Shown here piece after piece: positions 1-64,000 of a stretch of 64,000 nucleotides of DNA. Source of the DNA: Methanosarcinaceae archaeon. Its GTDB lineage: Archaea > Halobacteriota > Methanosarcinia > Methanosarcinales > Methanosarcinaceae. A program made the position numbers and the translations under genes. The stretch covers positions 1-64,000 of the forward strand of contig JAUWQD010000002.1 of NCBI GenBank assembly GCA_030611265.1, in the 5' to 3' direction. Position 1 is the first letter of the stretch. Each line of letters opens with the position of its first letter. The notes beneath the pieces were generated by a model that worked only from the letters and a program-made list of their open reading frames with translations, did no database searches and was not told the origin of the DNA.

Positions 1-149
1 ATACTTGATGGATTTTTTCAGATGTATTTGTAAAAGGACCGATTTTTAAACTATTGGAGGTGTTGTGAAAAACGTTTTGAATACAATAATTGGTCCAGAT
101 TTTTAAAAAAAGTGGGAATCACTAGATTTTGGAATTGTGCCTGTTTTAG

Positions 150-210
150 TATATATTTTATAAATATATAGTGCGAGCTAATTCGACCGGAGGGAGAATT
201 TTCTCGTTGA
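150..210 (+). repeat. Dispersed TATA-linked hairpin element, copy A
   Basis: An AT-rich TATA-like stretch (151-170) is followed at once by a two-part hairpin: outer stem CGAG/CTCG (174-177 with 203-206), a 2x2 internal loop, inner stem AATTC/GAATT (180-184 with 196-200) and an 11-base loop GACCGGAGGGA. The same layout recurs at 57911-57958, 57976-58009 and, inverted, near 61732-61766. The loop carries a Shine-Dalgarno-like GGAGG. It could be a small RNA, an untranslated-region RNA motif or a DNA operator next to a TATA box; the sequence does not decide. Confidence 0.7.
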
Positions 211-271
211 TATAATTTAGAAAATTATAGTCTGACTTTGCTTGGTTCCTTGTACAGCGTTCAATGTCTCT

Positions 272-308
272 AGGTTAATACGACCGCAGGTGGGGAATTA
301 TCTTCTCC
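272..308 (+). repeat. Degraded hairpin element, copy B
   Basis: This stretch aligns with copy A about 95 bases upstream: it keeps the CGACCG core, a G-rich right half, GAATT, and a TTCTCC right arm. The outer stem is lost and the inner stem is imperfect. It has no adjacent TATA-like run as clear as that of copy A. It is probably a decayed family member. Confidence 0.4.
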
Positions 309-430
309 AATCAAGAAGATCGGTGGTAAACTAAAATTTTTTGACGCCACACAAAACCACACTACCAATGACACAGATAGGAATGCTTATATTCAATTAA
401 TGAAGAAATAGGTTTCCGTTAGGTGATGCC

Positions 431-778
431 GTGAAATATGTAATTGCAATAATAAGGCCAGAACGGCTTGATGCAGTCAAGCGTGAGCTTCAGAATGTTG
501 AAGTCAACCGATTGACAGTGTCATCCGCTTCTGGATATGGTGAACAGAAAGGACATTTGGAGGTCTACAGGGCATTGGAGTATGAAGTAAACCTCCTTGA
601 AAAGATCAGGCTTGACATCGCAGTGAACGATGAGTTCCTGAAACCAACAATCGAGGCAATACGAAAAGGAGCCAAAACCTGTGAAGATGGTGCGATAGGA
701 GATGGCAAGATATTCGTGCTGCCACTTGAGAACGTCATAAGGATCCGCACAGATGAAAACGGATCTAATGCAATATAG
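431..778 (+). CDS. glnK: GlnK-type PII nitrogen-sensor protein
   Basis: A PII signal-transduction protein of 115 residues. PII trimers bind ATP/ADP and 2-oxoglutarate and, in the GlnK group, plug the AmtB ammonium channel when nitrogen is plentiful. The GTG start is chosen because the protein begins with the family's first strand (MKYVIAIIRPERL) and no in-frame ATG lies upstream. The T-loop (about residues 36-54) is divergent: it has YGEQKG in place of the usual RGRQKG, but keeps the LEYEV stretch with the tyrosine near position 51. The C-terminal nucleotide-binding signature IGDGKIFVLPLENVIRIRT is clear. It lies 13 bases before amtB, the classic glnK-amtB pair, and is presumably induced by nitrogen limitation. 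Confidence 0.93.
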   Translation: MKYVIAIIRPERLDAVKRELQNVEVNRLTVSSASGYGEQKGHLEVYRALEYEVNLLEKIRLDIAVNDEFLKPTIEAIRKGAKTCEDGAIGDGKIFVLPLENVIRIRTDENGSNAI

Positions 779-791
779 GATGTGAAAAAAC

Positions 792-1985
792 ATGGAAATT
801 GTTGCAGCAGATACTGCATGGGTCCTGATGTCATCAGCACTTGTATTGTTCATGCTTCCCAGGCTTGCACTATTCTATGGCGGAATGGTCAGGCGCAAGA
901 ATGTCTTGAGTAGCATGATGCACTCATTCGTTGCGATGGGGGTCATCACAATCGAGTGGATAGTAGTTGGTTATTCCCTTGCATTTGGAGAAGGAAACTG
1001 GTTTGTAGGTGGATTTGAGCATTTATTCCTTCAGGGAATTGATCTTTATTCAACAACAGGCACGATACCCACCTATGCATTTATTGCATTCCAGGGAATG
1101 TTTGCAGTGATAACTCCTGCCCTTATATCCGGTGCTCTTGTTGGACGTATTAAATTCAAATCATACATCGCATTCATCGCACTGTGGGGTCTTATTGTCT
1201 ATGCACCAGTCTGTCATTGGGTATGGGGTGGCGGATTTCTCACAGGCGAAGCACTCGACTTCGCAGGTGGCACAGTTGTTCACATAACATCAGGCATCTC
1301 CGCTCTTGCGATTCTGGTATACCTTGGCAAGAGGAAAGGATATGGTGTCGATGCGATAAAACCACACAATGTTACACTCACTCTTCTTGGTGCAGGGCTT
1401 CTGTGGTTTGGATGGTTTGGGTTCAATGCAGGATCAGCACTTGCTGCAGATGAGATTGCAGCACTTGCATTTATGACAACATTCATTGCACCAGCAGCTG
1501 CAGGACTTGCATGGATGGCAGTAGAATGGATCCATACGGGAAAACCTACTGCCCTTGGTCTTGCAACCGGAATCGTAGTAGGGCTTGTTTCAATCACTCC
1601 TGGCGCAGGTTTTGTCACACCGATGGCAGCGATTGTGATAGGATTTATCGCAGGAATTGTCTGTTATAAGGCTGTGATGCTTAAAGGTAAACTTGGATAT
1701 GATGATTCACTCGATGTCTTCGGGGTTCATGGTGTCGGAGGGATAACGGGTGCTCTCTTAACAGGTGTATTTGCAAGCATAGGAGCTACAGGCCTTCTTC
1801 TTGGCAACTCGCACCAGTTACTACTTCAGCTTGAAGGAATTGTTATCACAATCATCTATGCAACTGTTTGCACGATCATAATTGGATTTGTGCTTGAGAA
1901 GACGATTGGACTCAAGGTCTCTGAGAGTGAAGAGAACATTGGACTTGACAAGACACAGCATGGTGAAACAGCGTATAACATTTGA
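792..1985 (+). CDS. amtB: Ammonium transporter AmtB
   Basis: An integral-membrane ammonium channel of 397 residues with about 11 transmembrane helices, the usual size for an archaeal Amt without a signal peptide. The two pore histidines sit in GGTVVHITSGISALA and in DVFGVHGVGGITGALL, and the conserved aspartate of the first is in LDFAGG. The C-terminal cytoplasmic tail, GLKVSESEENIGLDKTQHGETAY, is the part that contacts GlnK. It forms an operon with the preceding glnK and is closed by a hairpin plus T-run terminator. Confidence 0.96.
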   Translation: MEIVAADTAWVLMSSALVLFMLPRLALFYGGMVRRKNVLSSMMHSFVAMGVITIEWIVVGYSLAFGEGNWFVGGFEHLFLQGIDLYSTTGTIPTYAFIAFQGMFAVITPALISGALVGRIKFKSYIAFIALWGLIVYAPVCHWVWGGGFLTGEALDFAGGTVVHITSGISALAILVYLGKRKGYGVDAIKPHNVTLTLLGAGLLWFGWFGFNAGSALAADEIAALAFMTTFIAPAAAGLAWMAVEWIHTGKPTALGLATGIVVGLVSITPGAGFVTPMAAIVIGFIAGIVCYKAVMLKGKLGYDDSLDVFGVHGVGGITGALLTGVFASIGATGLLLGNSHQLLLQLEGIVITIIYATVCTIIIGFVLEKTIGLKVSESEENIGLDKTQHGETAYNI

Positions 1986-1990
1986 ATGGC

Positions 1991-2021
1991 AGGGATCATT
2001 AGATCCCTCCTATCTTTTTTT
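1991..2021 (+). terminator. Terminator after amtB1
   Basis: A perfect 7 bp stem AGGGATC/GATCCCT (1991-1997 with 2002-2008) with a four-base loop is followed by a run of seven to eight T residues. It starts 5 bases after the amtB stop codon. Confidence 0.7.
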
Positions 2022-2381
2022 CCTCACTTACTTTTTTCAGGACTTGGGGACCTTTGACATTTTAAAGATGTCTAATGAAGTTAGATTATATCAGGTCATA
2101 TTTGATATGGGCAAAGAAGACATCATTTTAAGCAATGGCAAAAGCAACGTAAACTTTAAAGTTTAGTAGATGCATATAAAAATGGGGGCATAACGTTTGA
2201 TAATTTATTAGAGTTTGCAGAACTTTGTTTGTGGCAAACGCTATGTATTTGCAAACATAGAAAAATAAGACATATATCCAAATTCAAAAGTGCGTGTCTG
2301 CAACAAATTGTCGAATGATTTATATATTATTGCAGCGGTAAGAGATTACCGAATGCCAATTAAACCGGAGGTTAACTCAAA
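2022..2381 (+). promoter_or_regulatory. glnA promoter region with NrpR operator
   Basis: The intergenic region has no supported gene. A TATA-like box (about 2319-2329) is followed ten bases later by the inverted repeat GGTA-N6-TACC (GGTA 2337-2340, TACC 2347-2350, embedded in CGGTA...TACCG). That is the operator form described for NrpR in Methanosarcina, and nrpR itself lies at 28.6 kb. Its position overlaps the expected transcription start, which fits repression in nitrogen-rich cells. Two further dyads lie upstream: GTTTG/CAAAC (2227-2239) and CTATGT/ACATAG (2241-2260). The glnA Shine-Dalgarno CCGGAGG is at about 2365-2371. Confidence 0.75.
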
Positions 2382-3713
2382 ATGGTTCAAACGAAAGAAG
2401 ATGTGCTACAAACAGTAGCCGAAAACGATGTGAAGTTTATCCGAACACAATTTACAGACATACTCGGCATGATCAAAAGCTGGGCAATACCTGCTGAAAA
2501 CCTTGAAAGTGCATTTGAGGACGGTGTAATGTTCGATGGTTCATCAATTGATGGATTCACAAGGATCGAAGAATCTGACATGAAGTTGATGCTTGATCCG
2601 GTAACCTTCCGAATACTCCCATGGAGGCCAAGTGAGGGTGCAGTCGCACGTATCATTGGTGATGTACAACTTCCAGATGGCACACCCTTTGTGGGAGATC
2701 CACGATACGTATTAAAGAGTGCGATCGCAGAAGCAGAAAAAATGGGATATACAATGAACATGGGGCCGGAACTTGAATTTTTCCTGTTCAAACTGGACGA
2801 GCACGGCAATCCCACAACAGAACTTACAGATACAGGCGGATATTTCGATTTTGCACCGCTTGACAAAGCACAGGATGTAAGACGAGAGATCGATTATGCT
2901 CTTGAACACATGGGATTCCACTTAGAAGCATCCCACCACGAAGTCGCACCGTCACAGCACGAGATCGATTTCAGGTTTGGCGACGTATTGGGCACTGCCG
3001 ATAATGTAGTTACATTCAGGTATGTTGTCAGGTCTATCGCATATCACAAGGGATACTATGCCACATTCATGCCAAAACCTCTTTTTGGCGTAAATGGATC
3101 CGGCATGCATGCTAACCAGTCATTGATGACAGCAGATGGTGAAAATGCATTCTATGATCCAAACTCATCAAATGGTCTTTCCGACACTGCAAAATATTAT
3201 ATTGGCGGTCTTCTCAGCCATATTAAAGAATTTACAGCACTCACTAACCCGCTTGTAAATTCCTACAAGAGACTTGTGCCCGGCTACGAAGCACCAATAT
3301 ACCTCACATGGTCTGACAGCAACAGGAGTTCACTTATCCGAATCCCTGCAGCAAGAGGCAAAGGAACCCGTGTCGAACTACGATGCCCTGACCCAACATG
3401 CAACCCATACCTTGCATTTGCAGTCATGTTACGTGCAGGTCTTGACGGTATCAAAAATAAGACCGAACCGGGCGAGGCAACAACACGTAACGTCTTTGAA
3501 CTTACTGAAGATGAACGAACGCAAATGGGAATCGGCGCATTGCCAGGAAACCTGAAAGAAGCGGTCGATGAAATGAAGCAGAGCGAGTTTGTAAGATCTG
3601 CACTTGGCGATCACGTCTTTGACCAGTACATAATCGCAAAGACTGCCGAGTGGGACAACTACAAAGCACGAGTACATCAGTGGGAACTGGATACATATCT
3701 CAGCATTGTGTAG
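2382..3713 (+). CDS. glnA: Glutamine synthetase, type I
   Basis: Glutamine synthetase, 443 residues, which makes glutamine from glutamate, ammonium and ATP; a dodecamer in the cytoplasm. The length and the lack of an adenylylation-site segment put it in the GSI-alpha group of archaea and Firmicutes. Visible signatures are MFDGSSIDGF (latch aspartate, near residue 50), GPELEFFLF and HEVAPSQHEIDF (metal-binding catalytic residues), GSGMHANQSL, and NRSSLIRIP...RVELRCPDPTCNPYLAFA near the C-terminus. A GGTA-N6-TACC operator lies in its promoter, so it should belong to the NrpR regulon. In GSI-alpha enzymes activity can also be set by PII proteins; three full or decayed glnK genes lie in this window. 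Confidence 0.97.
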   Translation: MVQTKEDVLQTVAENDVKFIRTQFTDILGMIKSWAIPAENLESAFEDGVMFDGSSIDGFTRIEESDMKLMLDPVTFRILPWRPSEGAVARIIGDVQLPDGTPFVGDPRYVLKSAIAEAEKMGYTMNMGPELEFFLFKLDEHGNPTTELTDTGGYFDFAPLDKAQDVRREIDYALEHMGFHLEASHHEVAPSQHEIDFRFGDVLGTADNVVTFRYVVRSIAYHKGYYATFMPKPLFGVNGSGMHANQSLMTADGENAFYDPNSSNGLSDTAKYYIGGLLSHIKEFTALTNPLVNSYKRLVPGYEAPIYLTWSDSNRSSLIRIPAARGKGTRVELRCPDPTCNPYLAFAVMLRAGLDGIKNKTEPGEATTRNVFELTEDERTQMGIGALPGNLKEAVDEMKQSEFVRSALGDHVFDQYIIAKTAEWDNYKARVHQWELDTYLSIV

Positions 3714-3748
3714 GGGTTTAATCCCTTACATTTTCTTTTTTTCTTTTA
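3709..3748 (+). terminator. Terminator overlapping the glnA stop codon
   Basis: An 8 bp stem TGTAGGGG/CCCTTACA with one G-T pair and a six-base loop spans 3709-3730 and includes the glnA stop codon. A T-rich run follows (3731-3748). Confidence 0.6.
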
Positions 3749-3760
3749 GTTTATTTGTCA

Positions 3761-4120
3761 GTGATTATTAGATTCCGTTAGATCAATTTGCAACATGAGC
3801 TCAGTCTTTGCAGGTCTTGCTCTTGTTTACAACCCAATTCAGATATTGGCGTTGTGTCACTTACTACAAAAAACGTCAAGGGACGAAGTATGCAAAAAGG
3901 CACAGTCCAGCAATGGCGCGAGCGTGAGTACTGTGTTGACCTTCTTGATAAAATGGAACTTAAGATCGTAGTCGATGATGACGTGGTAGAGAATGTGATC
4001 GATGCGGTCATCAATTCTGCGCAGACAGGAGAGATTGGCGACGGCAAGATGTTCATACTTCCGGTTGAAGATGTTGTACGTATGCGGATCGGCGAAAGGG
4101 GCGCAAGTGCGCTGCACTGA
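3761..4120 (+). pseudogene. Decayed glnK (PII) gene
   Basis: The C-terminal two thirds of a PII protein are intact: T-loop MQKGTVQQWREREYCVDLL, then IGDGKMFILPVEDVVRMRIGERG. The N-terminal part is not. Reading upstream in the same frame gives VIIRFR, recalling the family's AIIRP start, then a TAG stop (3779-3781) and a stretch without PII character until VSLTTKNVKGR. The nearest relative here is the glnK at 7446, which shares the QQW and EYCVDLL pattern. No amtB follows it. It is most likely a broken duplicate stranded behind glnA; a short product from the TTG at 3788 is possible but would lack the first strand and helix of the fold. Confidence 0.7.
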
Positions 4121-4245
4121 TGCCGAAACAACGCTATACTTGTTTTCCCATCGAACATCCTTTTAGTCCCAAATATTTGTAATTTTGATAATTTATGTGT
4201 CCTTGTTAAATGAGTAGTGTAACATATCGAGATTTTACATTATGA

Positions 4246-5232
4246 TTATAAGACAAATACTTCTATTCCTAATTTTTTGCATGTTGGCTCTAACCTTTCA
4301 TCGCCCTCAAAACATGCAATCCCCTTTTTAATCTCTCCCAACCCAAGATAGTCTTCCTTTAAAAGATCATTATATACCAATACTTGCCCTATTGCTTCAT
4401 AATTTAGCTTTTTTTTCCCTTCTATTACCCAATTTGAACCTTCTGACAAAACTAAAAAATCCACAAACATTACAGAAAGAGATGGCAAAAATCCATATTT
4501 AGATGATAGATTTTTTTGCAAGGTTTTCTTATAACATCTATCATCTATAAGATTAAGCTCACACATTTTTTTGTCAACTATTTTGGTTTCTTCATCATAT
4601 TTTTTGGCCATATCATCATAGTATTCCCTGTTCACATCCTCTTTTCTTATACCAGCTTTCCTAAAACCAACAACAATCTCTCTTAACCAGACTTTATCCC
4701 TTATTTCGGGCTGCGGTAAGTTATTTTCCTTTAACCGTTTAAACAATTCACTATGGATGTCTTTTACTTCTTTTCCATATTGAAATTTATTAATTAATCT
4801 CCGTCCTTTTTCTAAAATCTCTTCTGAAAATTCAGATTGTTTAAAAGGTGTCCCCCACAAAACTTTTTTGTTATCAATAACAGCAATTGTGCCTGCGACA
4901 AAAATATTGCCACTTCTACTTTTGAATTTCTTGGCAACTGTTTCCGTATCGAGATCGTTAGACTTTATTACTCTTGTTTGAGGTTTAAGATGATTTTCAT
5001 AAACCTCCCTTTCTGTCATCACAGGCTTTCTGTTATACCATTCTCTTTTTTTAACAGGAATTTCTTCATATTCAATTCCGTGTTTCCTTTTTATCTCTTC
5101 AAGAAGCTGTAATATTTTTTCATGTTTATTTTGGTCATAATCTGGAGCATAATATCTTAGATATCTCATATCAACCACTTTTGAAACACATTCATTCATC
5201 AAAGGTTTTTTCAAACTCAATTTATTTTTCAA
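4246..5232 (-). CDS. Unknown protein with C-terminal PD-(D/E)XK-like nuclease motif
   Basis: A protein of up to 328 residues, lysine-rich and AT-rich in codon use. The C-terminal 75 residues carry the layout of a PD-(D/E)XK nuclease core: FVDFLVL (Asp about 258), WVIEGKKK (Glu about 270, Lys about 272), then the helix NYEAIGQVLVY, and a final strand pair ending GIEVFVL. The N-terminal 250 residues are not recognised. The start is uncertain; a TTG that overlaps the upstream gene by 11 bases gives the full length, and a later ATG is possible. Co-transcription with the 162-residue gene is likely. Such two-gene units are often restriction-like or other defence modules, but the function is not shown by sequence. 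Confidence 0.6.
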   Translation of the reverse strand: MKNKLSLKKPLMNECVSKVVDMRYLRYYAPDYDQNKHEKILQLLEEIKRKHGIEYEEIPVKKREWYNRKPVMTEREVYENHLKPQTRVIKSNDLDTETVAKKFKSRSGNIFVAGTIAVIDNKKVLWGTPFKQSEFSEEILEKGRRLINKFQYGKEVKDIHSELFKRLKENNLPQPEIRDKVWLREIVVGFRKAGIRKEDVNREYYDDMAKKYDEETKIVDKKMCELNLIDDRCYKKTLQKNLSSKYGFLPSLSVMFVDFLVLSEGSNWVIEGKKKLNYEAIGQVLVYNDLLKEDYLGLGEIKKGIACFEGDERLEPTCKKLGIEVFVL

Positions 5233-5710
5233 TGTTTTCCAACAATACGCTCTTAAGATTTTTTCGCAATTTTTTTCTTTCTAATTTTTGTTTTGCTCCA
5301 ATTATTTTATTCACCGCTTCCTCTATAATCTCGGTAAGTTCATCAATAGACTTGAAATCTGATACATCTAGTTGTTCTTTAGGATTAATTAACTCCATAA
5401 CTTGTCTTGCTTCTTCTATATTTCCAGCAACAGCTAAGGCAAATGCTACGTCATAGTTTTTAAGATCATCTGCATCTATATTTTCAAGTCTTTTATCTTC
5501 AAGTCTTTTCATTCTCTCTTTTGGATTAATTCCTAGCATGTTAAAATACTCTTCATTACTCAATTCTTCGATCTCCTCCAATATCCCTTCATAATATAGC
5601 GGCTCATATAACTCATTTAAGTCCAGTATATCGATGAGCATCCGAGCTAAAGCGAGTTTGCTAGTATTTCCTGTTTTTGCAAGAGCTAAAACAACATCGT
5701 ATTTTTTCAT
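5222..5710 (-). CDS. Unknown protein, partner of the nuclease-like gene
   Basis: A 162-residue protein starting at an ATG behind the Shine-Dalgarno AGGTGA. It is mostly helical and acidic. Two related stretches, KYDVVLALAKTGN near the start and NYDVAFALAVAGN near residue 85, suggest an internal duplication of a helical repeat. A charged helix with KQKLERKKLRKNLK lies at the C-terminus. No family is recognised. It overlaps the downstream nuclease-like gene by 11 bases, so the two are probably made together and may form a complex. Confidence 0.55.
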   Translation of the reverse strand: MKKYDVVLALAKTGNTSKLALARMLIDILDLNELYEPLYYEGILEEIEELSNEEYFNMLGINPKERMKRLEDKRLENIDADDLKNYDVAFALAVAGNIEEARQVMELINPKEQLDVSDFKSIDELTEIIEEAVNKIIGAKQKLERKKLRKNLKSVLLENIEK

Positions 5711-6009
5711 GCTTATTCACCTATTTGATTTTCCATCTTGTCCGTCAATCTGCATATCAGCAATTTAGTAACAATACTCAATACTTGCACAAGTAAATAT
5801 TATCATATAAGTTATAAAATATATAGTTTCGGTATTCACTATTTTGTGTAAAATAATCGCTCATGTATAGAAAGTAAGGAGTCTGTGTAGAAAATCGGGG
5901 CATAATTCGACTTTATGCATAAAGCCCGCACAATCAAAAAACTTAAATAGTATCAAATCTACAGTAAGTATCCGTTTGCCGTGGATAACGTGGAAGGAAG
6001 CATAACAAT
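5711..6009. promoter_or_regulatory. Divergent promoter region before amtB2
   Basis: This region separates the leftward nuclease-like pair from the rightward amtB2. For amtB2 a TATA-like box (about 5942-5953) precedes the inverted repeat TATCC-N9-GGATA (5969-5973 and 5983-5987), placed near the expected transcription start, as the glnA operator is. A second dyad, GCATAA-N7-TTATGC, lies at 5900-5918. Neither is the GGTA-N6-TACC form. The amtB2 Shine-Dalgarno GGAAGG is at about 5992-5998. Confidence 0.5.
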
Positions 6010-7431
6010 ATGACAAACAAAAAAAAGATAAACGAACAAATTAAGAGTGCCACACTGTTTTTGTTGGTACTTAGTATCGTACTTATGGCATTTACAGCGC
6101 CAGCATCTGCGACGACTGTTGATGAAAATGCCGAATCAATAGATAATCTAGCAACTGCCCTGACATACGTCTGGTTACTTTTGGCAGGAGCACTGGTGTT
6201 TTTAATGCATGCCGGTTTCTCGTTAGTTGAGATCGGGCTTACCAGAACCAAGAACACAGCAAACATTCTGATGAAAAACTTCATGACCATATGTCTTGGC
6301 GTTCTCGTTTACTGGGCACTTGGCTGGGGTATCATGTATGGTGCCGATGCAGCAGGACTGATCGGGATTGACCAGTTCTTCCTAAAAGGCGCCGATAATG
6401 CCATGTGGAATAGCTGGTTCTTCCAGATGGTCTTTGCAGCGACCGGAGCCACGATCGTTTCAGGGGCAATGGCAGAACGTACAAATTTCAAGGCATATCT
6501 GGTATACTGCGCAGTTATGGTAGGACTTATCTATCCGGTCTATGGACACTGGGTATGGAGCGGTGCCGACCTTTCATTATTGGCAGGTGGGGATAGCTTT
6601 ATTGTTAAAGCAATAGGTCAAGGATTCCATGACTTTGCCGGTTCAGGAGTTGTCCACTCTATTGGTGGTTACTCTGCATTGGCAGGTGTGATAATCCTTG
6701 GTGCAAGGATTGGCAAATTCAAAGACGGAAAGCCAATTGCGATTCCGGGTCACAACCTGACGTTCGCATTCCTTGGAACACTTCTTCTAGCACTTGGCTG
6801 GATAGGTTTTAACAGCGGCAGTACGCTTGACGGAACTGATCCCTTCATGAACCTTGTGATTGTTAATACATTTATAGCAGCAGCAGCCAGTTCAGTTACA
6901 GTAATGCTCATCACATGGTCAAAGACTGGAAAACCTGATCCCTCACTTACAGCTAACGGTTTTCTGGCAGGTCTTGTAGCAATCACAGCATCATGTGGTT
7001 CAGTTGAGAACTGGGCTGCGTTCGTTATCGGCATCATTGCCGGAATCGTTGTGTATGTTGGTGTAATGTTCAATGAAAATGTCCTTAAAGTGGATGATCC
7101 GGTGGGTGCAATTTCAGTACATGGATATGCAGGAAGCTGGGGTCTGTTGTCAGTCGGTGTATTCGCAGTCGGTGCCGGCAATGGCATTCTTGCTGATGCT
7201 GCATACACAGCAGGCGGAGCCGGACTTATCTACGGCGAAGTAAGCCAGTTCTTGATCCAGGTAGTCGGTATGTTGCTTAGTATCGTCTGGGCATTCGGAA
7301 TTTCATTCATTGTCTTCAAGATCATTGATGTCGTTATCGGCCTACGTGTATCTGAAGAAGATGAGATTATGGGACTTGACATGGCCGAGCATGGAACACG
7401 GGCATACCCAGAATTCATCATCAACAAATAA
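6010..7431 (+). CDS. amtB: Ammonium transporter AmtB, second copy
   Basis: A 473-residue ammonium channel, longer than the copy at 792 because of an N-terminal hydrophobic, signal-like segment (about residues 14-36, ending APASA) before the first channel helix LTYVWLLLAGALVFLMHAGF. This layout is that of bacterial-type AmtB/GlnA-group channels. Pore histidines lie in HDFAGSGVVHSIGGYSALAG and GAISVHGYAGSWGLL. The tail GLRVSEEDEIMGLDMAEHGTRAYPE is the GlnK-binding segment. The glnK partner starts 14 bases after the stop. The cell therefore has two distinct Amt/GlnK pairs 5 kb apart. Confidence 0.95.
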   Translation: MTNKKKINEQIKSATLFLLVLSIVLMAFTAPASATTVDENAESIDNLATALTYVWLLLAGALVFLMHAGFSLVEIGLTRTKNTANILMKNFMTICLGVLVYWALGWGIMYGADAAGLIGIDQFFLKGADNAMWNSWFFQMVFAATGATIVSGAMAERTNFKAYLVYCAVMVGLIYPVYGHWVWSGADLSLLAGGDSFIVKAIGQGFHDFAGSGVVHSIGGYSALAGVIILGARIGKFKDGKPIAIPGHNLTFAFLGTLLLALGWIGFNSGSTLDGTDPFMNLVIVNTFIAAAASSVTVMLITWSKTGKPDPSLTANGFLAGLVAITASCGSVENWAAFVIGIIAGIVVYVGVMFNENVLKVDDPVGAISVHGYAGSWGLLSVGVFAVGAGNGILADAAYTAGGAGLIYGEVSQFLIQVVGMLLSIVWAFGISFIVFKIIDVVIGLRVSEEDEIMGLDMAEHGTRAYPEFIINK

Positions 7432-7445
7432 GGCGGGTGACAAAA

Positions 7446-7784
7446 ATGCGAAAGATAGAAGCAATAATCAGACCTACAAAACTGCATGAAGTGATAGAAG
7501 CACTTGAGGCTGCAGGATGTGAAAGCCTGACCGTGACCGAGGTAAAGGGACGCGGAAGGCAGAAAGGAATCGTCCAGCAATGGCGTGGACGTGAGTACTG
7601 TGTTGACCTCTTGCCAAAGACCAAGATTGAAATTATATTGTCGGAGGAGAGAACAGAAGAGGTCATTGATGTTATCGTAAAAACAGCAGCAACAGATAAC
7701 ATCGGAGATGGTAAGATATTCGTATACCCTGTTGAAGGAGTTGTTCGAATACGAACCGGTGAACGAGATGGAGATGCGCTTTAA
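7446..7784 (+). CDS. glnK: GlnK-type PII protein paired with amtB2
   Basis: A PII protein of 112 residues. ATG 7446 is preferred over the GTG nine bases upstream because GGCGGGTGA gives a well-spaced ribosome site and the protein then opens with the canonical MRKIEAIIRPTKL. The T-loop GRGRQKGIVQQWRGREYCVDLL is full length; it carries a tyrosine close to the usual position 51. The nucleotide-binding end IGDGKIFVYPVEGVVRIRTGERD is conserved. It should gate AmtB2 and sense 2-oxoglutarate and the energy state. Confidence 0.95.
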   Translation: MRKIEAIIRPTKLHEVIEALEAAGCESLTVTEVKGRGRQKGIVQQWRGREYCVDLLPKTKIEIILSEERTEEVIDVIVKTAATDNIGDGKIFVYPVEGVVRIRTGERDGDAL

Positions 7785-7807
7785 GCGCATCCCTCATTTT
7801 CTTTTTA
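7773..7807 (+). terminator. Terminator after glnK of the amtB2 operon
   Basis: A nearly perfect palindrome with a 9 bp stem (7773-7791, GATGCGCTT/AAGCGCATC) overlaps the last glnK codons and the stop. A T-rich stretch follows to about 7807. Confidence 0.6.
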
Positions 7808-7996
7808 GTGGAAACAAGATCAATAATTCAAAACCGTAAATTCATAGTGGATCCCGGAAATTAAAATATGTCAAATATAATATGGGTTGTCTAATCCATA
7901 GTGCTTATTCCACGGCATGACATAGTTTTCCAGGGTCCAACCTCCATTTCAATTTTTAGTGACAAATAATTGACTATTTGAAAAATTCCAAAAAAC

Positions 7997-8269
7997 ATGA
8001 TGCAAGATCACTATAGATTTACATTACAGGATTTTTCAGGTTCCCTTGCAGACCTCGGAAGCATGGCACCGTTCATCATCGGGGCAGTTGCGATCAGCAA
8101 CCTGCATTTGGAATCAATTCTGTTGTTCTTTGGAATGGCATATTTCATGACAGGTGCTTATTACAAGACCCCCATGTCAATCCAACCTATGAAAGCGATC
8201 GGTGCTCTTGTGATCGGTGAGGAATTGATACACGGTGAACTCATTAGTGCAGGCGGGATTACGTCTTGA
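7997..8269 (+). pseudogene. N-terminal fragment of a MOT1-type molybdate/sulfate transporter
   Basis: The 90-residue reading frame matches only the N-terminus of MOT1/SulP-like transporters: DFSGSLADLGSMAPFIIGA, LLFFGMAYFMTGAYYKTPM and the SIQPMKAIGALVIGEEL signature. Full members are about 350-400 residues with 10 or more helices. The frame stops right after the second or third helix and runs into the following acetyltransferase. It is most likely a truncated remnant. It lies near a nitrogenase operon, which normally needs molybdate, so loss of this gene would matter if no other importer exists. Confidence 0.7.
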
Positions 8270-9141
8270 ACATTCGCAGAATGGTCCCGGATGACCTTGA
8301 GGAAGTGTTATCGCTTGCTCTCGCAGAAGGATGGGTATCTGATATGTGTGAACTGTCGCTCATCCTGCGATCATATCCAGAAGGCTGTTCTACAGCAGTA
8401 TCAGAGTGTCAGGTAGTTGGCTGCGTCATGGTCACCAGATATGAGCATAGTGCATGGATCGGCAATCTCATTGTTGACCGCCACTATCGCATGCGCGGGG
8501 TCGGCACAGAGCTACTGCAAACGGCCATGGTGTATCTTGATAACGACAGCACGATCACGTCGATATACCTCAATGCAGCACCAACTGCAACCAGGTTGTA
8601 TGAACGTTTTGGATTTGTGACAGTCTGCAATGTGTTCAGGTGGAAAAAGAATGGCATAAGCGGCAGTTTTAGTAGCAGCCGTAATGCGGCGCAGCTCGCT
8701 GCATCAAGTTCACAGGAGACGGGAATGTGCCGGAGAGAAGATATCTTATGGCTTGATTCGCAATGCTGGGGCGATTGCCGCTCGGTTGTGCTTAAACAGC
8801 TCATCAAGGAACGGAGTTGCATAACCTCGAAAGATCCGACTGCGTTTTTGATGTATTACAAAATAAGCGGCATGCCGGAAAGCTTGTATGCAATTGGGCC
8901 GTGGGAAGTTGAAAATGGCGGTCAGGAGATTGCATCAGGCCTGCTTGAACGTGCACTTTCCCAGATAGGGGACGCTGCTGTGGTACTGGATGTTCCAGCG
9001 CAAAATGACGCGGCGTGTGATGTTTTACAAGCGGCGGGATTCATGGTTGTTGGAAGGACTGTGTTCATGTGCCACAAGAAAGTGCCGGACATCAGGTTTG
9101 GGAATGTGCTTGCGTTCTTGAGCATGGGGTCGATGGGGTGA
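8266..9141 (+). CDS. Double-domain GNAT N-acetyltransferase
   Basis: A 291-residue protein with two GNAT-related halves. The first (about residues 1-125) has the acetyl-CoA motif GNLIVDRHYRMRGVGTELL and the end IYLNAAPTATRLYERFGF. The second (about 150-285) resembles the C-terminal acetyltransferase domain found in YitH-type proteins, ending LDVPAQNDAACDVLQAAGF. The TTG start is kept because GNAT proteins typically begin IRRMxPDDL, as here; ATG 8281 is the alternative. It overlaps the stop of the truncated transporter by 4 bases. The substrate cannot be told. Confidence 0.75.
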   Translation: MNIRRMVPDDLEEVLSLALAEGWVSDMCELSLILRSYPEGCSTAVSECQVVGCVMVTRYEHSAWIGNLIVDRHYRMRGVGTELLQTAMVYLDNDSTITSIYLNAAPTATRLYERFGFVTVCNVFRWKKNGISGSFSSSRNAAQLAASSSQETGMCRREDILWLDSQCWGDCRSVVLKQLIKERSCITSKDPTAFLMYYKISGMPESLYAIGPWEVENGGQEIASGLLERALSQIGDAAVVLDVPAQNDAACDVLQAAGFMVVGRTVFMCHKKVPDIRFGNVLAFLSMGSMG

Positions 9142-9488
9142 AAAGTTAGTATTTGTATAGCTGTGTAAACGAGTTCGTTCTATCTGCAACTAAGACCGAT
9201 ACAACGCCGAAGGCGGCACATTCCAACTCTACTACCCACCTACGTTCGCAAAATACACAGTTCATACGTAGAGCGATCCGTGCAAACATATATGTGCTGA
9301 CAGCGAGCAAAACTTCTATGTGTCCAGAACAGTGCATGTGCGGGCCAGTGCGTGTGCAGGTAAATGCGCATGCAGGCAAGTGTTGGGGGAACGTGCCGCG
9401 CTCTTGCGCGCGTGGTCGCAACGTTTTTATCTAGAGCTCGTTGAAACGCCTGCGCCACAACAGTGCAATAGCTAAACAAATACAAAAG
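9142..9488. other. GC-rich gene-free gap with hairpins
   Basis: No supported gene. The stretch has a GC-rich palindrome GCCGAAGGCGGC (about 9204-9215) that resembles the ones near 17243 and 17409, a run of near-repeats of TGTGCG/TGCGCATG type (about 9334-9380), and a CGCGC/GCGCG hairpin followed by TTTTT (about 9398-9428) that could end rightward transcription. Base composition is much richer in GC than its neighbours. Confidence 0.4.
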
Positions 9489-10214
9489 TTAATTTGTTGA
9501 TTTTGGACAGAATCTGTTAAGACCGAATAATTCCGCAACTCCAGCTATACTGATGCCATAGAAAACCACTTTTTCTCTTGCCATTTTAAGTATCGGTTCG
9601 ATGGTCCCATTAACAACCGTTGTTCCTGTGACAAGTGCCAGATCGCACCATTTCAACACCTCTTCCGCATTCTCATCACCATCCAGCACGACAACACCAA
9701 ATTTCTCCTTCCCAAGATTCTCCTTATCCAGGTCCAGTATCTTAAGTTCATAACTTTCGGAGCAACATCGTGCATGTACCGGCTGGAATCCGACCAATGC
9801 TATCCTTGATATTTTGCATCCTTCAAGAAACTCAACCAGATCCAGACCACACTCCTCAGGACCGCGGTCCTTGCAGTGAACACTTCCCTCTATCAGACCG
9901 AGATTTCGCATCACAGCATTCAGGCTTGCAATGAAGATCGCCCTTCCGAAGTTGTTCTTCAGTTCCATGTCCAGAACATCCTGAAGCGTTCCCTCGAAAT
10001 TCCCGTACATGTCCGTGAATGCCTGGCCAAAGTCCCCCCTGAATTCTGCCTGCATCAGCCTCTCATGCCCTTTTAATATCGGGAAGTCCTTATTCTCAGG
10101 ATTTCCTATAGCCTCTTCCAGGGTCAGGGTTTTAGCACTGATCCTTACCTTCTCATCTGACAGGTTATTTTCCACCACGATTTGTGCGAACCTCTCTTTT
10201 ATTTCTGTGTACAT
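9489..10214 (-). CDS. DUF364 putative heavy-metal-binding protein
   Basis: A protein of 241 residues from ATG 10214, chosen because AAGGAG sits 8 bases upstream; a GTG at 10223 overlaps the ATPase stop but lacks a ribosome site. It belongs to the DUF364 family, annotated from structures as a putative heavy-metal chelation domain. Signatures are the Rossmann-like C-terminal part with ISRIALVGFQPVHA, LALVTGTTVVNGTIEP and the end VVFYGISIAGVAELFGLNRFCP. It is the last gene of the nif-ABC operon. Its place suggests a role in handling the imported substrate or a metal for the nitrogenase; this is inference. Confidence 0.75.
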   Translation of the reverse strand: MYTEIKERFAQIVVENNLSDEKVRISAKTLTLEEAIGNPENKDFPILKGHERLMQAEFRGDFGQAFTDMYGNFEGTLQDVLDMELKNNFGRAIFIASLNAVMRNLGLIEGSVHCKDRGPEECGLDLVEFLEGCKISRIALVGFQPVHARCCSESYELKILDLDKENLGKEKFGVVVLDGDENAEEVLKWCDLALVTGTTVVNGTIEPILKMAREKVVFYGISIAGVAELFGLNRFCPKSTN

Positions 10215-10219
10215 TCCAA

Positions 10220-10945
10220 TCACTCCTTACAATAACAATCAATACCGCAGCCTGCACAGTTCTGTAGGTGACGTGGATTATCAAGATCATACCTGTACAT
10301 CCTCTGAAGATCAGTGACCTCATGGATCTCTCCACCGTTTATTGCCACGATCCTGTCTCCCATCTCTTTAGCCTCTACCATGTCATGCGTAACAAGAACC
10401 GTTGTAATTCCAAGCCTCCTCTGTATCCTTTTGATCTCCTGCCTGATACAACTGCACATTCCAGTGTCCAGACTGCTGAATGGCTCATCTAGGAGCAGCA
10501 CCTGCGGCGATACGGCAAGCGCCCGTGCCAGAGCCACCCTCTGGCGCTCCCCGCCGCTCAAATTCTTCGGATAGCGGTCTTTCAGATGCTCGATCTTCAT
10601 CAACCTGAGCAATTCATCCACTCTCTGTGCAATGTTTTCTCGTCCGCTGCCATTCACTGCCGGTCCGTATCCTATATTGGATGCAACATCAAGATGCGGA
10701 AACAGTGCAAGATTCTGGAATAGATAACCAACCTGCCGCTTATCGGTTAGCATCCTGTTAACCGAAGCCCCATCAAAGAGCACGGTACCATCATACCCCA
10801 CAAGCCCGGCAATGATATTGAGCAATGTTGATTTTCCCGCTCCATTCGGACCGATCACGACCAGCAACTCCTTATCAAATATCTCCATGTTCAGGCCATT
10901 AAATACATAATTACTGATATTCTTCAATTCAATATCTGGCATCAT
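10220..10945 (-). CDS. NitT/TauT-type ABC importer, ATPase subunit
   Basis: An ABC ATPase of 241 residues: Walker A IGPNGAGKSTLL, Q-loop YLFQNLALFPHL, signature LSGGERQRVALARAL, Walker B VLLLDEPFSSLD, switch histidine VLVTHDM. The C-terminus, after residue about 215, ends NCAGCGIDCYCKE, a cysteine-rich tail that is unusual for this family and could bind metal. Two ATGs (10945, 10942) follow GGAGG; the second has the better spacing. It energises the permease encoded immediately upstream. Confidence 0.9.
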   Translation of the reverse strand: MMPDIELKNISNYVFNGLNMEIFDKELLVVIGPNGAGKSTLLNIIAGLVGYDGTVLFDGASVNRMLTDKRQVGYLFQNLALFPHLDVASNIGYGPAVNGSGRENIAQRVDELLRLMKIEHLKDRYPKNLSGGERQRVALARALAVSPQVLLLDEPFSSLDTGMCSCIRQEIKRIQRRLGITTVLVTHDMVEAKEMGDRIVAINGGEIHEVTDLQRMYRYDLDNPRHLQNCAGCGIDCYCKE

Positions 10946-11695
10946 TTACCTCCATTCTTTTGTCATTTTAGTTTCGATATACTGGAAAAACCGCTCAAAG
11001 ACCAGGCACATTACCGAAAGCACCATCAAACAAACGATGATAATATCCACCCTCAGCAGACTCTCCGAGCGTATCAGAAGTGCACCAATGCCTGTCGGGA
11101 TTGCGACCATCTCAGCAGCTATCACAACCCGCCATGCCATACCTGCCTCAAGCCGGAGCCCTGTAAAGATGTTCGGTACGGCAAGCGGCAGGATAACACT
11201 GGTCAGTATCTTTCGATCTGATGCACCAAGGGTTCTTGCTGCTTTGATGACATCGCTATCAACACTCCTGATGCCTGTGATCGTGTTATATAACACCGGA
11301 AAGAATGAACACAGAAATATCAATATGATCGGCAGCATCTCATTGATCCCTATCCAGATCATTAACAGCGGTGCCCAGCCAAGCGTTGGTATTGGATAGA
11401 GCAAACTAAAGATCGGGTTAAACGACCTGTTTATGATATCCTTACATCCCATTACGGTTCCCATCATAATACCCGCCACAGAACCCAGCAGAAATCCTGC
11501 CAGCACCCTGAACAGGCTGCTTGCAAGATTATTCAGGAGGACCCCATTAACTGTCAGATGGTAGAACTCCCCCATCACAGCAGAGAACGACGGGAATATA
11601 TATTCGGGAACAATATGCAGCCTGGCGATGCTCTCCCATATCAGGATAAATATAATGATCGGGATAGATCCATCCAGTATATTTCGAATTCTCAT
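10946..11695 (-). CDS. NitT/TauT-type ABC importer, permease subunit
   Basis: A 249-residue inner-membrane permease with about six helices and the BPD-type ATPase-contact motif EAA around VIKAARTLGASDRKILTSVILPLAVP. This is typical of the nitrate/sulfonate/taurine importer group (SsuC/TauC/NrtB). Its ATG overlaps the stop of the binding-protein gene by 4 bases, and it abuts the ATPase gene directly. Substrate is not set by sequence. Confidence 0.9.
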   Translation of the reverse strand: MRIRNILDGSIPIIIFILIWESIARLHIVPEYIFPSFSAVMGEFYHLTVNGVLLNNLASSLFRVLAGFLLGSVAGIMMGTVMGCKDIINRSFNPIFSLLYPIPTLGWAPLLMIWIGINEMLPIILIFLCSFFPVLYNTITGIRSVDSDVIKAARTLGASDRKILTSVILPLAVPNIFTGLRLEAGMAWRVVIAAEMVAIPTGIGALLIRSESLLRVDIIIVCLMVLSVMCLVFERFFQYIETKMTKEWR

Positions 11696-12639
11696 ACATT
11701 TTCCTGCAGGAATGTAGTATCCAGCATGTCCTCAGCTCTCATGCCCTCCTCGATATACCCAAGTTCCACCATATAGTCGATCATCTCCTGAACAGACTCT
11801 ACATCGATGCGGGTGGTGTAATTCAGCCGGCTCATCGATTTTTTAATGATTGCTGGATCGCTGTCCAGTTCTTCTGCAAGGATCACAGCCGTCTCGTTGG
11901 GATTATCACCCATCCAGTCGGTTGCTTTTTGGGTTACCTGAACCAGTTTTCTTACGGTTTCGGGATCGTCCTCGATAAGTTCTTGCTTAACAATCAGGAC
12001 ACTGCCCTGCATATCATCCCACAGTTCATGGCTTGTAATAAGCATCTGGAAGCCGTTTGATTCGGCAGCGGTTGCATGGTGCTCCGGCAAAAATGCTGCA
12101 TCTATCCTGCCGGTTTCCAGGGCAATTACCTGTTTTAGGGGTTCCATTCGCTGGATCCGGACATCCTTTAGGTCATATTCCCTGATCATGCGGTTTAACA
12201 GGATATCCACCATGCCGCCTTCCCGCACGCATCCTATGGTTGCACCATTCAGGTCAGAGATGTTTTCGATGTCAGGACTGGCGACCAGGCCGTAACCGTG
12301 CTTATGGGTTCCGGCAACGATCACCAGCGGAACGCCCCTTGAATATGCCAATATAGCCGGTGATAGACAGATATAGGCGACCTGGATATCACCTCTTGCA
12401 AGTGCACTGGTAAGCTGCATTCCTGTGGCATAGCTCTCGTAAGTGGTGAGATTGATCCTTTCATCTTCGTACCAGTTGTTCTCCTTTGCTACATAAGCAC
12501 ATGCGGCATGGTCATTGAACTCAACAGCCATGCCGATATCACTACTTTGCTCTACACAGCCCGCAGTGAGGACTGTCAGTATTAATAAACCCAGTAAACC
12601 AATCCGCAACAGTACCGGATAATTATGACACATCCCCAT
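11692..12639 (-). CDS. NitT/TauT-type ABC importer, substrate-binding lipoprotein
   Basis: A 315-residue periplasm-facing binding protein with a lipoprotein signal: hydrophobic core LLRIGLLGLLILTVLTAGC, lipobox cysteine near residue 28 (LTAGC). The mature part has the NMT1/SsuA-like pattern: AACAYVAKENNWYEDERI, LARGDIQVAYICLSPA, then DLNGATIGCVREGG and ALETGRIDAAFLPEH. The reading frame overlaps the nifK end by 17 bases; ATG 12633 is better placed behind GGAG than ATG 12639. Family members bind nitrate, sulfonates, taurine, pyrimidine precursors or other small molecules. Its fusion into a nif operon is unusual. Confidence 0.88.
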   Translation of the reverse strand: MGMCHNYPVLLRIGLLGLLILTVLTAGCVEQSSDIGMAVEFNDHAACAYVAKENNWYEDERINLTTYESYATGMQLTSALARGDIQVAYICLSPAILAYSRGVPLVIVAGTHKHGYGLVASPDIENISDLNGATIGCVREGGMVDILLNRMIREYDLKDVRIQRMEPLKQVIALETGRIDAAFLPEHHATAAESNGFQMLITSHELWDDMQGSVLIVKQELIEDDPETVRKLVQVTQKATDWMGDNPNETAVILAEELDSDPAIIKKSMSRLNYTTRIDVESVQEMIDYMVELGYIEEGMRAEDMLDTTFLQENV

Positions 12640-13930
12640 GCTCCAGGATCGAATTGGTGATCAGGTCCACAAGATTGATCCCGCCATTGTACCCGATGAT
12701 CGCCCTCCTTTGATAGCCTACACGGTCGTAGACCGGAAATCCAACCCTCGCAAAAGCGATGCCTTCATCGTCTGCGATAGTTTTTCCATGTGTGTTAGCC
12801 ATCAACAGGTCAACACCGTCTGCCTTGATAGCTTCCTGCAGCCCGTAGAGGTCACATCCTGAGAGTATCTCGATCTCATGTCCGGTCTGGCTTGCAATAG
12901 CCTGCACATCCTTTACGAACTCCTTGCTGGTAGTGCCGGTCGCAACGATCGACGGCTCCATTCCGAGTTCGTGTACAAAACGCGCCATCCCGGATGCAAC
13001 ATCAGGGTCTGCAAAGATTGCAACTTTCTTTTGGACGGTCTTGAACTGCACATCGATCATCGCATCAATGAGCCGTCCCCTGTCCCGACGCAGTTGTTCA
13101 GGAACAGGTCTTCCTACCAGCTTACTCACGTTTTCGAGGAACGCATCGGTATTGGCAACACCGATCGGGCTTGCACCCAGTATCATCGGTACTTTGTGCT
13201 TGTTCGCAAGATACGCTACCGCGCCTCCGCCTGCATGCTTGCACAGGGCAATCGAGCCAAGCGAGTTTGCCGTGTCTGCGATCTCCTTAAGTGTGGTTCC
13301 GCCAGTCGGGAATGACGGTCTTGGCAGTCTCAACGGTGCATCAAGGGTCTCTGAGATATCGGTAAGTATGTTGGCCTTGACCCGCATAATCTCAAGCATG
13401 CTCTTGAGTTCCCTAATATCTCCCGGATTTAAGAGTCCTACTGTGATATTGATCTTATCGGTGGGTCCTGTCTGCTCTGCAAGCTTTACCACCAGCGCTT
13501 TGACGGCATTATCATATCCTGTGACATGCGAGCCGACATAACTTGGTGTGTGCATTGGGACAAGTTCCACAGGCAGATCTATCTTCCTGAGAATACCGTC
13601 AATATCATCCCCTATCGTCTCGGAAAGGCAGGTGGTGATCACTGCGATCAGTTCCGGATGCCGCCTTGCTGCAAGAGCATGCACTCCCTTAACAAGATTG
13701 TCAGCTCCTCCGAATACCGCAGCATCCTCACCGAGCGAACTCAGTGCGATTTCTACCGGCTCTGCGAAGTGGCGGTTAAACATTCTCATCGGATAGGCTG
13801 CGCACCCCTGCGATCCGTGCACAAGCGGGATTGCAGCGTGTACGCCAAGTACTGCCTGCATCGCGCCGATCGGCTGGCACAATATGCCAGGATTAATGGT
13901 GACCGATCTCTCGGTTTTAGTCTGTGTCAT
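12623..13930 (-). CDS. nifK: Nitrogenase component 1, beta subunit (NifK-like)
   Basis: A 435-residue NifK-type protein. The P-cluster cysteines are visible in CQPIGA, HGSQGCAAY and TTCLSETIGDD. The region IPLVHGSQG followed by SSLGEDAAVFGGADNLVKG mixes NifK features (FGGxxNL) with VnfK/AnfK-like ones (PLVHG, SSLxEDxAVFG, GDDIDGIL). It is shorter than the approximately 520-residue bacterial NifK but similar to archaeal ones. It overlaps nifD by 4 bases (ATGA) and no delta-subunit gene lies between. It would form the alpha2beta2 tetramer with NifD, holding the P-cluster. Confidence 0.9.
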   Translation of the reverse strand: MTQTKTERSVTINPGILCQPIGAMQAVLGVHAAIPLVHGSQGCAAYPMRMFNRHFAEPVEIALSSLGEDAAVFGGADNLVKGVHALAARRHPELIAVITTCLSETIGDDIDGILRKIDLPVELVPMHTPSYVGSHVTGYDNAVKALVVKLAEQTGPTDKINITVGLLNPGDIRELKSMLEIMRVKANILTDISETLDAPLRLPRPSFPTGGTTLKEIADTANSLGSIALCKHAGGGAVAYLANKHKVPMILGASPIGVANTDAFLENVSKLVGRPVPEQLRRDRGRLIDAMIDVQFKTVQKKVAIFADPDVASGMARFVHELGMEPSIVATGTTSKEFVKDVQAIASQTGHEIEILSGCDLYGLQEAIKADGVDLLMANTHGKTIADDEGIAFARVGFPVYDRVGYQRRAIIGYNGGINLVDLITNSILEHGDVS

Positions 13931-15297
13931 GTTCTCCCCTCTATCAGTTTCCAGGCAGGATGATTCATCGTCATGTCCATATCCCGTGCAAAGTTCACAA
14001 AACCGCTGTATACTGCGTAGGGTCCATTCTCGTATGCATGACCATTGACAAACGGCACACCGAGTTTGTATGCAAGGAACTTTTCCTTTAGTCCCGAAAT
14101 GAAGAGATCAGGCTTGTATTTGACGAGTATCTCCTTCAGTTCGAGAGAATTCGGATTATCGATAACTAAGGCACCATCGCCAATTCTTTCGATAATCTTT
14201 TCGTAATCATCTGTGTGCCCGAACGTGGTAGCTGCTCCGATAACCTGCATTCCGAGTTCATCCATTAGTTTGATCCAGTGCCATGCACGGGGAGCACCCT
14301 GATAAATGAAAACGCGCTTTCCTTTGAGTTTTTCTTTGTAGTACTCGATTTGCGGAAGTACTTTTGCAATTTCACTCTCTATGACCATTTCAGCCTGCTC
14401 TTCGAGACCGAAGAAGGATGCAACATCACGAAGTGCCTGTGAGGTCTGCTTAATTCCAAAGAGTGATACCGGCATGTATGGAAGTTCATATTTCTCTTCC
14501 ATCAACTGGCAGATATATGGAGTGGAACGCTGGCAGTGCATGACATTTAGCTTCGCCCTGTGAGCCATGGCGAGATCATCGATCGAAGCATTTCCTGTGA
14601 ACGTGCAGAGTATCCTAAGTCCCATCGCTTCGAATAACGGAGCAATGATCCACAGGTCACCCTGAATATTATAGTCCCCGATGATGTTTATGTCATATGG
14701 CGTAACTTCGTCGGGTTCTTTTGTGCCCACGATACGGTCAAAGATGACATCATTTGCAATGTGATGTCCGAGTGACTGGCTGACGCCGCGAAAGCCTTCG
14801 CAACTGAATGGGATCACAGGAACTCCGATCTCTTTTGATGCCTTCTTGCAGACATTGTTTATATCATCCCCGATAAGTCCGATCACACATGTCGCATAGA
14901 CGAATACGCCGTTCACGTCAGGAAATCGCTCGTATGATTCAAGGATCGATTTGTGCAGTTTCTGCTCTCCACCAAATATGATGTTTGCTTCCTGCATACT
15001 TGTCGAGAAGCAGTATTTCCGGTGGAATTCCGGGTTGTCGGACAGGTTTTGCCTGCGTCCCCCGCCCCATGTGTAGTAAGCACAGCCGATGGGGCCGTGT
15101 ACCAGATGTATAACATCCTTCACCGGACCTCCTACCACGCCCATGCATCCTGCATAGGTGCATCCGCGCTCAGTCAGGTCACCTGGCGTTGTCTGGACAT
15201 TGCACATCGGTACGATGCACTCTCCTGATTTTTTGATGTAGGTATGTTTCTCACGTTCAGGTATCGGTATATCGCATTCAAGTAATGTCAGCGGCAT
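13927..15297 (-). CDS. nifD: Nitrogenase component 1, alpha subunit (NifD-like)
   Basis: A 456-residue NifD-type protein behind AAGGAGGAG. P-cluster cysteines occur in ERGCTYAGC, HGPIGCAYY and ATCVIGLIGDD. The cofactor cysteine is in NVMHCQRSTPYI and the cofactor histidine in VNGHAYENGPY; SQSLGHHIAN carries the usual Gln and His near the active site. The segments GAPRAWHWIKLMDELGMQV and VNGHAYENGPY resemble AnfD/VnfD, while ARDMDMTMNHPAW resembles NifD. The mix suggests a lineage outside the well-studied Mo, V and Fe-only groups. With NifK it would hold the catalytic cofactor; the cofactor-scaffold genes are not in this window. Confidence 0.9.
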   Translation of the reverse strand: MPLTLLECDIPIPEREKHTYIKKSGECIVPMCNVQTTPGDLTERGCTYAGCMGVVGGPVKDVIHLVHGPIGCAYYTWGGGRRQNLSDNPEFHRKYCFSTSMQEANIIFGGEQKLHKSILESYERFPDVNGVFVYATCVIGLIGDDINNVCKKASKEIGVPVIPFSCEGFRGVSQSLGHHIANDVIFDRIVGTKEPDEVTPYDINIIGDYNIQGDLWIIAPLFEAMGLRILCTFTGNASIDDLAMAHRAKLNVMHCQRSTPYICQLMEEKYELPYMPVSLFGIKQTSQALRDVASFFGLEEQAEMVIESEIAKVLPQIEYYKEKLKGKRVFIYQGAPRAWHWIKLMDELGMQVIGAATTFGHTDDYEKIIERIGDGALVIDNPNSLELKEILVKYKPDLFISGLKEKFLAYKLGVPFVNGHAYENGPYAVYSGFVNFARDMDMTMNHPAWKLIEGRT

Positions 15298-15340
15298 GAT
15301 CTCCTCCTTGTAATACCAGACTTATAGTTCAAATTTCGGT

Positions 15341-15370
15341 TACAGTTACGGTTACTGTTACTGTTACAGT
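15341..15370. repeat. Hexanucleotide repeat at the nifI2 end
   Basis: Five near-perfect units of GTTAC-N in plus-strand sequence (about 15341-15370) cover the nifI2 stop codon and the start of the nifI2-nifD spacer. Each unit contributes a TAA on the minus strand. Slippage here could change the nifI2 end or the spacing to nifD. Confidence 0.6.
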
Positions 15371-15720
15371 GCATCATTACCCCGCTCTCCTGTCCGGACA
15401 CGGACCGCCTCATTAATCGGACAGACAAATATCCTCCCGTCACCAATCATTCCGGTTCGGTTGGTCTGCATAATCAACTCAACCACCGGTGAAACGGATT
15501 CATCGTCCACCACAAGGGTGAGCATCCTTTTCGGAAGGAACCTGATTGCTGCTCTTTTATTATCGGGTGTGATATTGCCAAGCGGATTGATGTATAATCC
15601 TTTCTGTTTCCCGCGCCCGTATACGAGGTTGGCAGTAAGGCAGGTATATCCCGCCTCTGCCAGAGTGTCCTTGGTCTGTTGTATCTTATTCATCCGGAGG
15701 ACGGCTATCACTTCCTTCAT
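15364..15720 (-). CDS. nifI2: Nitrogenase-switching PII-like protein NifI2
   Basis: A 118-residue PII-family protein. NifI1 and NifI2 form a complex that, in methanogens, binds NifDK and switches it off when ammonium returns, with 2-oxoglutarate and ATP relieving the block. NifI2 features are the extended, divergent T-loop after GRGKQKG (LYINPLGNITPDNKRAAIRFLPKRM) and IGDGRIFVCPINEAVRVRTGERG. The ATG overlaps the nifI1 stop by 4 bases. Place between nifH and nifD is the standard archaeal order. Confidence 0.93.
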   Translation of the reverse strand: MKEVIAVLRMNKIQQTKDTLAEAGYTCLTANLVYGRGKQKGLYINPLGNITPDNKRAAIRFLPKRMLTLVVDDESVSPVVELIMQTNRTGMIGDGRIFVCPINEAVRVRTGERGNDAL

Positions 15721-16034
15721 AATCCCATCTCGCCTGTACGAATGGTGTACGCCTCATCAATCGGACCGATAAAGATTTTACCATCGCCGAAACTTCCTGT
15801 TTGTGCACTTTCTTCGATGATCCTGACAATTTCATCGCTATCATCATTATTGACAGCTATCATCAGCATCACCTTTGCCAGTTCATCATAAACGGTTGGT
15901 CCGATCTGTATGCCCTTCTGCTTACCCCTGCCAAAGACATCGATCTTGGTAAATGCACAGAATCCCTTAGCATCGAGGCTATCTACTACTTCATCCACCT
16001 TTTCGGGTCGTATAATCGCTCTTATTAACTGCAT
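15717..16034 (-). CDS. nifI1: Nitrogenase-switching PII-like protein NifI1
   Basis: A 105-residue PII-family protein that starts MQLIRAIIRPEKVDEV and has the short T-loop typical of NifI1 (GRGKQKGIQIGPTVYDEL) rather than the GlnK one. IGPIDEAYTIRTGE forms the C-terminal part. It works with NifI2 for post-translational nitrogenase switch-off. It lies 9 bases after nifH. Confidence 0.93.
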   Translation of the reverse strand: MQLIRAIIRPEKVDEVVDSLDAKGFCAFTKIDVFGRGKQKGIQIGPTVYDELAKVMLMIAVNNDDSDEIVRIIEESAQTGSFGDGKIFIGPIDEAYTIRTGEMGL

Positions 16035-16043
16035 AACAACACC

Positions 16044-17469
<1,426 letters not shown>

Positions 17470-18171
17470 CTAATTCCCGAATTCTCTTTCCACATTGTCC
17501 AGCAGGATATTCAATAGACTGTTTGCTCCTTCAAGATGATCCGATTTTGATATTATCTCATCTGCCTTCTGGATAAATTTGCCATCCACAAGTTCATCTC
17601 CGCAATTCTGTATCATAAGATCAATGCTTTTTGCTGAATATTCAATATGGAACTGGAGACCAATGACCCTTCCATCATATTCAAAGGCTTGATTCCCACA
17701 CGCCTCGCTTTCAGCCAGCCTTGCAGCACCGGGCTGGATTTCAAATGTATCTCCATGCCAGTGAAAAGCAGTGAATTCCCCGGGAAAAGTGCTAAAACTG
17801 GTTGAGCGTTTTGAGTCACTTGTTAATTTGACCGGGAACCAACCGATCTCCACATGCCCATTTCTGGTTACTTTTTCTCCAAGGACATCAGCGATCAGTT
17901 GACCTCCAAGGCATATCCCGAGGACTATTTTCTTGTTTGCAATTGCCTGTGCAATGAACTCCTTTTCCCCGGTAAGCCAGGGATATTCATCCTCTTCATA
18001 GATGTTCATTGGTCCGCCCATTATGATGAGCCAGTCAAACTCATCCATTTTTGGAAGTGTCTCTTCATTGAACAATTGCGTTCTTGAGATACTGTGATCT
18101 TTTTCGTTTGCCCATACCTCGATATTTGCAAGGTCTTCAAACGGAACATGTTGGAGATAATGAATTCTCAT
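17470..18171 (-). CDS. Class I glutamine amidotransferase-like protein
   Basis: A 233-residue stand-alone GATase1 domain. The triad is visible: nucleophile Cys in LGICLGGQLIADVLG, His and Glu in LQFHIEYSAKS. WLIIMGGPMNIYEEDEYPWL and FPGEFTAFHWHGDTFEI are typical of GMP-synthase-like amidotransferases of unknown substrate. ATG 18171 is preferred to the TTG at 18180 because AGGAG lies ten bases upstream. The stand-alone form could hydrolyse glutamine or another gamma-glutamyl compound; the substrate is unknown. Confidence 0.85.
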   Translation of the reverse strand: MRIHYLQHVPFEDLANIEVWANEKDHSISRTQLFNEETLPKMDEFDWLIIMGGPMNIYEEDEYPWLTGEKEFIAQAIANKKIVLGICLGGQLIADVLGEKVTRNGHVEIGWFPVKLTSDSKRSTSFSTFPGEFTAFHWHGDTFEIQPGAARLAESEACGNQAFEYDGRVIGLQFHIEYSAKSIDLMIQNCGDELVDGKFIQKADEIISKSDHLEGANSLLNILLDNVEREFGN

Positions 18172-18279
18172 TTTTGTCAACTCTCCTGTGGTTTGTTATC
18201 ATTGAAAATGTGTTGATCGAGATTTACGTATGTTATGTGATGTAAGCAAATTAAATAGAAATCGCCTCAAGATTGCGCA

Positions 18280-18413
18280 GGTAAATATTTGACAGGATGA
18301 ACAGGATTTACAGGATGTTGACTGCTGTTTTCATCCTGTGCATCCTGTAAATCCTGTCCATTAATTCAGACAATACGATTTAATTTGGTGATATCCTGAA
18401 TAGTGAAGTTACC
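18280..18413. repeat. Dispersed element with GGTAA/TTACC ends, copy 1
   Basis: A 134-base element bounded by GGTAA and TTACC. Its left half has an internal inverted repeat: AACAGGATTTACAGGATG is mirrored by CATCCTGTGCATCCTGTAAATCC about 14 bases on. Its right half, from CCATTA to TTACC, matches the second copy at 49521-49633 with scattered changes. It carries no reading frame and looks like a miniature mobile or palindromic repeat. Confidence 0.65.
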
Positions 18414-18465
18414 TACACAATGTTGATGTAGAAGCTTAAAAATATACTACATTTTCGACCATAGG

Positions 18466-19050
18466 TTATGCCCAATCTGGAAAATTGTCCTCGACATATT
18501 CTTCAACCTCGGCGATATCCTCTGGAGATTTTTGTCCTTCTTTCCATTCATCTAAGACCTGTTCAAAAAGTCCTGATGGGGCATCCACAGCCCAATCTTT
18601 ATATTCGGATGTTGATTCCGTTTCGAATTTGTATATTCCTTTTAATATCCCCATGCAACAGTTTTTTGCCTCTACTGACATTGAAAGTTTTTGATACTTC
18701 TTTATGTCCTCCATGTATGGTTCCAGAGCCTCTTCAAACATTTCCCATGCATATTCTGTCGGATCTACATATCCATCTCTTGTGCTCCCAGAGTTATCCC
18801 AGACATCTTCAACCTCAAGACTGTTCAGATCATAATAAACGTCGTCAGCGACGTCTTCTATATCCACGCCCCTCAGGGATACTTCAGCAATCTCTTCAAT
18901 CCGTTTCGCAACCACCGGGTTTTCATTAGCAAGTTTCTGGAGAATCTGGTAAGCATCATCGGCGCTGATCGCATCAAAAATGTTTATTCCGGCATTATCG
19001 TTTGCCGTTTCGGATGTGTTGTTATTGTTGTTACCGTTATTTTCGGGCAT
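18466..19050 (-). CDS. Unknown acidic protein
   Basis: A 194-residue acidic protein starting at ATG 19050 behind AGGTG. It opens with a polar asparagine-rich stretch (about residues 1-25) and continues as mostly helical, acid-rich sequence. Two short segments, EIAEVSLRGVDIEDVADDVYYDL and the end SPEDIAEVEEYVEDNFPDWA, stand out. No signal peptide, membrane segment or known family is seen. The next gene, a small membrane protein, lies just upstream on the same strand and may share its transcript. Confidence 0.55.
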   Translation of the reverse strand: MPENNGNNNNNTSETANDNAGINIFDAISADDAYQILQKLANENPVVAKRIEEIAEVSLRGVDIEDVADDVYYDLNSLEVEDVWDNSGSTRDGYVDPTEYAWEMFEEALEPYMEDIKKYQKLSMSVEAKNCCMGILKGIYKFETESTSEYKDWAVDAPSGLFEQVLDEWKEGQKSPEDIAEVEEYVEDNFPDWA

Positions 19051-19073
19051 ACAGCACCTCATCTTTATTCAAT

Positions 19074-19508
19074 TCATGTGAAAAGTGTCACAATCCCAAA
19101 ATCCAGCATCAACGACAGAGCAATAGCGATCACTGAAAACACAAAGATGACCAGATAGTTCAACCGCTCCTTTGACACAGACAGACTCCACATAACATAA
19201 TTGAGCCCCTCAAAGTCCTCTTCAGTGAGTTGATCACGTGACTCGATCTTCTCAAGGAGGTTCAGGTCTTTTATTACTCCAAACCTGCGCTTTGCGATAT
19301 GATACCTATGGCCAAAGAAAAACAGGTAGCCAATAACTCCAAAATACCAAAGCATCTTTGAGAGCATACCGCTGTAGTAATCTGCAATAATAATCGCACG
19401 AAGCAGGATTGCTGATACGAGTCCCACCCAGAAATACAGTTTTATGACAGTCATGCTGTATCCTTCAGGGACTTTAACATTGGCCTTATTAGATTCAAAA
19501 TGTTTCAT
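19074..19508 (-). CDS. Unknown small membrane protein
   Basis: About 144 residues from ATG 19508, which has GGTGATC upstream; a longer frame to 19562 is possible. Four likely membrane segments: LYFWVGLVSAILLRAIIIA, MLWYFGVIGYLFFFG, and a C-terminal pair around LNYLVIFVFSVIAIALSLML. A cytoplasmic stretch with AKRRFGVIKDLNLLEKIESRDQLTEEDFEG lies between the second and third. No family is recognised. Confidence 0.55.
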   Translation of the reverse strand: MKHFESNKANVKVPEGYSMTVIKLYFWVGLVSAILLRAIIIADYYSGMLSKMLWYFGVIGYLFFFGHRYHIAKRRFGVIKDLNLLEKIESRDQLTEEDFEGLNYVMWSLSVSKERLNYLVIFVFSVIAIALSLMLDFGIVTLFT

Positions 19509-19846
19509 GATCTGATCACCCCGGGAAATATTTGCTACACGCATTTTCAGATGCACGGTCAAGGTATTTAAGTTCCAGACCGCAGACTATACAGTTCCCG
19601 GTGAGTTTTTCAGTTGAAATGTCAATTGTATTGAGTGTCATGTGTGAAACAACTCTTTCGTTTCGTTATTTATATACCTGTGGTAACTGCGGGTTTGTTG
19701 TCAGTTGATAATGTGTTTATATTGTTAACTGGAAAGGCTCAACACATCATGATTTACATCTAAATTGTTAATTATGTATTATTAAGTATTACGAATAGCT
19801 AATTTTATATGTAATGAATGATTCAAAATGCAAAGAGTCAGGAATT

Positions 19847-20707
19847 ATGATCAATAAAAATACAACTGATTGGAATGAGGTCTGGAAACAACAGATGTCA
19901 CTGCAAAACCGATCACAACATGCTGTAGATTGTGCTGCCATCTGGGACAAAAAAGAAAATGCAGAACTCTTTTTAAAAATGTTTCAGGGAAAGGGGAGTG
20001 AACGGATCGAAAACACCATAAAAGATCTACCTTTAACGCCGGAGTCCAGAGTTCTTGATATTGGAGCAGGACCCGGTACACTTGCGATCCCACTTGCAAA
20101 AAAGGTATCTCATGTCACTGCAGTTGAACCTTCCCCTGGCATGGGCAGTGTGTTGCAGGACCAGATCGCAGAAAATGAAATAGATAATATCAGGTATGTT
20201 CACAAACGCTGGGAAGATATCGATATAGAAGCCGACCTTGACGCCCCTTACGATGTAGTAATAGCTTCTTACTCCCTGGGAATGCCCGACATTAAAGAAG
20301 CTGTGCGGAAAATGGAGGCAGCCTCCTCAAAATATGTTTACACTTACTGGTTTGCAGGGGAAACCTCATGGGATATTAATTTTAGAGCATTGTGGCCCTC
20401 CCTCCATGGAATCGAATATCATCCGGCACCAAAATGCAATGTCCTCTATAATGTGCTTTACCAGATGGGCATTTACCCAAACATTACTGTTATTCCATTC
20501 GAGCATGCCCATAAATTCTCTTCTGAAGAGGAAGCTAATGAGCATTTTAAGTCTTATTTTAACATCACTGAACAACGCCAAGAAGCGATCCTGGGAGATT
20601 ACCTTAAAGACCATCTTGAAGAAGATGATGATTCCATTATCCTGAAAGGATCGAACACGCGCGTGAAGATATGGTGGAAAAAAGGATGTGATCATAATGA
20701 ACAATAA
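19847..20707 (+). CDS. SAM-dependent methyltransferase, upstream partner of ABC importer
   Basis: A class I methyltransferase of 286 residues with the SAM motif VLDIGAGPGTLAIPLA (near residue 70) and the acidic post-II residue in VTAVEPSPGM. ATG 19847 is chosen because a TATA box at 19802-19810 would put the transcript start after the earlier ATG at 19814. It overlaps the following lipoprotein gene. Proteins of this type head several methanogen peptide/nickel-type ABC operons, but the methyl acceptor is unknown. It might modify a metallophore, corrinoid or other imported ligand. Confidence 0.75.
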   Translation: MINKNTTDWNEVWKQQMSLQNRSQHAVDCAAIWDKKENAELFLKMFQGKGSERIENTIKDLPLTPESRVLDIGAGPGTLAIPLAKKVSHVTAVEPSPGMGSVLQDQIAENEIDNIRYVHKRWEDIDIEADLDAPYDVVIASYSLGMPDIKEAVRKMEAASSKYVYTYWFAGETSWDINFRALWPSLHGIEYHPAPKCNVLYNVLYQMGIYPNITVIPFEHAHKFSSEEEANEHFKSYFNITEQRQEAILGDYLKDHLEEDDDSIILKGSNTRVKIWWKKGCDHNEQ

Positions 20708-22259
20708 AAGTAACTACTCGACCTTTCTAATTATAGGTGGGATTATTGCGACCGTTATATTAACAGCGGGCTGCACAACCCCGCAAGAAGATAGTGCTAC
20801 AAATGAGCTTGTAGTTGCCATAAGCACGGATGTTAACAACTGGTATCTTGACAAATTCCCTGGTGGTGATGCCAGATTTGTGTGGTCACAGGTGTATGAA
20901 ACACTTGTAAGGCTGGACACTGATCTTAACATAGTGCCCGGACTGGCAGAATCATGGGAAACACCAGATGATGGGAAAACATGGATCTTTCATTTAAGAG
21001 ACGGCGTATATTTCCATAACGGTGCTCCTTTTGATGCGAACGCAGTTGTATTTTCATACAGCGATGAATCGTATGTTAAAAAAATGGGAGCTTTAAGGAG
21101 TCTGGATCATATTGAAACCATCGATGAGAATACAGTGAAATTTGTCCTAAACAGACCCATGCCATTGCCATTCTATCTCACACATGTGGCATGGCCAATC
21201 ATGAGTCCCGATTGCGTTGATGATAATGGGGATTTTGTAGCACCTATTGGGACGGGTCCATTTAAATTTGAAAAACAAACCCCTGACCAGGAAATTGTAC
21301 TTATCAGGAATGAAGATTACCGGGGTGATGAACCGGTCCTTGAAAGTGTTACATTTAAAGTGATTCCTGAGGCATCTACTCGTGTAATGGCACTTGAGAC
21401 AAAAGAAGTTGATATGATTATAAAACTGCCTGAGTACGAAGTCTCAAGATTGGAAAATGAAGCTGATGTCAATGTATACAGGAAATTGACAACCTTCACG
21501 GACTTTTTGCAATTCAACTGCAATAATGGGGTGTTCAACGATAAGGAAATAAGAAAAGCAGTCGCATATTCCATTAACACTGAGCAGATGCTGAATACGG
21601 TTTTGGAAGGCATTGGAACTCCAGCTAAAGGCCGGCCTTTATCCCCTGTCATGATGTATTCTAAACCTGAACTTGACCTATACGAATATGACGTGGAAAA
21701 AGCCAGGGAGATATTATCAGAAGCCGGCTGGCAAGATTCTGATAACGATGGAATTCTTGATAAAAACGGACAACCTCTTAAGGCAAAATTTATTGTTGGA
21801 AAGGATGTATGGGCATCCCGCCATGTTCCAATGGCTGAAGCTATACAAGGCGTTTTGCAAAATGTGGGAATGGACGTAGATATCCAGGTACTGGAAAGCG
21901 GAGCCATTACTAAACTTGAGAATGAAGGTCAATTTGACATGATCCTTAGAAGTGGATATTTTGTATGGGGTCCCTACCCACGTCACTTCTTTGTCCACCA
22001 GTCCTTTTGCCCGTACTCGCATTACAACAACACGGAATACGATAAACTGGCAAATGCAGCAGATTCAACAGCTGATCCTGAAAAACAGCAACAGTTGTAC
22101 TATGACCTGCAGGATATGGTACTTGAAGAGCTGCCTGCTTTTTACCTGGTGCATGAGGAAAAGATCATTGTAGCCAATACATACGTAAAAGGCTACCGGA
22201 TCACTGCTGAAGATCCATGGCTCAATCTTGACGGCGTGTACCTTGAAGGGAAGCAATGA
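20697..22259 (+). CDS. Peptide/nickel-type ABC importer, substrate-binding lipoprotein
   Basis: A 520-residue binding protein of the DppA/NikA/OppA group, with a lipoprotein signal (FLIIGGIIATVILTAGC, cysteine near residue 26). Family features: VWSQVYETLVRLDTDLNIVPGLAESWETPDDGKTW, FHLRDGVYFHNGAPFDANAVVFS, and GVFNDKEIRKAVAYSI. ATG 20697 is preferred over GTG 20688 by ribosome-site spacing. The motifs do not separate peptide from nickel-complex or other ligands. First of the five transporter genes. Confidence 0.9.
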   Translation: MNNKSNYSTFLIIGGIIATVILTAGCTTPQEDSATNELVVAISTDVNNWYLDKFPGGDARFVWSQVYETLVRLDTDLNIVPGLAESWETPDDGKTWIFHLRDGVYFHNGAPFDANAVVFSYSDESYVKKMGALRSLDHIETIDENTVKFVLNRPMPLPFYLTHVAWPIMSPDCVDDNGDFVAPIGTGPFKFEKQTPDQEIVLIRNEDYRGDEPVLESVTFKVIPEASTRVMALETKEVDMIIKLPEYEVSRLENEADVNVYRKLTTFTDFLQFNCNNGVFNDKEIRKAVAYSINTEQMLNTVLEGIGTPAKGRPLSPVMMYSKPELDLYEYDVEKAREILSEAGWQDSDNDGILDKNGQPLKAKFIVGKDVWASRHVPMAEAIQGVLQNVGMDVDIQVLESGAITKLENEGQFDMILRSGYFVWGPYPRHFFVHQSFCPYSHYNNTEYDKLANAADSTADPEKQQQLYYDLQDMVLEELPAFYLVHEEKIIVANTYVKGYRITAEDPWLNLDGVYLEGKQ

Positions 22260-22359
22260 ATCTCAGGATCATTGCTCCCCCCTTATTTACGACAGTGTAA
22301 CAAATGATTTTTTAACTGTGCAGGATTAAGAAAAACTGGCAATAAGGAAAAGGAAAGAA

Positions 22360-23298
22360 ATGCTGAAATATATCCTAAAACGCATATTTCTCGTATTTTT
22401 CGTGGTTATTGGAGTGACTATTGTAACCTTTTCTACAATGCATTTTGCACCCGGAGATCCTGCAGAGGTCATTGCAGTTGCCAGGTATGGTGATGACCTG
22501 ACCCAGGAACAGATTGACTGGGTCAGGGTAACAGAAGGTTTTGATTCTCCGGTATACATCCAGTATCTGAAATGGATTAAGCACGTCTCACGCCTTGACC
22601 TTGGCAGATCACTGGTAACATCTCATGACATCTTAGAAGAAATTACCATCAGGCTCCCTGCAACTTTCAAACTGGCGGTTTCGAGTTTAGTAATATCATT
22701 GTGTATCGCTATTCCTGCCGGAATAATCAGTGCGGTAAGAAAAAATACAATAATTGACCATCTGTGTATGAGCGCTGCGCTACTTGGAGTATCCATTCCA
22801 AACTTCTGGCTTGGATTGCTGTTGATCTGGTTATTTTCACTGACCCTTCATCTGTTCCCCAGTTATGGATATGGGGGATGTGAGCATCTTGTACTTCCTG
22901 CAATAACCCTGGGAACATCCATGGCTGCCATTACAACCCGTCTGACGCGTTCCAGTATGCTGGATGTATTGAACCAGGAATATATAGTGACAGCAAAAGC
23001 AAAAGGATTGGATGAAAAAACAATAATTTTAAGACATGCATTAAAGAATGCAATGCTGCCTGTTATTACTTTTGCAGGGCTGCAACTGGGTTTTTTACTT
23101 GGCGGGGCTGTGATAGTTGAAACAATATTCGCATGGCCGGGAATTGGGAAACTACTGGTGGATTCTATATATGCCAGGGATTTTGCTATGGTTCAGGGTT
23201 GTGTGCTGTTCATTGCTGTCCTATTTGCGTTTACCAACCTGATAGTGGATATCACGTATGCGTTTTTAGACCCGAGGATCAGGTATGAAAAAACTTAA
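22360..23298 (+). CDS. Peptide/nickel-type ABC importer, first permease
   Basis: A 312-residue DppB/NikB-type permease with an N-terminal helix (ILKRIFLVFFVVIGVTIVTF), five further helices and the EAA loop TAKAKGLDEKTIILRHALKNAMLPVIT. The ATG follows GGAAAGGAAAG. Its end overlaps the next permease gene by 14 bases, which shows co-translation. Confidence 0.93.
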   Translation: MLKYILKRIFLVFFVVIGVTIVTFSTMHFAPGDPAEVIAVARYGDDLTQEQIDWVRVTEGFDSPVYIQYLKWIKHVSRLDLGRSLVTSHDILEEITIRLPATFKLAVSSLVISLCIAIPAGIISAVRKNTIIDHLCMSAALLGVSIPNFWLGLLLIWLFSLTLHLFPSYGYGGCEHLVLPAITLGTSMAAITTRLTRSSMLDVLNQEYIVTAKAKGLDEKTIILRHALKNAMLPVITFAGLQLGFLLGGAVIVETIFAWPGIGKLLVDSIYARDFAMVQGCVLFIAVLFAFTNLIVDITYAFLDPRIRYEKT

Positions 23299-24151
23299 TG
23301 ACATAAGGAATATTTTAAAAGAAGCCGGAAATAACAGGATGGCTGCAATTGGAGGAGCAATAGTCATCCTGTTGGTCTTAATTGCGATTCTGGCTTCCCT
23401 GCTTTCCCCGCATGATCCTTTTGAACAAAAACTGGAAAACAGACTCCTAAATCCATGTTTTGAATATCCTTTTGGCACGGACAATCTGGGAAGATGTATT
23501 TTCTCCAGACTTATCTTCGGAACAAGATATTCGCTGGCAATTGGTGTTGTAGTTGTTGGAATAACAGCTTCGGTCGGTACGACGCTTGGGATCGTATCTG
23601 GCTATAGCCGCGGAATAATTGATGAAACCCTAATGAGAATTGTAGATATAGTGCTTGCTTTTCCAGGTATAATCCTTGCGCTGGTTATTGCAGGGATATT
23701 AGGGCCCAGCTTTTTAAATGTAGTAATTGCAATTTCTCTGACCCACTGGCCTGCATATACAAGACTTGTGAGAGGAATTACACTTTCCCTCAGAGAAAAG
23801 GAATTTATCGAGGGTGCAAGAGCCCTGAGGGCTTCAAACATCTATATTATGCGGCGCCATATACTTCCAAACTGCATCAATCCTATTATCGTACTCGCAA
23901 CCCTTGATATCGCACATGCGATTATCTTTGCAACTGGCCTGAGTTTTCTCGGTCTTGGGATACAGCCTCCGACACCTGAATGGGGATCAATGCTTAAAGC
24001 CGGGATCCCTTATTTTCGAATCTCGCCTCATCTTACCTTTTTCCCCGGTACTGCCATAATGGTAACTGTGATGGCTTTTAATTTTTTAGGTGACGGTTTG
24101 AGAGATATGATCGACCCAAAAATAAACGAAATTATACTGGTGAGTGAATGA
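23285..24151 (+). CDS. Peptide/nickel-type ABC importer, second permease
   Basis: A 288-residue DppC/NikC-type permease. It has the long first helix, the conserved FGTDNLGRCIFSRLIFGTRYSL after it, and the EAA loop IEGARALRASNIYIMRRHILPNCINPIIV. It overlaps both the preceding permease and the following ATPase gene (ATGA, 4 bases). Confidence 0.93.
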   Translation: MKKLNDIRNILKEAGNNRMAAIGGAIVILLVLIAILASLLSPHDPFEQKLENRLLNPCFEYPFGTDNLGRCIFSRLIFGTRYSLAIGVVVVGITASVGTTLGIVSGYSRGIIDETLMRIVDIVLAFPGIILALVIAGILGPSFLNVVIAISLTHWPAYTRLVRGITLSLREKEFIEGARALRASNIYIMRRHILPNCINPIIVLATLDIAHAIIFATGLSFLGLGIQPPTPEWGSMLKAGIPYFRISPHLTFFPGTAIMVTVMAFNFLGDGLRDMIDPKINEIILVSE

Positions 24152-25089
24152 GCTTATTGAAAATACAGGACCTAAAGGTGTATTTTAATGCCAGGGGCAA
24201 AACAGTAAAAGCTAACAATGGTATTGATCTGGAGATCAGGGAAAATGAGATACTGGGCCTGATAGGAGAGACCGGTTGTGGAAAATCGATACTTGGGAGG
24301 GCAATAGTAGGACTGCTTTCTGATAATGTAGAGATCAGGGGGAAAATTGTTTATAAAAATGAAGATATATTGGACCTTTCCGAAGACAGATTGAGAAAAA
24401 TAAGAGGAAAAGACATCGGTATCATACTCCAAAACCCGTCGGCTGCATTAAATCCAGTGTTAAGTGTTGGCAATCAAATATCAGAGATCTATCGCTATCA
24501 TGAGAATATGGGAAAAAAGGAAGCACGGATCAGAACAGCTAAAATGCTTGAAATGGTTGGGATCGACCCCAAAAGAATGCATGAATATCCCCATCAATTC
24601 AGCGGGGGAATGAAACAGAGGGTTATGATAGCTATGGGACTGGCCTTAAATCCCGGACTGTTAATAGCAGACGAGCCGACCAAAGGCCTTGACCCTACAA
24701 CAAAAGACAAGATCGTAGACCTGATATGCGAACTGGTGATAAATAGAAATATGAGTCTGCTTCTCATCACCCATGATCTTGGCGTGGCTGAAAAGATGTG
24801 TGACAGGGTAGCGGTTATGTATGCGGGGGAAATTATTGAGATCGCAACAATTGAAAATATTCTATCCAACCCCCAACATCCTTATACACAGGACCTGTTG
24901 AACTCGCGTCCCAAAAAAGGTTTGAAGCCGACGGCGGGAGAAAGCCCAAGCCTAAGTTCGCCTCCAGCCGGGTGCAAGTTCCATCCAAGATGCAGATGCG
25001 TTATTGGCGAATGTCCAAAAACCCACCCGCAGATGATAGAAACTGAAAATGGAACCTCTGTCAGGTGTTTCTTATACGAGGATAATTGA
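24148..25089 (+). CDS. Peptide/nickel-type ABC importer, first ATPase
   Basis: A 313-residue DppD/OppD-type ATPase: Walker A IGETGCGKSILGRA, signature FSGGMKQRVMIAMGL, Walker B LLIADEPTKGLD, His switch LLITHDLGVAEKM. After residue about 235 comes the oligopeptide-transporter C-terminal domain with cysteines in AGCKFHPRCRCVIGECPKTHPQM, a segment that in relatives holds a metal or Fe-S site. Confidence 0.93.
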   Translation: MSLLKIQDLKVYFNARGKTVKANNGIDLEIRENEILGLIGETGCGKSILGRAIVGLLSDNVEIRGKIVYKNEDILDLSEDRLRKIRGKDIGIILQNPSAALNPVLSVGNQISEIYRYHENMGKKEARIRTAKMLEMVGIDPKRMHEYPHQFSGGMKQRVMIAMGLALNPGLLIADEPTKGLDPTTKDKIVDLICELVINRNMSLLLITHDLGVAEKMCDRVAVMYAGEIIEIATIENILSNPQHPYTQDLLNSRPKKGLKPTAGESPSLSSPPAGCKFHPRCRCVIGECPKTHPQMIETENGTSVRCFLYEDN

Positions 25090-25098
25090 GGTTAAAAA

Positions 25099-25797
25099 AT
25101 GACTCTGCTATCAGTTGAGAACCTGAAAAAATACTACTATTCCGGTGTGTTCAACAAGAAAGAAATAAGAGCAGTTGACGGAGTAGATATTGAAATAAAG
25201 AGCGGTAGAACATTGGGACTGGTAGGAGGCAGCGGATGCGGTAAAACTACCGTTGCCAGGACAATTTTACGTCTGGTAGAACCCACTGATGGCAGTATTG
25301 TTTTTGATGGAAGGGATATTACAAAATTAAGGGGTCGCGAAATGAAAAACCTGGGACGAGAGATGCAAATAATATTCCAAAACCCTGAAACCTCACTTAA
25401 TCCGAGGATGAAGATATATGATGCTATTTTAGAGCCTTTAACCATCCATAAATTATGTAGTGCAGATGAGGAAAATGAAAAAATACACAGGTTGATTGAA
25501 ATTGTTAATTTGAACAAGGAACTTTTGTTCAGGTATCCACATGAATTAAGTGGCGGGCAGCTACAGAGGGTTGTGATCGCACGGATCTTAAGTTTGAATC
25601 CAAAGTTTATTGTTGCAGATGAAGCCACTTCCATGCTGGATCCCCTTGTCCAGGCACAGATCCTTAACCTGATGAAAGATCTGCAAGAAAAGTTAGGAAT
25701 AAGTTACCTGTTCATTTCCCATGATATGGATGTAGTAGAATGGATGAGTGATGAGATTGCTGTAATGGACAAAGGGAAGATCGTGGACTGGAAATGA
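25099..25797 (+). CDS. Peptide/nickel-type ABC importer, second ATPase
   Basis: A 232-residue ATPase of the DppF/NikE kind: Walker A GGSGCGKTTVARTI, Q-loop IIFQNPETSLNPRM, signature LSGGQLQRVVIARIL, Walker B FIVADEATSMLD. Unlike its partner it lacks the C-terminal cysteine-bearing extension, as is common in NikE-type proteins. It follows the first ATPase by 9 bases. Confidence 0.92.
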   Translation: MTLLSVENLKKYYYSGVFNKKEIRAVDGVDIEIKSGRTLGLVGGSGCGKTTVARTILRLVEPTDGSIVFDGRDITKLRGREMKNLGREMQIIFQNPETSLNPRMKIYDAILEPLTIHKLCSADEENEKIHRLIEIVNLNKELLFRYPHELSGGQLQRVVIARILSLNPKFIVADEATSMLDPLVQAQILNLMKDLQEKLGISYLFISHDMDVVEWMSDEIAVMDKGKIVDWK

Positions 25798-25852
25798 GTG
25801 TTGTGTATTTTAATTATTTGAGATTCTAGAAATCCTAAAGGAGGTATAAAAT

Positions 25853-26884
25853 TTGAGTTTAGAGATAGAACTGATGAAGAAACCGGAAGTTGTTCCGGAC
25901 AAATTTATGAGGATCGTGGAAGATTCAATGCAGGGATTTAGAAGATATAAAGTCTTAGCTACTGCTCTTGATCTTAATATTTTCGAGTATATGAAAACTC
26001 CAATAACACCGCAAAAGCTTGCTAACAAACTTGGCTGCGACCAGAAGATGGTAACATTACTTTGTGATGTCCTGTGTAATCTTGAACTTCTCTATATAGA
26101 TGGAGAAAGTTATGCAAACACTGAGATATCTAATACCTATATTCTAAGCGACTCTCCATATTCGCAATTAAATTATATCTCAGGGATGGGGAAGAACATC
26201 AAACTGTGGGAAAAACTGCAAGATATTATCAAAAATGGTCCGCTCATCGTTGAAAAGGAAAAATTCTTCGGTGACGGGGTCATACATTCTATGGCAGAAA
26301 ATGCAAAATGCGGGATGCTTCAGGAAATCGTACCGACTGTCATCGAAAACGTGGATTTTAAAAATGCAAGGAAATTGCTTGACCTTGGAGGAGGTCATGG
26401 ACTGTATGCCATAGGTTTTGCGAGTTTGAACAAATATCTGGAAGCATTTGTTTTTGATCTCCCACAGGTGGTTGAACAAACAAAACTCTACATCCAAAAA
26501 TACGGGGCAGATCATGTGGATGTGATACAAGGGAACTTTTTTACTGATGATATTGGAGATGGTTATGACATCATTTTCTCATCACTCAATCCTGGAGGGC
26601 GGGTCCCTGAACTGGTTCCAAAGATTGTCTCTGCACTAAATAAGGGAGGAGTTTTTGTGAATCGGCAAGTCCCGGATGAGGATTCAATATCAGACCCTCT
26701 GCTTACTCTTGACTGGAACCTGTGGACATTTGAAGATATAAAGAAAGCAAATTCAAGGTATAGTTTTGAGAACAGTGTATCTTTTAATGACTACATCGAT
26801 GTTCTGAAGGTGAATGGTCTTGATGTATTCAAGGAAATATGTCTAAAAGATGGCTCAATGATTGTTTTTTCAAAAAAAACTTGA
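25853..26884 (+). CDS. O-methyltransferase-like protein, downstream partner of ABC importer
   Basis: A 343-residue protein of the plant-type/hydroxyneurosporene O-methyltransferase group. The TTG start has an excellent ribosome site (AAAGGAGG, 8 bases before). The N-terminal half is a winged-helix dimerisation domain (LDLNIFEYMKTPITPQKLANKLG); the C-terminal half has SAM motif LLDLGGGHGLYAIGFA, with acidic residue in VFDLPQVVEQT. It lies 55 bases after the importer. With the methyltransferase at 19847 it brackets the transport genes, which suggests that the imported or exported ligand is methylated. Confidence 0.82.
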   Translation: MSLEIELMKKPEVVPDKFMRIVEDSMQGFRRYKVLATALDLNIFEYMKTPITPQKLANKLGCDQKMVTLLCDVLCNLELLYIDGESYANTEISNTYILSDSPYSQLNYISGMGKNIKLWEKLQDIIKNGPLIVEKEKFFGDGVIHSMAENAKCGMLQEIVPTVIENVDFKNARKLLDLGGGHGLYAIGFASLNKYLEAFVFDLPQVVEQTKLYIQKYGADHVDVIQGNFFTDDIGDGYDIIFSSLNPGGRVPELVPKIVSALNKGGVFVNRQVPDEDSISDPLLTLDWNLWTFEDIKKANSRYSFENSVSFNDYIDVLKVNGLDVFKEICLKDGSMIVFSKKT

Positions 26885-27198
26885 TATAATGCTTGACAGG
26901 ATTTCTGATGTTACGACATTTGAAGCCGAATAAGGTGAAATGCCCTGCAGAAATCCTACCATTATTTCTCCTTTTCTTATCAAAATTCTGGTTCAAAGTA
27001 TGGATGAATCTCACTTTTGGAATTTACCTATGGAATATAAGCTCGGCAGTTAATTTTTTTTGCTATAATCCATTTATCCAGAATAAACGAGAAAATCACA
27101 ATCATTGAGATGCACCTCATTAACAACAAGAATTTTAAACAATCAAATTAATAAGGCACCAAACCAACCGGATAGAAACATTGGAGAATAAAAAACAC
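26885..27198. other. Gap before the flavoprotein gene
   Basis: About 310 bases with no convincing gene. There is an AT-rich stretch that could hold the promoter of the next gene (TTAATTTTT...TATAAT about 27050-27068; AATTTTAAACAAT at 27130). No hairpin terminator is obvious. Confidence 0.4.
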
Positions 27199-28551
27199 AT
27201 GAAATCTACTAAAATCATTATCATCGGTCTTGGTGTTGGCGGCTTTATTGCCTCAAAGACCGCAAAAAAAGTAAATCCTGATGTAGAGATAACAATTATC
27301 GATGAAAAAGAGTATGACATGTTCTCCCCCTGCGGGCTGCCTTTTGTAATGGAAGGTGTGGTCGATGAGTTCGATGACATTATACACAGCTTGCCTATAG
27401 AGAAAATGGACATGGTCAAACTTTTAAAACACAAAGTGACTTTGATCGACCCTGACAACAAAGTGGTTAATGCTGTCGATATGACCACTAACGAAGAAAA
27501 GTCCATACCATACGATTCCGTAATAATCGCAACCGGTGCAAGCCCCTTCGTGCCACCGATCCCGGGTGCGCATGAGTACATGGACAAAGGTGTCTTTGTA
27601 GTCAGCAATCCCGAAAACTCAAAAGCAATCGTTGAATATTCCAAAAACGTATCCCATACCACTGTTGTCGGAGCAGGTGCAATTGGTCTTGAAACGGCTG
27701 CAGCAATTGCAGCACATGATATCGATGTGACGATTGTCGAAATGCTTCCAAACTCATTCCCAAGGGCAATCGATCCTGATATTGCAAGGATTCTTGACAA
27801 ATCACTCAAGAAAAGCGGTATTAAACTAATGATGGGCGCATCTTTGGAGAAAGTGTCAGGCAGTGATAATGTGACCTCCATAACCGTGGCTGGCAAGGAG
27901 ATAAAAACTGACATGGTGATAATGGCTGCCGGCGTGCGTCCAAATCTGGAACTGGCAAAGGATGCCGGATGTGCTTTGGGCAACTGGGCCATCAAGACGA
28001 ACACGAAGATGGAAACAAGTATTCCAGGCATCTATGCGATCGGCGATTGTGTCGAGACCGTAAGCCCGATAAATCACATGCCTTGGATGTCCCAGCTGGC
28101 AACCACTGCATATCGTCAGGGAATCACAGCCGGCACGAACGCTGCCGGTGGATATGATTCGTTTGAAGGCTCTCTTACCACTTTTGTATCAGTTGTTGGC
28201 AACATGGAAGTTGCAGCGACCGGATTTAATCAGTTCTTTGCAAAAGCAGCCGGATACGAAGTTGTCATTGGAAAAGCAAGCGGTCTCACAAAACCGGACT
28301 GGTACCCGGGTGGCAAAGAAGTAACCGTAAAGGTACTGGCAGATGCCAGAACCGGCAAGGTAATTGGTGGTCAGGCGATTGGTGAAGAAGGTGCAGCAGC
28401 AAGGGTGAACCTGATATCTGTCGCAATCAAAGCCGGCATGAATGTGCACGACCTCTACGGTGTGGAACTTGCATATTGCCCGGCAGTGTCCGAAACATAC
28501 GGCCCACTGTCAAAAGCATGTGAATTCGCAATTCGCAAATTGAAGAAATGA
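27199..28551 (+). CDS. CoA-disulfide reductase / NADH oxidase family flavoprotein
   Basis: A 450-residue FAD- and NAD(P)H-dependent pyridine-nucleotide-disulfide oxidoreductase. FAD-binding start STKIIIIGLGVGGFIA, active-site single cysteine in MFSPCGLPF (near residue 42), NAD motif TVVGAGAIGLETAAAIA, second FAD motif GIYAIGDCVE. The single redox cysteine matches CoA-disulfide reductases and NADH peroxidases or oxidases. ATG 27199 is preferred to a TTG at 27181 by spacing to GGAG. Likely role: thiol or peroxide redox homeostasis in an anaerobe; the precise substrate is open. Confidence 0.85.
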   Translation: MKSTKIIIIGLGVGGFIASKTAKKVNPDVEITIIDEKEYDMFSPCGLPFVMEGVVDEFDDIIHSLPIEKMDMVKLLKHKVTLIDPDNKVVNAVDMTTNEEKSIPYDSVIIATGASPFVPPIPGAHEYMDKGVFVVSNPENSKAIVEYSKNVSHTTVVGAGAIGLETAAAIAAHDIDVTIVEMLPNSFPRAIDPDIARILDKSLKKSGIKLMMGASLEKVSGSDNVTSITVAGKEIKTDMVIMAAGVRPNLELAKDAGCALGNWAIKTNTKMETSIPGIYAIGDCVETVSPINHMPWMSQLATTAYRQGITAGTNAAGGYDSFEGSLTTFVSVVGNMEVAATGFNQFFAKAAGYEVVIGKASGLTKPDWYPGGKEVTVKVLADARTGKVIGGQAIGEEGAAARVNLISVAIKAGMNVHDLYGVELAYCPAVSETYGPLSKACEFAIRKLKK

Positions 28552-28599
28552 TATATAGATTCATCAAATATATACATCAGTTATATTGGTTGAGTAAAA

Positions 28600-29574
28600 A
28601 TGACAGACCCACAGATAGAGCGCAAACTCATTGAAATTATGAGAGTGATCAGCGAAAACGACAAGCCAATCGGCGCAAGGAACATCGCTGATGAACTTAA
28701 TGACCGTGGATATGGCATAGGTGAACGTGCCGTACGTTATCATTTAAGGATACTGGATGAACGTGGACTCACAAAAAAGCACGGGTATGCCGGGCGCACA
28801 GTGACTGAGTTGGGTCAAAGAGAACTCAAGGAAGCGCTTATTGGAGATCGCCTTGGTTTTGTGATCACACGCATTGAGGATCTGATCTACAAAACCGATT
28901 ACGATCTTGAATCCAAAACCGGAAACGTCATTGTGAACATGTCCAATATCGACAAAGATGATTTCGATGATGTTGCAGATATCATGAGATATGCCGCACA
29001 AGGCGGTGCAACGATCAGCCCCCGCGTCAAGATATTTGATGAGGATTCCAACACAGATGTCTATGTGCCGGAAGGCAAATTGGCAATAGCAACCGTTTGC
29101 AGCATAACATTTGATGGTCTTTTGCTCAAGAACGGCATTCCGGTTGAACCTGCCTACGGCGGAATACTGGAACTTAAGGATCATAAACCTACCAGATTCC
29201 TTGACCTCATATCATACAGCGGCACATCAATTGACCCGATCAAGATATTTATGAGCAGGCATTCAACATCTGTTCTGGATGTATTGGAAACGGGTACAGG
29301 CACGATGCTTGCAAACATGCGCCAGATTCCTGCATCAGCCGCTGAAAAAGCCCATGATGTACTGGAACTGGCAAAGAAGTCTGACATAAGCGGTGCAGTC
29401 ACAATAGGCGGAGATGGCGAAGCCATGTTTGGTGCGCCGGTCGAGGTCGGCAAATCAGGACTCCCTGTTTTTGTAGGTGTAAATGCTATCGCAGCCGTGG
29501 AAGAAACAGGCATTGAAGTTACCACATATCCGGTTTCGACTGTGCTGGAATATAACACCATGTCAGAAATTTAA
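28600..29574 (+). CDS. nrpR: Nitrogen regulator NrpR
   Basis: A 324-residue NrpR-type repressor. Residues 1-75 form a winged helix (IGARNIADELNDRGYGIGERAVRYHLRILDERGL); the rest is one NrpR effector domain, with GNVIVNMSNID, YGGILEL and GTMLANMRQIPASA among its recognisable stretches. NrpR binds operators of nif and gln genes and releases them when 2-oxoglutarate builds up. A winged helix with a single effector domain is the NrpRI form of Methanosarcina, which works with a separate NrpRII that has only the effector domain; NrpRII is not in this window. The GGTA-N6-TACC site upstream of glnA is a predicted target. Confidence 0.92.
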   Translation: MTDPQIERKLIEIMRVISENDKPIGARNIADELNDRGYGIGERAVRYHLRILDERGLTKKHGYAGRTVTELGQRELKEALIGDRLGFVITRIEDLIYKTDYDLESKTGNVIVNMSNIDKDDFDDVADIMRYAAQGGATISPRVKIFDEDSNTDVYVPEGKLAIATVCSITFDGLLLKNGIPVEPAYGGILELKDHKPTRFLDLISYSGTSIDPIKIFMSRHSTSVLDVLETGTGTMLANMRQIPASAAEKAHDVLELAKKSDISGAVTIGGDGEAMFGAPVEVGKSGLPVFVGVNAIAAVEETGIEVTTYPVSTVLEYNTMSEI

Positions 29575-29612
29575 GTATAATCAATTCAAGTGCTTAAAGT
29601 ATAGGTGATCGA

Positions 29613-30359
29613 ATGGAAGAATGGAGAGTAATCGATTTTGGAAAGGTGGACATAAGATACATGATGGCAATGAACGAAGCCATCCTGAAAAATGATGAGG
29701 GGAATACCCTGATATTCTGGGATCCTACCAAGTCCATCATTTTGGGATATTTCCAAAAAGCTGCCGTGGAACTGGACCTTGAGAGATGTAAGGATTATAC
29801 AATTGTACGGCGCACAAGCGGCGGCGGAATTGCATACTCGGACGATTGGGGACGCCAGATAAACTACGGTGTCATTGGTACTGTGGATGACAAGTTGTTC
29901 CCGATAGATGTTACGGATTCATACCACCAGATACTTGGCATGCTCATCGAAACCCTGCGCGAGTATGGATTGAATGCAGAGTTCAGACCTATTAATGATA
30001 TAATCGTTGACGGCAAGAAGATCTCAGGCAATGCACAGACAAGATGGAGCGGTAAACTTCTCCAGCACGGCACGCTGTTATTGGATTTCGACATAAAGGA
30101 CATGCTTCGTATCACAAATATCCCGCTTGAGAAGATCAGCGATAAACAGGTTGCATCCATTGAAGAAGGGATGACCTGGATGGATAAGGAACTGCCTGAA
30201 AAACTCGATATGGAAGAAGTCAAGCAAGTGATGCGACGCAAGTTCGAGGAACTATTTAGCGTAAAACTTGTCGAATCAAGACCAAGCGAAAGCGAGGAAA
30301 AGATGGCGCAGGAATTGTTGCCTAAGTATGAATCGGATGAATGGACGTATCGGTTGTAG
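29613..30359 (+). CDS. lplA: Lipoate-protein ligase A family protein
   Basis: A 248-residue LplA catalytic domain. Motifs: VRRTSGGGIAYSDDW and INDIIVDGKKISGNAQTR with the catalytic lysine region. It lacks the C-terminal accessory domain of bacterial LplA, which archaea supply as a separate protein (LplB). It would attach lipoate to a carrier such as the GcvH-like protein whose remnant lies 1.2 kb away. The last 28 bases of the block 30298-30325 recur at 31863-31890, joined to that gcvH remnant. Confidence 0.85.
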   Translation: MEEWRVIDFGKVDIRYMMAMNEAILKNDEGNTLIFWDPTKSIILGYFQKAAVELDLERCKDYTIVRRTSGGGIAYSDDWGRQINYGVIGTVDDKLFPIDVTDSYHQILGMLIETLREYGLNAEFRPINDIIVDGKKISGNAQTRWSGKLLQHGTLLLDFDIKDMLRITNIPLEKISDKQVASIEEGMTWMDKELPEKLDMEEVKQVMRRKFEELFSVKLVESRPSESEEKMAQELLPKYESDEWTYRL

Positions 30360-30436
30360 GAATTGAAGTCACGGACCTCGGACGGCGCTACACTATGTCC
30401 AAGGCATTAAGACGATACCTGGAAAATCTATTGTAA
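30341..30436 (+). CDS. Possible 31-residue small protein
   Basis: A short frame begins at an ATG inside the lplA end and runs 31 codons in another frame, giving VSVVGIEVTDLGRRY and then SKALRRYLENLL. It has no ribosome site of note. Its second half reads like a helix with alternating charge. It may be a real small gene, a piece of a lost one, or chance. Confidence 0.2.
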   Translation: MDVSVVGIEVTDLGRRYTMSKALRRYLENLL

Positions 30437-30588
30437 TAAGATTATATAATTATATGCTCCATGTGACAGATATTTAAATGTATGATGAATTGATGCCACG
30501 TACATTTCAAAAATTATATAACCTTCAAATATCTTTCTTATATATTAGTACGAGAATTTATATTGCGACAAAATCAAGAGGCAAAATA

Positions 30589-31383
30589 TTGGCTAAAAAG
30601 AAATGTTTTATAATTATGCCCATTTCAACTCCAGAGAATTTGTTGAACAATTATTCAAATGATAAAGATCATTTTGATCACGTTTTAGAACATCTTTTAA
30701 AACCTTCTCTTGAAAAGGTTGACTTAGAACCAATTTCTCCAAAAACGAAAGGTTCAGAACTCATTCATGGTGAAATAATTAAGAATATTGAAATTGCTGA
30801 TTTAGTTCTGTGTGATATGTCTACCCTTAATCCAAATGTTTTTTTTGAATTAGGGATAAGAACAGCTTTGAATAAACCTGTATGTTTGATTAAAGATGAT
30901 GTCACACCAAAAATTCCTTTTGATGCATCAATTATAAATCATCATGAATATTTAAGCGCATTAAGTCCTTGGACATTAAATAATGAAATTAATGACTTAG
31001 TTAATCATATTGAAGAGAGTCAGAAAAGAAATGATGATACAAATTCATTGTGGAAATATTTCAGCCTCAGTTCAACAGCCCATCCTGTTGAGCCAGAAGA
31101 AGGAACAGATGGAAAGATTGATTATCTAACAATGCAAATCGAAGCACTTAGAGATCAACTAAGGCCAACAAAGACTATGTCAGATGAATTATTTGACATT
31201 ATCTCTAGAATTGGTAATCAGCGTGGTGAAAATATCGAAAGCTATAAACTTTCTGGCGAGACTTTGACAATTTTTCTTAAAGAAAAACCATCCCTTGAAT
31301 TTTTAGTGGATGTTGAAAATATAAGTAGGAAATACGAAAAGAAACTACAATTAATGGATTTATCTGGCAATTTACTATATTAG
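30589..31383 (+). CDS. TIR / deoxyribosyltransferase-like protein
   Basis: About 264 residues from a TTG at 30589 with AGAGG upstream; an ATG at 30478 would add 37 residues that do not fit the domain. The first 130 residues have the Rossmann-like fold pattern of nucleoside 2-deoxyribosyltransferase and TIR-like domains: KKCFIIMPIS, an acid-rich helix, IEIADLVLCDMSTLNPNVFFELGIRTALN, with the glutamate of FELG as likely catalytic residue, then KPVCLIKDD. A coiled C-terminal part follows. Such domains occur as nucleotide- or NAD-processing effectors in defence systems. The gene is more AT-rich than lplA. Confidence 0.6.
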   Translation: MAKKKCFIIMPISTPENLLNNYSNDKDHFDHVLEHLLKPSLEKVDLEPISPKTKGSELIHGEIIKNIEIADLVLCDMSTLNPNVFFELGIRTALNKPVCLIKDDVTPKIPFDASIINHHEYLSALSPWTLNNEINDLVNHIEESQKRNDDTNSLWKYFSLSSTAHPVEPEEGTDGKIDYLTMQIEALRDQLRPTKTMSDELFDIISRIGNQRGENIESYKLSGETLTIFLKEKPSLEFLVDVENISRKYEKKLQLMDLSGNLLY

Positions 31384-31549
31384 TTCACATCAGACTTTTT
31401 TGATGTTATTTTTATATCCGAGTTGGCTACGGACTTAGCAGTTAGCAGATAAAATATAAAATAATATTGTACCTACATAGATGCGGTGAAATGTATTGTG
31501 TTATGAAACACCCTACCGTTTATTGTTTCCACATACACAAAAAAATCGT
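31384..31549. other. Gap between convergent genes
   Basis: The region separates the rightward TIR-like gene from the leftward gcvH remnant. It contains a short CATCAGACTTTTTTGATG hairpin (about 31388-31405) that may end the TIR-like gene, and nothing else that can be supported. Confidence 0.4.
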
Positions 31550-31574
31550 AAAAAAAGCAGGGGCTCATTGCCCC
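31550..31574 (-). terminator. Terminator of the gcvH remnant
   Basis: On the minus strand a GGGGC/GCCCC hairpin (31560-31574) with a five-base loop is followed by seven T residues. It begins just after the gcvH stop codon and is a textbook factor-independent-like signal. Confidence 0.7.
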
Positions 31575-31576
31575 AC

Positions 31577-31855
31577 CTATCTTGATGCGAGATCCTCTTC
31601 GAACCACGCTTTGACAGCATCACCGTGGACGAGTTTTGCCAGATCATCATCCAGATTGGATGGCTCGACAAGGATCAGCCAACTTTCCTCATACGGATCT
31701 TCTGCCAGCAATTCAAGATAGTTTTCGACATCCTCATTGACCTCAACGATCGTTCCGCCAACAGGCATGATCAAACCACCGACCCATTTTGCGGATTCCA
31801 GTGACCCAAATGCTTCACCTGCTTCGAATTCATCATCTTCCTCTGGCATGTCGAA
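31577..31855 (-). pseudogene. gcvH: gcvH fragment with displaced 5' end
   Basis: The C-terminal two thirds of a glycine-cleavage-H/lipoyl-carrier protein are intact: EFEAGEAFGSLESAKWVGGLIM with the lipoyl lysine, then GGTIVEVNEDVENYLELL and DPYEESWLILVEPS. The first 35-40 residues are missing. In their place the open frame reads back into sequence that is the antisense of a copy of the lplA 3' end (31863-31890). The frame stays open to 31930, so a chimeric 117-residue product is conceivable, but the lipoyl fold would lack its first strands. It is most likely inactivated by rearrangement. Confidence 0.7.
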
Positions 31856-31862
31856 AGCAAAT

Positions 31863-31890
31863 AAAAGATGGCGCAGGAATTGTTGCCTAA
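31863..31890 (+). repeat. 28-base copy of the lplA 3' end
   Basis: A 28-base exact match to 30298-30325 near the end of lplA, in the same orientation. It lies at the 5' boundary of the truncated gcvH. This marks a duplication or recombination joint between the two lipoate-related genes. Confidence 0.85.
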
Positions 31891-31922
31891 AGATGGGGGT
31901 ATCAGATTTGCCAAAGTTAGAT

Positions 31923-33182
31923 CTAACCATATTCCAAAAGCCATTTCCACAGTGGAATATACACGATCTGCTTATCGTCCACTATCACACTTAAATCCCG
32001 ATCTTTTGTCACAACATAGCCTGTATCAACATCGAATTTGTCAAGGAATTTCATCAACCCTTTGATGTCTTTTTTTCGGATATTGTCTCGATATTTGCAC
32101 TCGATCGGCATGATGACGTCATTCTTTACCAAAACACAATCCACTTCTGACGTGCCTTTTCTCCAGAAAAACTGCGCCTGGGATGAGTTGATAACAAGAT
32201 TTTCAACGATCCTGCCAAAGTCGGGATATTCGGCAAGGTGGAATAGCAGTGTTGAATTTGAGAGATATAGCCGCTTCATCTTCTTCTCAGTTGTGAGACG
32301 GTTCTTTGAGTAATTGTAGCATTTCTGTATCAGAAAACCTCTTTCCAGATAGGAGATATATTTTGTTATGGTCTTTCTGTTTATGCCAAGATCGCTTGCA
32401 AGGGTTGCATAATCGGTTACAATGCCCGGATTGGATGCTACAATCTTGACCAATTGCTTGAGTAGATCTTCATATTCGATCGGGAATACTTTTGGCAGGT
32501 CTTCGTATATCATTTTGCTGAATATGGATTCCAGATACATGTCAATAAAGGACTCATCTGCTGTGACAAGTTCGGGAAGCTGCCTTTTGATGTAAAGGAG
32601 CATCTGTTCTTTGAGATTTTCCTTGAACATGTCAGGTTTTTTTACCAAGTCGTTTTCACCTTTCAACCTGAGAAATTCGGTAAAACTCAGCACAGGAAGG
32701 TGGTAGAGGAATATCCTGCCGGCAAGGGATTCTTCTGCTTTTGTTTTCAGGAAAAGTGATGATGAACCGGAAACGAAAAATTTCATTTCGGGGTAGGTGT
32801 CATAATAGTATTTCACCTGATCCTGCCAGCCTTTAAGTTTCTGTATCTCATCGAGAAATACATAAAGTTTGCCGGCACCGATAATATCCGTGCCGATCCG
32901 TGATTGGAATTCATTTATTACTTCTTCAAGAGACGCCACTTTATCGTCAAAGGAAAAATAGAGTATCCTATCCCTTGCGACTCCTTCTTTTATCAGGAGG
33001 TCGATAACCTGCTTTAACATCACAGTCTTACCAGTTCTGCGCAGACCAATGATGCCTATGGTTTGTCTGGCATCAAGATGTTTTATGAGTTCATCGAACA
33101 GGTCTCTTTTTATTTCATACCCGTAGGTGAAATCTTCTCTCCAGTGCAGGTTGTATTTTGCTACGTTTATCATATTATTCAC
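31923..33182 (-). CDS. AAA+ ATPase with DUF4143-type C-terminal domain
   Basis: A 419-residue protein. N-terminal AAA domain (AAA_14): Walker A GLRRTGKTVMLKQV, Walker B KLYVFLDEIQKL, sensor FVSGSSSLFL. After residue about 210 a winged-helix segment (YATLASDLGINRKTITKYISYLERGFLI) leads to a C-terminal DUF4143 nuclease-like domain with AQFFWRKGTSEVDCVLV and IECKYRDNIRKKDIKGLMKFL, in which E and K of IECKYR could form a PD-(D/E)XK site. Start is GTG 33182 or ATG 33173; neither has a clear ribosome site. These proteins are common in archaeal accessory regions; function is unknown. Confidence 0.82.
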   Translation of the reverse strand: MNNMINVAKYNLHWREDFTYGYEIKRDLFDELIKHLDARQTIGIIGLRRTGKTVMLKQVIDLLIKEGVARDRILYFSFDDKVASLEEVINEFQSRIGTDIIGAGKLYVFLDEIQKLKGWQDQVKYYYDTYPEMKFFVSGSSSLFLKTKAEESLAGRIFLYHLPVLSFTEFLRLKGENDLVKKPDMFKENLKEQMLLYIKRQLPELVTADESFIDMYLESIFSKMIYEDLPKVFPIEYEDLLKQLVKIVASNPGIVTDYATLASDLGINRKTITKYISYLERGFLIQKCYNYSKNRLTTEKKMKRLYLSNSTLLFHLAEYPDFGRIVENLVINSSQAQFFWRKGTSEVDCVLVKNDVIMPIECKYRDNIRKKDIKGLMKFLDKFDVDTGYVVTKDRDLSVIVDDKQIVYIPLWKWLLEYG

Positions 33183-33281
33183 TTATATGGGTAGTTGCGT
33201 GGCTATATTATTTAATAATATGGGTATTGGAGTGGTCGTATTATTCGATAATATGGGTATTGGCGTGGTCATATTGTTCAA
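33183..33281. repeat. Tandem 33-base repeat, three units
   Basis: Three consecutive units of about 33 bases, of the form AATATGGGTATTGGNGTGGTC plus an AT-rich tail, cover the region immediately upstream of the leftward ATPase gene. Units 2 and 3 are nearly identical and unit 1 more diverged. There is no spacer, so it is not a CRISPR array. It may act on the ATPase promoter. Confidence 0.75.
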
Positions 33282-33312
33282 ATTATGAATTAAGATATTC
33301 ATTAACTATTGT

Positions 33313-33516
33313 TTCACCAATACTTATTATACTGTTGAAAGGCAGGATTCAGAGGATGTGAGGCAGAAGATACTGAGTATTTCTTATACTGACTGGAAGA
33401 AGATGGGGTTCTCTAAGGGAACTTTGCATTATATGAAAGAGAATGCTAAGGATGATAAGCCGTTTACGTTGAATGCTCATGTGAGGGAGAGGGTGAGGAC
33501 TTTTTCAAAAACATAA
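33313..33516 (+). pseudogene. cas1: C-terminal remnant of cas1
   Basis: Reading in the frame of GTG 33358 gives VRQKILSISYTDW, then KKMGFSKGTLHYMKENA, then KDDKPFTLNAHVRERV and a TAA at 33514. This is the recognisable C-terminus of the CRISPR adaptation integrase Cas1. No N-terminal part, cas2 or CRISPR array is found nearby. The fragment is likely a relic of a lost CRISPR-Cas locus. Confidence 0.75.
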
Positions 33517-33556
33517 ATGCAGTTTTTTAAAAACAAAACCTATAATACACAAAAAG

Positions 33557-34261
33557 TTGTTAAACTTTATTGATATGTGCAATAAAAAGAAGCAAAATAA
33601 AGATATTGATCAGAGTTTAGCATTTTGTTCTCTTGAGGGTATTGAAATACCATCACTTACACTCTCTGAATCACTAAAAAACATTGCCAACGTGCAAAGC
33701 TTAGCACTTAAATCCTTTAAGGGCATTGAAATTTATCCCACAAAACCTCTGAAAATTCCGATTGTTCCAATATTGGAATATGAAAGAAACAAAAATAAAG
33801 ATGATTTACAAATAGAAGCTAAAGTTGCTTATGACACAAACAATCTTGATTTTACCAAAAAAGCATATGAGTTTCTTTGTGACTTAGAAGTATGTTTACG
33901 ATCTTTAATTCATGAAAGAATTGTTATTCCTTATGAATCCAACATCAAATCTAAAATTCCTGAAGAGATTTTAAAAAAATGGGACGAAAAAAAGGCAAAA
34001 GATCCCCAGAATTGTGAGAATAACAAATTAATTGATTACAGTGATTTTACTGATTTAAAGATAATTCTTGAAAAAGGACGAAATAAAGACTTGTTTAGCG
34101 ACCTTTTCAATTATGAACAGTATAAAGCTTTAATAACAAAGCTGCATGAATTAGATTCGATTAGAAAAGCAATTGCTCATTTTAGACCTTTGACAAAAAG
34201 AGATTTAACACGATTAACGCTCTATCATTATGACATTTTGACTATTGTCCAGAGTAGATAA
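33557..34261 (+). CDS. Swt1-like HEPN domain protein
   Basis: A 234-residue AT-rich gene. The C-terminal half resembles the Swt1-type HEPN domain: AYEFLCDLEVCLRSLIHERI, then a DEKKAKDPQN loop, LIDYSDFTDLKIIL, and the motif RKAIAH (R about 203, H about 208), the R-x4-H pair of HEPN ribonucleases. The N-terminal 85 residues are not recognised. Start is TTG 33557 or ATG 33575. HEPN proteins often serve as RNA-cutting effectors in toxin-antitoxin or abortive-infection systems; no partner antitoxin is adjacent. Confidence 0.6.
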   Translation: MLNFIDMCNKKKQNKDIDQSLAFCSLEGIEIPSLTLSESLKNIANVQSLALKSFKGIEIYPTKPLKIPIVPILEYERNKNKDDLQIEAKVAYDTNNLDFTKKAYEFLCDLEVCLRSLIHERIVIPYESNIKSKIPEEILKKWDEKKAKDPQNCENNKLIDYSDFTDLKIILEKGRNKDLFSDLFNYEQYKALITKLHELDSIRKAIAHFRPLTKRDLTRLTLYHYDILTIVQSR

Positions 34262-34342
34262 ATTCTTTTTATGATTTTTAAATTACATACATTATTTCAA
34301 AGAGATCGGGTTTTTACAGTTACCTATTACCCCAAAAAAAAA

Positions 34343-34427
34343 TGCGAAGGGTGGGATTCGAACCCACGAAAACCTGCGTTACTGGATCTTAAGTCCAGCG
34401 CCTTTGACCTAGCTGGGCTACCCTCGC
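34343..34427 (-). tRNA. tRNA-Leu (UAA anticodon)
   Basis: The minus strand folds as a class II tRNA: acceptor stem GCGAGGG with CCTTCGC, anticodon stem CTGGA/TCCAG with loop CTTAAGA (anticodon TAA), a long variable arm, and T-arm GTGGGTTCGAATCCCAC. The CCA end is not encoded. About 85 bases. Confidence 0.95.
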
Positions 34428-34655
34428 GCCTATTGTAAAACTCATCATGCGCTGTTCGAGATATCGAACTGAGCAGGACACCACATAATTATATTTAACG
34501 TACTTAAGCCTTGTTCTTAACGCAGTATAAAGGCGCTGTCTATTGGGGTGGCTGGCGGTTTTTGCGGCGCTGATCTCTGCCACTTTCGGGTGGCAGTACT
34601 TAACTGCCAAGGCAAGTAGGTAAACTTAAATTACTATTGGGAACAATGAAAATTC
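34428..34655. other. Gap between tRNA-Leu and the MBL-fold gene
   Basis: A dyad GTTCGA/TCGAAC (34454-34469) and a hairpin TGCCAC/GTGGCA (about 34576-34597) are present. A TATA-like stretch near 34488-34498 on the minus strand is a candidate tRNA promoter. No gene is supported. Confidence 0.4.
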
Positions 34656-35429
34656 ATGAAAATAACATTTTTAGGAACAGGTGTTGCGATTCCGCAACCC
34701 AATAGGGTGCAGTCAGGCATGATAATTGAGGTCGACTCAAAGCCGATCCTGTTCGACTGTGGGGGCGGCGTATTGAACCGCATATTCGAAAGCAATTACG
34801 ATCACACAGACATCGATACGATTGTGCTTTCTCATCTGCATCTTGACCATGTGGCAGATGTCCTGTGCCTCATCAAAGCCAACTGGCTCTGCGACAAGAC
34901 CGATGTCACAATATATGGTCCGAAAGGCACACAACAGTGGATATCGGGTCTGCTTGAGATTTATGACTACATGCAGGGCAAGGTAGACATCAGTGTAACA
35001 GAGGTCGCCGCCGGTGAAATGTTCACGCCAGATGGCGTAAGTTGTAAGATCACCTGTGCATCGGGTGTACACAGTGTACCCTCACTTGGCTACAGGATCG
35101 AGTCCGGCGGCGCAACAGTCGTATACTCTGGGGACACCGAACCATGCGATCCTATCATGAACTTGTGTGATGATGATGGTGCTGGTGTCGATGTTTTGGT
35201 TCATGAGTGCTCATTCCCGATCGGGTTCGAGGTCACGAATCACACCACGCCTGACATGCTGGCTGGTTACATGGATGAACATGGTCTGAAAAATACAGTC
35301 GACAGGCTCTATTTGACGCATTTATATCCTCACATGCAGAGGCACGAAGGGGAATCTGTTGAACTTCTTCAACAATACTTTAAAGGGGGCGCGCGGGTCG
35401 CCTCTGATCTGCTGGAGATTGAAGTGTGA
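34656..35429 (+). CDS. RNase Z-like metallo-beta-lactamase fold protein
   Basis: A 257-residue metallo-beta-lactamase fold hydrolase. Metal motif SHLHLDH (near residue 62), later histidines in GVHSVPSLGYRI and a CSFP segment; aspartate in YSGDTEP; final histidine in LTHLYPH. This is the layout of the ribonuclease Z/ElaC group, but it lacks the full exosite of authentic tRNase Z, so it may be a related hydrolase. Part of the gene is duplicated at 36395-36556. Confidence 0.75.
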   Translation: MKITFLGTGVAIPQPNRVQSGMIIEVDSKPILFDCGGGVLNRIFESNYDHTDIDTIVLSHLHLDHVADVLCLIKANWLCDKTDVTIYGPKGTQQWISGLLEIYDYMQGKVDISVTEVAAGEMFTPDGVSCKITCASGVHSVPSLGYRIESGGATVVYSGDTEPCDPIMNLCDDDGAGVDVLVHECSFPIGFEVTNHTTPDMLAGYMDEHGLKNTVDRLYLTHLYPHMQRHEGESVELLQQYFKGGARVASDLLEIEV

Positions 35430-35453
35430 AAAAACCAACGAATAATTAATTAA

Positions 35454-36353
35454 TTAATTTACTTTTCGGCTTGTGATTTCAAATAGTTTTTTTAAACTAA
35501 CTCGATTATTAGGAACATTGATATTCGCTCTAAGTACGAATTTGACAGGGAATGAATTACCATCTGGAAGTACAATCCGCTCGGTCTCAATACAATACTC
35601 TGTACCTTTTGGTGATTCAACTATGCCTGTTTTCGTATCAATATAAACACCATACTGGTGCGCTTCAGCGACATCAAACCATATATGTCCATTTTCGAAA
35701 GGCATACAGGCTCCACATTTGTTTAAACGAATGTCAGCAATTGAAGAACGTTTTAAAAGAATTTTATAGTCTTCTTCGTCAATTCTTGATTCAATGTAGT
35801 GAAAAAAACATTTTTTTACTGAACAATAATCGCTATAATTTATAGAAAATTCATAATCAACTTCTAATTTCTTGGGTAAACAAGATATAGGTTCTACATC
35901 TTTTGCTTGAGACAATATTGTTTCATAACTTGATTTACATTTTTCATCAATATAACCACCATTGTGGGTCCAAGTGTGCCGAATGTTCCAAAGAAGTAAT
36001 AATGTTAGTTCACAAGGTATCGTTGTATCAAAATTCCCGAAGTTTCCTGTCCCTGCATATTTCTCTGTATTTTCTCTAACAAATACATCAAAAGCGTTCA
36101 TCAATGTTTCTAATGAAATTGTATAATCGTCATGTCCGTCAATTCTTGCTTTATCAGCTCTCACTACAGCTTGTGCTACTTTTGCCATTGCGCTACATGT
36201 TTTTGGAAACTTTTCTGGGTATTTGAGACCTATGGTGGTAGTAAGAGTACCAAACGTTTCAGTGATTTCATGTGGTTTTCGAAGATTAGAATGCATTAGA
36301 ATCTTTACTTTCATTAAAGTATAAAAAAATACGCAAATGTGTAGTAATTTCAA
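35454..36353 (-). CDS. HEPN-like unknown protein
   Basis: A 299-residue, AT-rich gene. Near residues 120-135 it reads LLLLWNIRHTWTHNGGYID: an R-x4-H motif (R125, H130) followed by NGG, typical of HEPN-type RNase domains (NxRHxxxHNGG pattern). The C-terminal 170 residues are not recognised and include cysteines in KCGACMPFENGHIWF. The start may be a later ATG (about residue 15 or 20). The gene sits exactly between the intact MBL gene and a partial duplicate of that gene, so it arrived with, or was trapped by, a local rearrangement. Confidence 0.55.
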   Translation of the reverse strand: MKLLHICVFFYTLMKVKILMHSNLRKPHEITETFGTLTTTIGLKYPEKFPKTCSAMAKVAQAVVRADKARIDGHDDYTISLETLMNAFDVFVRENTEKYAGTGNFGNFDTTIPCELTLLLLWNIRHTWTHNGGYIDEKCKSSYETILSQAKDVEPISCLPKKLEVDYEFSINYSDYCSVKKCFFHYIESRIDEEDYKILLKRSSIADIRLNKCGACMPFENGHIWFDVAEAHQYGVYIDTKTGIVESPKGTEYCIETERIVLPDGNSFPVKFVLRANINVPNNRVSLKKLFEITSRKVN

Positions 36354-36394
36354 CTGTCATATATAATTAAATATTTTTCCTCAAGTGATGCGCC

Positions 36395-36556
36395 TGTGTA
36401 ATGAGACCGATGTCAAAATATATCGTCCGAAAAGTACGCCGCAGTGGATATCGTGTCTGCTTGAGGTTTATGGTTGCATACAGGACAAAGTGGACATCAA
36501 TGTAACAGAGGTCGCCGCGGCTCGCCTCTGATCTGCTGGAGATTAAAGTGTGAAAA
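36395..36556 (+). pseudogene. Internally deleted duplicate of the MBL-fold gene
   Basis: Bases from about 36395 match the middle of the gene at 34656 (from about 34900), with many substitutions. At GTCGCCGC the copy jumps to the gene's last 30 bases (CGCCTCTGATCTGCTGGAG...), ending in the same TGTGA. The joint falls on a short GTCGCC repeat present at both positions in the intact gene, so a deletion by microhomology is likely. Not functional. Confidence 0.8.
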
Positions 36557-36664
36557 GAGATTAGATTGGTCAAGTTGCCATAAAATATAATCAAAAATAC
36601 CTTTTCAAAATGATTATAGTGAGAACAGCGTGTTCGAATGCACGTTTTAGAGCACATACAGTTC

Positions 36665-37240
36665 CTATACATCTGGTTCTTGTTCTTCTTCGAAATTATT
36701 AAATAGTAAGACTGAAAGCCTCTTTGTAATCATGATTAAATTCATCATGAAATGAGCAACTAATAAATAAGTAAGGTATGACACCCATTTTAGGGGATTA
36801 AATGAGAACTTTGAAATATCACAATTAGTAATGTCCCATATCTCTACAATTGATAGGCAAAATAGAAGAACTAAAATTATTATTGAAATTAAAAGTGCGT
36901 ACAATGAATTAGCATATAAATGTTCAATCAATGATTTTATATTATTATTTTTGATATTTCCACTAATATCATCTGAATGAAGTTTTTTTCTGGGATTATC
37001 TTTTACAATATCATATATAATAAATATAACATTTAGTAGAAGTGCTGTAAAAATAGAATATGCTGTAATAAGTGAATTTATTGAATTACTAGTCAACATT
37101 TTATTAAAATGAATAGGCACTCCACTTATTACAAGAGGTATTAATAAGAAAATTAATATTACAACTAACCATTTTGAATCTTCATTTAACGTCTTGTAAT
37201 GTTTATGAATGATACTATTTATGTTTATGAGGGTAAACAT
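36665..37240 (-). CDS. Four-helix membrane protein of a possible defence operon
   Basis: A 191-residue protein with four likely membrane segments: about 23-43 (SKWLVVILIFLLIPLVISG), 55-80 (ITAYSIFTALLLNVIFIIYD), 110-133 (YALLISIIILVLLFCLSIVE) and 150-172 (WVSYLTYLLVAHFMMNLIM). A charged loop lies between segments 2 and 3. The ATG overlaps the stop of the previous gene (TAATG), so translation is coupled. No family is recognised. A small multi-helix protein after a soluble partner is a frequent layout for membrane-damaging defence effectors; that role is inference. Confidence 0.6.
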   Translation of the reverse strand: MFTLININSIIHKHYKTLNEDSKWLVVILIFLLIPLVISGVPIHFNKMLTSNSINSLITAYSIFTALLLNVIFIIYDIVKDNPRKKLHSDDISGNIKNNNIKSLIEHLYANSLYALLISIIILVLLFCLSIVEIWDITNCDISKFSFNPLKWVSYLTYLLVAHFMMNLIMITKRLSVLLFNNFEEEQEPDV

Positions 37241-38175
37241 TAATTAATCCCCGTCTTCTCTGCCAAATGTTTCAAATAATCTTTCGCATTAGTATTAAGA
37301 TCAACATACATTGGAAATCCACCTTTTAATGGAATAGATTCCAGTTCCAATGATTCGCTGTATTTGTTTTTTCCATTACCAAATGTGAGTGTTTTTCGCA
37401 TTTTTCCAATTTCAATTACAGCTTTAATTTCATCATATTTTTCATCATCGATTTCAAAATATTCAATGTGTTCTTCTGAAAGATAATCTTTCATTCTTTG
37501 ACTCAATTTAATTTCTCTATTTCGATTAGCAACAATTGAATGAATTTCATGAATTTCACTCATTTCATTTCTTTTATTTTCAATATCATCACTAAATTTG
37601 TCTGCAATATTTTTTGAGATATTCAGTCTTTTCATATTGAATTCAACTAATCTAGATTTGTCAATTTGATCTAATAAATCACGAGAAATCAATGGAATAA
37701 ATTCGATATTAAAATTAGTTGTGTCTAAAAAGCTATTCAATAATTTCTCCAATGTGGTTTTAATTCCAATATTTTTGTATTTCTGTAAGATAATTATCCC
37801 CTGATATCCTTTTTTAGGCATAAAGAACAAATAATAGTATGGGTATTTTTCAGAATAGTTTTCTTTTCTTTTTGCTCCAATCACTTCAATTCCTGTATTT
37901 ACATCTGTAAATGAGGCTTCGATACCAAATTCCCCATAGTCCATTGTTCCTGAAATTATGTCTACAGAACTAAATACTGATTTGATAGAAATAGATTTTT
38001 TTGAGCCTTTGAGGACAAATTCGTCATCATCATCTTTATGTTTCGTTAATTTGTTAACGAGAAACTCACTGAAATTTTTATGTTTACCTATAGGTTTTTC
38101 AAGTAGAAGCTGGTTACTTTTTTTTCCTTTTTCAGAAATCTTAAATGTATAGGGAATTAGCTTAAAAGTAGTCAT
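37240..38175 (-). CDS. Unknown soluble protein of a possible defence operon
   Basis: A 311-residue protein with no signal or membrane segment. Recognisable patterns are YPYYYLFFMPKKGYQGIIILQKYKNIGIKTTLEKLL (about 112-147), then EFIPLISRDLLDQI, and a lysine/glutamate-rich C-terminal half. It resembles uncharacterised proteins scattered in bacterial and archaeal accessory regions, though I cannot name the family. It is followed in coupled fashion by the four-helix protein and preceded by two small membrane-protein genes. Confidence 0.5.
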   Translation of the reverse strand: MTTFKLIPYTFKISEKGKKSNQLLLEKPIGKHKNFSEFLVNKLTKHKDDDDEFVLKGSKKSISIKSVFSSVDIISGTMDYGEFGIEASFTDVNTGIEVIGAKRKENYSEKYPYYYLFFMPKKGYQGIIILQKYKNIGIKTTLEKLLNSFLDTTNFNIEFIPLISRDLLDQIDKSRLVEFNMKRLNISKNIADKFSDDIENKRNEMSEIHEIHSIVANRNREIKLSQRMKDYLSEEHIEYFEIDDEKYDEIKAVIEIGKMRKTLTFGNGKNKYSESLELESIPLKGGFPMYVDLNTNAKDYLKHLAEKTGIN

Positions 38176-38195
38176 GTAATCGTCCTCTTTAAAAA

Positions 38196-38402
38196 TTATC
38201 TTTTATATCTATTTTTTGGCGAATTATTATTTTCGATAATGTAATTTACCCAAGCACCGAGTCCTAGCAACAAAAACAGGTTTCCATATTCTGTTAAATT
38301 GATATTTTCAATTATAGTTCCAGTTCCCACAAACAACATACCTCCAGCTACAAGTAAGCCAGTTATACTTTTGGGTTCATATTTTATTTTTAATCCATTC
38401 AA
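38196..38402 (-). CDS. Small membrane protein
   Basis: A 68-residue protein with two hydrophobic segments (ITGLLVAGGMLFVGTGTII and YGNLFLLLGLGAWVNYII) and a basic C-terminus (SPKNRYKR). It lies 20 bases before the 311-residue gene on the same strand. No family recognised. Confidence 0.5.
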   Translation of the reverse strand: MNGLKIKYEPKSITGLLVAGGMLFVGTGTIIENINLTEYGNLFLLLGLGAWVNYIIENNNSPKNRYKR

Positions 38403-38423
38403 TGTACTACACCTTTGTTTGTT

Positions 38424-38690
38424 TTAAAATTTTAATAATGAATTTAAAAAATCTGAAAATCGTGCAACAGCTGCAACAATTGCAATTGCAATTGCTAATG
38501 ATCCAGCAGTAGCGACAAACACAACAACAGAATAAGCAAATTCAAATGCTTGCATGAAAGTAGTACCTAAAATTAAAGCAGCTGCTACCATTACAACAAG
38601 TATCGTTAACAGTTGAGCTTTTGAAATCAACTCACCTAGTATCAAATCTTCAATAAAATTATGTGCCCAATTCAACATCTCATTCATCAC
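38424..38690 (-). CDS. Small membrane protein, first gene of the operon
   Basis: An 88-residue protein with an amphipathic N-terminus (NEMLNWAHNFIEDLIL) and two or three hydrophobic segments rich in alanine and valine (LLTILVVMVAAALILGTTF and VVVFVATAGSLAIAIAIVAAVA). This resembles holin-like or phage-shock-type small membrane proteins in shape only. It opens the leftward four-gene set. Confidence 0.5.
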   Translation of the reverse strand: MMNEMLNWAHNFIEDLILGELISKAQLLTILVVMVAAALILGTTFMQAFEFAYSVVVFVATAGSLAIAIAIVAAVARFSDFLNSLLKF

Positions 38691-39031
38691 TAATAAATTT
38701 GAACTGCATCGAAACTTTTAGTTCTTTAGTTGCACTACTGCTTTAAGGCAATTCACGATTTACAAATTTTCCAATGTATATAAAACTTATGTAATTAAAA
38801 AATTGTTTGATTGCTCAAGATCCAATGGGTGCAGAATAAATGCAGAATACGATGGGGGAAATGGTTGCTATAAGAGGCTAATAAATAATTATGACATTGG
38901 AATGGAATGAACCTAACTCACCCAGTGCGAAATATCTCAATGGGATAAAAATAAACAAAATGTTAACCAATTTCGCCAAAAATAGCATTAAAATAACATC
39001 AAATAATTAGATTTTTAAAAAATAATTTGGT
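38691..39031. other. Gap between the small-membrane-protein operon and tRNA-Gln
   Basis: This region must hold the operon's leftward promoter; TATA-like AT runs occur near 38775-38800. A 39-codon frame (38891-39010, plus strand, starting MTLEWNEPNSPSAKYLNG) may be a gene scrap. No copy of the tRNA 3' end was found to mark an integration site. Confidence 0.35.
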
Positions 39032-39102
39032 AGCCCGGTACGGATTCGAACCGTAGTTGCAGGATCCAGAGTCCCGCATGATTGACCACTACACTACCGG
39101 GC
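39032..39102 (-). tRNA. tRNA-Gln (CUG anticodon)
   Basis: The minus strand folds as a tRNA: acceptor GCCCGGT/ACCGGGC, D-arm, anticodon stem CGGGA/TCCTG with loop CTCTGGA (anticodon CTG), T-arm TACGGTTCGAATCCGTA. No encoded CCA. Its 3' end faces the accessory region. Confidence 0.93.
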
Positions 39103-39169
39103 TGCTATGAATGCATCACCTTAATTGCAAAAGTAGCATATTAATCCATCGGTTGATGCGTAATAATCG

Positions 39170-39571
39170 TTACAGATTGTCCGGGTTTTCGTCCAATACA
39201 ACCGACCACCACCATTTTGCCATATCGATGAGGTCTTTACTGAACTGACCGGATAAGCGGTACTCGCGGTTTTTGTTACTTATCAGTCCTGCACCCAGAA
39301 GTTTATTTCGCATTGAATAGAAAGATGCGCGCCCGATATCGAGTTCTTCAAGAATTGATTCCCACTCATTTGTTTTGATCGGATTGCCGCTTTTCTGGCG
39401 TTCTTCAACCATTGTGAGAAATTTCTGCCCTCTTACAGCCGTGGTGTCTTCCTGGAACAATCGGCGCATAAAACTGTAAAAAGGGTCTTTTGAATGCGTT
39501 ATGCGGGTATTTGCATCGGAACGTATAACGATAGTAGTGGCAGTTCTCGGTGCATCCTTAACAAGTGCCAT
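39170..39571 (-). CDS. Winged-helix regulator-like protein
   Basis: A 133-residue protein with a predicted winged helix in its middle ([29 protein letters not shown], then NREYRLS). An N-terminal polar stretch and a C-terminal tryptophan-rich end ([15 protein letters not shown]) flank it. It follows the DUF2551 gene by 24 bases on the same strand. Likely a DNA-binding regulator; targets unknown. Confidence 0.6.
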
Positions 39572-39595
39572 AATATGTTAGACTCGTGGCAATTA

Positions 39596-39919
39596 TCAGG
39601 TAGCAACGGCTGCGGGACTGGAATTAAGTGCCGCTTTGATCATATCGACATAATCTTCTTTCAAAGAATATACGATTGGTGTTTTGTATGATTCCTTATG
39701 TGCCCTAAGTATTCCAAGTTTGGAATGAATATATCCAACCATGGATGCTACAGCACTTCGGCTAATATCACGTTTTTTTGCAAGGGTTTCGTATATGGTG
39801 TCAACTGTAGCCTTTTTCACTTTCAAAAAAACAGATAGAATTTGACTACGAACTCCATTAGCATCAAGTTCAATGAACTTTTCCAAACGCCTTTTTATTT
39901 TAGATCGGATTGAACTCAC
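39596..39919 (-). CDS. DUF2551 family protein
   Basis: A 107-residue protein of the archaeal DUF2551 group, seen in Methanosarcinales. It is helix-rich with a winged-helix-like core: GVRSQILSVFLKVKKATVDTIYETLAKKRDISRSAVASMVGYIHSKLGIL and the wing KTPIVYSLKEDY. It probably binds DNA. It forms a pair with the following winged-helix gene. A long AT-rich region to the right carries its promoter (TATA-like at about 39962-39975). Confidence 0.75.
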   Translation of the reverse strand: MSSIRSKIKRRLEKFIELDANGVRSQILSVFLKVKKATVDTIYETLAKKRDISRSAVASMVGYIHSKLGILRAHKESYKTPIVYSLKEDYVDMIKAALNSSPAAVAT

Positions 39920-40099
39920 GAGTATACCTCCTGTAATTCACATCTCTATTTGTGCAATAAACTATATATATGTTTGTAAATTAATTACCGATGATGGCAC
40001 AAATTGCAACGTTCTTTTCCAATTCTCACTTTTTTACCCCATTATAACACAATTGTGATATATTGAAAAGGCATATTGTAAATTACATTGGTGAACTAT

Positions 40100-40600
40100 A
40101 TGGACTATGGATATGATTTAAAAAATAACATATTGCACATAGGTGCAAATCAGGCTCCTGCATACGATATTGAAACAAACGAAATTGGGGTTTGTAGTGC
40201 ATGTGGTGCAAGTTTGTCAAGTATAAGTTATCACTCATTTAATGATTCATTAATAATTGTGGGAAAATGTCCCGGATGTAATTCGATCTATGCAAATGTC
40301 TATAATACTGATTGGACATGGTTGGATGAGATTGCTATCTCTCACTTTTCTAAGAAAGATCAAGGCAAAAACTCTAGTTGCGGCACTTCACAAGAAGTTG
40401 ACGAATCGAGTGCTAATGCCGCACTTAAATTATTGAATGCCATCCCTATGAAACAATTACAAACAATATTCTCTCCTGCAGAGATCAATGCTATGTTTGC
40501 TCGTGCAAAAGGCGATGACTGCGTACGTCAGTATCTCTATAACGCTCGTAAAAAATATGGCACTTTTGAGGACGTTTTTGGAATAACGATTAATGTGTAA
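40100..40600 (+). CDS. Unknown protein with a zinc-ribbon
   Basis: A 166-residue protein from ATG 40100 (GGTGA upstream; an earlier TTG at 40088 is possible). Two CxxC pairs, CSACGAS and CPGCNS (about residues 31 and 56), form a zinc ribbon. The C-terminal third (LLNAIPMKQLQTIFSPAEINAMFARAKGDDCVRQYLYNARKKYG) looks like a DNA-binding or helical domain. No family recognised. Confidence 0.55.
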   Translation: MDYGYDLKNNILHIGANQAPAYDIETNEIGVCSACGASLSSISYHSFNDSLIIVGKCPGCNSIYANVYNTDWTWLDEIAISHFSKKDQGKNSSCGTSQEVDESSANAALKLLNAIPMKQLQTIFSPAEINAMFARAKGDDCVRQYLYNARKKYGTFEDVFGITINV

Positions 40601-41993
40601 TTTTTTCTATATCCACATTTATATAATTTTAATATACATGAAATTAAATAAATCTTATACAGTTTTCCATATTCATTGTAATTTACATATATCAAATTTC
40701 AAATTAAAAGAGTAGTATACTTTTTACTTTATATTATATGTTAAATTAATAGTTTAAAATAAAATATATTTAATTATATGTAATTTTATATTATTACATA
40801 AATGCGGTTAAAATTATATGCGCGGACCATTATAATTAGTAATTATATAAAATTACCTGAAAATGTGGGTATTATTATATTACAAATTTAATACATGTTA
40901 TATAAATAAAGAACTATTTATAAAAATATAGCATATGACTTACTAAAATTAGTAGATAAGTGGTACAAAAAGTATAAAAATGTTTTCGATGTATTATGTA
41001 TTGTGGTGCCCTGTTCACAAAAGTGGGTGATTTTAATAATGACACTATAGTATAATTACCTGTAGTAATATCTATGTGTGATATATACTATATTTCGATC
41101 ATACTAATCACAATTGGTGGTTTTGTCACAGTATTCCTATAGTATCAGTGTATAAAATCCATGATCTCAAATCAGTTGTGTTTTACTGAACTCGATAGTT
41201 CCAAAGTATATGGGAATATACCGTTTATGACCCACAACCCCCCTATTTAGTGCAAAAAACACTATTGAATGAGGTATTCATAATGCATGAAATGTATAAT
41301 TACATAGTTTATGTGAATACACACATAATAAACGAAACACGATCGTGAAATTAGCCTATGTGTTCTTAACCATTTTATTCATGCTGAGTGTATACTATGC
41401 ATGTCAAAAATATAATTATAAATATAGGTTTATATTTCATAAACATTTGAAAATACTGGGTTATTCAACACAAAAAATGAGGTTGCGACAGTTATTTGGT
41501 TTTTATATTTAAAATGATATAATAATCCCCACACTCCACTTTTATCACATATGATATATTTTAAAACTTATTATACAAATCAAACATGGTTACAATATAA
41601 TATATTGTTTAATATACATATCATAACATAACGATATATATACTAAGTAATACATATTATATACAATACAATAGACAAATATATATGTCGGTATGTCTGT
41701 TAATGGCAACCAACTGTCAAAAATTTATTTTTATATGTGCACTATTATACATAGCTTGCTATTTTTGTACCTGATTGAGATTAATATACCCATACAATAA
41801 TAAAACCATATATATTCAATACACATTTTACAAATATTTAATAATAACGATATGTCCGAATTAAAATAAAACAAAAAAGTGTTTACAATATTATCGGAAC
41901 TATTATTAAGCGCATAACCAATATTTAATGCAATCAAATATGAGACTTCACCACACAAGAGTATGTTTCTTGTTTTGAAAAAAGGCGGCTTCT
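40601..41993. other. 1.4 kb AT-rich gene-free region
   Basis: No supported gene on either strand. Composition is strongly AT-biased, with many palindromic AT runs, a dyad ATTAC/GTAAT at 41055-41069, and repeats of ATTACCTG (near 40851 and 41055). It ends at the start of an MFS gene. Such a stretch could be a decayed locus, a large regulatory region or a site of untranslated RNA; nothing in the sequence decides. Confidence 0.5.
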
Positions 41994-43115
41994 ATGAATA
42001 CTGATAAGATCCTATTATATGCATCTGTTTTTGTAATGATGGGTCTATCCGATGCAGCTATTCCTGTACTGCCGGAACTTGCAGCATCCAATCACATATC
42101 ATATGGTCCGATCGCATCGAGTTTGCTTTTTTCCTCATATTTTTTAGGTGCACTTGTCACAATGCTTCCCTTTGGGATATTGGCTGATAGGTATGGAAAC
42201 ACCCGATTCATATTTTTGGGAGTATTTCTCACTGTACTATCGGGAATATTGATAATGGCATCAAACGATCTATGGATACTTTCAATTGCACGATTTATAG
42301 AGGGTTCGGCATGTGGCGCGTTTTTTCCGGCTGCATTTTCAATGCTTTCTGAGTTTAAGAACAGAAATCGCTGCATAGGTGAATTTAATTTTCTATTGAA
42401 TGGCGGACTTGCAACAGGTGTGGTGATATCGGGATTTTTGGCAACGACCAGTATCAAGGGTGGAATATTAATATTTACCATCGCTTCAGGTGCTGTGTTA
42501 CTGCTGGCTTTGCCTAAACTAATACACTCGAAGCCTCCGATCACCAAACATGCACACAAAAAAATAAGTGAGGATATCTCGATCGAGTTTAAAAGAACCA
42601 TTTCCACATTGTTTGATAGTCGTTTTATTAATATCTGGATACTTTCGTTCATCCTATTCGGTTCGACCGGTGTCCTTGTAGCATTTTATCCGGATTACAG
42701 CGCGGACATATTGGCAAAAACAGAACTTGGTGCTGCCATAGCCGGCCTATACGTAAGTGCAATGACTACATCTCTCATAGTGGGTAGATCATTGATCAAG
42801 TATAACACTATGATACGCGCCGGAATGGGAATTTCCGCCATTGGAGCCCTACTTGCGATACACCATCCCACATCAGGATTTATAATACTCGGCGCGGGTT
42901 CAGGTATTGCAATGGTCGGACTGCCTATTGCAGCATCTCACATGGATACCGACCGTGGTCTTGCAATGGGTTTGTTCAATACCTGCACATATGGCGGTCT
43001 TGCACTCGCGCCGCTTATTGCAGGTCTGTTCATAGGCGACCTTGGCTTTGTATCGATATTCCTGATCAGTGCACTCATATTAAGCGCATCAATACTTGTA
43101 AAGTTGAATCGATAA
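41994..43115 (+). CDS. Major facilitator superfamily transporter
   Basis: A 373-residue MFS protein with about 12 membrane helices. The loop 2-3 motif GILADRYGNTR is intact, and the loop 8-9 region (GRSLIKYNTMIRAGMG) is the second half's equivalent. Domain halves are joined by a basic loop around HSKPPITKHAHKKISED. The subfamily is drug- or sugar-efflux-like; substrate unknown. It stands alone, behind a long AT-rich region. Confidence 0.85.
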   Translation: MNTDKILLYASVFVMMGLSDAAIPVLPELAASNHISYGPIASSLLFSSYFLGALVTMLPFGILADRYGNTRFIFLGVFLTVLSGILIMASNDLWILSIARFIEGSACGAFFPAAFSMLSEFKNRNRCIGEFNFLLNGGLATGVVISGFLATTSIKGGILIFTIASGAVLLLALPKLIHSKPPITKHAHKKISEDISIEFKRTISTLFDSRFINIWILSFILFGSTGVLVAFYPDYSADILAKTELGAAIAGLYVSAMTTSLIVGRSLIKYNTMIRAGMGISAIGALLAIHHPTSGFIILGAGSGIAMVGLPIAASHMDTDRGLAMGLFNTCTYGGLALAPLIAGLFIGDLGFVSIFLISALILSASILVKLNR

Positions 43116-43197
43116 AAACAAAAAATTGGTCAATACATTATGCTGACAAACACTATTAATCTGTAACTACACTATTCAATATGGGCAGGAGATACTA

Positions 43198-44122
43198 TTG
43201 ACAGATATTGATGATTTCAACAAAATTAAGGAACAAATATTAAGAAAAGCAAAACTGGATTGTCAGTACTATCGTGATAGTTATCTTCAGCGTCGTATTT
43301 CATCAAGAATGCGTCATGTGGATGTAAATGATTATGCACAATATTTAGATTATCTTGCCAAACATCCGGAAGAATTCAAACAATTGATGGATGCACTTAC
43401 AATAAATGTCACCAATTTTTTCAGGGATCCCGATATATTTGGATTTATCGAGAGAAATGTATTGCCCGACATAGAGGCTGTCTAACAATTGCTGTGGACG
43501 ATAAAATAAAACCTTATTTATTGATTTAAAGCCATATTTGTCCTTCTTTTATCTGTGATTTTGGATTGTTGGACAGCCCCCATACTTGAAAAAGCACAAA
43601 AGAATAACCGTGCAGTAAAAATATGGAGCGCAGGGTGTTCAAGTGGTGCAGAACCTTATACACTTGCAATAATCGTACTTGATACAATGCAAAAACGTGG
43701 ACATGAACAAAACGTTACTGTTACTATATTTGCATCAGACATTGATGATAAAAGTCTTAAAACAGCTATGAAGGAAGAATATTCTGATGAACAGGTAAAA
43801 GGTATCAGTTCTGCCAGGCTTAAAAAATACTTTGATCGAATTGATGGAGGCTACCGGGCAAAAGATAGTATTAAGATTGATCCAATTTAAAAAACGAGAC
43901 CTCATCAAAGGAATAGGTTTCAGCCCGGTAGATCTGATACTATGTCGGAATGTTGTAATATATTTCTCAGTCGAACTTAAAGAGCGTCTTTACAATCAGT
44001 TCCACATGAATCTTTCTCAAGATGGATATCTCGTACTTGGTAAATCCGAATTTTTAACAGGCGATCCCGGCAAATTGTTCACGTCTGTTGACAACTCTGC
44101 CCGCATATACAAAAAGGTGTGA
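43198..44122 (+). pseudogene. cheR: cheR methyltransferase broken by insertion and frameshift
   Basis: CheR methylates glutamates of chemotaxis receptors using SAM. Three pieces are visible: the N-terminal domain (43198-43473, with MDALTINVTNFFRDPDIF), the SAM-binding part (43582-about 43880, with IWSAGCSSGAEPYTLAI), and the C-terminal part (about 43880-44122, with DLILCRNVVIYF and GYLVLGKSEFL). A small mobile element separates pieces 1 and 2; removing it with one copy of its target repeat joins VLPDI to LEKAQKN in frame. A frameshift near 43880 separates pieces 2 and 3. No other chemotaxis genes lie in the window, so loss of function is plausible. Confidence 0.85.
43474..43580. mobile_element. 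107-base MITE-like insertion in cheR
   Basis: The ends are inverted repeats: GAGGCTGTCTAACAAT on the left and, on the right, ATTGTTGGACAGCCCC. A 4-base direct repeat CATA flanks it (43470-43473 and 43581-43584). It encodes nothing. The end sequence resembles those of IS5/IS1182-type elements, which suggests mobilisation by a transposase elsewhere. Confidence 0.85.
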
Positions 44123-44124
44123 GT

Positions 44125-46038
44125 TTAATCCTCATGTTGATCCTTTAAGGTTTGCGCTATCGTATTTATGTATTCGGTAATATCAGTGCTTGTATCTTTT
44201 ATAATAGCAACATATTTTTGCTGCCCATTGATCTCAACATTATTGTGGCTTACAAGCAGATTCCTTCTTGTTCCATCTTTTTTCACCATAACCGTTTCAT
44301 ATGTCCCACTTTCACCTGCTTGAACTTCATTCCACCGATTCATCATGAATTCAGTGTATTCAGGAGCTATTGTTTCCAGAACTGGTTTGTTGATAATTTC
44401 TTCTTTTGTATAACCAGACATTTTGCAGCATGCATTATTGGCAAATTCAATCTTACCCTCGCTATCAACTACCATTATACCATCATGGGACATTGAAATT
44501 ATCATATCAAGATAGTTTTTCGTGTCCATAATTTCTTTTTCAGACTCTGTGCGCTTGATATGCTCCCACATACCATTCATCAATAATGTAAGCTGTTGTA
44601 CATCCGAATCATTGTAGTCATCTTCTTTGTTCGCTACAGACATTGTTGCAACAATTTTTCCTTTGTAGAATAAAGGTATGCCCAGATATCTAAATAATGG
44701 TATATGATTGTCAGGATAACCTTTTTTGCCCGGATGAAGAGCTGAATAATCATTTATGATAACAGCTGTTCGCTGTTTAAAGCACTCTGCCCCCAGTCCC
44801 ATATCCTTAGTTATAAATTCAATTTGATTATTAAGATTGCATTGTTCCATGACATCTTTTGAGTACGAAAGTACAGTTTGAATGCTTTCATCCTCATTGA
44901 CCGTATTCAGATAACCAATTTTGCTTTCGGTAAGTTTGATCCCTTCTTCAAGCACAATATCTGCAATCTCATTGATAGTTGCCTCTTTCATCTGGCTAAT
45001 TTTTAACAAAGCTGCAAGGCGAGCTTCATTAAGTCGGATCTTTTTTTGAGCTTGTTTGCGTTCGGTAATGTCGCGGATAACGGCCACTAGATAATTATTT
45101 TTATCCTGAGTGATCAATTTCGCATTCACTTCTATCGGAAATGTGGTGCCGTCTTTACGTTTATGTACACCCTCGCCTATTAATTGAGAGTCATCTGTCA
45201 TTATTTCATCAACATTATGTTTCCATGAATCTATATCCTGAAATTTCATTTCAAAATCTATGACTTTCATGTTCAGGAGTTCTTCACGGGTGTAACCAAG
45301 ACTGGTGCATCCTTTTATATTTGTATCAAGAATCCGGGCACTTTTTGGATCTGTAACGAATATAGCATCATCTGATTGGTCGATCTGATCTCTAAATAAC
45401 TGCAATTTTTTGTTTGCCTTTGAAAGTTCCAAAGTTCTTTCTTCAACTTTGATCTCAAGTTCATCAGACAATTGTTGCAGTTGATTTTCTGCTTTCTTCC
45501 GTTCAATGATTTCTTTTTCAAGTTCATTCGTTTTTCTGGTTAACTTGTCAAGATATTGATTGCTTGTAATTGCGATAGAAATCATCACTCCGATCCGTTC
45601 AAGTACTGACAGATCATAATCTAACATCTCTTTTTTATTTTCACTGTGGTATGCACAGATTCCAAATATTTTGCCGCTTTTAAAAAGGGGTATCCAAATT
45701 ATTGTTTCAATAGGACCAGTGATGATTTCCATGCCTTTCCATGGTGTTAAACGTGGGTCTGAAAAAGGGTTATGCACAACAAGAATCTTGCCTGTTTCAC
45801 AGGCTTCACCTGCCGGACCTGAAAGAATTGATGCTTCTACCTTGTTTACCATTTCAGGGTAGTTTTCAGGTAGGTTATATGAGGCGATCATATTTGCATC
45901 GCCATTTTCGTCAATCTCAATAACAGTTCCAAAAAGGTAATCAAGTTTGTCACAGGTAACCTGCATAATGTTCTTGATATATTGCTTTGGAGGCAGCATT
46001 ACATCAATTTCAGTAAGTGCACAATTTAAATCTTGCAT
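44125..46038 (-). CDS. GAF/PAS sensor protein without kinase domain
   Basis: A 637-residue multidomain sensor from ATG 46038; the frame is open further, but that part overlaps the oxidoreductase gene and the paralogue at 49446 begins at the equivalent MQSLNQAL. Domains in order: GAF-like (about 10-165, with FGTVIEIDENGDANMIASYNLPENYP), coiled linker, PAS with DITERK end (about 230-355), a second GAF (about 370-520, with ESKIGYLNTVNEDESIQTV), and a C-terminal PAS (about 535-625) ending KDTSTDITEY. No histidine-kinase or output domain follows, so it must signal by protein contact or be an incomplete kinase. Confidence 0.8.
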   Translation of the reverse strand: MQDLNCALTEIDVMLPPKQYIKNIMQVTCDKLDYLFGTVIEIDENGDANMIASYNLPENYPEMVNKVEASILSGPAGEACETGKILVVHNPFSDPRLTPWKGMEIITGPIETIIWIPLFKSGKIFGICAYHSENKKEMLDYDLSVLERIGVMISIAITSNQYLDKLTRKTNELEKEIIERKKAENQLQQLSDELEIKVEERTLELSKANKKLQLFRDQIDQSDDAIFVTDPKSARILDTNIKGCTSLGYTREELLNMKVIDFEMKFQDIDSWKHNVDEIMTDDSQLIGEGVHKRKDGTTFPIEVNAKLITQDKNNYLVAVIRDITERKQAQKKIRLNEARLAALLKISQMKEATINEIADIVLEEGIKLTESKIGYLNTVNEDESIQTVLSYSKDVMEQCNLNNQIEFITKDMGLGAECFKQRTAVIINDYSALHPGKKGYPDNHIPLFRYLGIPLFYKGKIVATMSVANKEDDYNDSDVQQLTLLMNGMWEHIKRTESEKEIMDTKNYLDMIISMSHDGIMVVDSEGKIEFANNACCKMSGYTKEEIINKPVLETIAPEYTEFMMNRWNEVQAGESGTYETVMVKKDGTRRNLLVSHNNVEINGQQKYVAIIKDTSTDITEYINTIAQTLKDQHED

Positions 46039-46049
46039 GGTATTTTTAC

Positions 46050-47219
46050 CTATTTTTTGTTTGGAGGTTTTATTAATGGATTTACGGTACAATACATCTC
46101 GGGATCGCCGGTATTTGCAAAAATGCACCTTCCGCATTGCGTACATTGCCTGACATCATTTTTCCGTCCTGCAAGTGATTTGTTTACCAGTTCATAATCC
46201 GCCACCTGTGCACGTCCTATTGCGACAAGGTCTGCTTTGCCGGACGATAAAATAGATTCTGCCGTACTTAGTGATAATATGGAGCCAACCGTACAAACCG
46301 GTACAGTAGCATATTGTTTCAATTCTGCAGCAATATCAACATAAGGCGCTATACCCAGATCAGGCGCAGGTATGATCTTTTCCGCAGATTCGTAAACCCC
46401 TATTGAAACATTCAACATATCTATACCGGCACGTTCAAACATTGGGACGATCTTCTCATAATCAGATGGTTTAAGTCCACCGTCCACATATTCATCCCCA
46501 CTGACGCGCACACTTATTGCAATCTTTGAACCGAGTTTTGACCGGATACCTTCCAGTATCTCTATAATGAGTCTTGCGCGGTTTTCCACACTGCCGCCGT
46601 AGTCGTCTTTTCTGTGATTTGAATATGGTGATAAAAATTCATTGAGCAGATAACCGTGTGCTGCATGAATTTCCACGACTTTTACTCCTGCATCTGCTGT
46701 CCGGACGGTCGCATCAATAAAATCATTGCGTACGCGCTCGATATCGGCAAGTGTCATTTCACGTACATAGTAATTTGGATCAAATTGTGACATTAAAGGA
46801 CATGGTATGGCACTTGGTGCGATCAGATCGTGACCGGTCACTGCATTTAGTGCCTGACGTCCGTAATGTATCAACTGCACTGCAGGAACAGCACCGTTTC
46901 TTTCGATCTCACCGAAAAGGTCTGAAAGTCCCGGGATATAGCAGTCATCATCAATTCTCATCACACGGTCAAATGCAATGCAATCTGACGATACCACTGC
47001 TGCACCAGTAAAAATTAAACCACAGCCGCCTTGTGCTATCGCATTATAGAAATCTATCAGTTTTTTAGATACCGTTCCGTCAGCATTGGCATAATTTGTA
47101 TGGAATGCCGGAAACACAATTCGATTTTTAAGATTAATTTTTCCAATATCAATTGTATTAAAAACGGATGGATAGTTGTTTTTTTTGTTTATTACATCAA
47201 TATTTTTTATCGTTTTCAT
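46050..47219 (-). CDS. Old-yellow-enzyme-like NADH:flavin oxidoreductase
   Basis: A 389-residue FMN protein from ATG 47219. The TIM-barrel markers are GKINLKNRIVFPAFHTNYA, QLIHYGRQA, HAAHGYLLNEFLSPYSNHR and LVAIGRAQVADYELVN. At the C-terminus CTQCGRCIF...MYCTVNP supplies the cysteines of a 4Fe-4S site as in 2,4-dienoyl-CoA reductases, but the FAD/NAD domain that follows in those enzymes is absent. A partner reductase would be needed. It may reduce enoates or other unsaturated compounds. It lies 11 bases before the GAF-PAS sensor on the same strand. Confidence 0.82.
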   Translation of the reverse strand: MKTIKNIDVINKKNNYPSVFNTIDIGKINLKNRIVFPAFHTNYANADGTVSKKLIDFYNAIAQGGCGLIFTGAAVVSSDCIAFDRVMRIDDDCYIPGLSDLFGEIERNGAVPAVQLIHYGRQALNAVTGHDLIAPSAIPCPLMSQFDPNYYVREMTLADIERVRNDFIDATVRTADAGVKVVEIHAAHGYLLNEFLSPYSNHRKDDYGGSVENRARLIIEILEGIRSKLGSKIAISVRVSGDEYVDGGLKPSDYEKIVPMFERAGIDMLNVSIGVYESAEKIIPAPDLGIAPYVDIAAELKQYATVPVCTVGSILSLSTAESILSSGKADLVAIGRAQVADYELVNKSLAGRKNDVRQCTQCGRCIFANTGDPEMYCTVNPLIKPPNKK

Positions 47220-47373
47220 CCAAAACCCCCATTTTAAATAATTAATGTAATCACCTTTGATGTATTTGATATTTTCCAATATACTATATAGTATCATATA
47301 TGTTTTTTGATGATTGTGGATTTATTAATATGTGTTAAAATGTATGATATTGCAGTAACTTAAATACATTAGA

Positions 47374-49446
47374 TTACGTTTTTTTGAGTGTAACCCAGAA
47401 TACAGACCCCTGTCCTTTTGGATTATCCTCTACGCCAACACAACCCCCATGCAGATCAACAATTCTCTTAACGATTGCAAGTCCAAGCCCCATTCCTTTG
47501 ATCCCGCGTTTATCTATACGCTTGAACCGTTCGAACAGGTGTGGTTTATCCTCGTCTGGAATACCAATTCCAAAATCGGTTACTGTTATTGTCCAATCTT
47601 CTTCCGCATCCGATGTATTAACAATTATCTTGTTTTTGTCCCCTCCATATTTTATGGCGTTTGATAAAAGATTTATAAAAACCTCTTTGACCAGTGGATT
47701 AACATTTACAAAACAATTGTTTTTTTGTGTAAACTCAATTGTGATCTGTTTTTTATTCAGTTCCGGTTCAAAATCGTCTATGGTATCTTTAAGAATATTA
47801 CATAGATTAGTTTTATGGAATTCAATATCATCAACAGATTCCAGTTTTGCAAGTTTACTTGCTGTTTCAACAAGATTGATAAGTTTTCCAGTGTTGCGTT
47901 CAATTATTTTTAGTGCCTGAACTCTTTTCTGGTCTTTTTCAGTATTCAGTAATATCTCGGTGTACCCCTTGATAATACCTGCAGGATTCAAAAGATCATG
48001 ATGAAGCACATCTCCAAAAAGGATTTTCAGCTCATTGGAATGTTGCAATTCCTTTGTATATCTTGTTAGCACTTCTTCATCTTGTTTTAGTTGTGTCATA
48101 TCCTGCAATGTTTCCACAACAGCAATTAATTTCCCTTTATTATTTTTTATGGGTGTAGCATCAAAAATGAGGTAGCGTTCTTTTCCACCGATGTTTTGCA
48201 TCCACTCTTCAGCATACAAACCATCTGGTGCATATATTGACTTGCCACATTTTGCGTAATATTTAGATAGCTCATCAAAATTTCCATCTATAACACAATC
48301 TACAATACACGGACGTTTGCAATCATGAAACACATTTCCATAGTCACTGGTTCCAATCATGTTTTCTGTTTTAAAACCTGTGAGTTCTTCACAAGCTTTA
48401 TTCCAGTGTATGATCTTGTGCTGTGAATCAACAACAAAAGCAGGTATTGCACAATATTGAATCAGGTTTGCTGAGAATTCTTTTTCTTCTTGTAATATTC
48501 TCTCTGCATTTTTGCGCTCGGTTATGTTGCGTACTATAGCTACCATATAATCTTTATTTTCATGAACTATGTACTTTACATTAAATTCAATTGTTATAGC
48601 AAGATGATCTCTTCTCTTAAATTCCCTTTCCAATATCAGTGATCCTTTCTTCTTTGCTTTTTCAACATGATCAACCCAGGAAAAACTGCCTTTGAACATT
48701 TCAAGATCTACAACTCCTATATTCAGAATTTCTTCACGTGTGAGTCCAAAAGTTGTGCAGGTTTTGTCATTGATCTCTAAAAAGCGGCTTGTTTTTGGGT
48801 CAGCAACAAATATGGCATCATTGGATTGATTAATAAGGTCTTTAAACAATTGGAGTTCAGTGTTGGTATTTGAGAGTTCGATAGTCCGCTCCTTAACTCG
48901 AATCTCAAGTTTATCACGTACTTCTTGCAATTCCTGTGTTTTTTTATTCAACTGATTGAGGTATTTGTTGCTTGCAATTGCAATAGATATCATTACTCCT
49001 ATCTGTTCAAGCGAAGATAACTCATCTTGTGTTATGTCCCTCTCTTTCTCACCATAAAGAACATAGATCCCAAATACCTTGCCATTTTTAAAAAGAGGCA
49101 CCCAAACTATAATTTCAATTATACCTGTGATTACTCTCAGATTTCTCCATGGTTCCAATCGTGGGTCTGAAAAGGGGTCATGCAGAACAACGATCTTGCC
49201 AGTTTCAAAAGCTTCACCTGCCGGACCTGAAAGGATTGGTGCTTTCATTTTGTTTACTATTTCAGGATAATTTTCAGGCAGATAATGTGAAGCGATCATA
49301 TGTGCTTCGCCCAGATCATCGATCTCAATAACAGTGCCAAAAAGGTAATCGAGGTTATCACATATAATCTGCAATATGTTGTCGATGTATTTTTTTGGAG
49401 GCAGCATTACATCAATTTTGGTAAGTGCTTGATTTAAACTTTGCAT
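47374..49446 (-). CDS. GAF-PAS-PAS sensor histidine kinase
   Basis: A 690-residue kinase, paralogous to the sensor at 44125 over its first half. Order: GAF-like (about 10-165), coiled linker, PAS (about 205-325, ending VRNITERK), PAS with cysteines (about 335-455, CKRPCIVDCVIDG and CGKSIYAPDG), then kinase: H-box LFGDVLHHDLLNPAGIIKGY, N-box INLLSNAIKYGG, G-boxes DFGIGIPDEDK and GMGLGLAIVKRIV. No membrane segment is visible, so it should be cytoplasmic. A response regulator is not adjacent. Confidence 0.9.
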   Translation of the reverse strand: MQSLNQALTKIDVMLPPKKYIDNILQIICDNLDYLFGTVIEIDDLGEAHMIASHYLPENYPEIVNKMKAPILSGPAGEAFETGKIVVLHDPFSDPRLEPWRNLRVITGIIEIIVWVPLFKNGKVFGIYVLYGEKERDITQDELSSLEQIGVMISIAIASNKYLNQLNKKTQELQEVRDKLEIRVKERTIELSNTNTELQLFKDLINQSNDAIFVADPKTSRFLEINDKTCTTFGLTREEILNIGVVDLEMFKGSFSWVDHVEKAKKKGSLILEREFKRRDHLAITIEFNVKYIVHENKDYMVAIVRNITERKNAERILQEEKEFSANLIQYCAIPAFVVDSQHKIIHWNKACEELTGFKTENMIGTSDYGNVFHDCKRPCIVDCVIDGNFDELSKYYAKCGKSIYAPDGLYAEEWMQNIGGKERYLIFDATPIKNNKGKLIAVVETLQDMTQLKQDEEVLTRYTKELQHSNELKILFGDVLHHDLLNPAGIIKGYTEILLNTEKDQKRVQALKIIERNTGKLINLVETASKLAKLESVDDIEFHKTNLCNILKDTIDDFEPELNKKQITIEFTQKNNCFVNVNPLVKEVFINLLSNAIKYGGDKNKIIVNTSDAEEDWTITVTDFGIGIPDEDKPHLFERFKRIDKRGIKGMGLGLAIVKRIVDLHGGCVGVEDNPKGQGSVFWVTLKKT

Positions 49447-49520
49447 AGTGTTATCCTATTCGTTTTCTGGAGGTTTTATTGATGGATTTACGACACTTAA
49501 GTATCTCCTCAATATTGAGT

Positions 49521-49633
49521 GGGTAAATATTAGATGGGATTAACAGGATTGGGCGAGCCACTTGTATCCTGCCCATTAGTTCAAGCAATATGGTTGCATA
49601 TTTGGCGATATATCCTGAAATAATGATGTTACC
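49521..49633. repeat. Dispersed element with GGTAA/TTACC ends, copy 2
   Basis: A 113-base element bounded by GGGTAA and TTACCC. It shares GGTAAATATT, AACAGGATT, ATCCTG, CCATTA-TTCA, and ATCCTGAA...GTTACC with the copy at 18280-18413, in the same order; the left palindromic part is shortened. It lies directly against the duplicated oxidoreductase footprint, at what looks like a breakpoint. Confidence 0.65.
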
Positions 49634-49700
49634 CACACAATGTTAGAGGAAACCTTTTTTGATAAATAATTAATTTTGTAATTATTGCTAAAATATTTGA

Positions 49701-49758
49701 CATATTTAAGCATATTTACTATACAACATATTTAAGCATATTTACTATACAACATATT
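49701..49758. repeat. 26-base tandem repeat
   Basis: Two exact copies of a 26-base unit (starting CATATTTAAG and ending ACTATACAA) stand head to tail, followed by the first six bases of a third. AT-rich, intergenic. Confidence 0.85.
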
Positions 49759-50137
49759 ATCTTATATATTTTCTGATAATTTTAACTCTATTAGAACAAA
49801 TCAGGAAGTAAGGCAATTGATAAGAAAGTTTCTACAACATCCGTTAGTTAAATCTGATGTGAAAAGACCTGAGATCCTTCGGATTTTGTTGCACTTATTG
49901 AGGACGAGTTTAATGACGTGCCCGATGCGGATATTGGTATATGGCTGTCTAACTTTATTGGCACAGATGCTAGAATGACGCCATAGGGTTCCAAGGCCGA
50001 ATCCATACAAACCTTTAAATGATATCAAGTGCGTAATCTGGCAAGTTTCATTATCGGGATGAAATCCCGTAGGAATGTGGCTTTTAAGATCTAAAGGCTG
50101 AACCGTGAAACTAAAATGAAACAAAAGGTGAAACAAA

Positions 50138-50728
50138 TTGTCTAAATCTTTTTATGGATATATTAGGGACGCATGGAAAAAGCCGGATGAGACTTACGTG
50201 CGTGACCTTAGATGGGAACGACTTCAGGAATGGAGAAAAGAAGGCTCGATCACACGGATAAGACGCCCCACGCGTATTGACCGTGCACGAACACTCGGTT
50301 ACAAAGCAAAGCAGGGCATCATTGTCGTGCGTGCAAAGGTTCGCCGCGGTGGAATGAGAAAATCAAGATACGTTCGCGGACGACGTACCCAGCGTATGGG
50401 CAAGAACAAGATGACTACTGGAATGAGTATCCAGAGGATATCTGAAGAGCGTGCTTCAAGGAAGTATCCAAACATGGAAGTCTTGAACTCATACTGGGTA
50501 GCTGAAGATGGTAGATCCAAATGGTACGAGGTAATTCTTGTAGACCCAAGCCATCCTGTTATCAAGAACGACAAGAACCTTAACTGGATATGTGCAAACA
50601 CTGAGAAGGGACGTACATTCCGCGGAAAGACCAGCGCAGGTAAGAAAGGCAGAGGTATGATGAAACGTGGAAAAGGTACTGAAAAGACCCGACCAAGTCT
50701 CAGATCAAACCAGAACAGAGGCAAGTGA
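50138..50728 (+). CDS. rpl15e: Ribosomal protein L15e
   Basis: A 196-residue 50S subunit protein, highly basic. Start is TTG behind AAGGTGA. Recognisable parts are [35 protein letters not shown] and [20 protein letters not shown]. It heads the conserved archaeal superoperon that continues to at least the DHH gene. Confidence 0.96.
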
Positions 50729-51186
50729 TACACCATATAATTTTACGTGTAAACGCACACTCAACTGAAGATAAATCCAGGGTCAGAAATGCCCTGGATT
50801 TTTTTTTACTGAATTCGATCTCTAAATCTAAAATAAGAGACGGAAATACTGACGATATCGTTGAGATCACAAATGTTGAAGGATATTACAAAAATCCCAT
50901 ATCAACATTAAGTGCAAATATCACACGTAAGCAGGATTGCCTTGCATTTGCAAGGTTTGTTCGGGAGAACATGCATCTGCAGGATGTCGAATTACTTCGC
51001 AGTGAGATGCCGGATCGTCTGGATGATGAACAACTTTTTCATTTCAGGCTCGATAAGCAGGCAGCCTATCTGAATAAAGTGAAACTTACTTCTTCATCAG
51101 ATGCGATAACTGTAAAGGTCAAGATCGCCACATTTCCAAAGAACCGGGAACAAGCCGGAAAGATTGTGGAGGAATTGTTTGGCTAG
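50725..51186 (+). CDS. Exosome-associated RNA-binding protein (COG1325 type)
   Basis: A 153-residue small RNA-binding protein regularly found between L15e and RNase P genes. GTG start overlaps the L15e stop by 4 bases. Features: [23 protein letters not shown], then [16 protein letters not shown], and [22 protein letters not shown]. Role in RNA processing is inferred from the neighbourhood. Confidence 0.85.
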
Positions 51187-51946
51187 ATTACAATTCTATG
51201 ACCTGAATGTCCATTCCATACCGGATGGCAAGAACACACCACCAGAAATGGCTGCTCTTGCAAAACATTTTGGGTATGCAGGGATTGCAATAACAAACCA
51301 TTCCAATACTGAATCCAAACCATCGGAATTCGAAGCGAACGGTTTTGAAGTGTTCGGGGGTGTTGAGATTGTATCCAAAAATGCTTCAAAACTTCATGGA
51401 CTCATTGGAAAATACCGCAAAAATGTGGATGTCCTTGTCGTCCATGGCGGAGATGAAAATATAAACCGTGCTGCAGTGGAAAACAAGAATGTGGACATAT
51501 TGGCACATCCAATGACACCAAAAGACAGCGGATTGAATCACGTTCTTGCAAGATCAGCATGTGAAAATAACGTAGCCATTGAATTCAATCTTGATGCAAT
51601 TTTCAAAGGTCGCGGCGGTCGGAGAGTTCATGCATTATCATATTTTAGAAAGAATGTTGAAATTGCAAGGAAATTTGACGTGCCGATGATAATTACAAGT
51701 AACGCAGCATCACGTTTTGACCTTCGTGCTCCAAGAGAAATGATGGCACTTGCGGGACTGTTTGGAATGGATAAAAATGAAGCTATAGCAGCCATATCAA
51801 CTATACCGGCTGGGATCATAGCAAGGAACAGGCCTAGATCAGGTTTTATTCGTGAAGGAGTGGAAGTAATAGATGCAGATGATATGGATTGTGACATGAA
51901 CAGTGAACCGGATAATGAACTAAAAGAGGCAGGTGGGTCAAATTGA
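51179..51946 (+). CDS. rnp3: RNase P protein component 3 (Rpp30)
   Basis: A 255-residue PHP/TIM-barrel-like protein, subunit of RNase P. The TTG at 51179 is chosen: GGAGG lies 6 bases upstream, and the protein then begins [17 protein letters not shown], the family start. Other marks: IAITNHSN, KNVDILAHPM, AIEFNLDAIF, and PMIITSNAASRFDLRAPREM. It overlaps the previous gene by 8 bases. Confidence 0.93.
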   Translation: MARLQFYDLNVHSIPDGKNTPPEMAALAKHFGYAGIAITNHSNTESKPSEFEANGFEVFGGVEIVSKNASKLHGLIGKYRKNVDVLVVHGGDENINRAAVENKNVDILAHPMTPKDSGLNHVLARSACENNVAIEFNLDAIFKGRGGRRVHALSYFRKNVEIARKFDVPMIITSNAASRFDLRAPREMMALAGLFGMDKNEAIAAISTIPAGIIARNRPRSGFIREGVEVIDADDMDCDMNSEPDNELKEAGGSN

Positions 51947-52293
51947 AGATCCTTCCACCTACATTGCGCGATAAAAAACGTTATCTTGCCTTTGAACTGA
52001 TCTGTGAACATGATGTTACGAGAGAAGAACTTATACGTGAGATGTTCTCATGTGTGGGTTCACTTATCGGAGACGTTGGTTCAAGCAAATGCGGCATACG
52101 TGTCCTTACATTTGAAGATTCAAAGGGCATAATACGGTGTGCGCACACCAAAACAGAGCAGACACGCGCGGCTGTTGCCACCATCACACACATAGGTGGC
52201 AAGAGGGCTGTTGTGCACATACTCGGAATATCGGGCACTGTTGCAGGTGCAACAGAAAAGTATTTAGAAGGAACAGAAGTATTTACCTTTTGA
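51943..52293 (+). CDS. rnp2: RNase P protein component 2 (Pop5)
   Basis: A 116-residue RNase P subunit. TTG start behind AGGTGGG, overlapping the rnp3 stop by 4 bases. LPPTLRDKKRYLAFEL at the start and GIIRCAHTKTEQTRAAVATI are typical. With Rpp30 it forms the pair that activates the RNase P RNA catalytic domain. Confidence 0.93.
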   Translation: MKILPPTLRDKKRYLAFELICEHDVTREELIREMFSCVGSLIGDVGSSKCGIRVLTFEDSKGIIRCAHTKTEQTRAAVATITHIGGKRAVVHILGISGTVAGATEKYLEGTEVFTF

Positions 52294-52454
52294 AAATGTA
52301 ACATTGAACATTGGGAAATATGCCAATAAGAGTAAAATAGCAATCACATATAAATGAGGAAAGACTATATTGTACGTCACGTATCATACAGTCCCAGTCA
52401 AGATCACATATATTAAATTTATTAGAGTTAACATTTAGAGGAGATGAATTTAGC

Positions 52455-53258
52455 ATGCAAATGGCACCACAGATGGGATATGACAGAGCAATTACTGTCT
52501 TTAGTCCCGATGGCAGACTTTTCCAGGTAGAGTATGCCAGGGAAGCGGTAAAGCGAGGCACAACAGCAGTTGGAGTGAAAGCGAAAGACGGAGTTGTACT
52601 GCTGGTTGATAAAAGGATCACAAGCAGATTGATCGAAGCTGAATCCATTGAAAAGATATTCCAGATAGATGATCATATCGGTGCAGCTACATCAGGACTT
52701 GTTGCTGATGCCCGGGCACTTATTGACAGGTCAAGGGTTGAATCACAGATCAATAGGGTATCATACGATGAACTCATCGGTGTTGAGGTCCTTGCAAAGA
52801 AGATATGTGACCACAAGCAAACATACACACAGTATGGCGGTGTTCGCCCTTATGGGACAGCGCTTTTAATAGCAGGTGTTGATGATCACAGCCCAAGATT
52901 GTTCGAAACTGACCCAAGTGGTGCGCTTTTGGAATATAAGGCTACAGCAATAGGTGCCGGCAGAAATGCAGTCGTTGAAGTCTTTGAAAAAGATTATGAT
53001 GATGACATGAACATTGAATCTGCAATCATACTTGGTCTGGATGCGCTTTACAATGCTGCAGAAGGAAAACTCGATGCTGAAACTCTTGAAGTTGGTACAG
53101 TTACACTTGAGGAGAAACAGTTCAGGAAACTTACATCTGAAGAAGTGGAATCCTATGTATCACAGATCCTTGAAATGCACATAGAGAGTGAAGAATCGGA
53201 TGAAGAAGAAACTGATGAAAAGAGTGAAGATGAATCAAAAGATGAAAACGAAGAATAA
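52455..53258 (+). CDS. psmA: Proteasome alpha subunit
   Basis: A 267-residue 20S core alpha subunit. The alpha N-terminus [27 protein letters not shown] is clear, as are [14 protein letters not shown] and [17 protein letters not shown]. The last 30 residues are almost entirely acidic ([22 protein letters not shown]); similar acid tails occur on Rrp4 and Rrp41 in the same operon. The spacer before it (52294-52454) has a TATA-like run, so an internal promoter is likely. Confidence 0.96.
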
Positions 53259-53342
53259 TGTTAACGTTAACATCAACATATGCTGAAATAAATATCACTT
53301 TAAAATATCATATTGTGTTTTAATTGTAAAGAAGGTGTAAGA

Positions 53343-54035
53343 ATGGTATCTCTCGATGATTCTGTAACTGCAAGACTTAAGAAAGGTGGTAAGCATTTTG
53401 AAGTCGCTGTCGATCCGGATGGGGCATTTGCGTTCAAGAGAGGTGAGGATATCAAGATCGAAGATATCCTTGCTGTGGAATCCATATTTGAAGATGTGAG
53501 CAGGGGCGACCACATTGCAGAATCCGATCTTGTTAAGGCGTTTGATACAGGTGACATATTTGAGATTGCAACCAATATCATTCAACACGGTGAATTACAA
53601 CTTACAAAAGAACAAAGAAAACACATTCTTGAAGAAAAGACTAAACAAGTCATAAGTACTATTGCACAGAATGCGATCAATCCACAAACAAGGACACCGC
53701 ATCCACCGGCACGGATCGAGAGGGCGATGGAAGAAGCAAAAGTACATATCGACCCGTTAAAAGGTGTGGATGAGCAGGTTAATATCGTAATGAAAGCGAT
53801 TCGACCTATCATACCGATCCGTTTTGAAGAAGTGGATATTGCCATTAAAATACCTGCAGATTATGCAGCAAAAGCATACGGTGATATCGCAAGTTTTGGC
53901 CAACTGCAAAAACAGGAATGGCAAAACGATGGTTCCTGGGTCGCAGTTGTGAAGATCCCTGCAGGATTGCAAAATGACTTTTATGGTCTTATCAATCACC
54001 TGACAAAGGGTGATGCTGAAACCAAGCTCTTATAA
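53343..54035 (+). CDS. Ribosome maturation protein SBDS
   Basis: A 230-residue SBDS/Sdo1 homologue that in archaea and eukaryotes helps release the anti-association factor aIF6 from the large subunit. ATG 53343 with AAGGTG is chosen; upstream frame is not conserved. Marks: ARLKKGGKHFEVAVDPD, INPQTRTPHPPARIERAMEEA, IRPIIPIRFEEVDIAIKIP. Confidence 0.93.
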   Translation: MVSLDDSVTARLKKGGKHFEVAVDPDGAFAFKRGEDIKIEDILAVESIFEDVSRGDHIAESDLVKAFDTGDIFEIATNIIQHGELQLTKEQRKHILEEKTKQVISTIAQNAINPQTRTPHPPARIERAMEEAKVHIDPLKGVDEQVNIVMKAIRPIIPIRFEEVDIAIKIPADYAAKAYGDIASFGQLQKQEWQNDGSWVAVVKIPAGLQNDFYGLINHLTKGDAETKLL

Positions 54036-54046
54036 GAGGCTAAAGA

Positions 54047-54829
54047 ATGAACAAAAAATTAGTTATCCCAGGTCAATTTTTATCAAGTAATGTGAAAAAT
54101 GCAGGATCGGGGACATACATTGACGATGGAAAGGTATATTCACTTTTATACGGAATATTGAATGACAAGAAACGGATCAATGTTCTGCCTTTTTCAGGAA
54201 AATACATCCCTTCCAGAAACGATCTTGTGATCGGGACTGTGATAGTGGTAACCCCTTCGAACTGGATATTTGAACTCGGTTCAGCGTTTGATGGATTGCT
54301 TCATGTATCTGAATTCCCAAGAAGAATAGAATCAGCGCAAATGAAAGGTGTCATGAGCGTAGGTGATTCTGCTATAATTCGTATAAAGGATGTAAATCCG
54401 GCAATGAAAGTTGAAATTACCATGCGTGAGAGGGGACTGCGAGTCATTAAAGAAGGCAGGGTAATCGAGATTATGTCAACAAAAGTGCCAAGACTTATCG
54501 GGCACAGTGGATCTATGATCTCAATGTTAAAGAAGGAAACTAATTGCGAGATATTTGTCGGACAAAATGGCAGGGTCTGGATCAACGGTAAAGACAATGA
54601 CATGGATCGTCTTGGTAAGGCGATTGATCTGATCTCAAGCAATTCAAATGCTTCCGGATTAACTGATATGGTTTATAAGTTTTTAAAAAGTGAAAGCGAT
54701 GTCGAAGATGACGTGGATACAAACACAGTTTCAGAAGATGTTGAAGATATACAGACAGATGATGTAGAAGAAGTGTCTGAAGATACATCTAGAAAAATCG
54801 ACATGTTGCTGGACCCTGAAGATGAATAA
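54047..54829 (+). CDS. rrp4: Exosome subunit Rrp4
   Basis: A 260-residue cap protein of the archaeal exosome, with S1 (about 65-135, IFELGSAFDGLLHVSEFPR) and KH domains (about 140-205, VPRLIGHSGSMISMLKKET). Residues after about 210 are an acidic tail (SEDVEDIQTDDVEEVSED). The cap binds RNA and feeds it to the Rrp41/Rrp42 ring. Confidence 0.94.
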   Translation: MNKKLVIPGQFLSSNVKNAGSGTYIDDGKVYSLLYGILNDKKRINVLPFSGKYIPSRNDLVIGTVIVVTPSNWIFELGSAFDGLLHVSEFPRRIESAQMKGVMSVGDSAIIRIKDVNPAMKVEITMRERGLRVIKEGRVIEIMSTKVPRLIGHSGSMISMLKKETNCEIFVGQNGRVWINGKDNDMDRLGKAIDLISSNSNASGLTDMVYKFLKSESDVEDDVDTNTVSEDVEDIQTDDVEEVSEDTSRKIDMLLDPEDE

Positions 54830-54907
54830 TTGATCTCATCGGGGTTAGAAGAGATAGATAAGAATGAGAGAAACAAGATAAGTTTAATTTAATTTGGAGA
54901 ATAGATT

Positions 54908-55891
54908 ATGAGTAAACCAGAGAAATTTTTCGACGAAAACGGTTTGCGTCTTGATGGAAGACGTGTCGATGAGATCAGACCAATGAAAATTGAAGTAGGA
55001 GTTCTTTCAAGGGCTGATGGTTCCTGTTATCTCGAATGGGGTAACAATAAAGTATTGGCAGGCGTTTTTGGACCAAGGGAATTACATCCTCGCAGGATGC
55101 AGCGTCCTGATACTGCAATTGTAAGATATAGATATAATATGGCTGCGTTCTCAGTAGAGGACAGGATCCGTCCCGGTCCAAACAGGCGGTCTACTGAGAT
55201 CTCAAAGGTGAGTCGAGAGGCGTTTGAACCTGTTATTCTAACACATTTATACCCAAGTGCTGTGATCGATGTCTTTACTGAAGTGCTTCAGGCAGATGCC
55301 GGAACAAGAACTGCTGCTATCAATGCAGCTACTATTGCACTTGCAGATGCAGGAATTCCAATGAAAGGACTTGTATCGGCATGTGCAGTCGGTAAAGTTG
55401 ATGGTAAACTTGTGCTTGATCTGGGCAAAGATGAGGATAATTACGGTGATGCGGATCTTCCTGTTGCAATGACACAGGATGGAGATGTGACATTGATCCA
55501 GATGGATGGAAATCTCACACAGGATGAGTTCAAAGAAGCGATGGAACTGGTAAAAGTAGGATGCAAACAAATCCTTGATATCCAACGCGAAGCACTCAAA
55601 AGTAAGTTCGATCAATTCGATACTGAAGAGATAGAAGAAGAAACTGTGGTCGAAGCACCGAAATCTGAAGTTGAGATCGATGAGACAGTTGAAGTTGAAA
55701 CTGAAGTTGTTGTGACCGAAGAAGAGGAAGTTGTTGAAACCGAAGAAGAGGAAGTTGTCGATACCGAAGAAGAGGAAGTTGTCGATACCGAAGAAGTCGA
55801 GGAAGAGGTCACAGCAGATGATGAGAACGACGAAGAACCTGACAAAAATACTGATGATGAAGATGTAGAGGAAGGTGAGACAAATGAGTGA
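54908..55891 (+). CDS. rrp41: Exosome catalytic subunit Rrp41 with long acidic tail
   Basis: The RNase PH-type catalytic subunit of the exosome, a 3'-5' phosphorolytic RNase. Core about 1-240: [37 protein letters not shown] (phosphate and RNA binding), [21 protein letters not shown], and active-site aspartates in [19 protein letters not shown]. After about 240 an 85-residue acidic tail follows, encoded in part by three 24-base tandem units; the family usually ends near 245. The tail is unlikely to be catalytic. Confidence 0.95.
55715..55800 (+). repeat. 24-base tandem repeat in the Rrp41 tail
   Basis: Three full units and part of a fourth, each starting ACCGAAGAAGAGGAAG and ending GTCGAT or GTTGAA, encode TEEEEVVD/E repeats. 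The last two full units are identical. Length variation between strains is likely. Confidence 0.85.
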
Positions 55892-56663
55892 AGTGATGTC
55901 AAAACTCAAGAAAGATTATGTATATAATCTGATGCTCAAAGGTCAGCGCGAAGATGGTCGCGCATTTGACGAAATGCGGGCTATCACAGTTGAGACCAAT
56001 GTTATCGACAAAGCTGAAGGGTCTGCCAAAGTACAATATGGTGACACACAGGTTTTAGTTGGTGTAAAACTTCAACTCGGCACTCCGTTCCCGGATTCAC
56101 CGGATGTTGGTGTAATTATTACCAGTCTTGAGTTGAACCCAATTGCATCACCTACCTTTGAATCAGGACCTCCTCGAGAAAATGCTATCGAGATGGCTCG
56201 TGTGACGGACCGTGGGATCAGAGAATCAGGCGCAATTGATTTAACTAAGTTGTGTATTACGAAAGGAGAGAAAGTCTGGATGATATTCATAGATGTGCAT
56301 GTGCTAAATGATGGCGGCAATATTCTCGATGCTGCATCTCTTGGTGCAATTGCTGCACTTATGACTGCAAAGGTTCCGGCTGAACGTAATGGCGTAGGCG
56401 AAGATTTCATGATACCTGTTCGTGAAATGCCAGTGGGTATTTCAGTGGTTGATATAGGCGGAGAGCTAATAGTCGACCCCGGACGCAATGAAGAGGCTGT
56501 CTGTGATACTAAGATTTCGATCACATCCAATCAGGACGGTTCGATATGCGCTATGCAAAAGAGCGGTGAAGGTGCATTGTCAGAAAAACAGGTGCTAAAA
56601 GCAGTCACTCTTGCATGTGAAAAAGCTGCAAAAGTACGAGAGAACTACCTCTTAAAAATATAA
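55884..56663 (+). CDS. rrp42: Exosome subunit Rrp42
   Basis: A 259-residue RNase PH-like but catalytically inactive ring partner of Rrp41. ATG 55884 is taken (GGAAGGTGA upstream), giving an overlap of 8 bases with rrp41. Marks: [62 protein letters not shown]. Confidence 0.94.
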
Positions 56664-56697
56664 ATGATTTGATCCACAATTAAAGGAGATATTATTC

Positions 56698-56988
56698 ATG
56701 GCAAAAAAATTTACACGAAAAGGACGCGTGTCCAGATCAGCAGGGCGGTTTGGTACACGTTACGGTAGAAGAGACCGAAAATTGATCGCGGATATTGAAG
56801 ATCGAATGAAGATGCCGCACACTTGTTCAAATTGTGCACGTCCGACTGTTAAAAGAGTTGGTACTGGAATATGGAAATGTACCAAATGTGGATACACCTT
56901 TGCAGGTGGAACATATTTACCAACCACAACTGTTGGCCAGACTGTTATGCGTACTGTTAAAAAAGCCACAGAACAGGTAGTAGAGTAG
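56698..56988 (+). CDS. rpl37ae: Ribosomal protein L37Ae
   Basis: A 96-residue zinc-ribbon ribosomal protein: [29 protein letters not shown] has both CxxC pairs. It follows AAAGGAG. Standard place after rrp42. Confidence 0.95.
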
Positions 56989-56994
56989 GTAATT

Positions 56995-57132
56995 ATGGGT
57001 TACAAATGCACTCGATGCAAACGAGATGTCGAGATAGATTATGAGTACACCGGAATTCGATGTCCATATTGTGGACATCGTATCATCGTAAAAGAGCGAC
57101 CGACCTCTATAAAAACTGTCAAGGCAGAGTAA
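56995..57132 (+). CDS. rpoP: RNA polymerase subunit P (Rpo12)
   Basis: A 45-residue zinc-binding RNA polymerase subunit, short enough to be missed by length cut-offs: [14 protein letters not shown], then [18 protein letters not shown]. Two CxxC pairs bind zinc. It lies 6 bases after the L37Ae gene and 5 before the Brix gene. Confidence 0.95.
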
Positions 57133-57137
57133 GAAGT

Positions 57138-57602
57138 ATGTTAATTACTTCTTCTCGCAAACCATCCAATAGAACTCGCACTTTGTGCAAATACTTAGCT
57201 ACCTTTTTTAATTGCGAGTACGTAAACCGGGGAAAAATGGGCATGGGCGAGGTGTTACACCTTGCACATGACGACCCCCTCTTAATTGTGGGGGAATTCC
57301 ACGGAAATCCCGGAAGTCTTGCGATATATGATGGCAATGGTCTTTGTTTGCTGTCAATTCACATGACAGTTTCCGATCCTGAAAATTTAAAATTCTCAAA
57401 ATTAAAGTTAATTGAACCTGTTATTGTAGGAACAGGTAAACTTGTCGATGCAATGATCAGTAGTCTTTCACTGCAACGTGCAAACAATTCATCCAATCCA
57501 CGTTGTATCATAGTTGATAATGAAATGATAGATTTCATTGATTCCGGCAATCTTCTTTTCAAACTAAAGGTAAAAAGTCTCAAACTGGATTTTCTGGAGT
57601 GA
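57138..57602 (+). CDS. Brix domain ribosome-biogenesis protein
   Basis: A 154-residue Brix/Imp4-like protein: MLITSSRKPSNRTRTLCKYLATFF, then VLHLAHDDPLLIVGEFHGNPGSLAIYD. ATG 57138 sits 5 bases after rpoP. Archaeal members are single-domain and are thought to bind pre-rRNA. Confidence 0.88.
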   Translation: MLITSSRKPSNRTRTLCKYLATFFNCEYVNRGKMGMGEVLHLAHDDPLLIVGEFHGNPGSLAIYDGNGLCLLSIHMTVSDPENLKFSKLKLIEPVIVGTGKLVDAMISSLSLQRANNSSNPRCIIVDNEMIDFIDSGNLLFKLKVKSLKLDFLE

Positions 57603-57606
57603 GTGA

Positions 57607-57867
57607 GTGAAGTTCAAGGCAGAATTTGTTTTTGAAACGGATGATGCATATTCCATATACGAAGCAATTTTGCCGGAACTGGAAACACCTGTGTCTGACA
57701 GATCAATTATTGAAATGTCGTACACAGATTCAAATCTCGTTCTGACTGTTGAAACAGAAGATGTGGTATCTATGCGTTCAACCTTGAATACATGGTTGCG
57801 TTTGATACAGGTCGCATATGAAGTCTCTAAGACCACAGATAATGCAGCTGTTTTGAACGAGGAATAG
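57607..57867 (+). CDS. KEOPS complex subunit Pcc1
   Basis: An 86-residue Pcc1 homologue: FKAEFVFETDDAYSIYEAILPELE and RSTLNTWLRLIQVAYEVS. GTG start just after the Brix stop. KEOPS makes the t6A modification of tRNAs; Pcc1 is the dimerisation subunit. Confidence 0.88.
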   Translation: MKFKAEFVFETDDAYSIYEAILPELETPVSDRSIIEMSYTDSNLVLTVETEDVVSMRSTLNTWLRLIQVAYEVSKTTDNAAVLNEE

Positions 57868-57894
57868 GATTACGTCTCTTTTTTGTGCTTGCAT

Positions 57895-58015
57895 ATAATT
57901 TATAGAATTATATACTCCGAGTGAATCCGACCGTAAAAATGGATTTTCTCGGAGTATATATTTAATTATATAGTACGAGTAAATCCGACCATAAGGGAGG
58001 ATTTTCTCGGTCCTT
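57895..58015 (+). repeat. Hairpin element, tandem copies C and D
   Basis: Two family members in the Pcc1-prefoldin spacer. Copy C (57911-57958) has a perfect 11 bp outer stem TATACTCCGAG/CTCGGAGTATA, 2x2 loop, inner stem AATCC/GGATT and 12-base loop GACCGTAAAAAT. Copy D (57976-58009) has CGAG/CTCG, AATCC/GGATT and GACCATAAGGGA. Against copy A the inner stem changes from AATTC/GAATT to AATCC/GGATT on both sides, that is, with base-pairing kept. Each copy follows a TATA-like run. Confidence 0.75.
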
Positions 58016-58068
58016 CATAGAAACATTAAAATCCCTTTAGTGATTATTGAGGCTCTAGGTGAAACCAC

Positions 58069-58422
58069 ATGAGTAACGAATTACCCCCTCAGATACAGAA
58101 CCAGTTGGCACAACTGCAGCAAGTTCAGCAGCAAGCACAGGCTCTTGCAGCACAGAAAGGTCAGATGGACAACATTAAAAAAGAGTCCGAAATGGCACTT
58201 GAAGAACTTGGACAACTCTCAGGCGATGCTGTTATTTACAGGGCTGTTGGAGAATTACAGATACAGTCCACCAAAGAAGAAACAATTACAAAGTTAACTG
58301 AAAAGAACGAAACTTTGTCATTGAGACTTCAATCTATCAGCAAACAGGAAGAACGTATCGCAAAACGTTTTACACAACTTCAGGAACAACTTGAGCAGTC
58401 AATGGGTACTCAGGCACAATAA
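58069..58422 (+). CDS. pfdB: Prefoldin beta subunit
   Basis: A 117-residue coiled-coil chaperone subunit: ELPPQIQNQLAQLQQVQQQAQAL at the start and IQSTKEETITKLTEKNETLSLRLQSISKQEERI near the end, with the beta hairpins between. It passes unfolded proteins to the thermosome. It lies after two hairpin elements that might be in its leader. Confidence 0.93.
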   Translation: MSNELPPQIQNQLAQLQQVQQQAQALAAQKGQMDNIKKESEMALEELGQLSGDAVIYRAVGELQIQSTKEETITKLTEKNETLSLRLQSISKQEERIAKRFTQLQEQLEQSMGTQAQ

Positions 58423-58501
58423 GGTGCTTGACATCTATTACTATAAACGTCAATTGAAGTAACCTTCATTGCTGTTGCTTTTTAGACGTTCAGAGGTACC
58501 A

Positions 58502-59467
58502 ATGCAAGTTGATGAAGTTGAATTTTATAACAAACTTCTGGATTATCACAACATTTTATTTTTATGTCACCGTAATGCTGATCCGGATGCTGTTAGTAGT
58601 GCATTTGCATTATCTGAAGCTATTGGCGGTACTGTAGGTCTTGTCGATGGAAGCAATAGGGTTGCATCTCTTTTGATCGACAGACTGGAAATTAACGTGG
58701 TAGATAATCCAAATCCTTCAGATTATGGATTTACTGTTGTGGTAGACACTTCCACAAGTGCACAGTTAAATGACATACAATTATCGGATTATTGTGTAAT
58801 TGACCATCATGTAACTACAGCCCTTACGGAAAATGCGAATTTTTACCTTCATTGTGATGCATCATCCACAGCTGAAATCGTATTTGACGTATTACGACAC
58901 ATGGAAGCGCCAATTATGCGGCGGACAGCACTTAGCCTTATGACAGGGATCATAACCGATACCGGTCATTTCAAGCACGCTAATCCATCCACTTTCAGGA
59001 CAATGGCAGACATCATAGAAGTGAGTGGTGTTGAATATCCTGAAGTATTGGAATTGATGGCTGCAACCCCGCAGGATATCTCCATGCGTATCGCAATGCT
59101 CAAATCTGCCACACGCGCACAGATAGAGCGCGTTAATGATTGGTTGGTAGTGTCATCTAATATCAGTTCTTTTGGAGGGTCGGCATCATCAATGCTCATT
59201 AATATTGGTGCAGATGTCGCACTTGTCGGCACATCCCGTGATGGAACCATACGAGTAAGTGGACGTGCAAAACGTGATGCTGTAAGTGCAGGAGTAAATC
59301 TTGGACAGATCATGGAAGATGTCAGCCAAAACTATCAAGGCACAGGCGGCGGACATGCAGGTGCTGCCGGAATAGATGTTGTCGCGGATATGGATACTAT
59401 TCTTTTTGAGTGCAAGACACGTGTATGCGACATCTTAAAAAATAAAAAAAATCCGTCGATTTTATAA
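58502..59467 (+). CDS. DHH/DHHA1 phosphoesterase
   Basis: A 321-residue DHH-family phosphoesterase (RecJ-like/nanoRNase type). ATG 58502 follows GAGGT. Motifs: HRNADPDAVSSAFAL (first metal ligands), VVVDTSTS, CVIDHHVTT (DHH), TGIITDTGHF; DHHA1 end GTGGGHAGAAGID. Likely degrades short oligonucleotides or cyclic dinucleotide products; place after the superoperon supports RNA turnover. Confidence 0.9.
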   Translation: MQVDEVEFYNKLLDYHNILFLCHRNADPDAVSSAFALSEAIGGTVGLVDGSNRVASLLIDRLEINVVDNPNPSDYGFTVVVDTSTSAQLNDIQLSDYCVIDHHVTTALTENANFYLHCDASSTAEIVFDVLRHMEAPIMRRTALSLMTGIITDTGHFKHANPSTFRTMADIIEVSGVEYPEVLELMAATPQDISMRIAMLKSATRAQIERVNDWLVVSSNISSFGGSASSMLINIGADVALVGTSRDGTIRVSGRAKRDAVSAGVNLGQIMEDVSQNYQGTGGGHAGAAGIDVVADMDTILFECKTRVCDILKNKKNPSIL

Positions 59468-59590
59468 GTCTTGATGATTATTTTTCTGTGTGTTAACCAT
59501 TAGTGACATCACTGCAATGAACAGCTGTATACTAATTGCAAATTTACAATTACAATTATAACTATAATTCCAATTAAAGAGGTAAATTAT

Positions 59591-60895
59591 ATGATAGAGT
59601 ACTGGAACCCACAGATCGAACGAATGCCTGTTGATGAATTGAAAGAATTGCAGGAACAGAAGTTAAAGGAACTTGTACATTATGTTTATCAGCATTCACC
59701 ATTTTACAGAAAGAAGTTTGATGATGCAGGTGTAAAACCGGAAGATATCAAGACACTTGATGATGTCAAAAAACTGCCTTTCACATACAAACAGGATCTG
59801 AGGGATACATACCCGACAGGTATGTTCTGTGTACCCAATGAACAGCTTGTGCGTTTTCATGTATCGTCCGGCACAACAGGCAAACCAACGATTGTCGGAT
59901 ATACGAAAAACGATATTGACCAGTGGTCATTATCTCTCGCGCGAGCACTGACATCAATTGGCGTGGGACGTGGTGATGTTTTGCAGATCAGTTATGGATA
60001 TGGTCTTTTCACAGGCGGTCTTGGAATGCATTATGGTGCGGAAGAGGCAGGTGCCACAGTGCTGCCAACAAGTGCGGGCAATACCGAGAAACAACTCGAA
60101 CTGATGCAGGATCTTGGTACGACCGTACTTGCATGCACGCCATCATACATGTTGTTCATGAATGAGGCTGCAAAGCAAGCAGGCATTAGCATTAAAGACG
60201 ATACAAAATTGCGTGTAGGTGTTCTTGGTGCCGAACCTTGGTCTGAAGAGATGCGTACAAGAATTGAAGAATCAAGCGGTATTAAGGCTTATGACATATT
60301 CGGGACTTCCGAACTTAGTGGACCACTATTTACGGAATGCACGTATCAGGATGGAATACATATCTGGGCAGACCAATTCTTGGTTGAGATCATTGATCCA
60401 AAGACGGGTAAGCCACTACCTGATGGTGAACAAGGGGAACTCGTTATTACGACACTTGTAAAAAAGGCGCTTCCGCTTATCAGGTATAAGATCGGCGACC
60501 TTACCGTAAAGACCAGTGAAATATGCAAGTGTGGGCGCACACATCCACGTATTATGCGGGTTTTGGGACGTGTTGACGATATGCTCATCATACGTGGCAT
60601 CAATGTATTCCCTGGTCAGATAGAGTCGGTTCTTATGAACATACCGGAAGTTGGAGAGCACTTCATGATCATTGTTGATCGTGTGAATGAACTGGATACA
60701 ATGAAAGTTCAGATCGAAATGACAGATGCTGCATTTAGCGATAAGGTAAATGACATCATGTCACTTGAGAAAAAGGTAGCATCTTCCCTAAAAAGCGTGT
60801 TGAACCTTGCCGTTAAGGTAGAACTGGTTGAGAATGGGTCTCTACCAAGGTCAATGGGCAAATCAAAGAAGGTTATTGATAATAGAAAAATATAA
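59591..60895 (+). CDS. paaK: Phenylacetate-CoA ligase family protein
   Basis: A 434-residue AMP-forming acid-CoA ligase: RFHVSSGTTGKPTIVGYT (P-loop), DIFGTSELSGP, and RVDDMLIIRGINVFPGQIE near the C-terminus. It activates aryl acids such as phenylacetate with ATP and CoA. In methanogens it probably works with indolepyruvate-type oxidoreductases in aromatic amino acid turnover. An ACT-domain gene follows at 63 bases, a pairing that recurs in archaea. Confidence 0.9.
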   Translation: MIEYWNPQIERMPVDELKELQEQKLKELVHYVYQHSPFYRKKFDDAGVKPEDIKTLDDVKKLPFTYKQDLRDTYPTGMFCVPNEQLVRFHVSSGTTGKPTIVGYTKNDIDQWSLSLARALTSIGVGRGDVLQISYGYGLFTGGLGMHYGAEEAGATVLPTSAGNTEKQLELMQDLGTTVLACTPSYMLFMNEAAKQAGISIKDDTKLRVGVLGAEPWSEEMRTRIEESSGIKAYDIFGTSELSGPLFTECTYQDGIHIWADQFLVEIIDPKTGKPLPDGEQGELVITTLVKKALPLIRYKIGDLTVKTSEICKCGRTHPRIMRVLGRVDDMLIIRGINVFPGQIESVLMNIPEVGEHFMIIVDRVNELDTMKVQIEMTDAAFSDKVNDIMSLEKKVASSLKSVLNLAVKVELVENGSLPRSMGKSKKVIDNRKI

Positions 60896-60957
60896 CCATA
60901 TTAAGTTTAAATCTAAATTAAAACTTAAAACCAAATCAATAAACAAGGGGTAGTTAA

Positions 60958-61395
60958 ATGGAAGATAAGATCATCAAGCAGATATCATTGTTTTCAGAGA
61001 ATAGATCCGGCAAACTTGCGAGTATTGCTTCCAATCTTAAGAATGCTGATGTGAACATACGTGCATTCACGATTGCAGAAGCAGGTGATTTTGGGATTGT
61101 GAGGATGGTTGTGGATAAAACTGATGTGGCACACAGTGTGCTGCATGATGCAGGTTTTACGGTGTCTGAAACAAACGTGCTTGGTATCGAAATGGATGAT
61201 GTGCCAGGTAGTTTATCAGTCATTGCAGAAGTTTTAGGCGAGCACAATATCAACATCGATTATGCGTACGCTTTTGTCACAAAGTCAGAGGTGGCATTGC
61301 TGATCGTACGGGTCGATGATATCAAGTCCGCTTTGAAAGTTTTGTCAAATTCAAATATCAATCTTATTGATATGAGCGATATTGAGGCAATCTGA
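60958..61395 (+). CDS. Double ACT-domain protein
   Basis: A 145-residue protein with two ACT domains: IKQISLFSENRSGKLASIASNLKNADVNIRAF and, near residue 75, IEMDDVPGSLSVIAEVLGEHNINIDY. ACT domains bind amino acids and regulate partner enzymes. It is paired with the paaK gene, so a role in sensing aromatic amino acids for that ligase is a fair inference. Confidence 0.88.
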   Translation: MEDKIIKQISLFSENRSGKLASIASNLKNADVNIRAFTIAEAGDFGIVRMVVDKTDVAHSVLHDAGFTVSETNVLGIEMDDVPGSLSVIAEVLGEHNINIDYAYAFVTKSEVALLIVRVDDIKSALKVLSNSNINLIDMSDIEAI

Positions 61396-61830
61396 TCTAA
61401 TGCTTTACTCGCCTGGTCTTCTGGAATTTTAACTTCATAAATCTCCACAACCTTTAATTTGACATCAAACTCTTCCATAAAGTACACACTTGCGCCATCC
61501 ACACCAGAATTTATCCAATCTTTATAGTTATCATCATCCCACCAACGGCTATAATAATCCCTATACTCCTGATCCGCCACCGCAAAGATATCCAGAAGTA
61601 AGTAACCTCCTCCGGCGGCGTCTCATGGGATGGTTCCGTACATGCCGATCAGTTCTGGAGACATTATTCATTTGGCAATGTCAAGGACAGGAAATTCAGT
61701 GAGAATAAGCACAAACTATAATCGGCCTTGTGAGGAAATTCTCCCTCCGGTCGAATTAAAACTCGCACTATATATTTATAAGATACATACTATGACAAAA
61801 TTATTAAATCTGTAATCCTTGTCACTACCA
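61396..61830. other. Gap with a minus-strand gene scrap and hairpin copy E
   Basis: On the minus strand, from ATG 61580, a frame reads ADQEYRDYYSRWWDDDNYKDWI, then SVYFMEEFDVKLKVVEIYEV, before running antisense into the ACT gene. This recalls the opening of the mature part of archaeal secreted zinc metalloproteases, so it may be a truncated relic; confidence is low. Copy E of the hairpin element lies at 61732-61766, also pointing leftward, with its TATA-like run at about 61766-61782. Confidence 0.4.
61732..61785 (-). repeat. Hairpin element, copy E (inverted)
   Basis: Read on the minus strand: TATA-like TTATAAATATATAG, then GCGAG, a four-base left bulge, inner stem AATTC/GAATT and the same 11-base loop GACCGGAGGGA as copy A, then CTC. 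It is the closest relative of copy A, 61.5 kb away, including the TATA-like flank. Confidence 0.75.
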
Positions 61831-62874
61831 ATGAAACTTGGCAACATATTATTTTCGGCCAGACTGATTGGTGCGATTATCATTCTCTGGTTAATAGATG
61901 TTGAGCAACTGGCACTTATCCTGCACTCCATAAATCCCGATTTCATACTATTTGCATTTTTGCTGGAACTTTCAGGGTTTCTTATATGGACCCTAAAATG
62001 GAAACATCTTGTTGACAAAATTGAACATATCAAGTTCACAACCCTGTTTATGGGGCTGCTGGCCGGAAATTGCATGAGTACAAATGTGCTTCGCGCAAGA
62101 ACCCTTGGTGGGTTTGGACGGGTATTTTTTCTTAAAAATGTCTCGCAGAATACCAGACATTCAAACTGGTATGCCACTATTGCCATGGACCAGACCACCA
62201 ATAATTTTGTATTTGCCCCACTTATAATATTTTCCTTGCTTTTTGGATTCCTGTTTTTGAACATCCCTGGGTGGCTGTCGGTATTGATGGAAATTATAGT
62301 CCTTATCCTGTTTTCTTCGGCACTTGCTGCATACCTGTCAAGGCAAAAGATCAAAAGATCGTCCATTATCAATTTCTGCCAGTTGAACCTGCAACGGATA
62401 TACAATTTTACCCCAATCAAATTTATCAGAAACCGATTTGGCTCATACCATCTATTTGAAGAGATCGTTATCCACAACCTTACGGAATTCAAAAAAACCT
62501 ACACTTCAATTCTGAAGGATAAACAGACCCTTGCAAAGGATGTGAGCCTCGCAGTCCTCATGTACTCATTCATTTATTCCAAATCATACGTCCTCTTTCA
62601 CAGTACCGGATATGACATTTCCATCCTCCAGCTTGTGGTATCCCTGTCCCTTATATTCTGGATTATCTCTGTGGTTCCTGTTCCGGGAGGACTTGGATTT
62701 AAAGAAATTGTGATGATAGGCATGTATACCATGGTGGGAGTTCCTATCAATATTGCTGCCATTGTTTCTGTAATTGACAGAATTATTTATTTGTTCTTTG
62801 TGAGTGTCGTCTCATATTCTGCCATTGGCATTATGCGGATATTCCATATAAACCAGAAGCAATACAGGATATAG
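61831..62874 (+). CDS. Flippase-like integral membrane protein (UPF0104/LPG synthase TM family)
   Basis: About 347 residues with eight or so membrane helices, of the lysylphosphatidylglycerol-synthase transmembrane family. Family marks: LLAGNCMSTNVLRARTLGGFGRVFFLKN and WIISVVPVPGGLGFKEIVMIGMYTMVGVP. ATG 61831 is taken; an in-frame TTG at 61819 is possible and neither has a strong ribosome site. It likely acts in lipid or lipid-linked sugar handling at the cell membrane; the substrate is unknown. Confidence 0.8.
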   Translation: MKLGNILFSARLIGAIIILWLIDVEQLALILHSINPDFILFAFLLELSGFLIWTLKWKHLVDKIEHIKFTTLFMGLLAGNCMSTNVLRARTLGGFGRVFFLKNVSQNTRHSNWYATIAMDQTTNNFVFAPLIIFSLLFGFLFLNIPGWLSVLMEIIVLILFSSALAAYLSRQKIKRSSIINFCQLNLQRIYNFTPIKFIRNRFGSYHLFEEIVIHNLTEFKKTYTSILKDKQTLAKDVSLAVLMYSFIYSKSYVLFHSTGYDISILQLVVSLSLIFWIISVVPVPGGLGFKEIVMIGMYTMVGVPINIAAIVSVIDRIIYLFFVSVVSYSAIGIMRIFHINQKQYRI

Positions 62875-63189
62875 ATATTATTTTATGATGGATGAGTGAG
62901 CTTTGTAGTGTTATAGGTGGTTTATTGGATATGGTGACGCGCAAACAAACCGGAAACGGCTCTTGCATGAAGCGGCACACCATCAAAACAGGAAAAGGTA
63001 TAAGAGAGAGTTCACCCGTATAAGCATCACTAACTTTTAAGCAGTAAATTAATCTTAACTTTTTTATAGTATATATTTAAGTTTTGTTTTTATCCCTTAA
63101 TTGTTTTTAATATATCTTAAAGATATGAATCTGAAAGAGCATTTGAGCAATTAAGTAGCTTTTTCAAACAAAATATGGAAAGTCTAACT
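62875..63189. promoter_or_regulatory. Leader of the DEAD-box helicase gene
   Basis: A T-rich stretch after the flippase stop is followed by a TATA-like run (63064-63079). If that is the promoter, the helicase mRNA has a leader of about 80-90 bases. In cold-adapted methanogens a long leader controls the deaD helicase; whether this one does is not shown. No gene is supported in the gap. Confidence 0.45.
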
Positions 63190-64000
63190 ATGGATAATTT
63201 TAAAAAACTTGGAATCAGTAACGCCATTTTGAAATCAATAGATGAACAGGGATTTGAAAACCCTACAGAAATACAGGAAAAATCAGTTCCCCTGATCCTT
63301 GACGGAGAAGATGTCATTGCCGGATCAGCAACAGGTTCCGGAAAGACACTCGCGTTTGCTTCCGGTATATTACAAAATTCCGAAAAAGGAAACGGAATTC
63401 AGGCTTTGATCCTGACTCCCACAAGAGAACTGGCAGAGCAGGTGGCAAATTCTTTCAGGAAATTCTCAAAATACGACCCATTAAAGATTATATCAATATA
63501 CGGCGGCGTAGGGATCAATCCACAGATTAAAGGATTGAAGACTGCCGATGTTGTTGTGGCAACACCGGGCAGGCTGCTTGATCATATCAGCAGAAATACG
63601 ATCAAATTCAATAATGTAAAAACTCTTGTTCTTGATGAAGCAGACCATATGTTTGATATGGGATTCATAAAGGATGTGGAAAAGATCATTCAAAGATGTC
63701 CTCAAAGCAGGCAGACCCTTTTGTTCTCTGCAACCATCTCAAAAGAAGTTGTCAGGCTCTCCCGCAAGTACATGAAAGATCCAGTTCAGGTATCTGTAGA
63801 CTCTTATATTGACCCTGCCAAATTGAATCAGGTCGTTTATAAGGTGAATGCTGATATGAAATTATCTCTGCTTGTCCACCTGTTAAAGAATGAGAGTTCG
63901 AACCTTGGGATGGTTTTTTGCAACACAAAAAGAAACACGGATAAAATTGCAAAGAAACTGAGAAATGCAAGTATCGACGCCATTGCAATTCATGGCGGAT
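63190..64000 (+). CDS. deaD: DEAD-box RNA helicase, 3' end outside the window
   Basis: An open frame of at least 270 codons that runs off the window end. Helicase motifs in order: Q motif FENPTEIQEKSVPLIL, I ATGSGKT, Ia PTRELAEQV, GG, Ib TPGRLLDH, II VLDEADHMFD, III FSATI, IV GMVFCNTKR. ATG 63190 (MDNFKKLGI) is the natural start; an ATG 15 bases upstream (63175) is in frame. ATP-dependent RNA unwinding, probably for ribosome assembly, mRNA decay or cold response. Confidence 0.95.
   Translation, partial: MDNFKKLGISNAILKSIDEQGFENPTEIQEKSVPLILDGEDVIAGSATGSGKTLAFASGILQNSEKGNGIQALILTPTRELAEQVANSFRKFSKYDPLKIISIYGGVGINPQIKGLKTADVVVATPGRLLDHISRNTIKFNNVKTLVLDEADHMFDMGFIKDVEKIIQRCPQSRQTLLFSATISKEVVRLSRKYMKDPVQVSVDSYIDPAKLNQVVYKVNADMKLSLLVHLLKNESSNLGMVFCNTKRNTDKIAKKLRNASIDAIAIHGG

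Follow-up and report, generated by a model that had tools for sequence, protein, structure and literature searches.

A repeat of two unlike hairpins is dispersed, in at least 140 copies recognized by a covariance model, through the 2.86-Mb genome of an archaeon that appears to be of the "Ca. Methanovorans" (ANME-3) type, a seafloor methane oxidizer. The repeat is mobile, bears a conserved structure, is targeted to T-tracts and integrates precisely. We propose that the family consists of non-autonomous mobile elements of single-strand type in the Methanosarcinales (mainly ANME-3 and ANME-2), on which an enzyme of the HUH/Y1 kind would act in trans, an attribution for and against which we find the balance about even. 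A preliminary description of a 64-kb stretch of this genome (hereafter the window) had reported five hairpin copies, A to E, with compensatory changes taken as evidence of selection on pairing. A covariance-model search of the genome and its relatives, as proposed there, returned many further copies, with covariation across clades, and both the family and the selection on pairing are thus supported.

Copies in the window and anatomy of the unit

The covariance model, built from 21 units, was run on the window with filters off. It matched copies A, C, D and E (E-values 7e-16 to 8e-10) but not copy B, for which the window gave no match at E≤10. The features of the window are as follows.

140..146, + strand: T-rich 5′ flank of copy A (CCTGTTT), which fits the family consensus TTTNTNR only partly
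147..206, + strand: copy A, full unit (88.8 bits, E 7e-16), with the first hairpin (hp1) at about 150-170 and the second (hp2) at 174-206 (CGAG..CTCG)
211..229, + strand: hp1-like dyad TATAATTTAGAAAATTATA directly 3′ of copy A, a predicted stem, 90% conserved in locus L298
272..308, + strand: copy B of the preliminary description, hp2-like, not a supported copy
57879..57888, + strand: pre-existing target tract TTTTTTGTGC 5′ of copy C; the empty site in L225 has the same tract (TTTTTTGCGC)
57889..57951, + strand: copy C, full unit (59.1 bits)
57952..58009, + strand: copy D (68.5 bits), which abuts copy C exactly, head to tail
61731..61792, − strand: copy E, full unit (63.4 bits), with an internal loop 2 nt larger

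Some weak matches of the model on the opposite strand fall at the same places as the copies, because the hairpins are palindromic. The counterpart of copy B in the related genome G003 gives a weak match to hp2 only, and at best copy B represents a decayed or a derived hp2; the dyad at 211-229 is possibly the start of a decayed second unit. Copy D is orthologous in G003 (L221). The stem of 11 perfect pairs described for copy C is indeed present in the sequence, its complementary arms being contributed by the hp1 of C and by that of the abutting copy D. In an Rfam scan of the window only tRNA and an eL15 leader were found, with nothing relevant at E≤5 in positions 1-800, and the repeat scored above the threshold of no curated family. 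The leader (eL15-Euryarchaeota ribosomal protein leader) lies at 50055-50109, upstream of a gene at 50138.

The unit is 60-62 bp long and consists of hp1 followed by hp2, with the fold ((.(((((((((...))))))))).))((((..(((((..((...))..)))))..)))), whose stability lies at a z of about −4 to −5 relative to shuffled sequences, both as RNA and as DNA. The true unit is longer than in the earlier description, and what had been taken for a TATA-like run is itself a hairpin: hp1 is AT-rich, with a stem of 9-11 bp and a loop of 3 nt. In hp2, which is the more conserved of the two, a CGAG/CTCG outer stem is followed by a TT·TT internal loop, an inner stem (AATTC/GAATT, AATCC/GGATT, AATCT/AGATT, AATGC/GCATT or AACGC/GCGTT), GA opposite GA (retained in about 86% of the distinct hp2 sequences), 2 bp and an NNA loop. 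The strand that reads GACC..GGGA would be the one that folds into the two hairpins. When isolated hairpins were searched for, also as the trace of a longer autonomous form, lone hp1 or hp2 proved essentially absent; the pair of hairpins is therefore the unit, and a longer autonomous form was rejected on the same ground. Subtypes of hp1 and of hp2 are found in many combinations. At two loci (L099 623-682 and L079 4473-4532) the place of hp1 is taken by a hairpin that is unrelated to it and richer in GC (such as TGGACAGG..CCTGTCCA), and a normal hp2 follows.

Covariation

The compensatory changes noted in the preliminary description are real. Within the genome, five pairs show two-sided changes, with a score that was reached in none of 500 shuffles. 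Across clades we analysed a diverse set of 41 units, taken from MAGs of ANME-3 and ANME-2, from Methanothrix-labelled MAGs and from others, in which 11 of 21 pairs covary, with two-sided changes in 84 cells (these count sequences, not independent events) as compared to 27 in the shuffles and at most 13 in the slid controls. Overall 95.3% of the cells are paired, versus at most 53% when the structure is slid along an alignment that was made with MAFFT and not fitted to the structure, although the structure was drawn from the same sequences and this control consequently favours it. Both hairpins covary strongly across clades; for instance, hp1 shifts from TATATATTT/AAATATATA to TACATAAAGT/ACTTTATGTA with its symmetry kept. 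The CRAG at the foot of the inner hp2 stem covaries with the terminal CTYG (AU 21, GC 15, GU 3), which may simply be part of the stem. Mismatches of the G.T type outnumber those of the A.C type by 34 to 18 across clades, an excess that comes largely from one pair and would be consistent with folding of the GACC..GGGA strand; with all copies counted together the difference is weak (39 versus 30).

Insertion sites

About 92% of the copies are intergenic. With genes called by a simple dicodon model written for this analysis, 4 of 47 clusters in the host genome overlap a gene, as compared to 83% coding DNA (P 2.5e-29), and three other sets gave similar results. No consistent strand bias relative to genes can be recognized, the ratio being 20:7 in favour of antisense in the host genome and 25:23 in another ANME-3 set. 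Tandem copies are mostly arranged head to tail, in the same orientation and with a gap of 0.

The 5′ flank of the unit is rich in T. Among 157 non-tandem ANME-3 sites, T occupies positions −7, −6, −5 and −3 in 127, 138, 133 and 129 cases, respectively, and A or G occupies position −1 in 132; over the range −7 to −3, T is present in 62-88% of the ANME-3 sites, and other clades share the same consensus. The resulting motif, TTTNTNR, lies within 2 bases of the junction at 116 of 178 ANME-3 sites, while its background frequency, counted with the motif at a fixed position, is 0.7% of intergenic positions per strand. The 3′ end of the unit itself (TTTTCTCG or TTTTCTTG) fits this motif.

Empty sites were sought by joining the two flanks of a copy in silico and searching for the join in relatives. 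At about a dozen independent loci (for example L131, L261, L222, L177 and L152) the join aligns without gaps to an uninterrupted relative. The pair C+D of the window is absent from L225 as a block of 121 bp, and in cluster 22 the occupied site ATTTTTAA, 61 bp, TTTTTCAG faces the empty site ATTTTTAA, TTTTTTAG, an exact case of 61 bp. No target duplication was found at the empty sites compared; since the alignments are gapless, integration (or precise excision) leaves none. At some sites the position of the cut is defined only to within a base or two, as the flank and the end of the element have letters in common. Insertion without target duplication is also the habit of the IS200/IS605 family, and as there it takes place here 3′ of a specific short target. 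Some insertions are common to species at 85-92% identity (clusters 5 and 9). At two orthologous sites (G000 C46:135180 versus L267, and window position 57889 versus L221) hp1 is kept and the core of hp2 belongs to another subfamily, which suggests conversion, tandem loss or re-insertion.

Copy number and distribution

The density of copies (62 in 833 kb) extrapolates to about 200 in the whole genome, and the strict core pattern CGAGNNAATYCGACC..RATTTTCTCG has 24 exact matches in the genome versus 0 for a reversed-pattern control. Identical dispersed copies also exist, in sets of 5 and 4. Contig C42 of the host genome begins inside a copy (G000 C42:1-28), and the family probably causes assembly breaks. 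A second repeat, intergenic-looking and about 50 bp or more in length, with the core GRAAYGTGCCGCCTGCGGCGGTTG, gives 17 matches in 833 kb (for example G000 C41:70985, C41:98805, C46:161238 and C32:7032), 5 of which lie within 300 bp of a two-hairpin element.

All seven genomes of the genus carry the repeat, with at least tens to about a hundred copies each. Carriers of the motif appear to comprise HMMV ANME3, HMMV2, B4-05, E21, CSMAG_2122, CSMAG_471, several ANME-2 lineages (ANME-2 cluster B4-03, B4-08 and S7142MS1) and two Methanothrix-labelled MAGs (Methanosaeta UBA204 and Methanothrix CSMAG_2495). Of these, HMMV and HMMV2 have been assigned to "Ca. Methanovorans", ANME-3 (PMC9012536). Most other genera of Methanosarcinaceae, including the other large-genome genera, gave no model match, and a degenerate hp2 pattern was not matched exactly in viral contigs. 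Among 394 genomes sampled across the phylum, two additional, more distant ones gave one match and two matches, respectively; in one of them a copy overlaps a cobalamin-pathway-like reading frame.

The nitrogen genes next to copy A

A distance of 224 bp separates the end of copy A from glnK1 (P-II), which is followed by amtB, and for this reason a nitrogen connection, with sRNA154 of Methanosarcina mazei as comparison, had been suggested. Copies have many other neighbourhoods, and this one is not conserved within the genus: the glnK1-amtB DNA (query window 207-1400) was not found in the three relatives of the genus that are more than 90% complete. The 224 bp upstream of glnK1 were tried as a conserved nitrogen RNA and rejected, as their matches elsewhere in the order were only short, with those examined lying mostly in coding DNA, and as they showed no unusual fold stability (z −0.12). 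A non-coding segment of 235 bp (147-381) does recur in G003 (L298 1436-1675, reverse complement) with 85% overall identity, at a place 119 nt downstream of nrpR and not before glnK1, while the other genomes of the genus with good coverage lack it. The homology begins at the left end of the element, which may have brought flanking DNA along or may mark a rearrangement. The sRNA154 of M. mazei is a single gene of 130 nt with a potential NrpR operator (PMC3177094). That small RNA comes from the same archaeal family and has been treated in connection with nitrogen genes; the repeat is dispersed, and in a comparison by description no feature of it fits that gene; the suggested link is thus not upheld.

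Mechanism of mobility

We infer transposition as single-stranded DNA by an enzyme acting in trans. The unit integrates precisely and duplicates no target, its place being immediately 3′ of a TTTNTNR tract that was there before, and because the 3′ end of the unit matches the target, new copies also land on old ones, producing head-to-tail arrays. A putative HUH/Y1 enzyme, of the IS200/IS605 TnpA kind, would cleave at two points, one following the flanking tract and the other following the terminal CTYG. Elements of IS200/IS605 have hairpins at both ends, insert 3′ of a short target and pair their final bases to a guide at the foot of a hairpin (PMC6006769). The repeat also has hairpins at both ends, which here occupy the whole 60 bp, and by the same guide/cleavage-site logic CRAG could serve as the guide that pairs with CTYG. 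Beside hp1 there is room of only about 3 nt for a left guide, and none was seen in the unit.

No transposase was found inside the copies or recurrently adjacent to them, and no co-travelling gene recurs beside them. As a discriminating partner, the Y1 transposase was rejected: it is present in the host but also common in repeat-free genomes. In two repeat-rich members of the genus, whose genomes are 83% and 60% complete, none was found. The IS200 copies of the genus have ends that differ from those of the repeat, and at 20 further Y1 loci no copies of the repeat form the ends.

A serious rival to the Y1 model is that the same repeat moves by another route in trans, through an RNA intermediate and a reverse transcriptase or through a tyrosine or serine recombinase that recognizes hairpins; we lean against it but find it quite conceivable. 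Precise integration without duplication would equally fit reverse splicing or site-specific recombination, GA.GA, TT.TT and the NNA loop are RNA-like, and no matching Y1 element was found; on the other hand, the unit lacks a conserved GTT core as in attC sites, copies outside ANME-3 lack group II intron ends, and no associated gene lies beside the copies. A broader possibility, less likely than not, is a novel class of structure-recognized ANME element, spread between methanotroph and methanogen lineages, in which an enzyme other than a known TnpA_REP would insert a minimal two-hairpin unit with precision, both at T-tracts and at the end of the unit itself.

Readings of the repeat as a functional site fare much worse. 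If the copies were small RNAs or leader RNAs, with a possible nitrogen link as in sRNA154, this would account for the strong covariation, for the location of copy A near glnK1 and for the nrpR neighbour of the 235-bp segment in G003, but the occurrence of at least 140 copies, next to housekeeping genes that are unrelated to one another, their inconsistent strand relation to genes and a presence that is polymorphic between relatives make it improbable, as does the contrast with the single 130-nt sRNA154 gene. We regard as still more improbable an operator or nucleoid-protein dyad in double-stranded DNA: hp1 is an AT-rich palindrome in intergenic DNA, yet its sequence varies widely while its symmetry is kept, whereas a protein site would keep the sequence, and the loop and mismatch features conserved are those of one strand. 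The precise insertion without target duplication also speaks against the small RNA, leader or operator first suggested. Equally slight is the chance that copies of a mobile repeat were later co-opted, perhaps to end transcription or to form structures at the 3′ ends of mRNAs; the insertions common to species speak for it, and the many polymorphic sites among those compared speak against it.

Relation to known systems and significance

REP and REPIN sequences are hairpin units of 20-60 nt, present in high copy in extragenic DNA and in arrays, which are thought to move as single-stranded DNA (PMC3116915, PMC3733652). The repeat resembles them as a high-copy, extragenic palindromic unit of that size. 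REP elements have been described in bacteria, with tags and RAYT genes, and in surveys only in bacterial phyla (PMC3733652, PMC6006769, PMC3116915), whereas the repeat is archaeal and has two unlike hairpins in one orientation. Its foot is RTAG-like in many ANME-3 copies and TTG, CTG or TAG elsewhere, so that there is no general unpaired GTAG or CGTC tag; no TnpA_REP gene flanked by repeats was found, the Y1 loci examined having no flanking copies as ends. In a 2018 survey archaea held only IS200 subclass 1.1 of TnpA (PMC6006769), and the transposase class that goes with REP elements was reported to be missing from them. With IS200/IS605 and its non-autonomous derivatives (PATEs and MITE-like forms) the repeat shares the end hairpins and the insertion 3′ of a short target, but it has no Y1 gene inside, no recurrent neighbour gene, and a T-tract as target. 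MITEs of the DDE type are similarly short, non-autonomous and intergenic; unlike them, the repeat has neither a pair of terminal inverted repeats nor a target duplication.

We found no description of this repeat in the literature on ANME palindromic repeats, in which coverage of subscription papers was limited and an earlier description is possible; as far as the searches show, an archaeal, tag-less, two-hairpin, T-tract-targeted form is new. It is a very abundant archaeal counterpart of REP-type elements that covaries strongly, has a defined target and is matched by clean empty sites, and with so minimal a unit the logic of its recombination lends itself to direct tests in vitro. The repeat is usable as a marker of recent genome change, and of possible exchange, among uncultured methane-oxidizing archaea.

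Follow-up and report, generated by a model that had tools for sequence, protein, structure and literature searches.

The 64,000-nucleotide stretch of a Methanosarcinaceae genome analysed here (the window) holds a cheR gene whose two parts are separated by a short segment with inverted ends, which raises the question of what this segment is and which enzyme could have placed it there. The initial annotation described it as a 107-base element with 16-base imperfect inverted ends and a CATA target duplication, and this proved right to the base: the element is 107 bp long, CATA stands on either side, and the window coordinates are exact (Table 1). Its two terminal inverted repeats, 16 bp each, differ at two positions: the variable position 10 (T/C), and position 2 of the right end, which has G in place of A. 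Stop codons occur in all six frames of the element, and there is no transposase gene in it. With a size below the limit of approximately 500 bp, inverted ends, multiple copies, target duplications, and a clean gain relative to an empty site, the 107-bp stretch is a MITE, that is, a non-autonomous DNA transposon.

Table 1. The interrupted cheR gene and the element within it, in window coordinates.
Feature	Position	Strand	Supporting observation
MITE without a gene, IS1182-type ends	43474..43580	+	8 full-length copies in G000 and empty site in G001
Left terminal inverted repeat, GAGGCTGTCTAACAAT	43474..43489	+	
Right terminal inverted repeat, GGGGCTGTCCAACAAT, 14/16 versus the left one	43565..43580	-	
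Target duplication CATA, left copy	43470..43473	.	Single CATA at the G001 empty site
Target duplication CATA, right copy	43581..43584	.	Single CATA at the G001 empty site
5' part of cheR (TTG start, CheR_N domain)	43198..43473	+	
3' part of cheR (CheR domain), containing the frame change	43585..44122	+	
Second cheR lesion, two bases short of the G001 orthologue	43876..43877	+	

When the source genome (G000; 2.86 Mb in 108 contigs) was searched with the element, nine matches were obtained, namely the element itself, seven other full-length copies, and one 34-bp remnant. The seven further copies are 87–100% identical to the one in cheR (E = 5e-34 or better). Seven of the eight full-length copies are 98–100% alike, the remaining one being 87–88% like the others; two copies, on contigs C35 and C29, do not differ from the cheR one anywhere in its first 105 bases. 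Related ends, for which a search of the genome had been suggested, were found at 29 places at up to two mismatches, compared with none for the reversed control pattern. Perfect 4-bp duplications flank seven of the eight copies (CATA, TATA, TATT, TATA, TTAA, TTTA, and TATT), and the eighth stands between TATA and TAAA; across several genomes and records, the duplication is perfect in 22 of the 25 copies examined. Beyond the source genome, matches to the MITE are limited to a minority of the related genomes (8 of 60, its own included). G005 carries eight full-length copies, seven of which are mutually identical, and three partial ones, and it also accounts for eight of the 11 stretches in the contig collection that match the two-ended pattern. 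C63 retains one isolated end as a remnant (L009), beside which no transposase was recognised by eye, and a like-flanked end is present in G001 (L054). For most of the 20 copies checked, no long frame runs across the empty site. Besides cheR, the only copy in the source genome with a long frame and sizeable parts on both sides is that on C43 (395 aa), and the copy on C2 stands a short way upstream of a frame that, by eye, resembles a restriction-modification methylase.

The supposition that the element is driven by a transposase encoded elsewhere is supported, as far as sequence comparison goes, by an IS1182-family IS with matching ends in the same genome, and the transposase acting on the MITE is very probably that of this IS. 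Contig C108 contains an intact 508-aa transposase frame that scores 433.6 bits against the NCBIfam IS1182 model (cut-off, 270 bits), the only one in the genome above this cut-off, with the Pfam domains DDE_Tnp_1_6, DDE_Tnp_1, and DUF772. About five near-identical copies of the IS are present, broken at contig ends: the left part ends four contigs (C95, C96, C58, and C61), and the right end is found at five places (C108, C6, C8, C10, and C98), at four of which only approximately 110–120 IS bases precede the end of the contig, a pattern that about five collapsed copies would be expected to give. Added together, the pieces (191 bases left of C108 plus 1632) put the length of the IS at approximately 1.82 kb. 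Its left end on C95, GAGGCTGTCCAACAAT, agrees with the MITE end at 16 of 16 positions, with one- or two-base variants on C96, C58, and C61, and its right end on C108, GAGGCCGTCCATTAAT, agrees at 13 of 16; both ends of the MITE are closer to the left end of the IS than to its right end. The assembly breaks inside the IS, and no complete copy with both flanks is readable in the source genome, only one-sided flanks. These are TATA on C58, C61, C8, C10, and C98, which fits a 4-bp TATA duplication, and TATG on C95, CATA on C96, and TCAA and TCAG on C108 and C6. Complete IS1182 elements with like ends and 4-bp duplications are found in related genera (L099, 1687 bp, TTTA; L100, 1734 bp, TAAA). The genus itself has two complete elements, L105 and L107, whose ends are CAGGCTGTCCCAAAA; in the register applied, neither is flanked by a perfect 4-bp duplication.

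The IS and the MITE also have a target position in common, which lies in a palindromic repeat of approximately 61 bp. This repeat is abundant in all seven genomes of the genus (G000–G006), with at least 20–49 matches in each, and more weakly in three genomes of another family (G044, G052, and G056), and it folds far better than shuffled sequences. A unit consists of two hairpins, and units often stand in tandem; in the window, they occupy 143–196, 57883–57999 (two units), and 61741–61799. In G005, seven of the eight full-length MITEs lie in such a unit, always at TATA, at positions 13–16 of the profile (E about 2e-14 or better in a set of 35 short sequences), and the eighth gives a weak match to the repeat (E = 0.002). 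Outside G005, one of the two G002 copies and the single G003 copy are also repeat-borne. For the IS, unit position 13 is where a right end on C6 of G005 and a left end on C61 of G000 begin. Two of the seven G005 copies have the same orientation as the unit and five the opposite one, and because the orientation is mixed and the sequence beyond 70 bp is unrelated, these copies are separate insertions. In the G005 stretches examined, each kb contains approximately seven TATA, so that the repeat accounts for few of the TATA sites overall; this is a rough argument for a preference, the repeat having been counted non-exhaustively. Evidence against such a preference comes from the source genome, in which none of the eight MITEs and only one of the nine near-identical IS ends are in the repeat, although a related end fragment on C18 adjoins repeat units.

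What these positions mean for target choice can be put forward only tentatively, at somewhat less than even odds. In this genus, the IS1182 transposase and the MITE may prefer a fixed TATA in the ~61-bp repeat as a harmless landing pad, the hairpin being kept and 4 bp duplicated, and in the source lineage the MITE may have left this pad to hit ordinary TA-rich tetranucleotides, breaking genes such as cheR. The G005 pattern could also come from the survival of harmless insertions. As a separate observation, comparison with C108 shows one repeat unit cleanly inserted in a decayed IS1182 copy on contig C30 of the source genome (L035, about 71980–72050); the repeat may therefore be mobile itself, or have been so formerly.

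The reading that we prefer for the locus, with a probability of roughly 0.85, is that an IS1182-type MITE inserted at a CATA tetranucleotide of cheR and was mobilised in trans by the IS1182 DDE transposase of the same genome. The insertion duplicated CATA and broke cheR through three in-frame stops, and the DDE transposase of the ~1.8-kb IS1182-family element, with its about five near-identical copies, is most likely the enzyme acting on the MITE in trans. We infer that this transposase would recognise the MITE ends and move the element, either by cut-and-paste or by copying. Points against this reading are that the source genome yields no whole IS with its two flanks, that each MITE end is more like the left IS end than the right one, and that insertions in the repeat are scarce there. 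Given that the MITE and the IS1182 element have only their 16-bp ends in common, no similarity outside them having been seen when the interiors were compared by eye, the MITE might be real and yet owe its movement to a transposase from another family (e.g., IS5, IS4, or IS1634 type), its likeness to IS1182 ends being due to chance; Table 4 of PMC3852290 lists MITEs from several further families for Methanosarcina, and their duplications vary in length. We consider this unlikely, however, as the perfect agreement of the left end (16/16) and the 4-bp TA-rich duplication both point to IS1182, the IS1182 element and the MITE are found at the same TATA position of the palindromic repeat, and the end-pattern matches with an adjoining transposase frame, exact or near, all led to the IS1182 element.

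Much less probable still is that the copies spread with larger segments, or with the palindromic repeat containing them, rather than by transposition. Most G005 copies do lie inside a dispersed repeat that might have served as a carrier, but this explanation was rejected, there being no unique flanks common to the copies: flank similarity beyond 70 bp is absent among the eight G005 copies and among the eight G000 copies, the MITE can face either way with respect to the repeat, and two empty sites each record one clean gain accompanied by a 4-bp duplication. The first of these is the orthologous cheR locus of G001, a member of the same genus. Its sequence there is ...TTGCCTGACATACTTAAAAAAGC...; the locus has a single CATA, lacks the element, and is thus the natural empty site that the initial annotation had suggested looking for; the order of the locus is kept, with a transporter gene upstream and a PAS-type kinase gene downstream. 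In the second filled/empty pair, the copy in L090 stands between two TAGA, whereas G001:C1 has one TAGA and no element, the two sequences being 97.6–99.6% identical on the two sides of the element. L090 is the record JAUWOE010000201, filed under 'Candidatus Prometheoarchaeum'. Since it shares long pieces with G001:C1 at 95.6–99.6% identity, this contig was probably mis-binned and belongs to the Methanosarcinaceae genus rather than to the Asgard genus Prometheoarchaeum.

The idea that the stretch is a normal part of cheR, either an insertion domain or an intergenic gene boundary, and not mobile, has a negligible probability, as nothing speaks for it except its frame-neutral length (111 bp with one CATA), and it is refuted by the uninterrupted site in G001, with the three in-frame stops and the seven other full-length copies at unrelated places equally against it. 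The same length bears on the earlier statement that exact removal of the element restores the frame. Removal together with one CATA does yield ...VLPDI-LEKAQKN... in a single frame, but because 107 + 4 = 111 bp, or 37 codons, the insertion never shifted the frame; disruption by frameshift is ruled out, and it is the stops at 43483, 43507, and 43522 that break cheR. Read through, the product scores 173 bits against Pfam CheR and 54 bits against CheR_N. A further frameshift had been placed near 43880 and taken as a sign that the gene kept decaying after the insertion. The frame change is real, with a shortfall of two bases against G001, whereas its later timing goes beyond the evidence; no long homopolymer is present at that position in the window, and an assembly error may lie behind the lesion, given the metagenome source.

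The cheR of G001 is also a pseudogene, with other lesions: the start region is missing, approximately 80 bases are gone further on, and a stop lies near the end. Among the seven genomes of the genus, a recognisable cheR is found in G000 and G001 only. The CheR family model matches in 20 of 36 relatives (own included), and nearly all of those outside the genus have one uninterrupted frame. Thus, cheR is being lost in the genus, and this loss is ongoing through several routes. Little is learned about chemotaxis from the insertion, as cheR is already absent or broken in the genus.

The cheR MITE is not new in kind, since IS1182 MITEs with 4-bp duplications have been published for Methanosarcina acetivorans. 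Table 4 of PMC3852290 lists MITEs of ISMac2, a member of the IS1182 family, one of the two having 4-bp duplications. Like the cheR MITE, these are multicopy, methanosarcinal, and bounded by inverted ends, and only their ends resemble the autonomous partner; by the description in that table, they are 160 and 169 bp long with 25–26-bp ends, in contrast to 107 bp and 16-bp ends here. The cheR MITE is therefore a further case of an already published kind, well documented and of an ordinary event type, and the common landing site of the IS and the MITE is its only somewhat unusual part. A limited search found no literature on ANME that treats MITE and transposable element together. The locus documents a small transposition completely, in a methane-cycling archaeon that is uncultured: the element is multicopy and has a 4-bp duplication, two empty sites, and a credible transposase. 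It can therefore serve as a marker of recent IS1182 activity and in strain typing.

With a landing site that the IS and the MITE share in a genus-wide palindromic repeat, the choice of targets by the IS1182 family can be tested on a concrete case. IS1272 of staphylococci, which belongs to the same transposase family as the C108 partner and also uses hairpin-forming targets, is described as replacing the hairpin and leaving no duplication (PMC5678879). In contrast, the MITE keeps the flanks of the repeat unit on both sides and duplicates 4 bp, and hairpin replacement of the IS1272 type is accordingly ruled out. IS elements targeting REP sequences reportedly come from bacteria and belong to other IS families, whereas archaea, IS1182 together with its MITE, and one fixed TATA of the unit are involved here. 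Such targeting of bacterial REP sequences is known (PMC1525189), and its likeness to the G005 MITE lies in the insertion into dispersed extragenic palindromic repeats.

Several other elements and repeats were noticed. Two MITE-like elements in the source genome, one of 107 bp with GAGGCTGTCCACCAAT ends and an AATG duplication (L026; C20, 36404–36510) and one of approximately 100 bp with CAGGCTGTCCGACAATT-like ends (L034; C9, about 11380–11481), have ends related to those of the cheR MITE and different interiors. An Rfam scan of the 64,000-nucleotide window returned only two tRNAs and a Euryarchaeota eL15 ribosomal leader. The two stretches 49700–49758 and 50055–50109 comprise a perfect 26-bp tandem repeat and, approximately 300 bases downstream of it, this leader match. 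A 33-bp tandem repeat at 33170–33281 (3.4 copies, 78% matches) has a short AT-rich palindrome in each unit.
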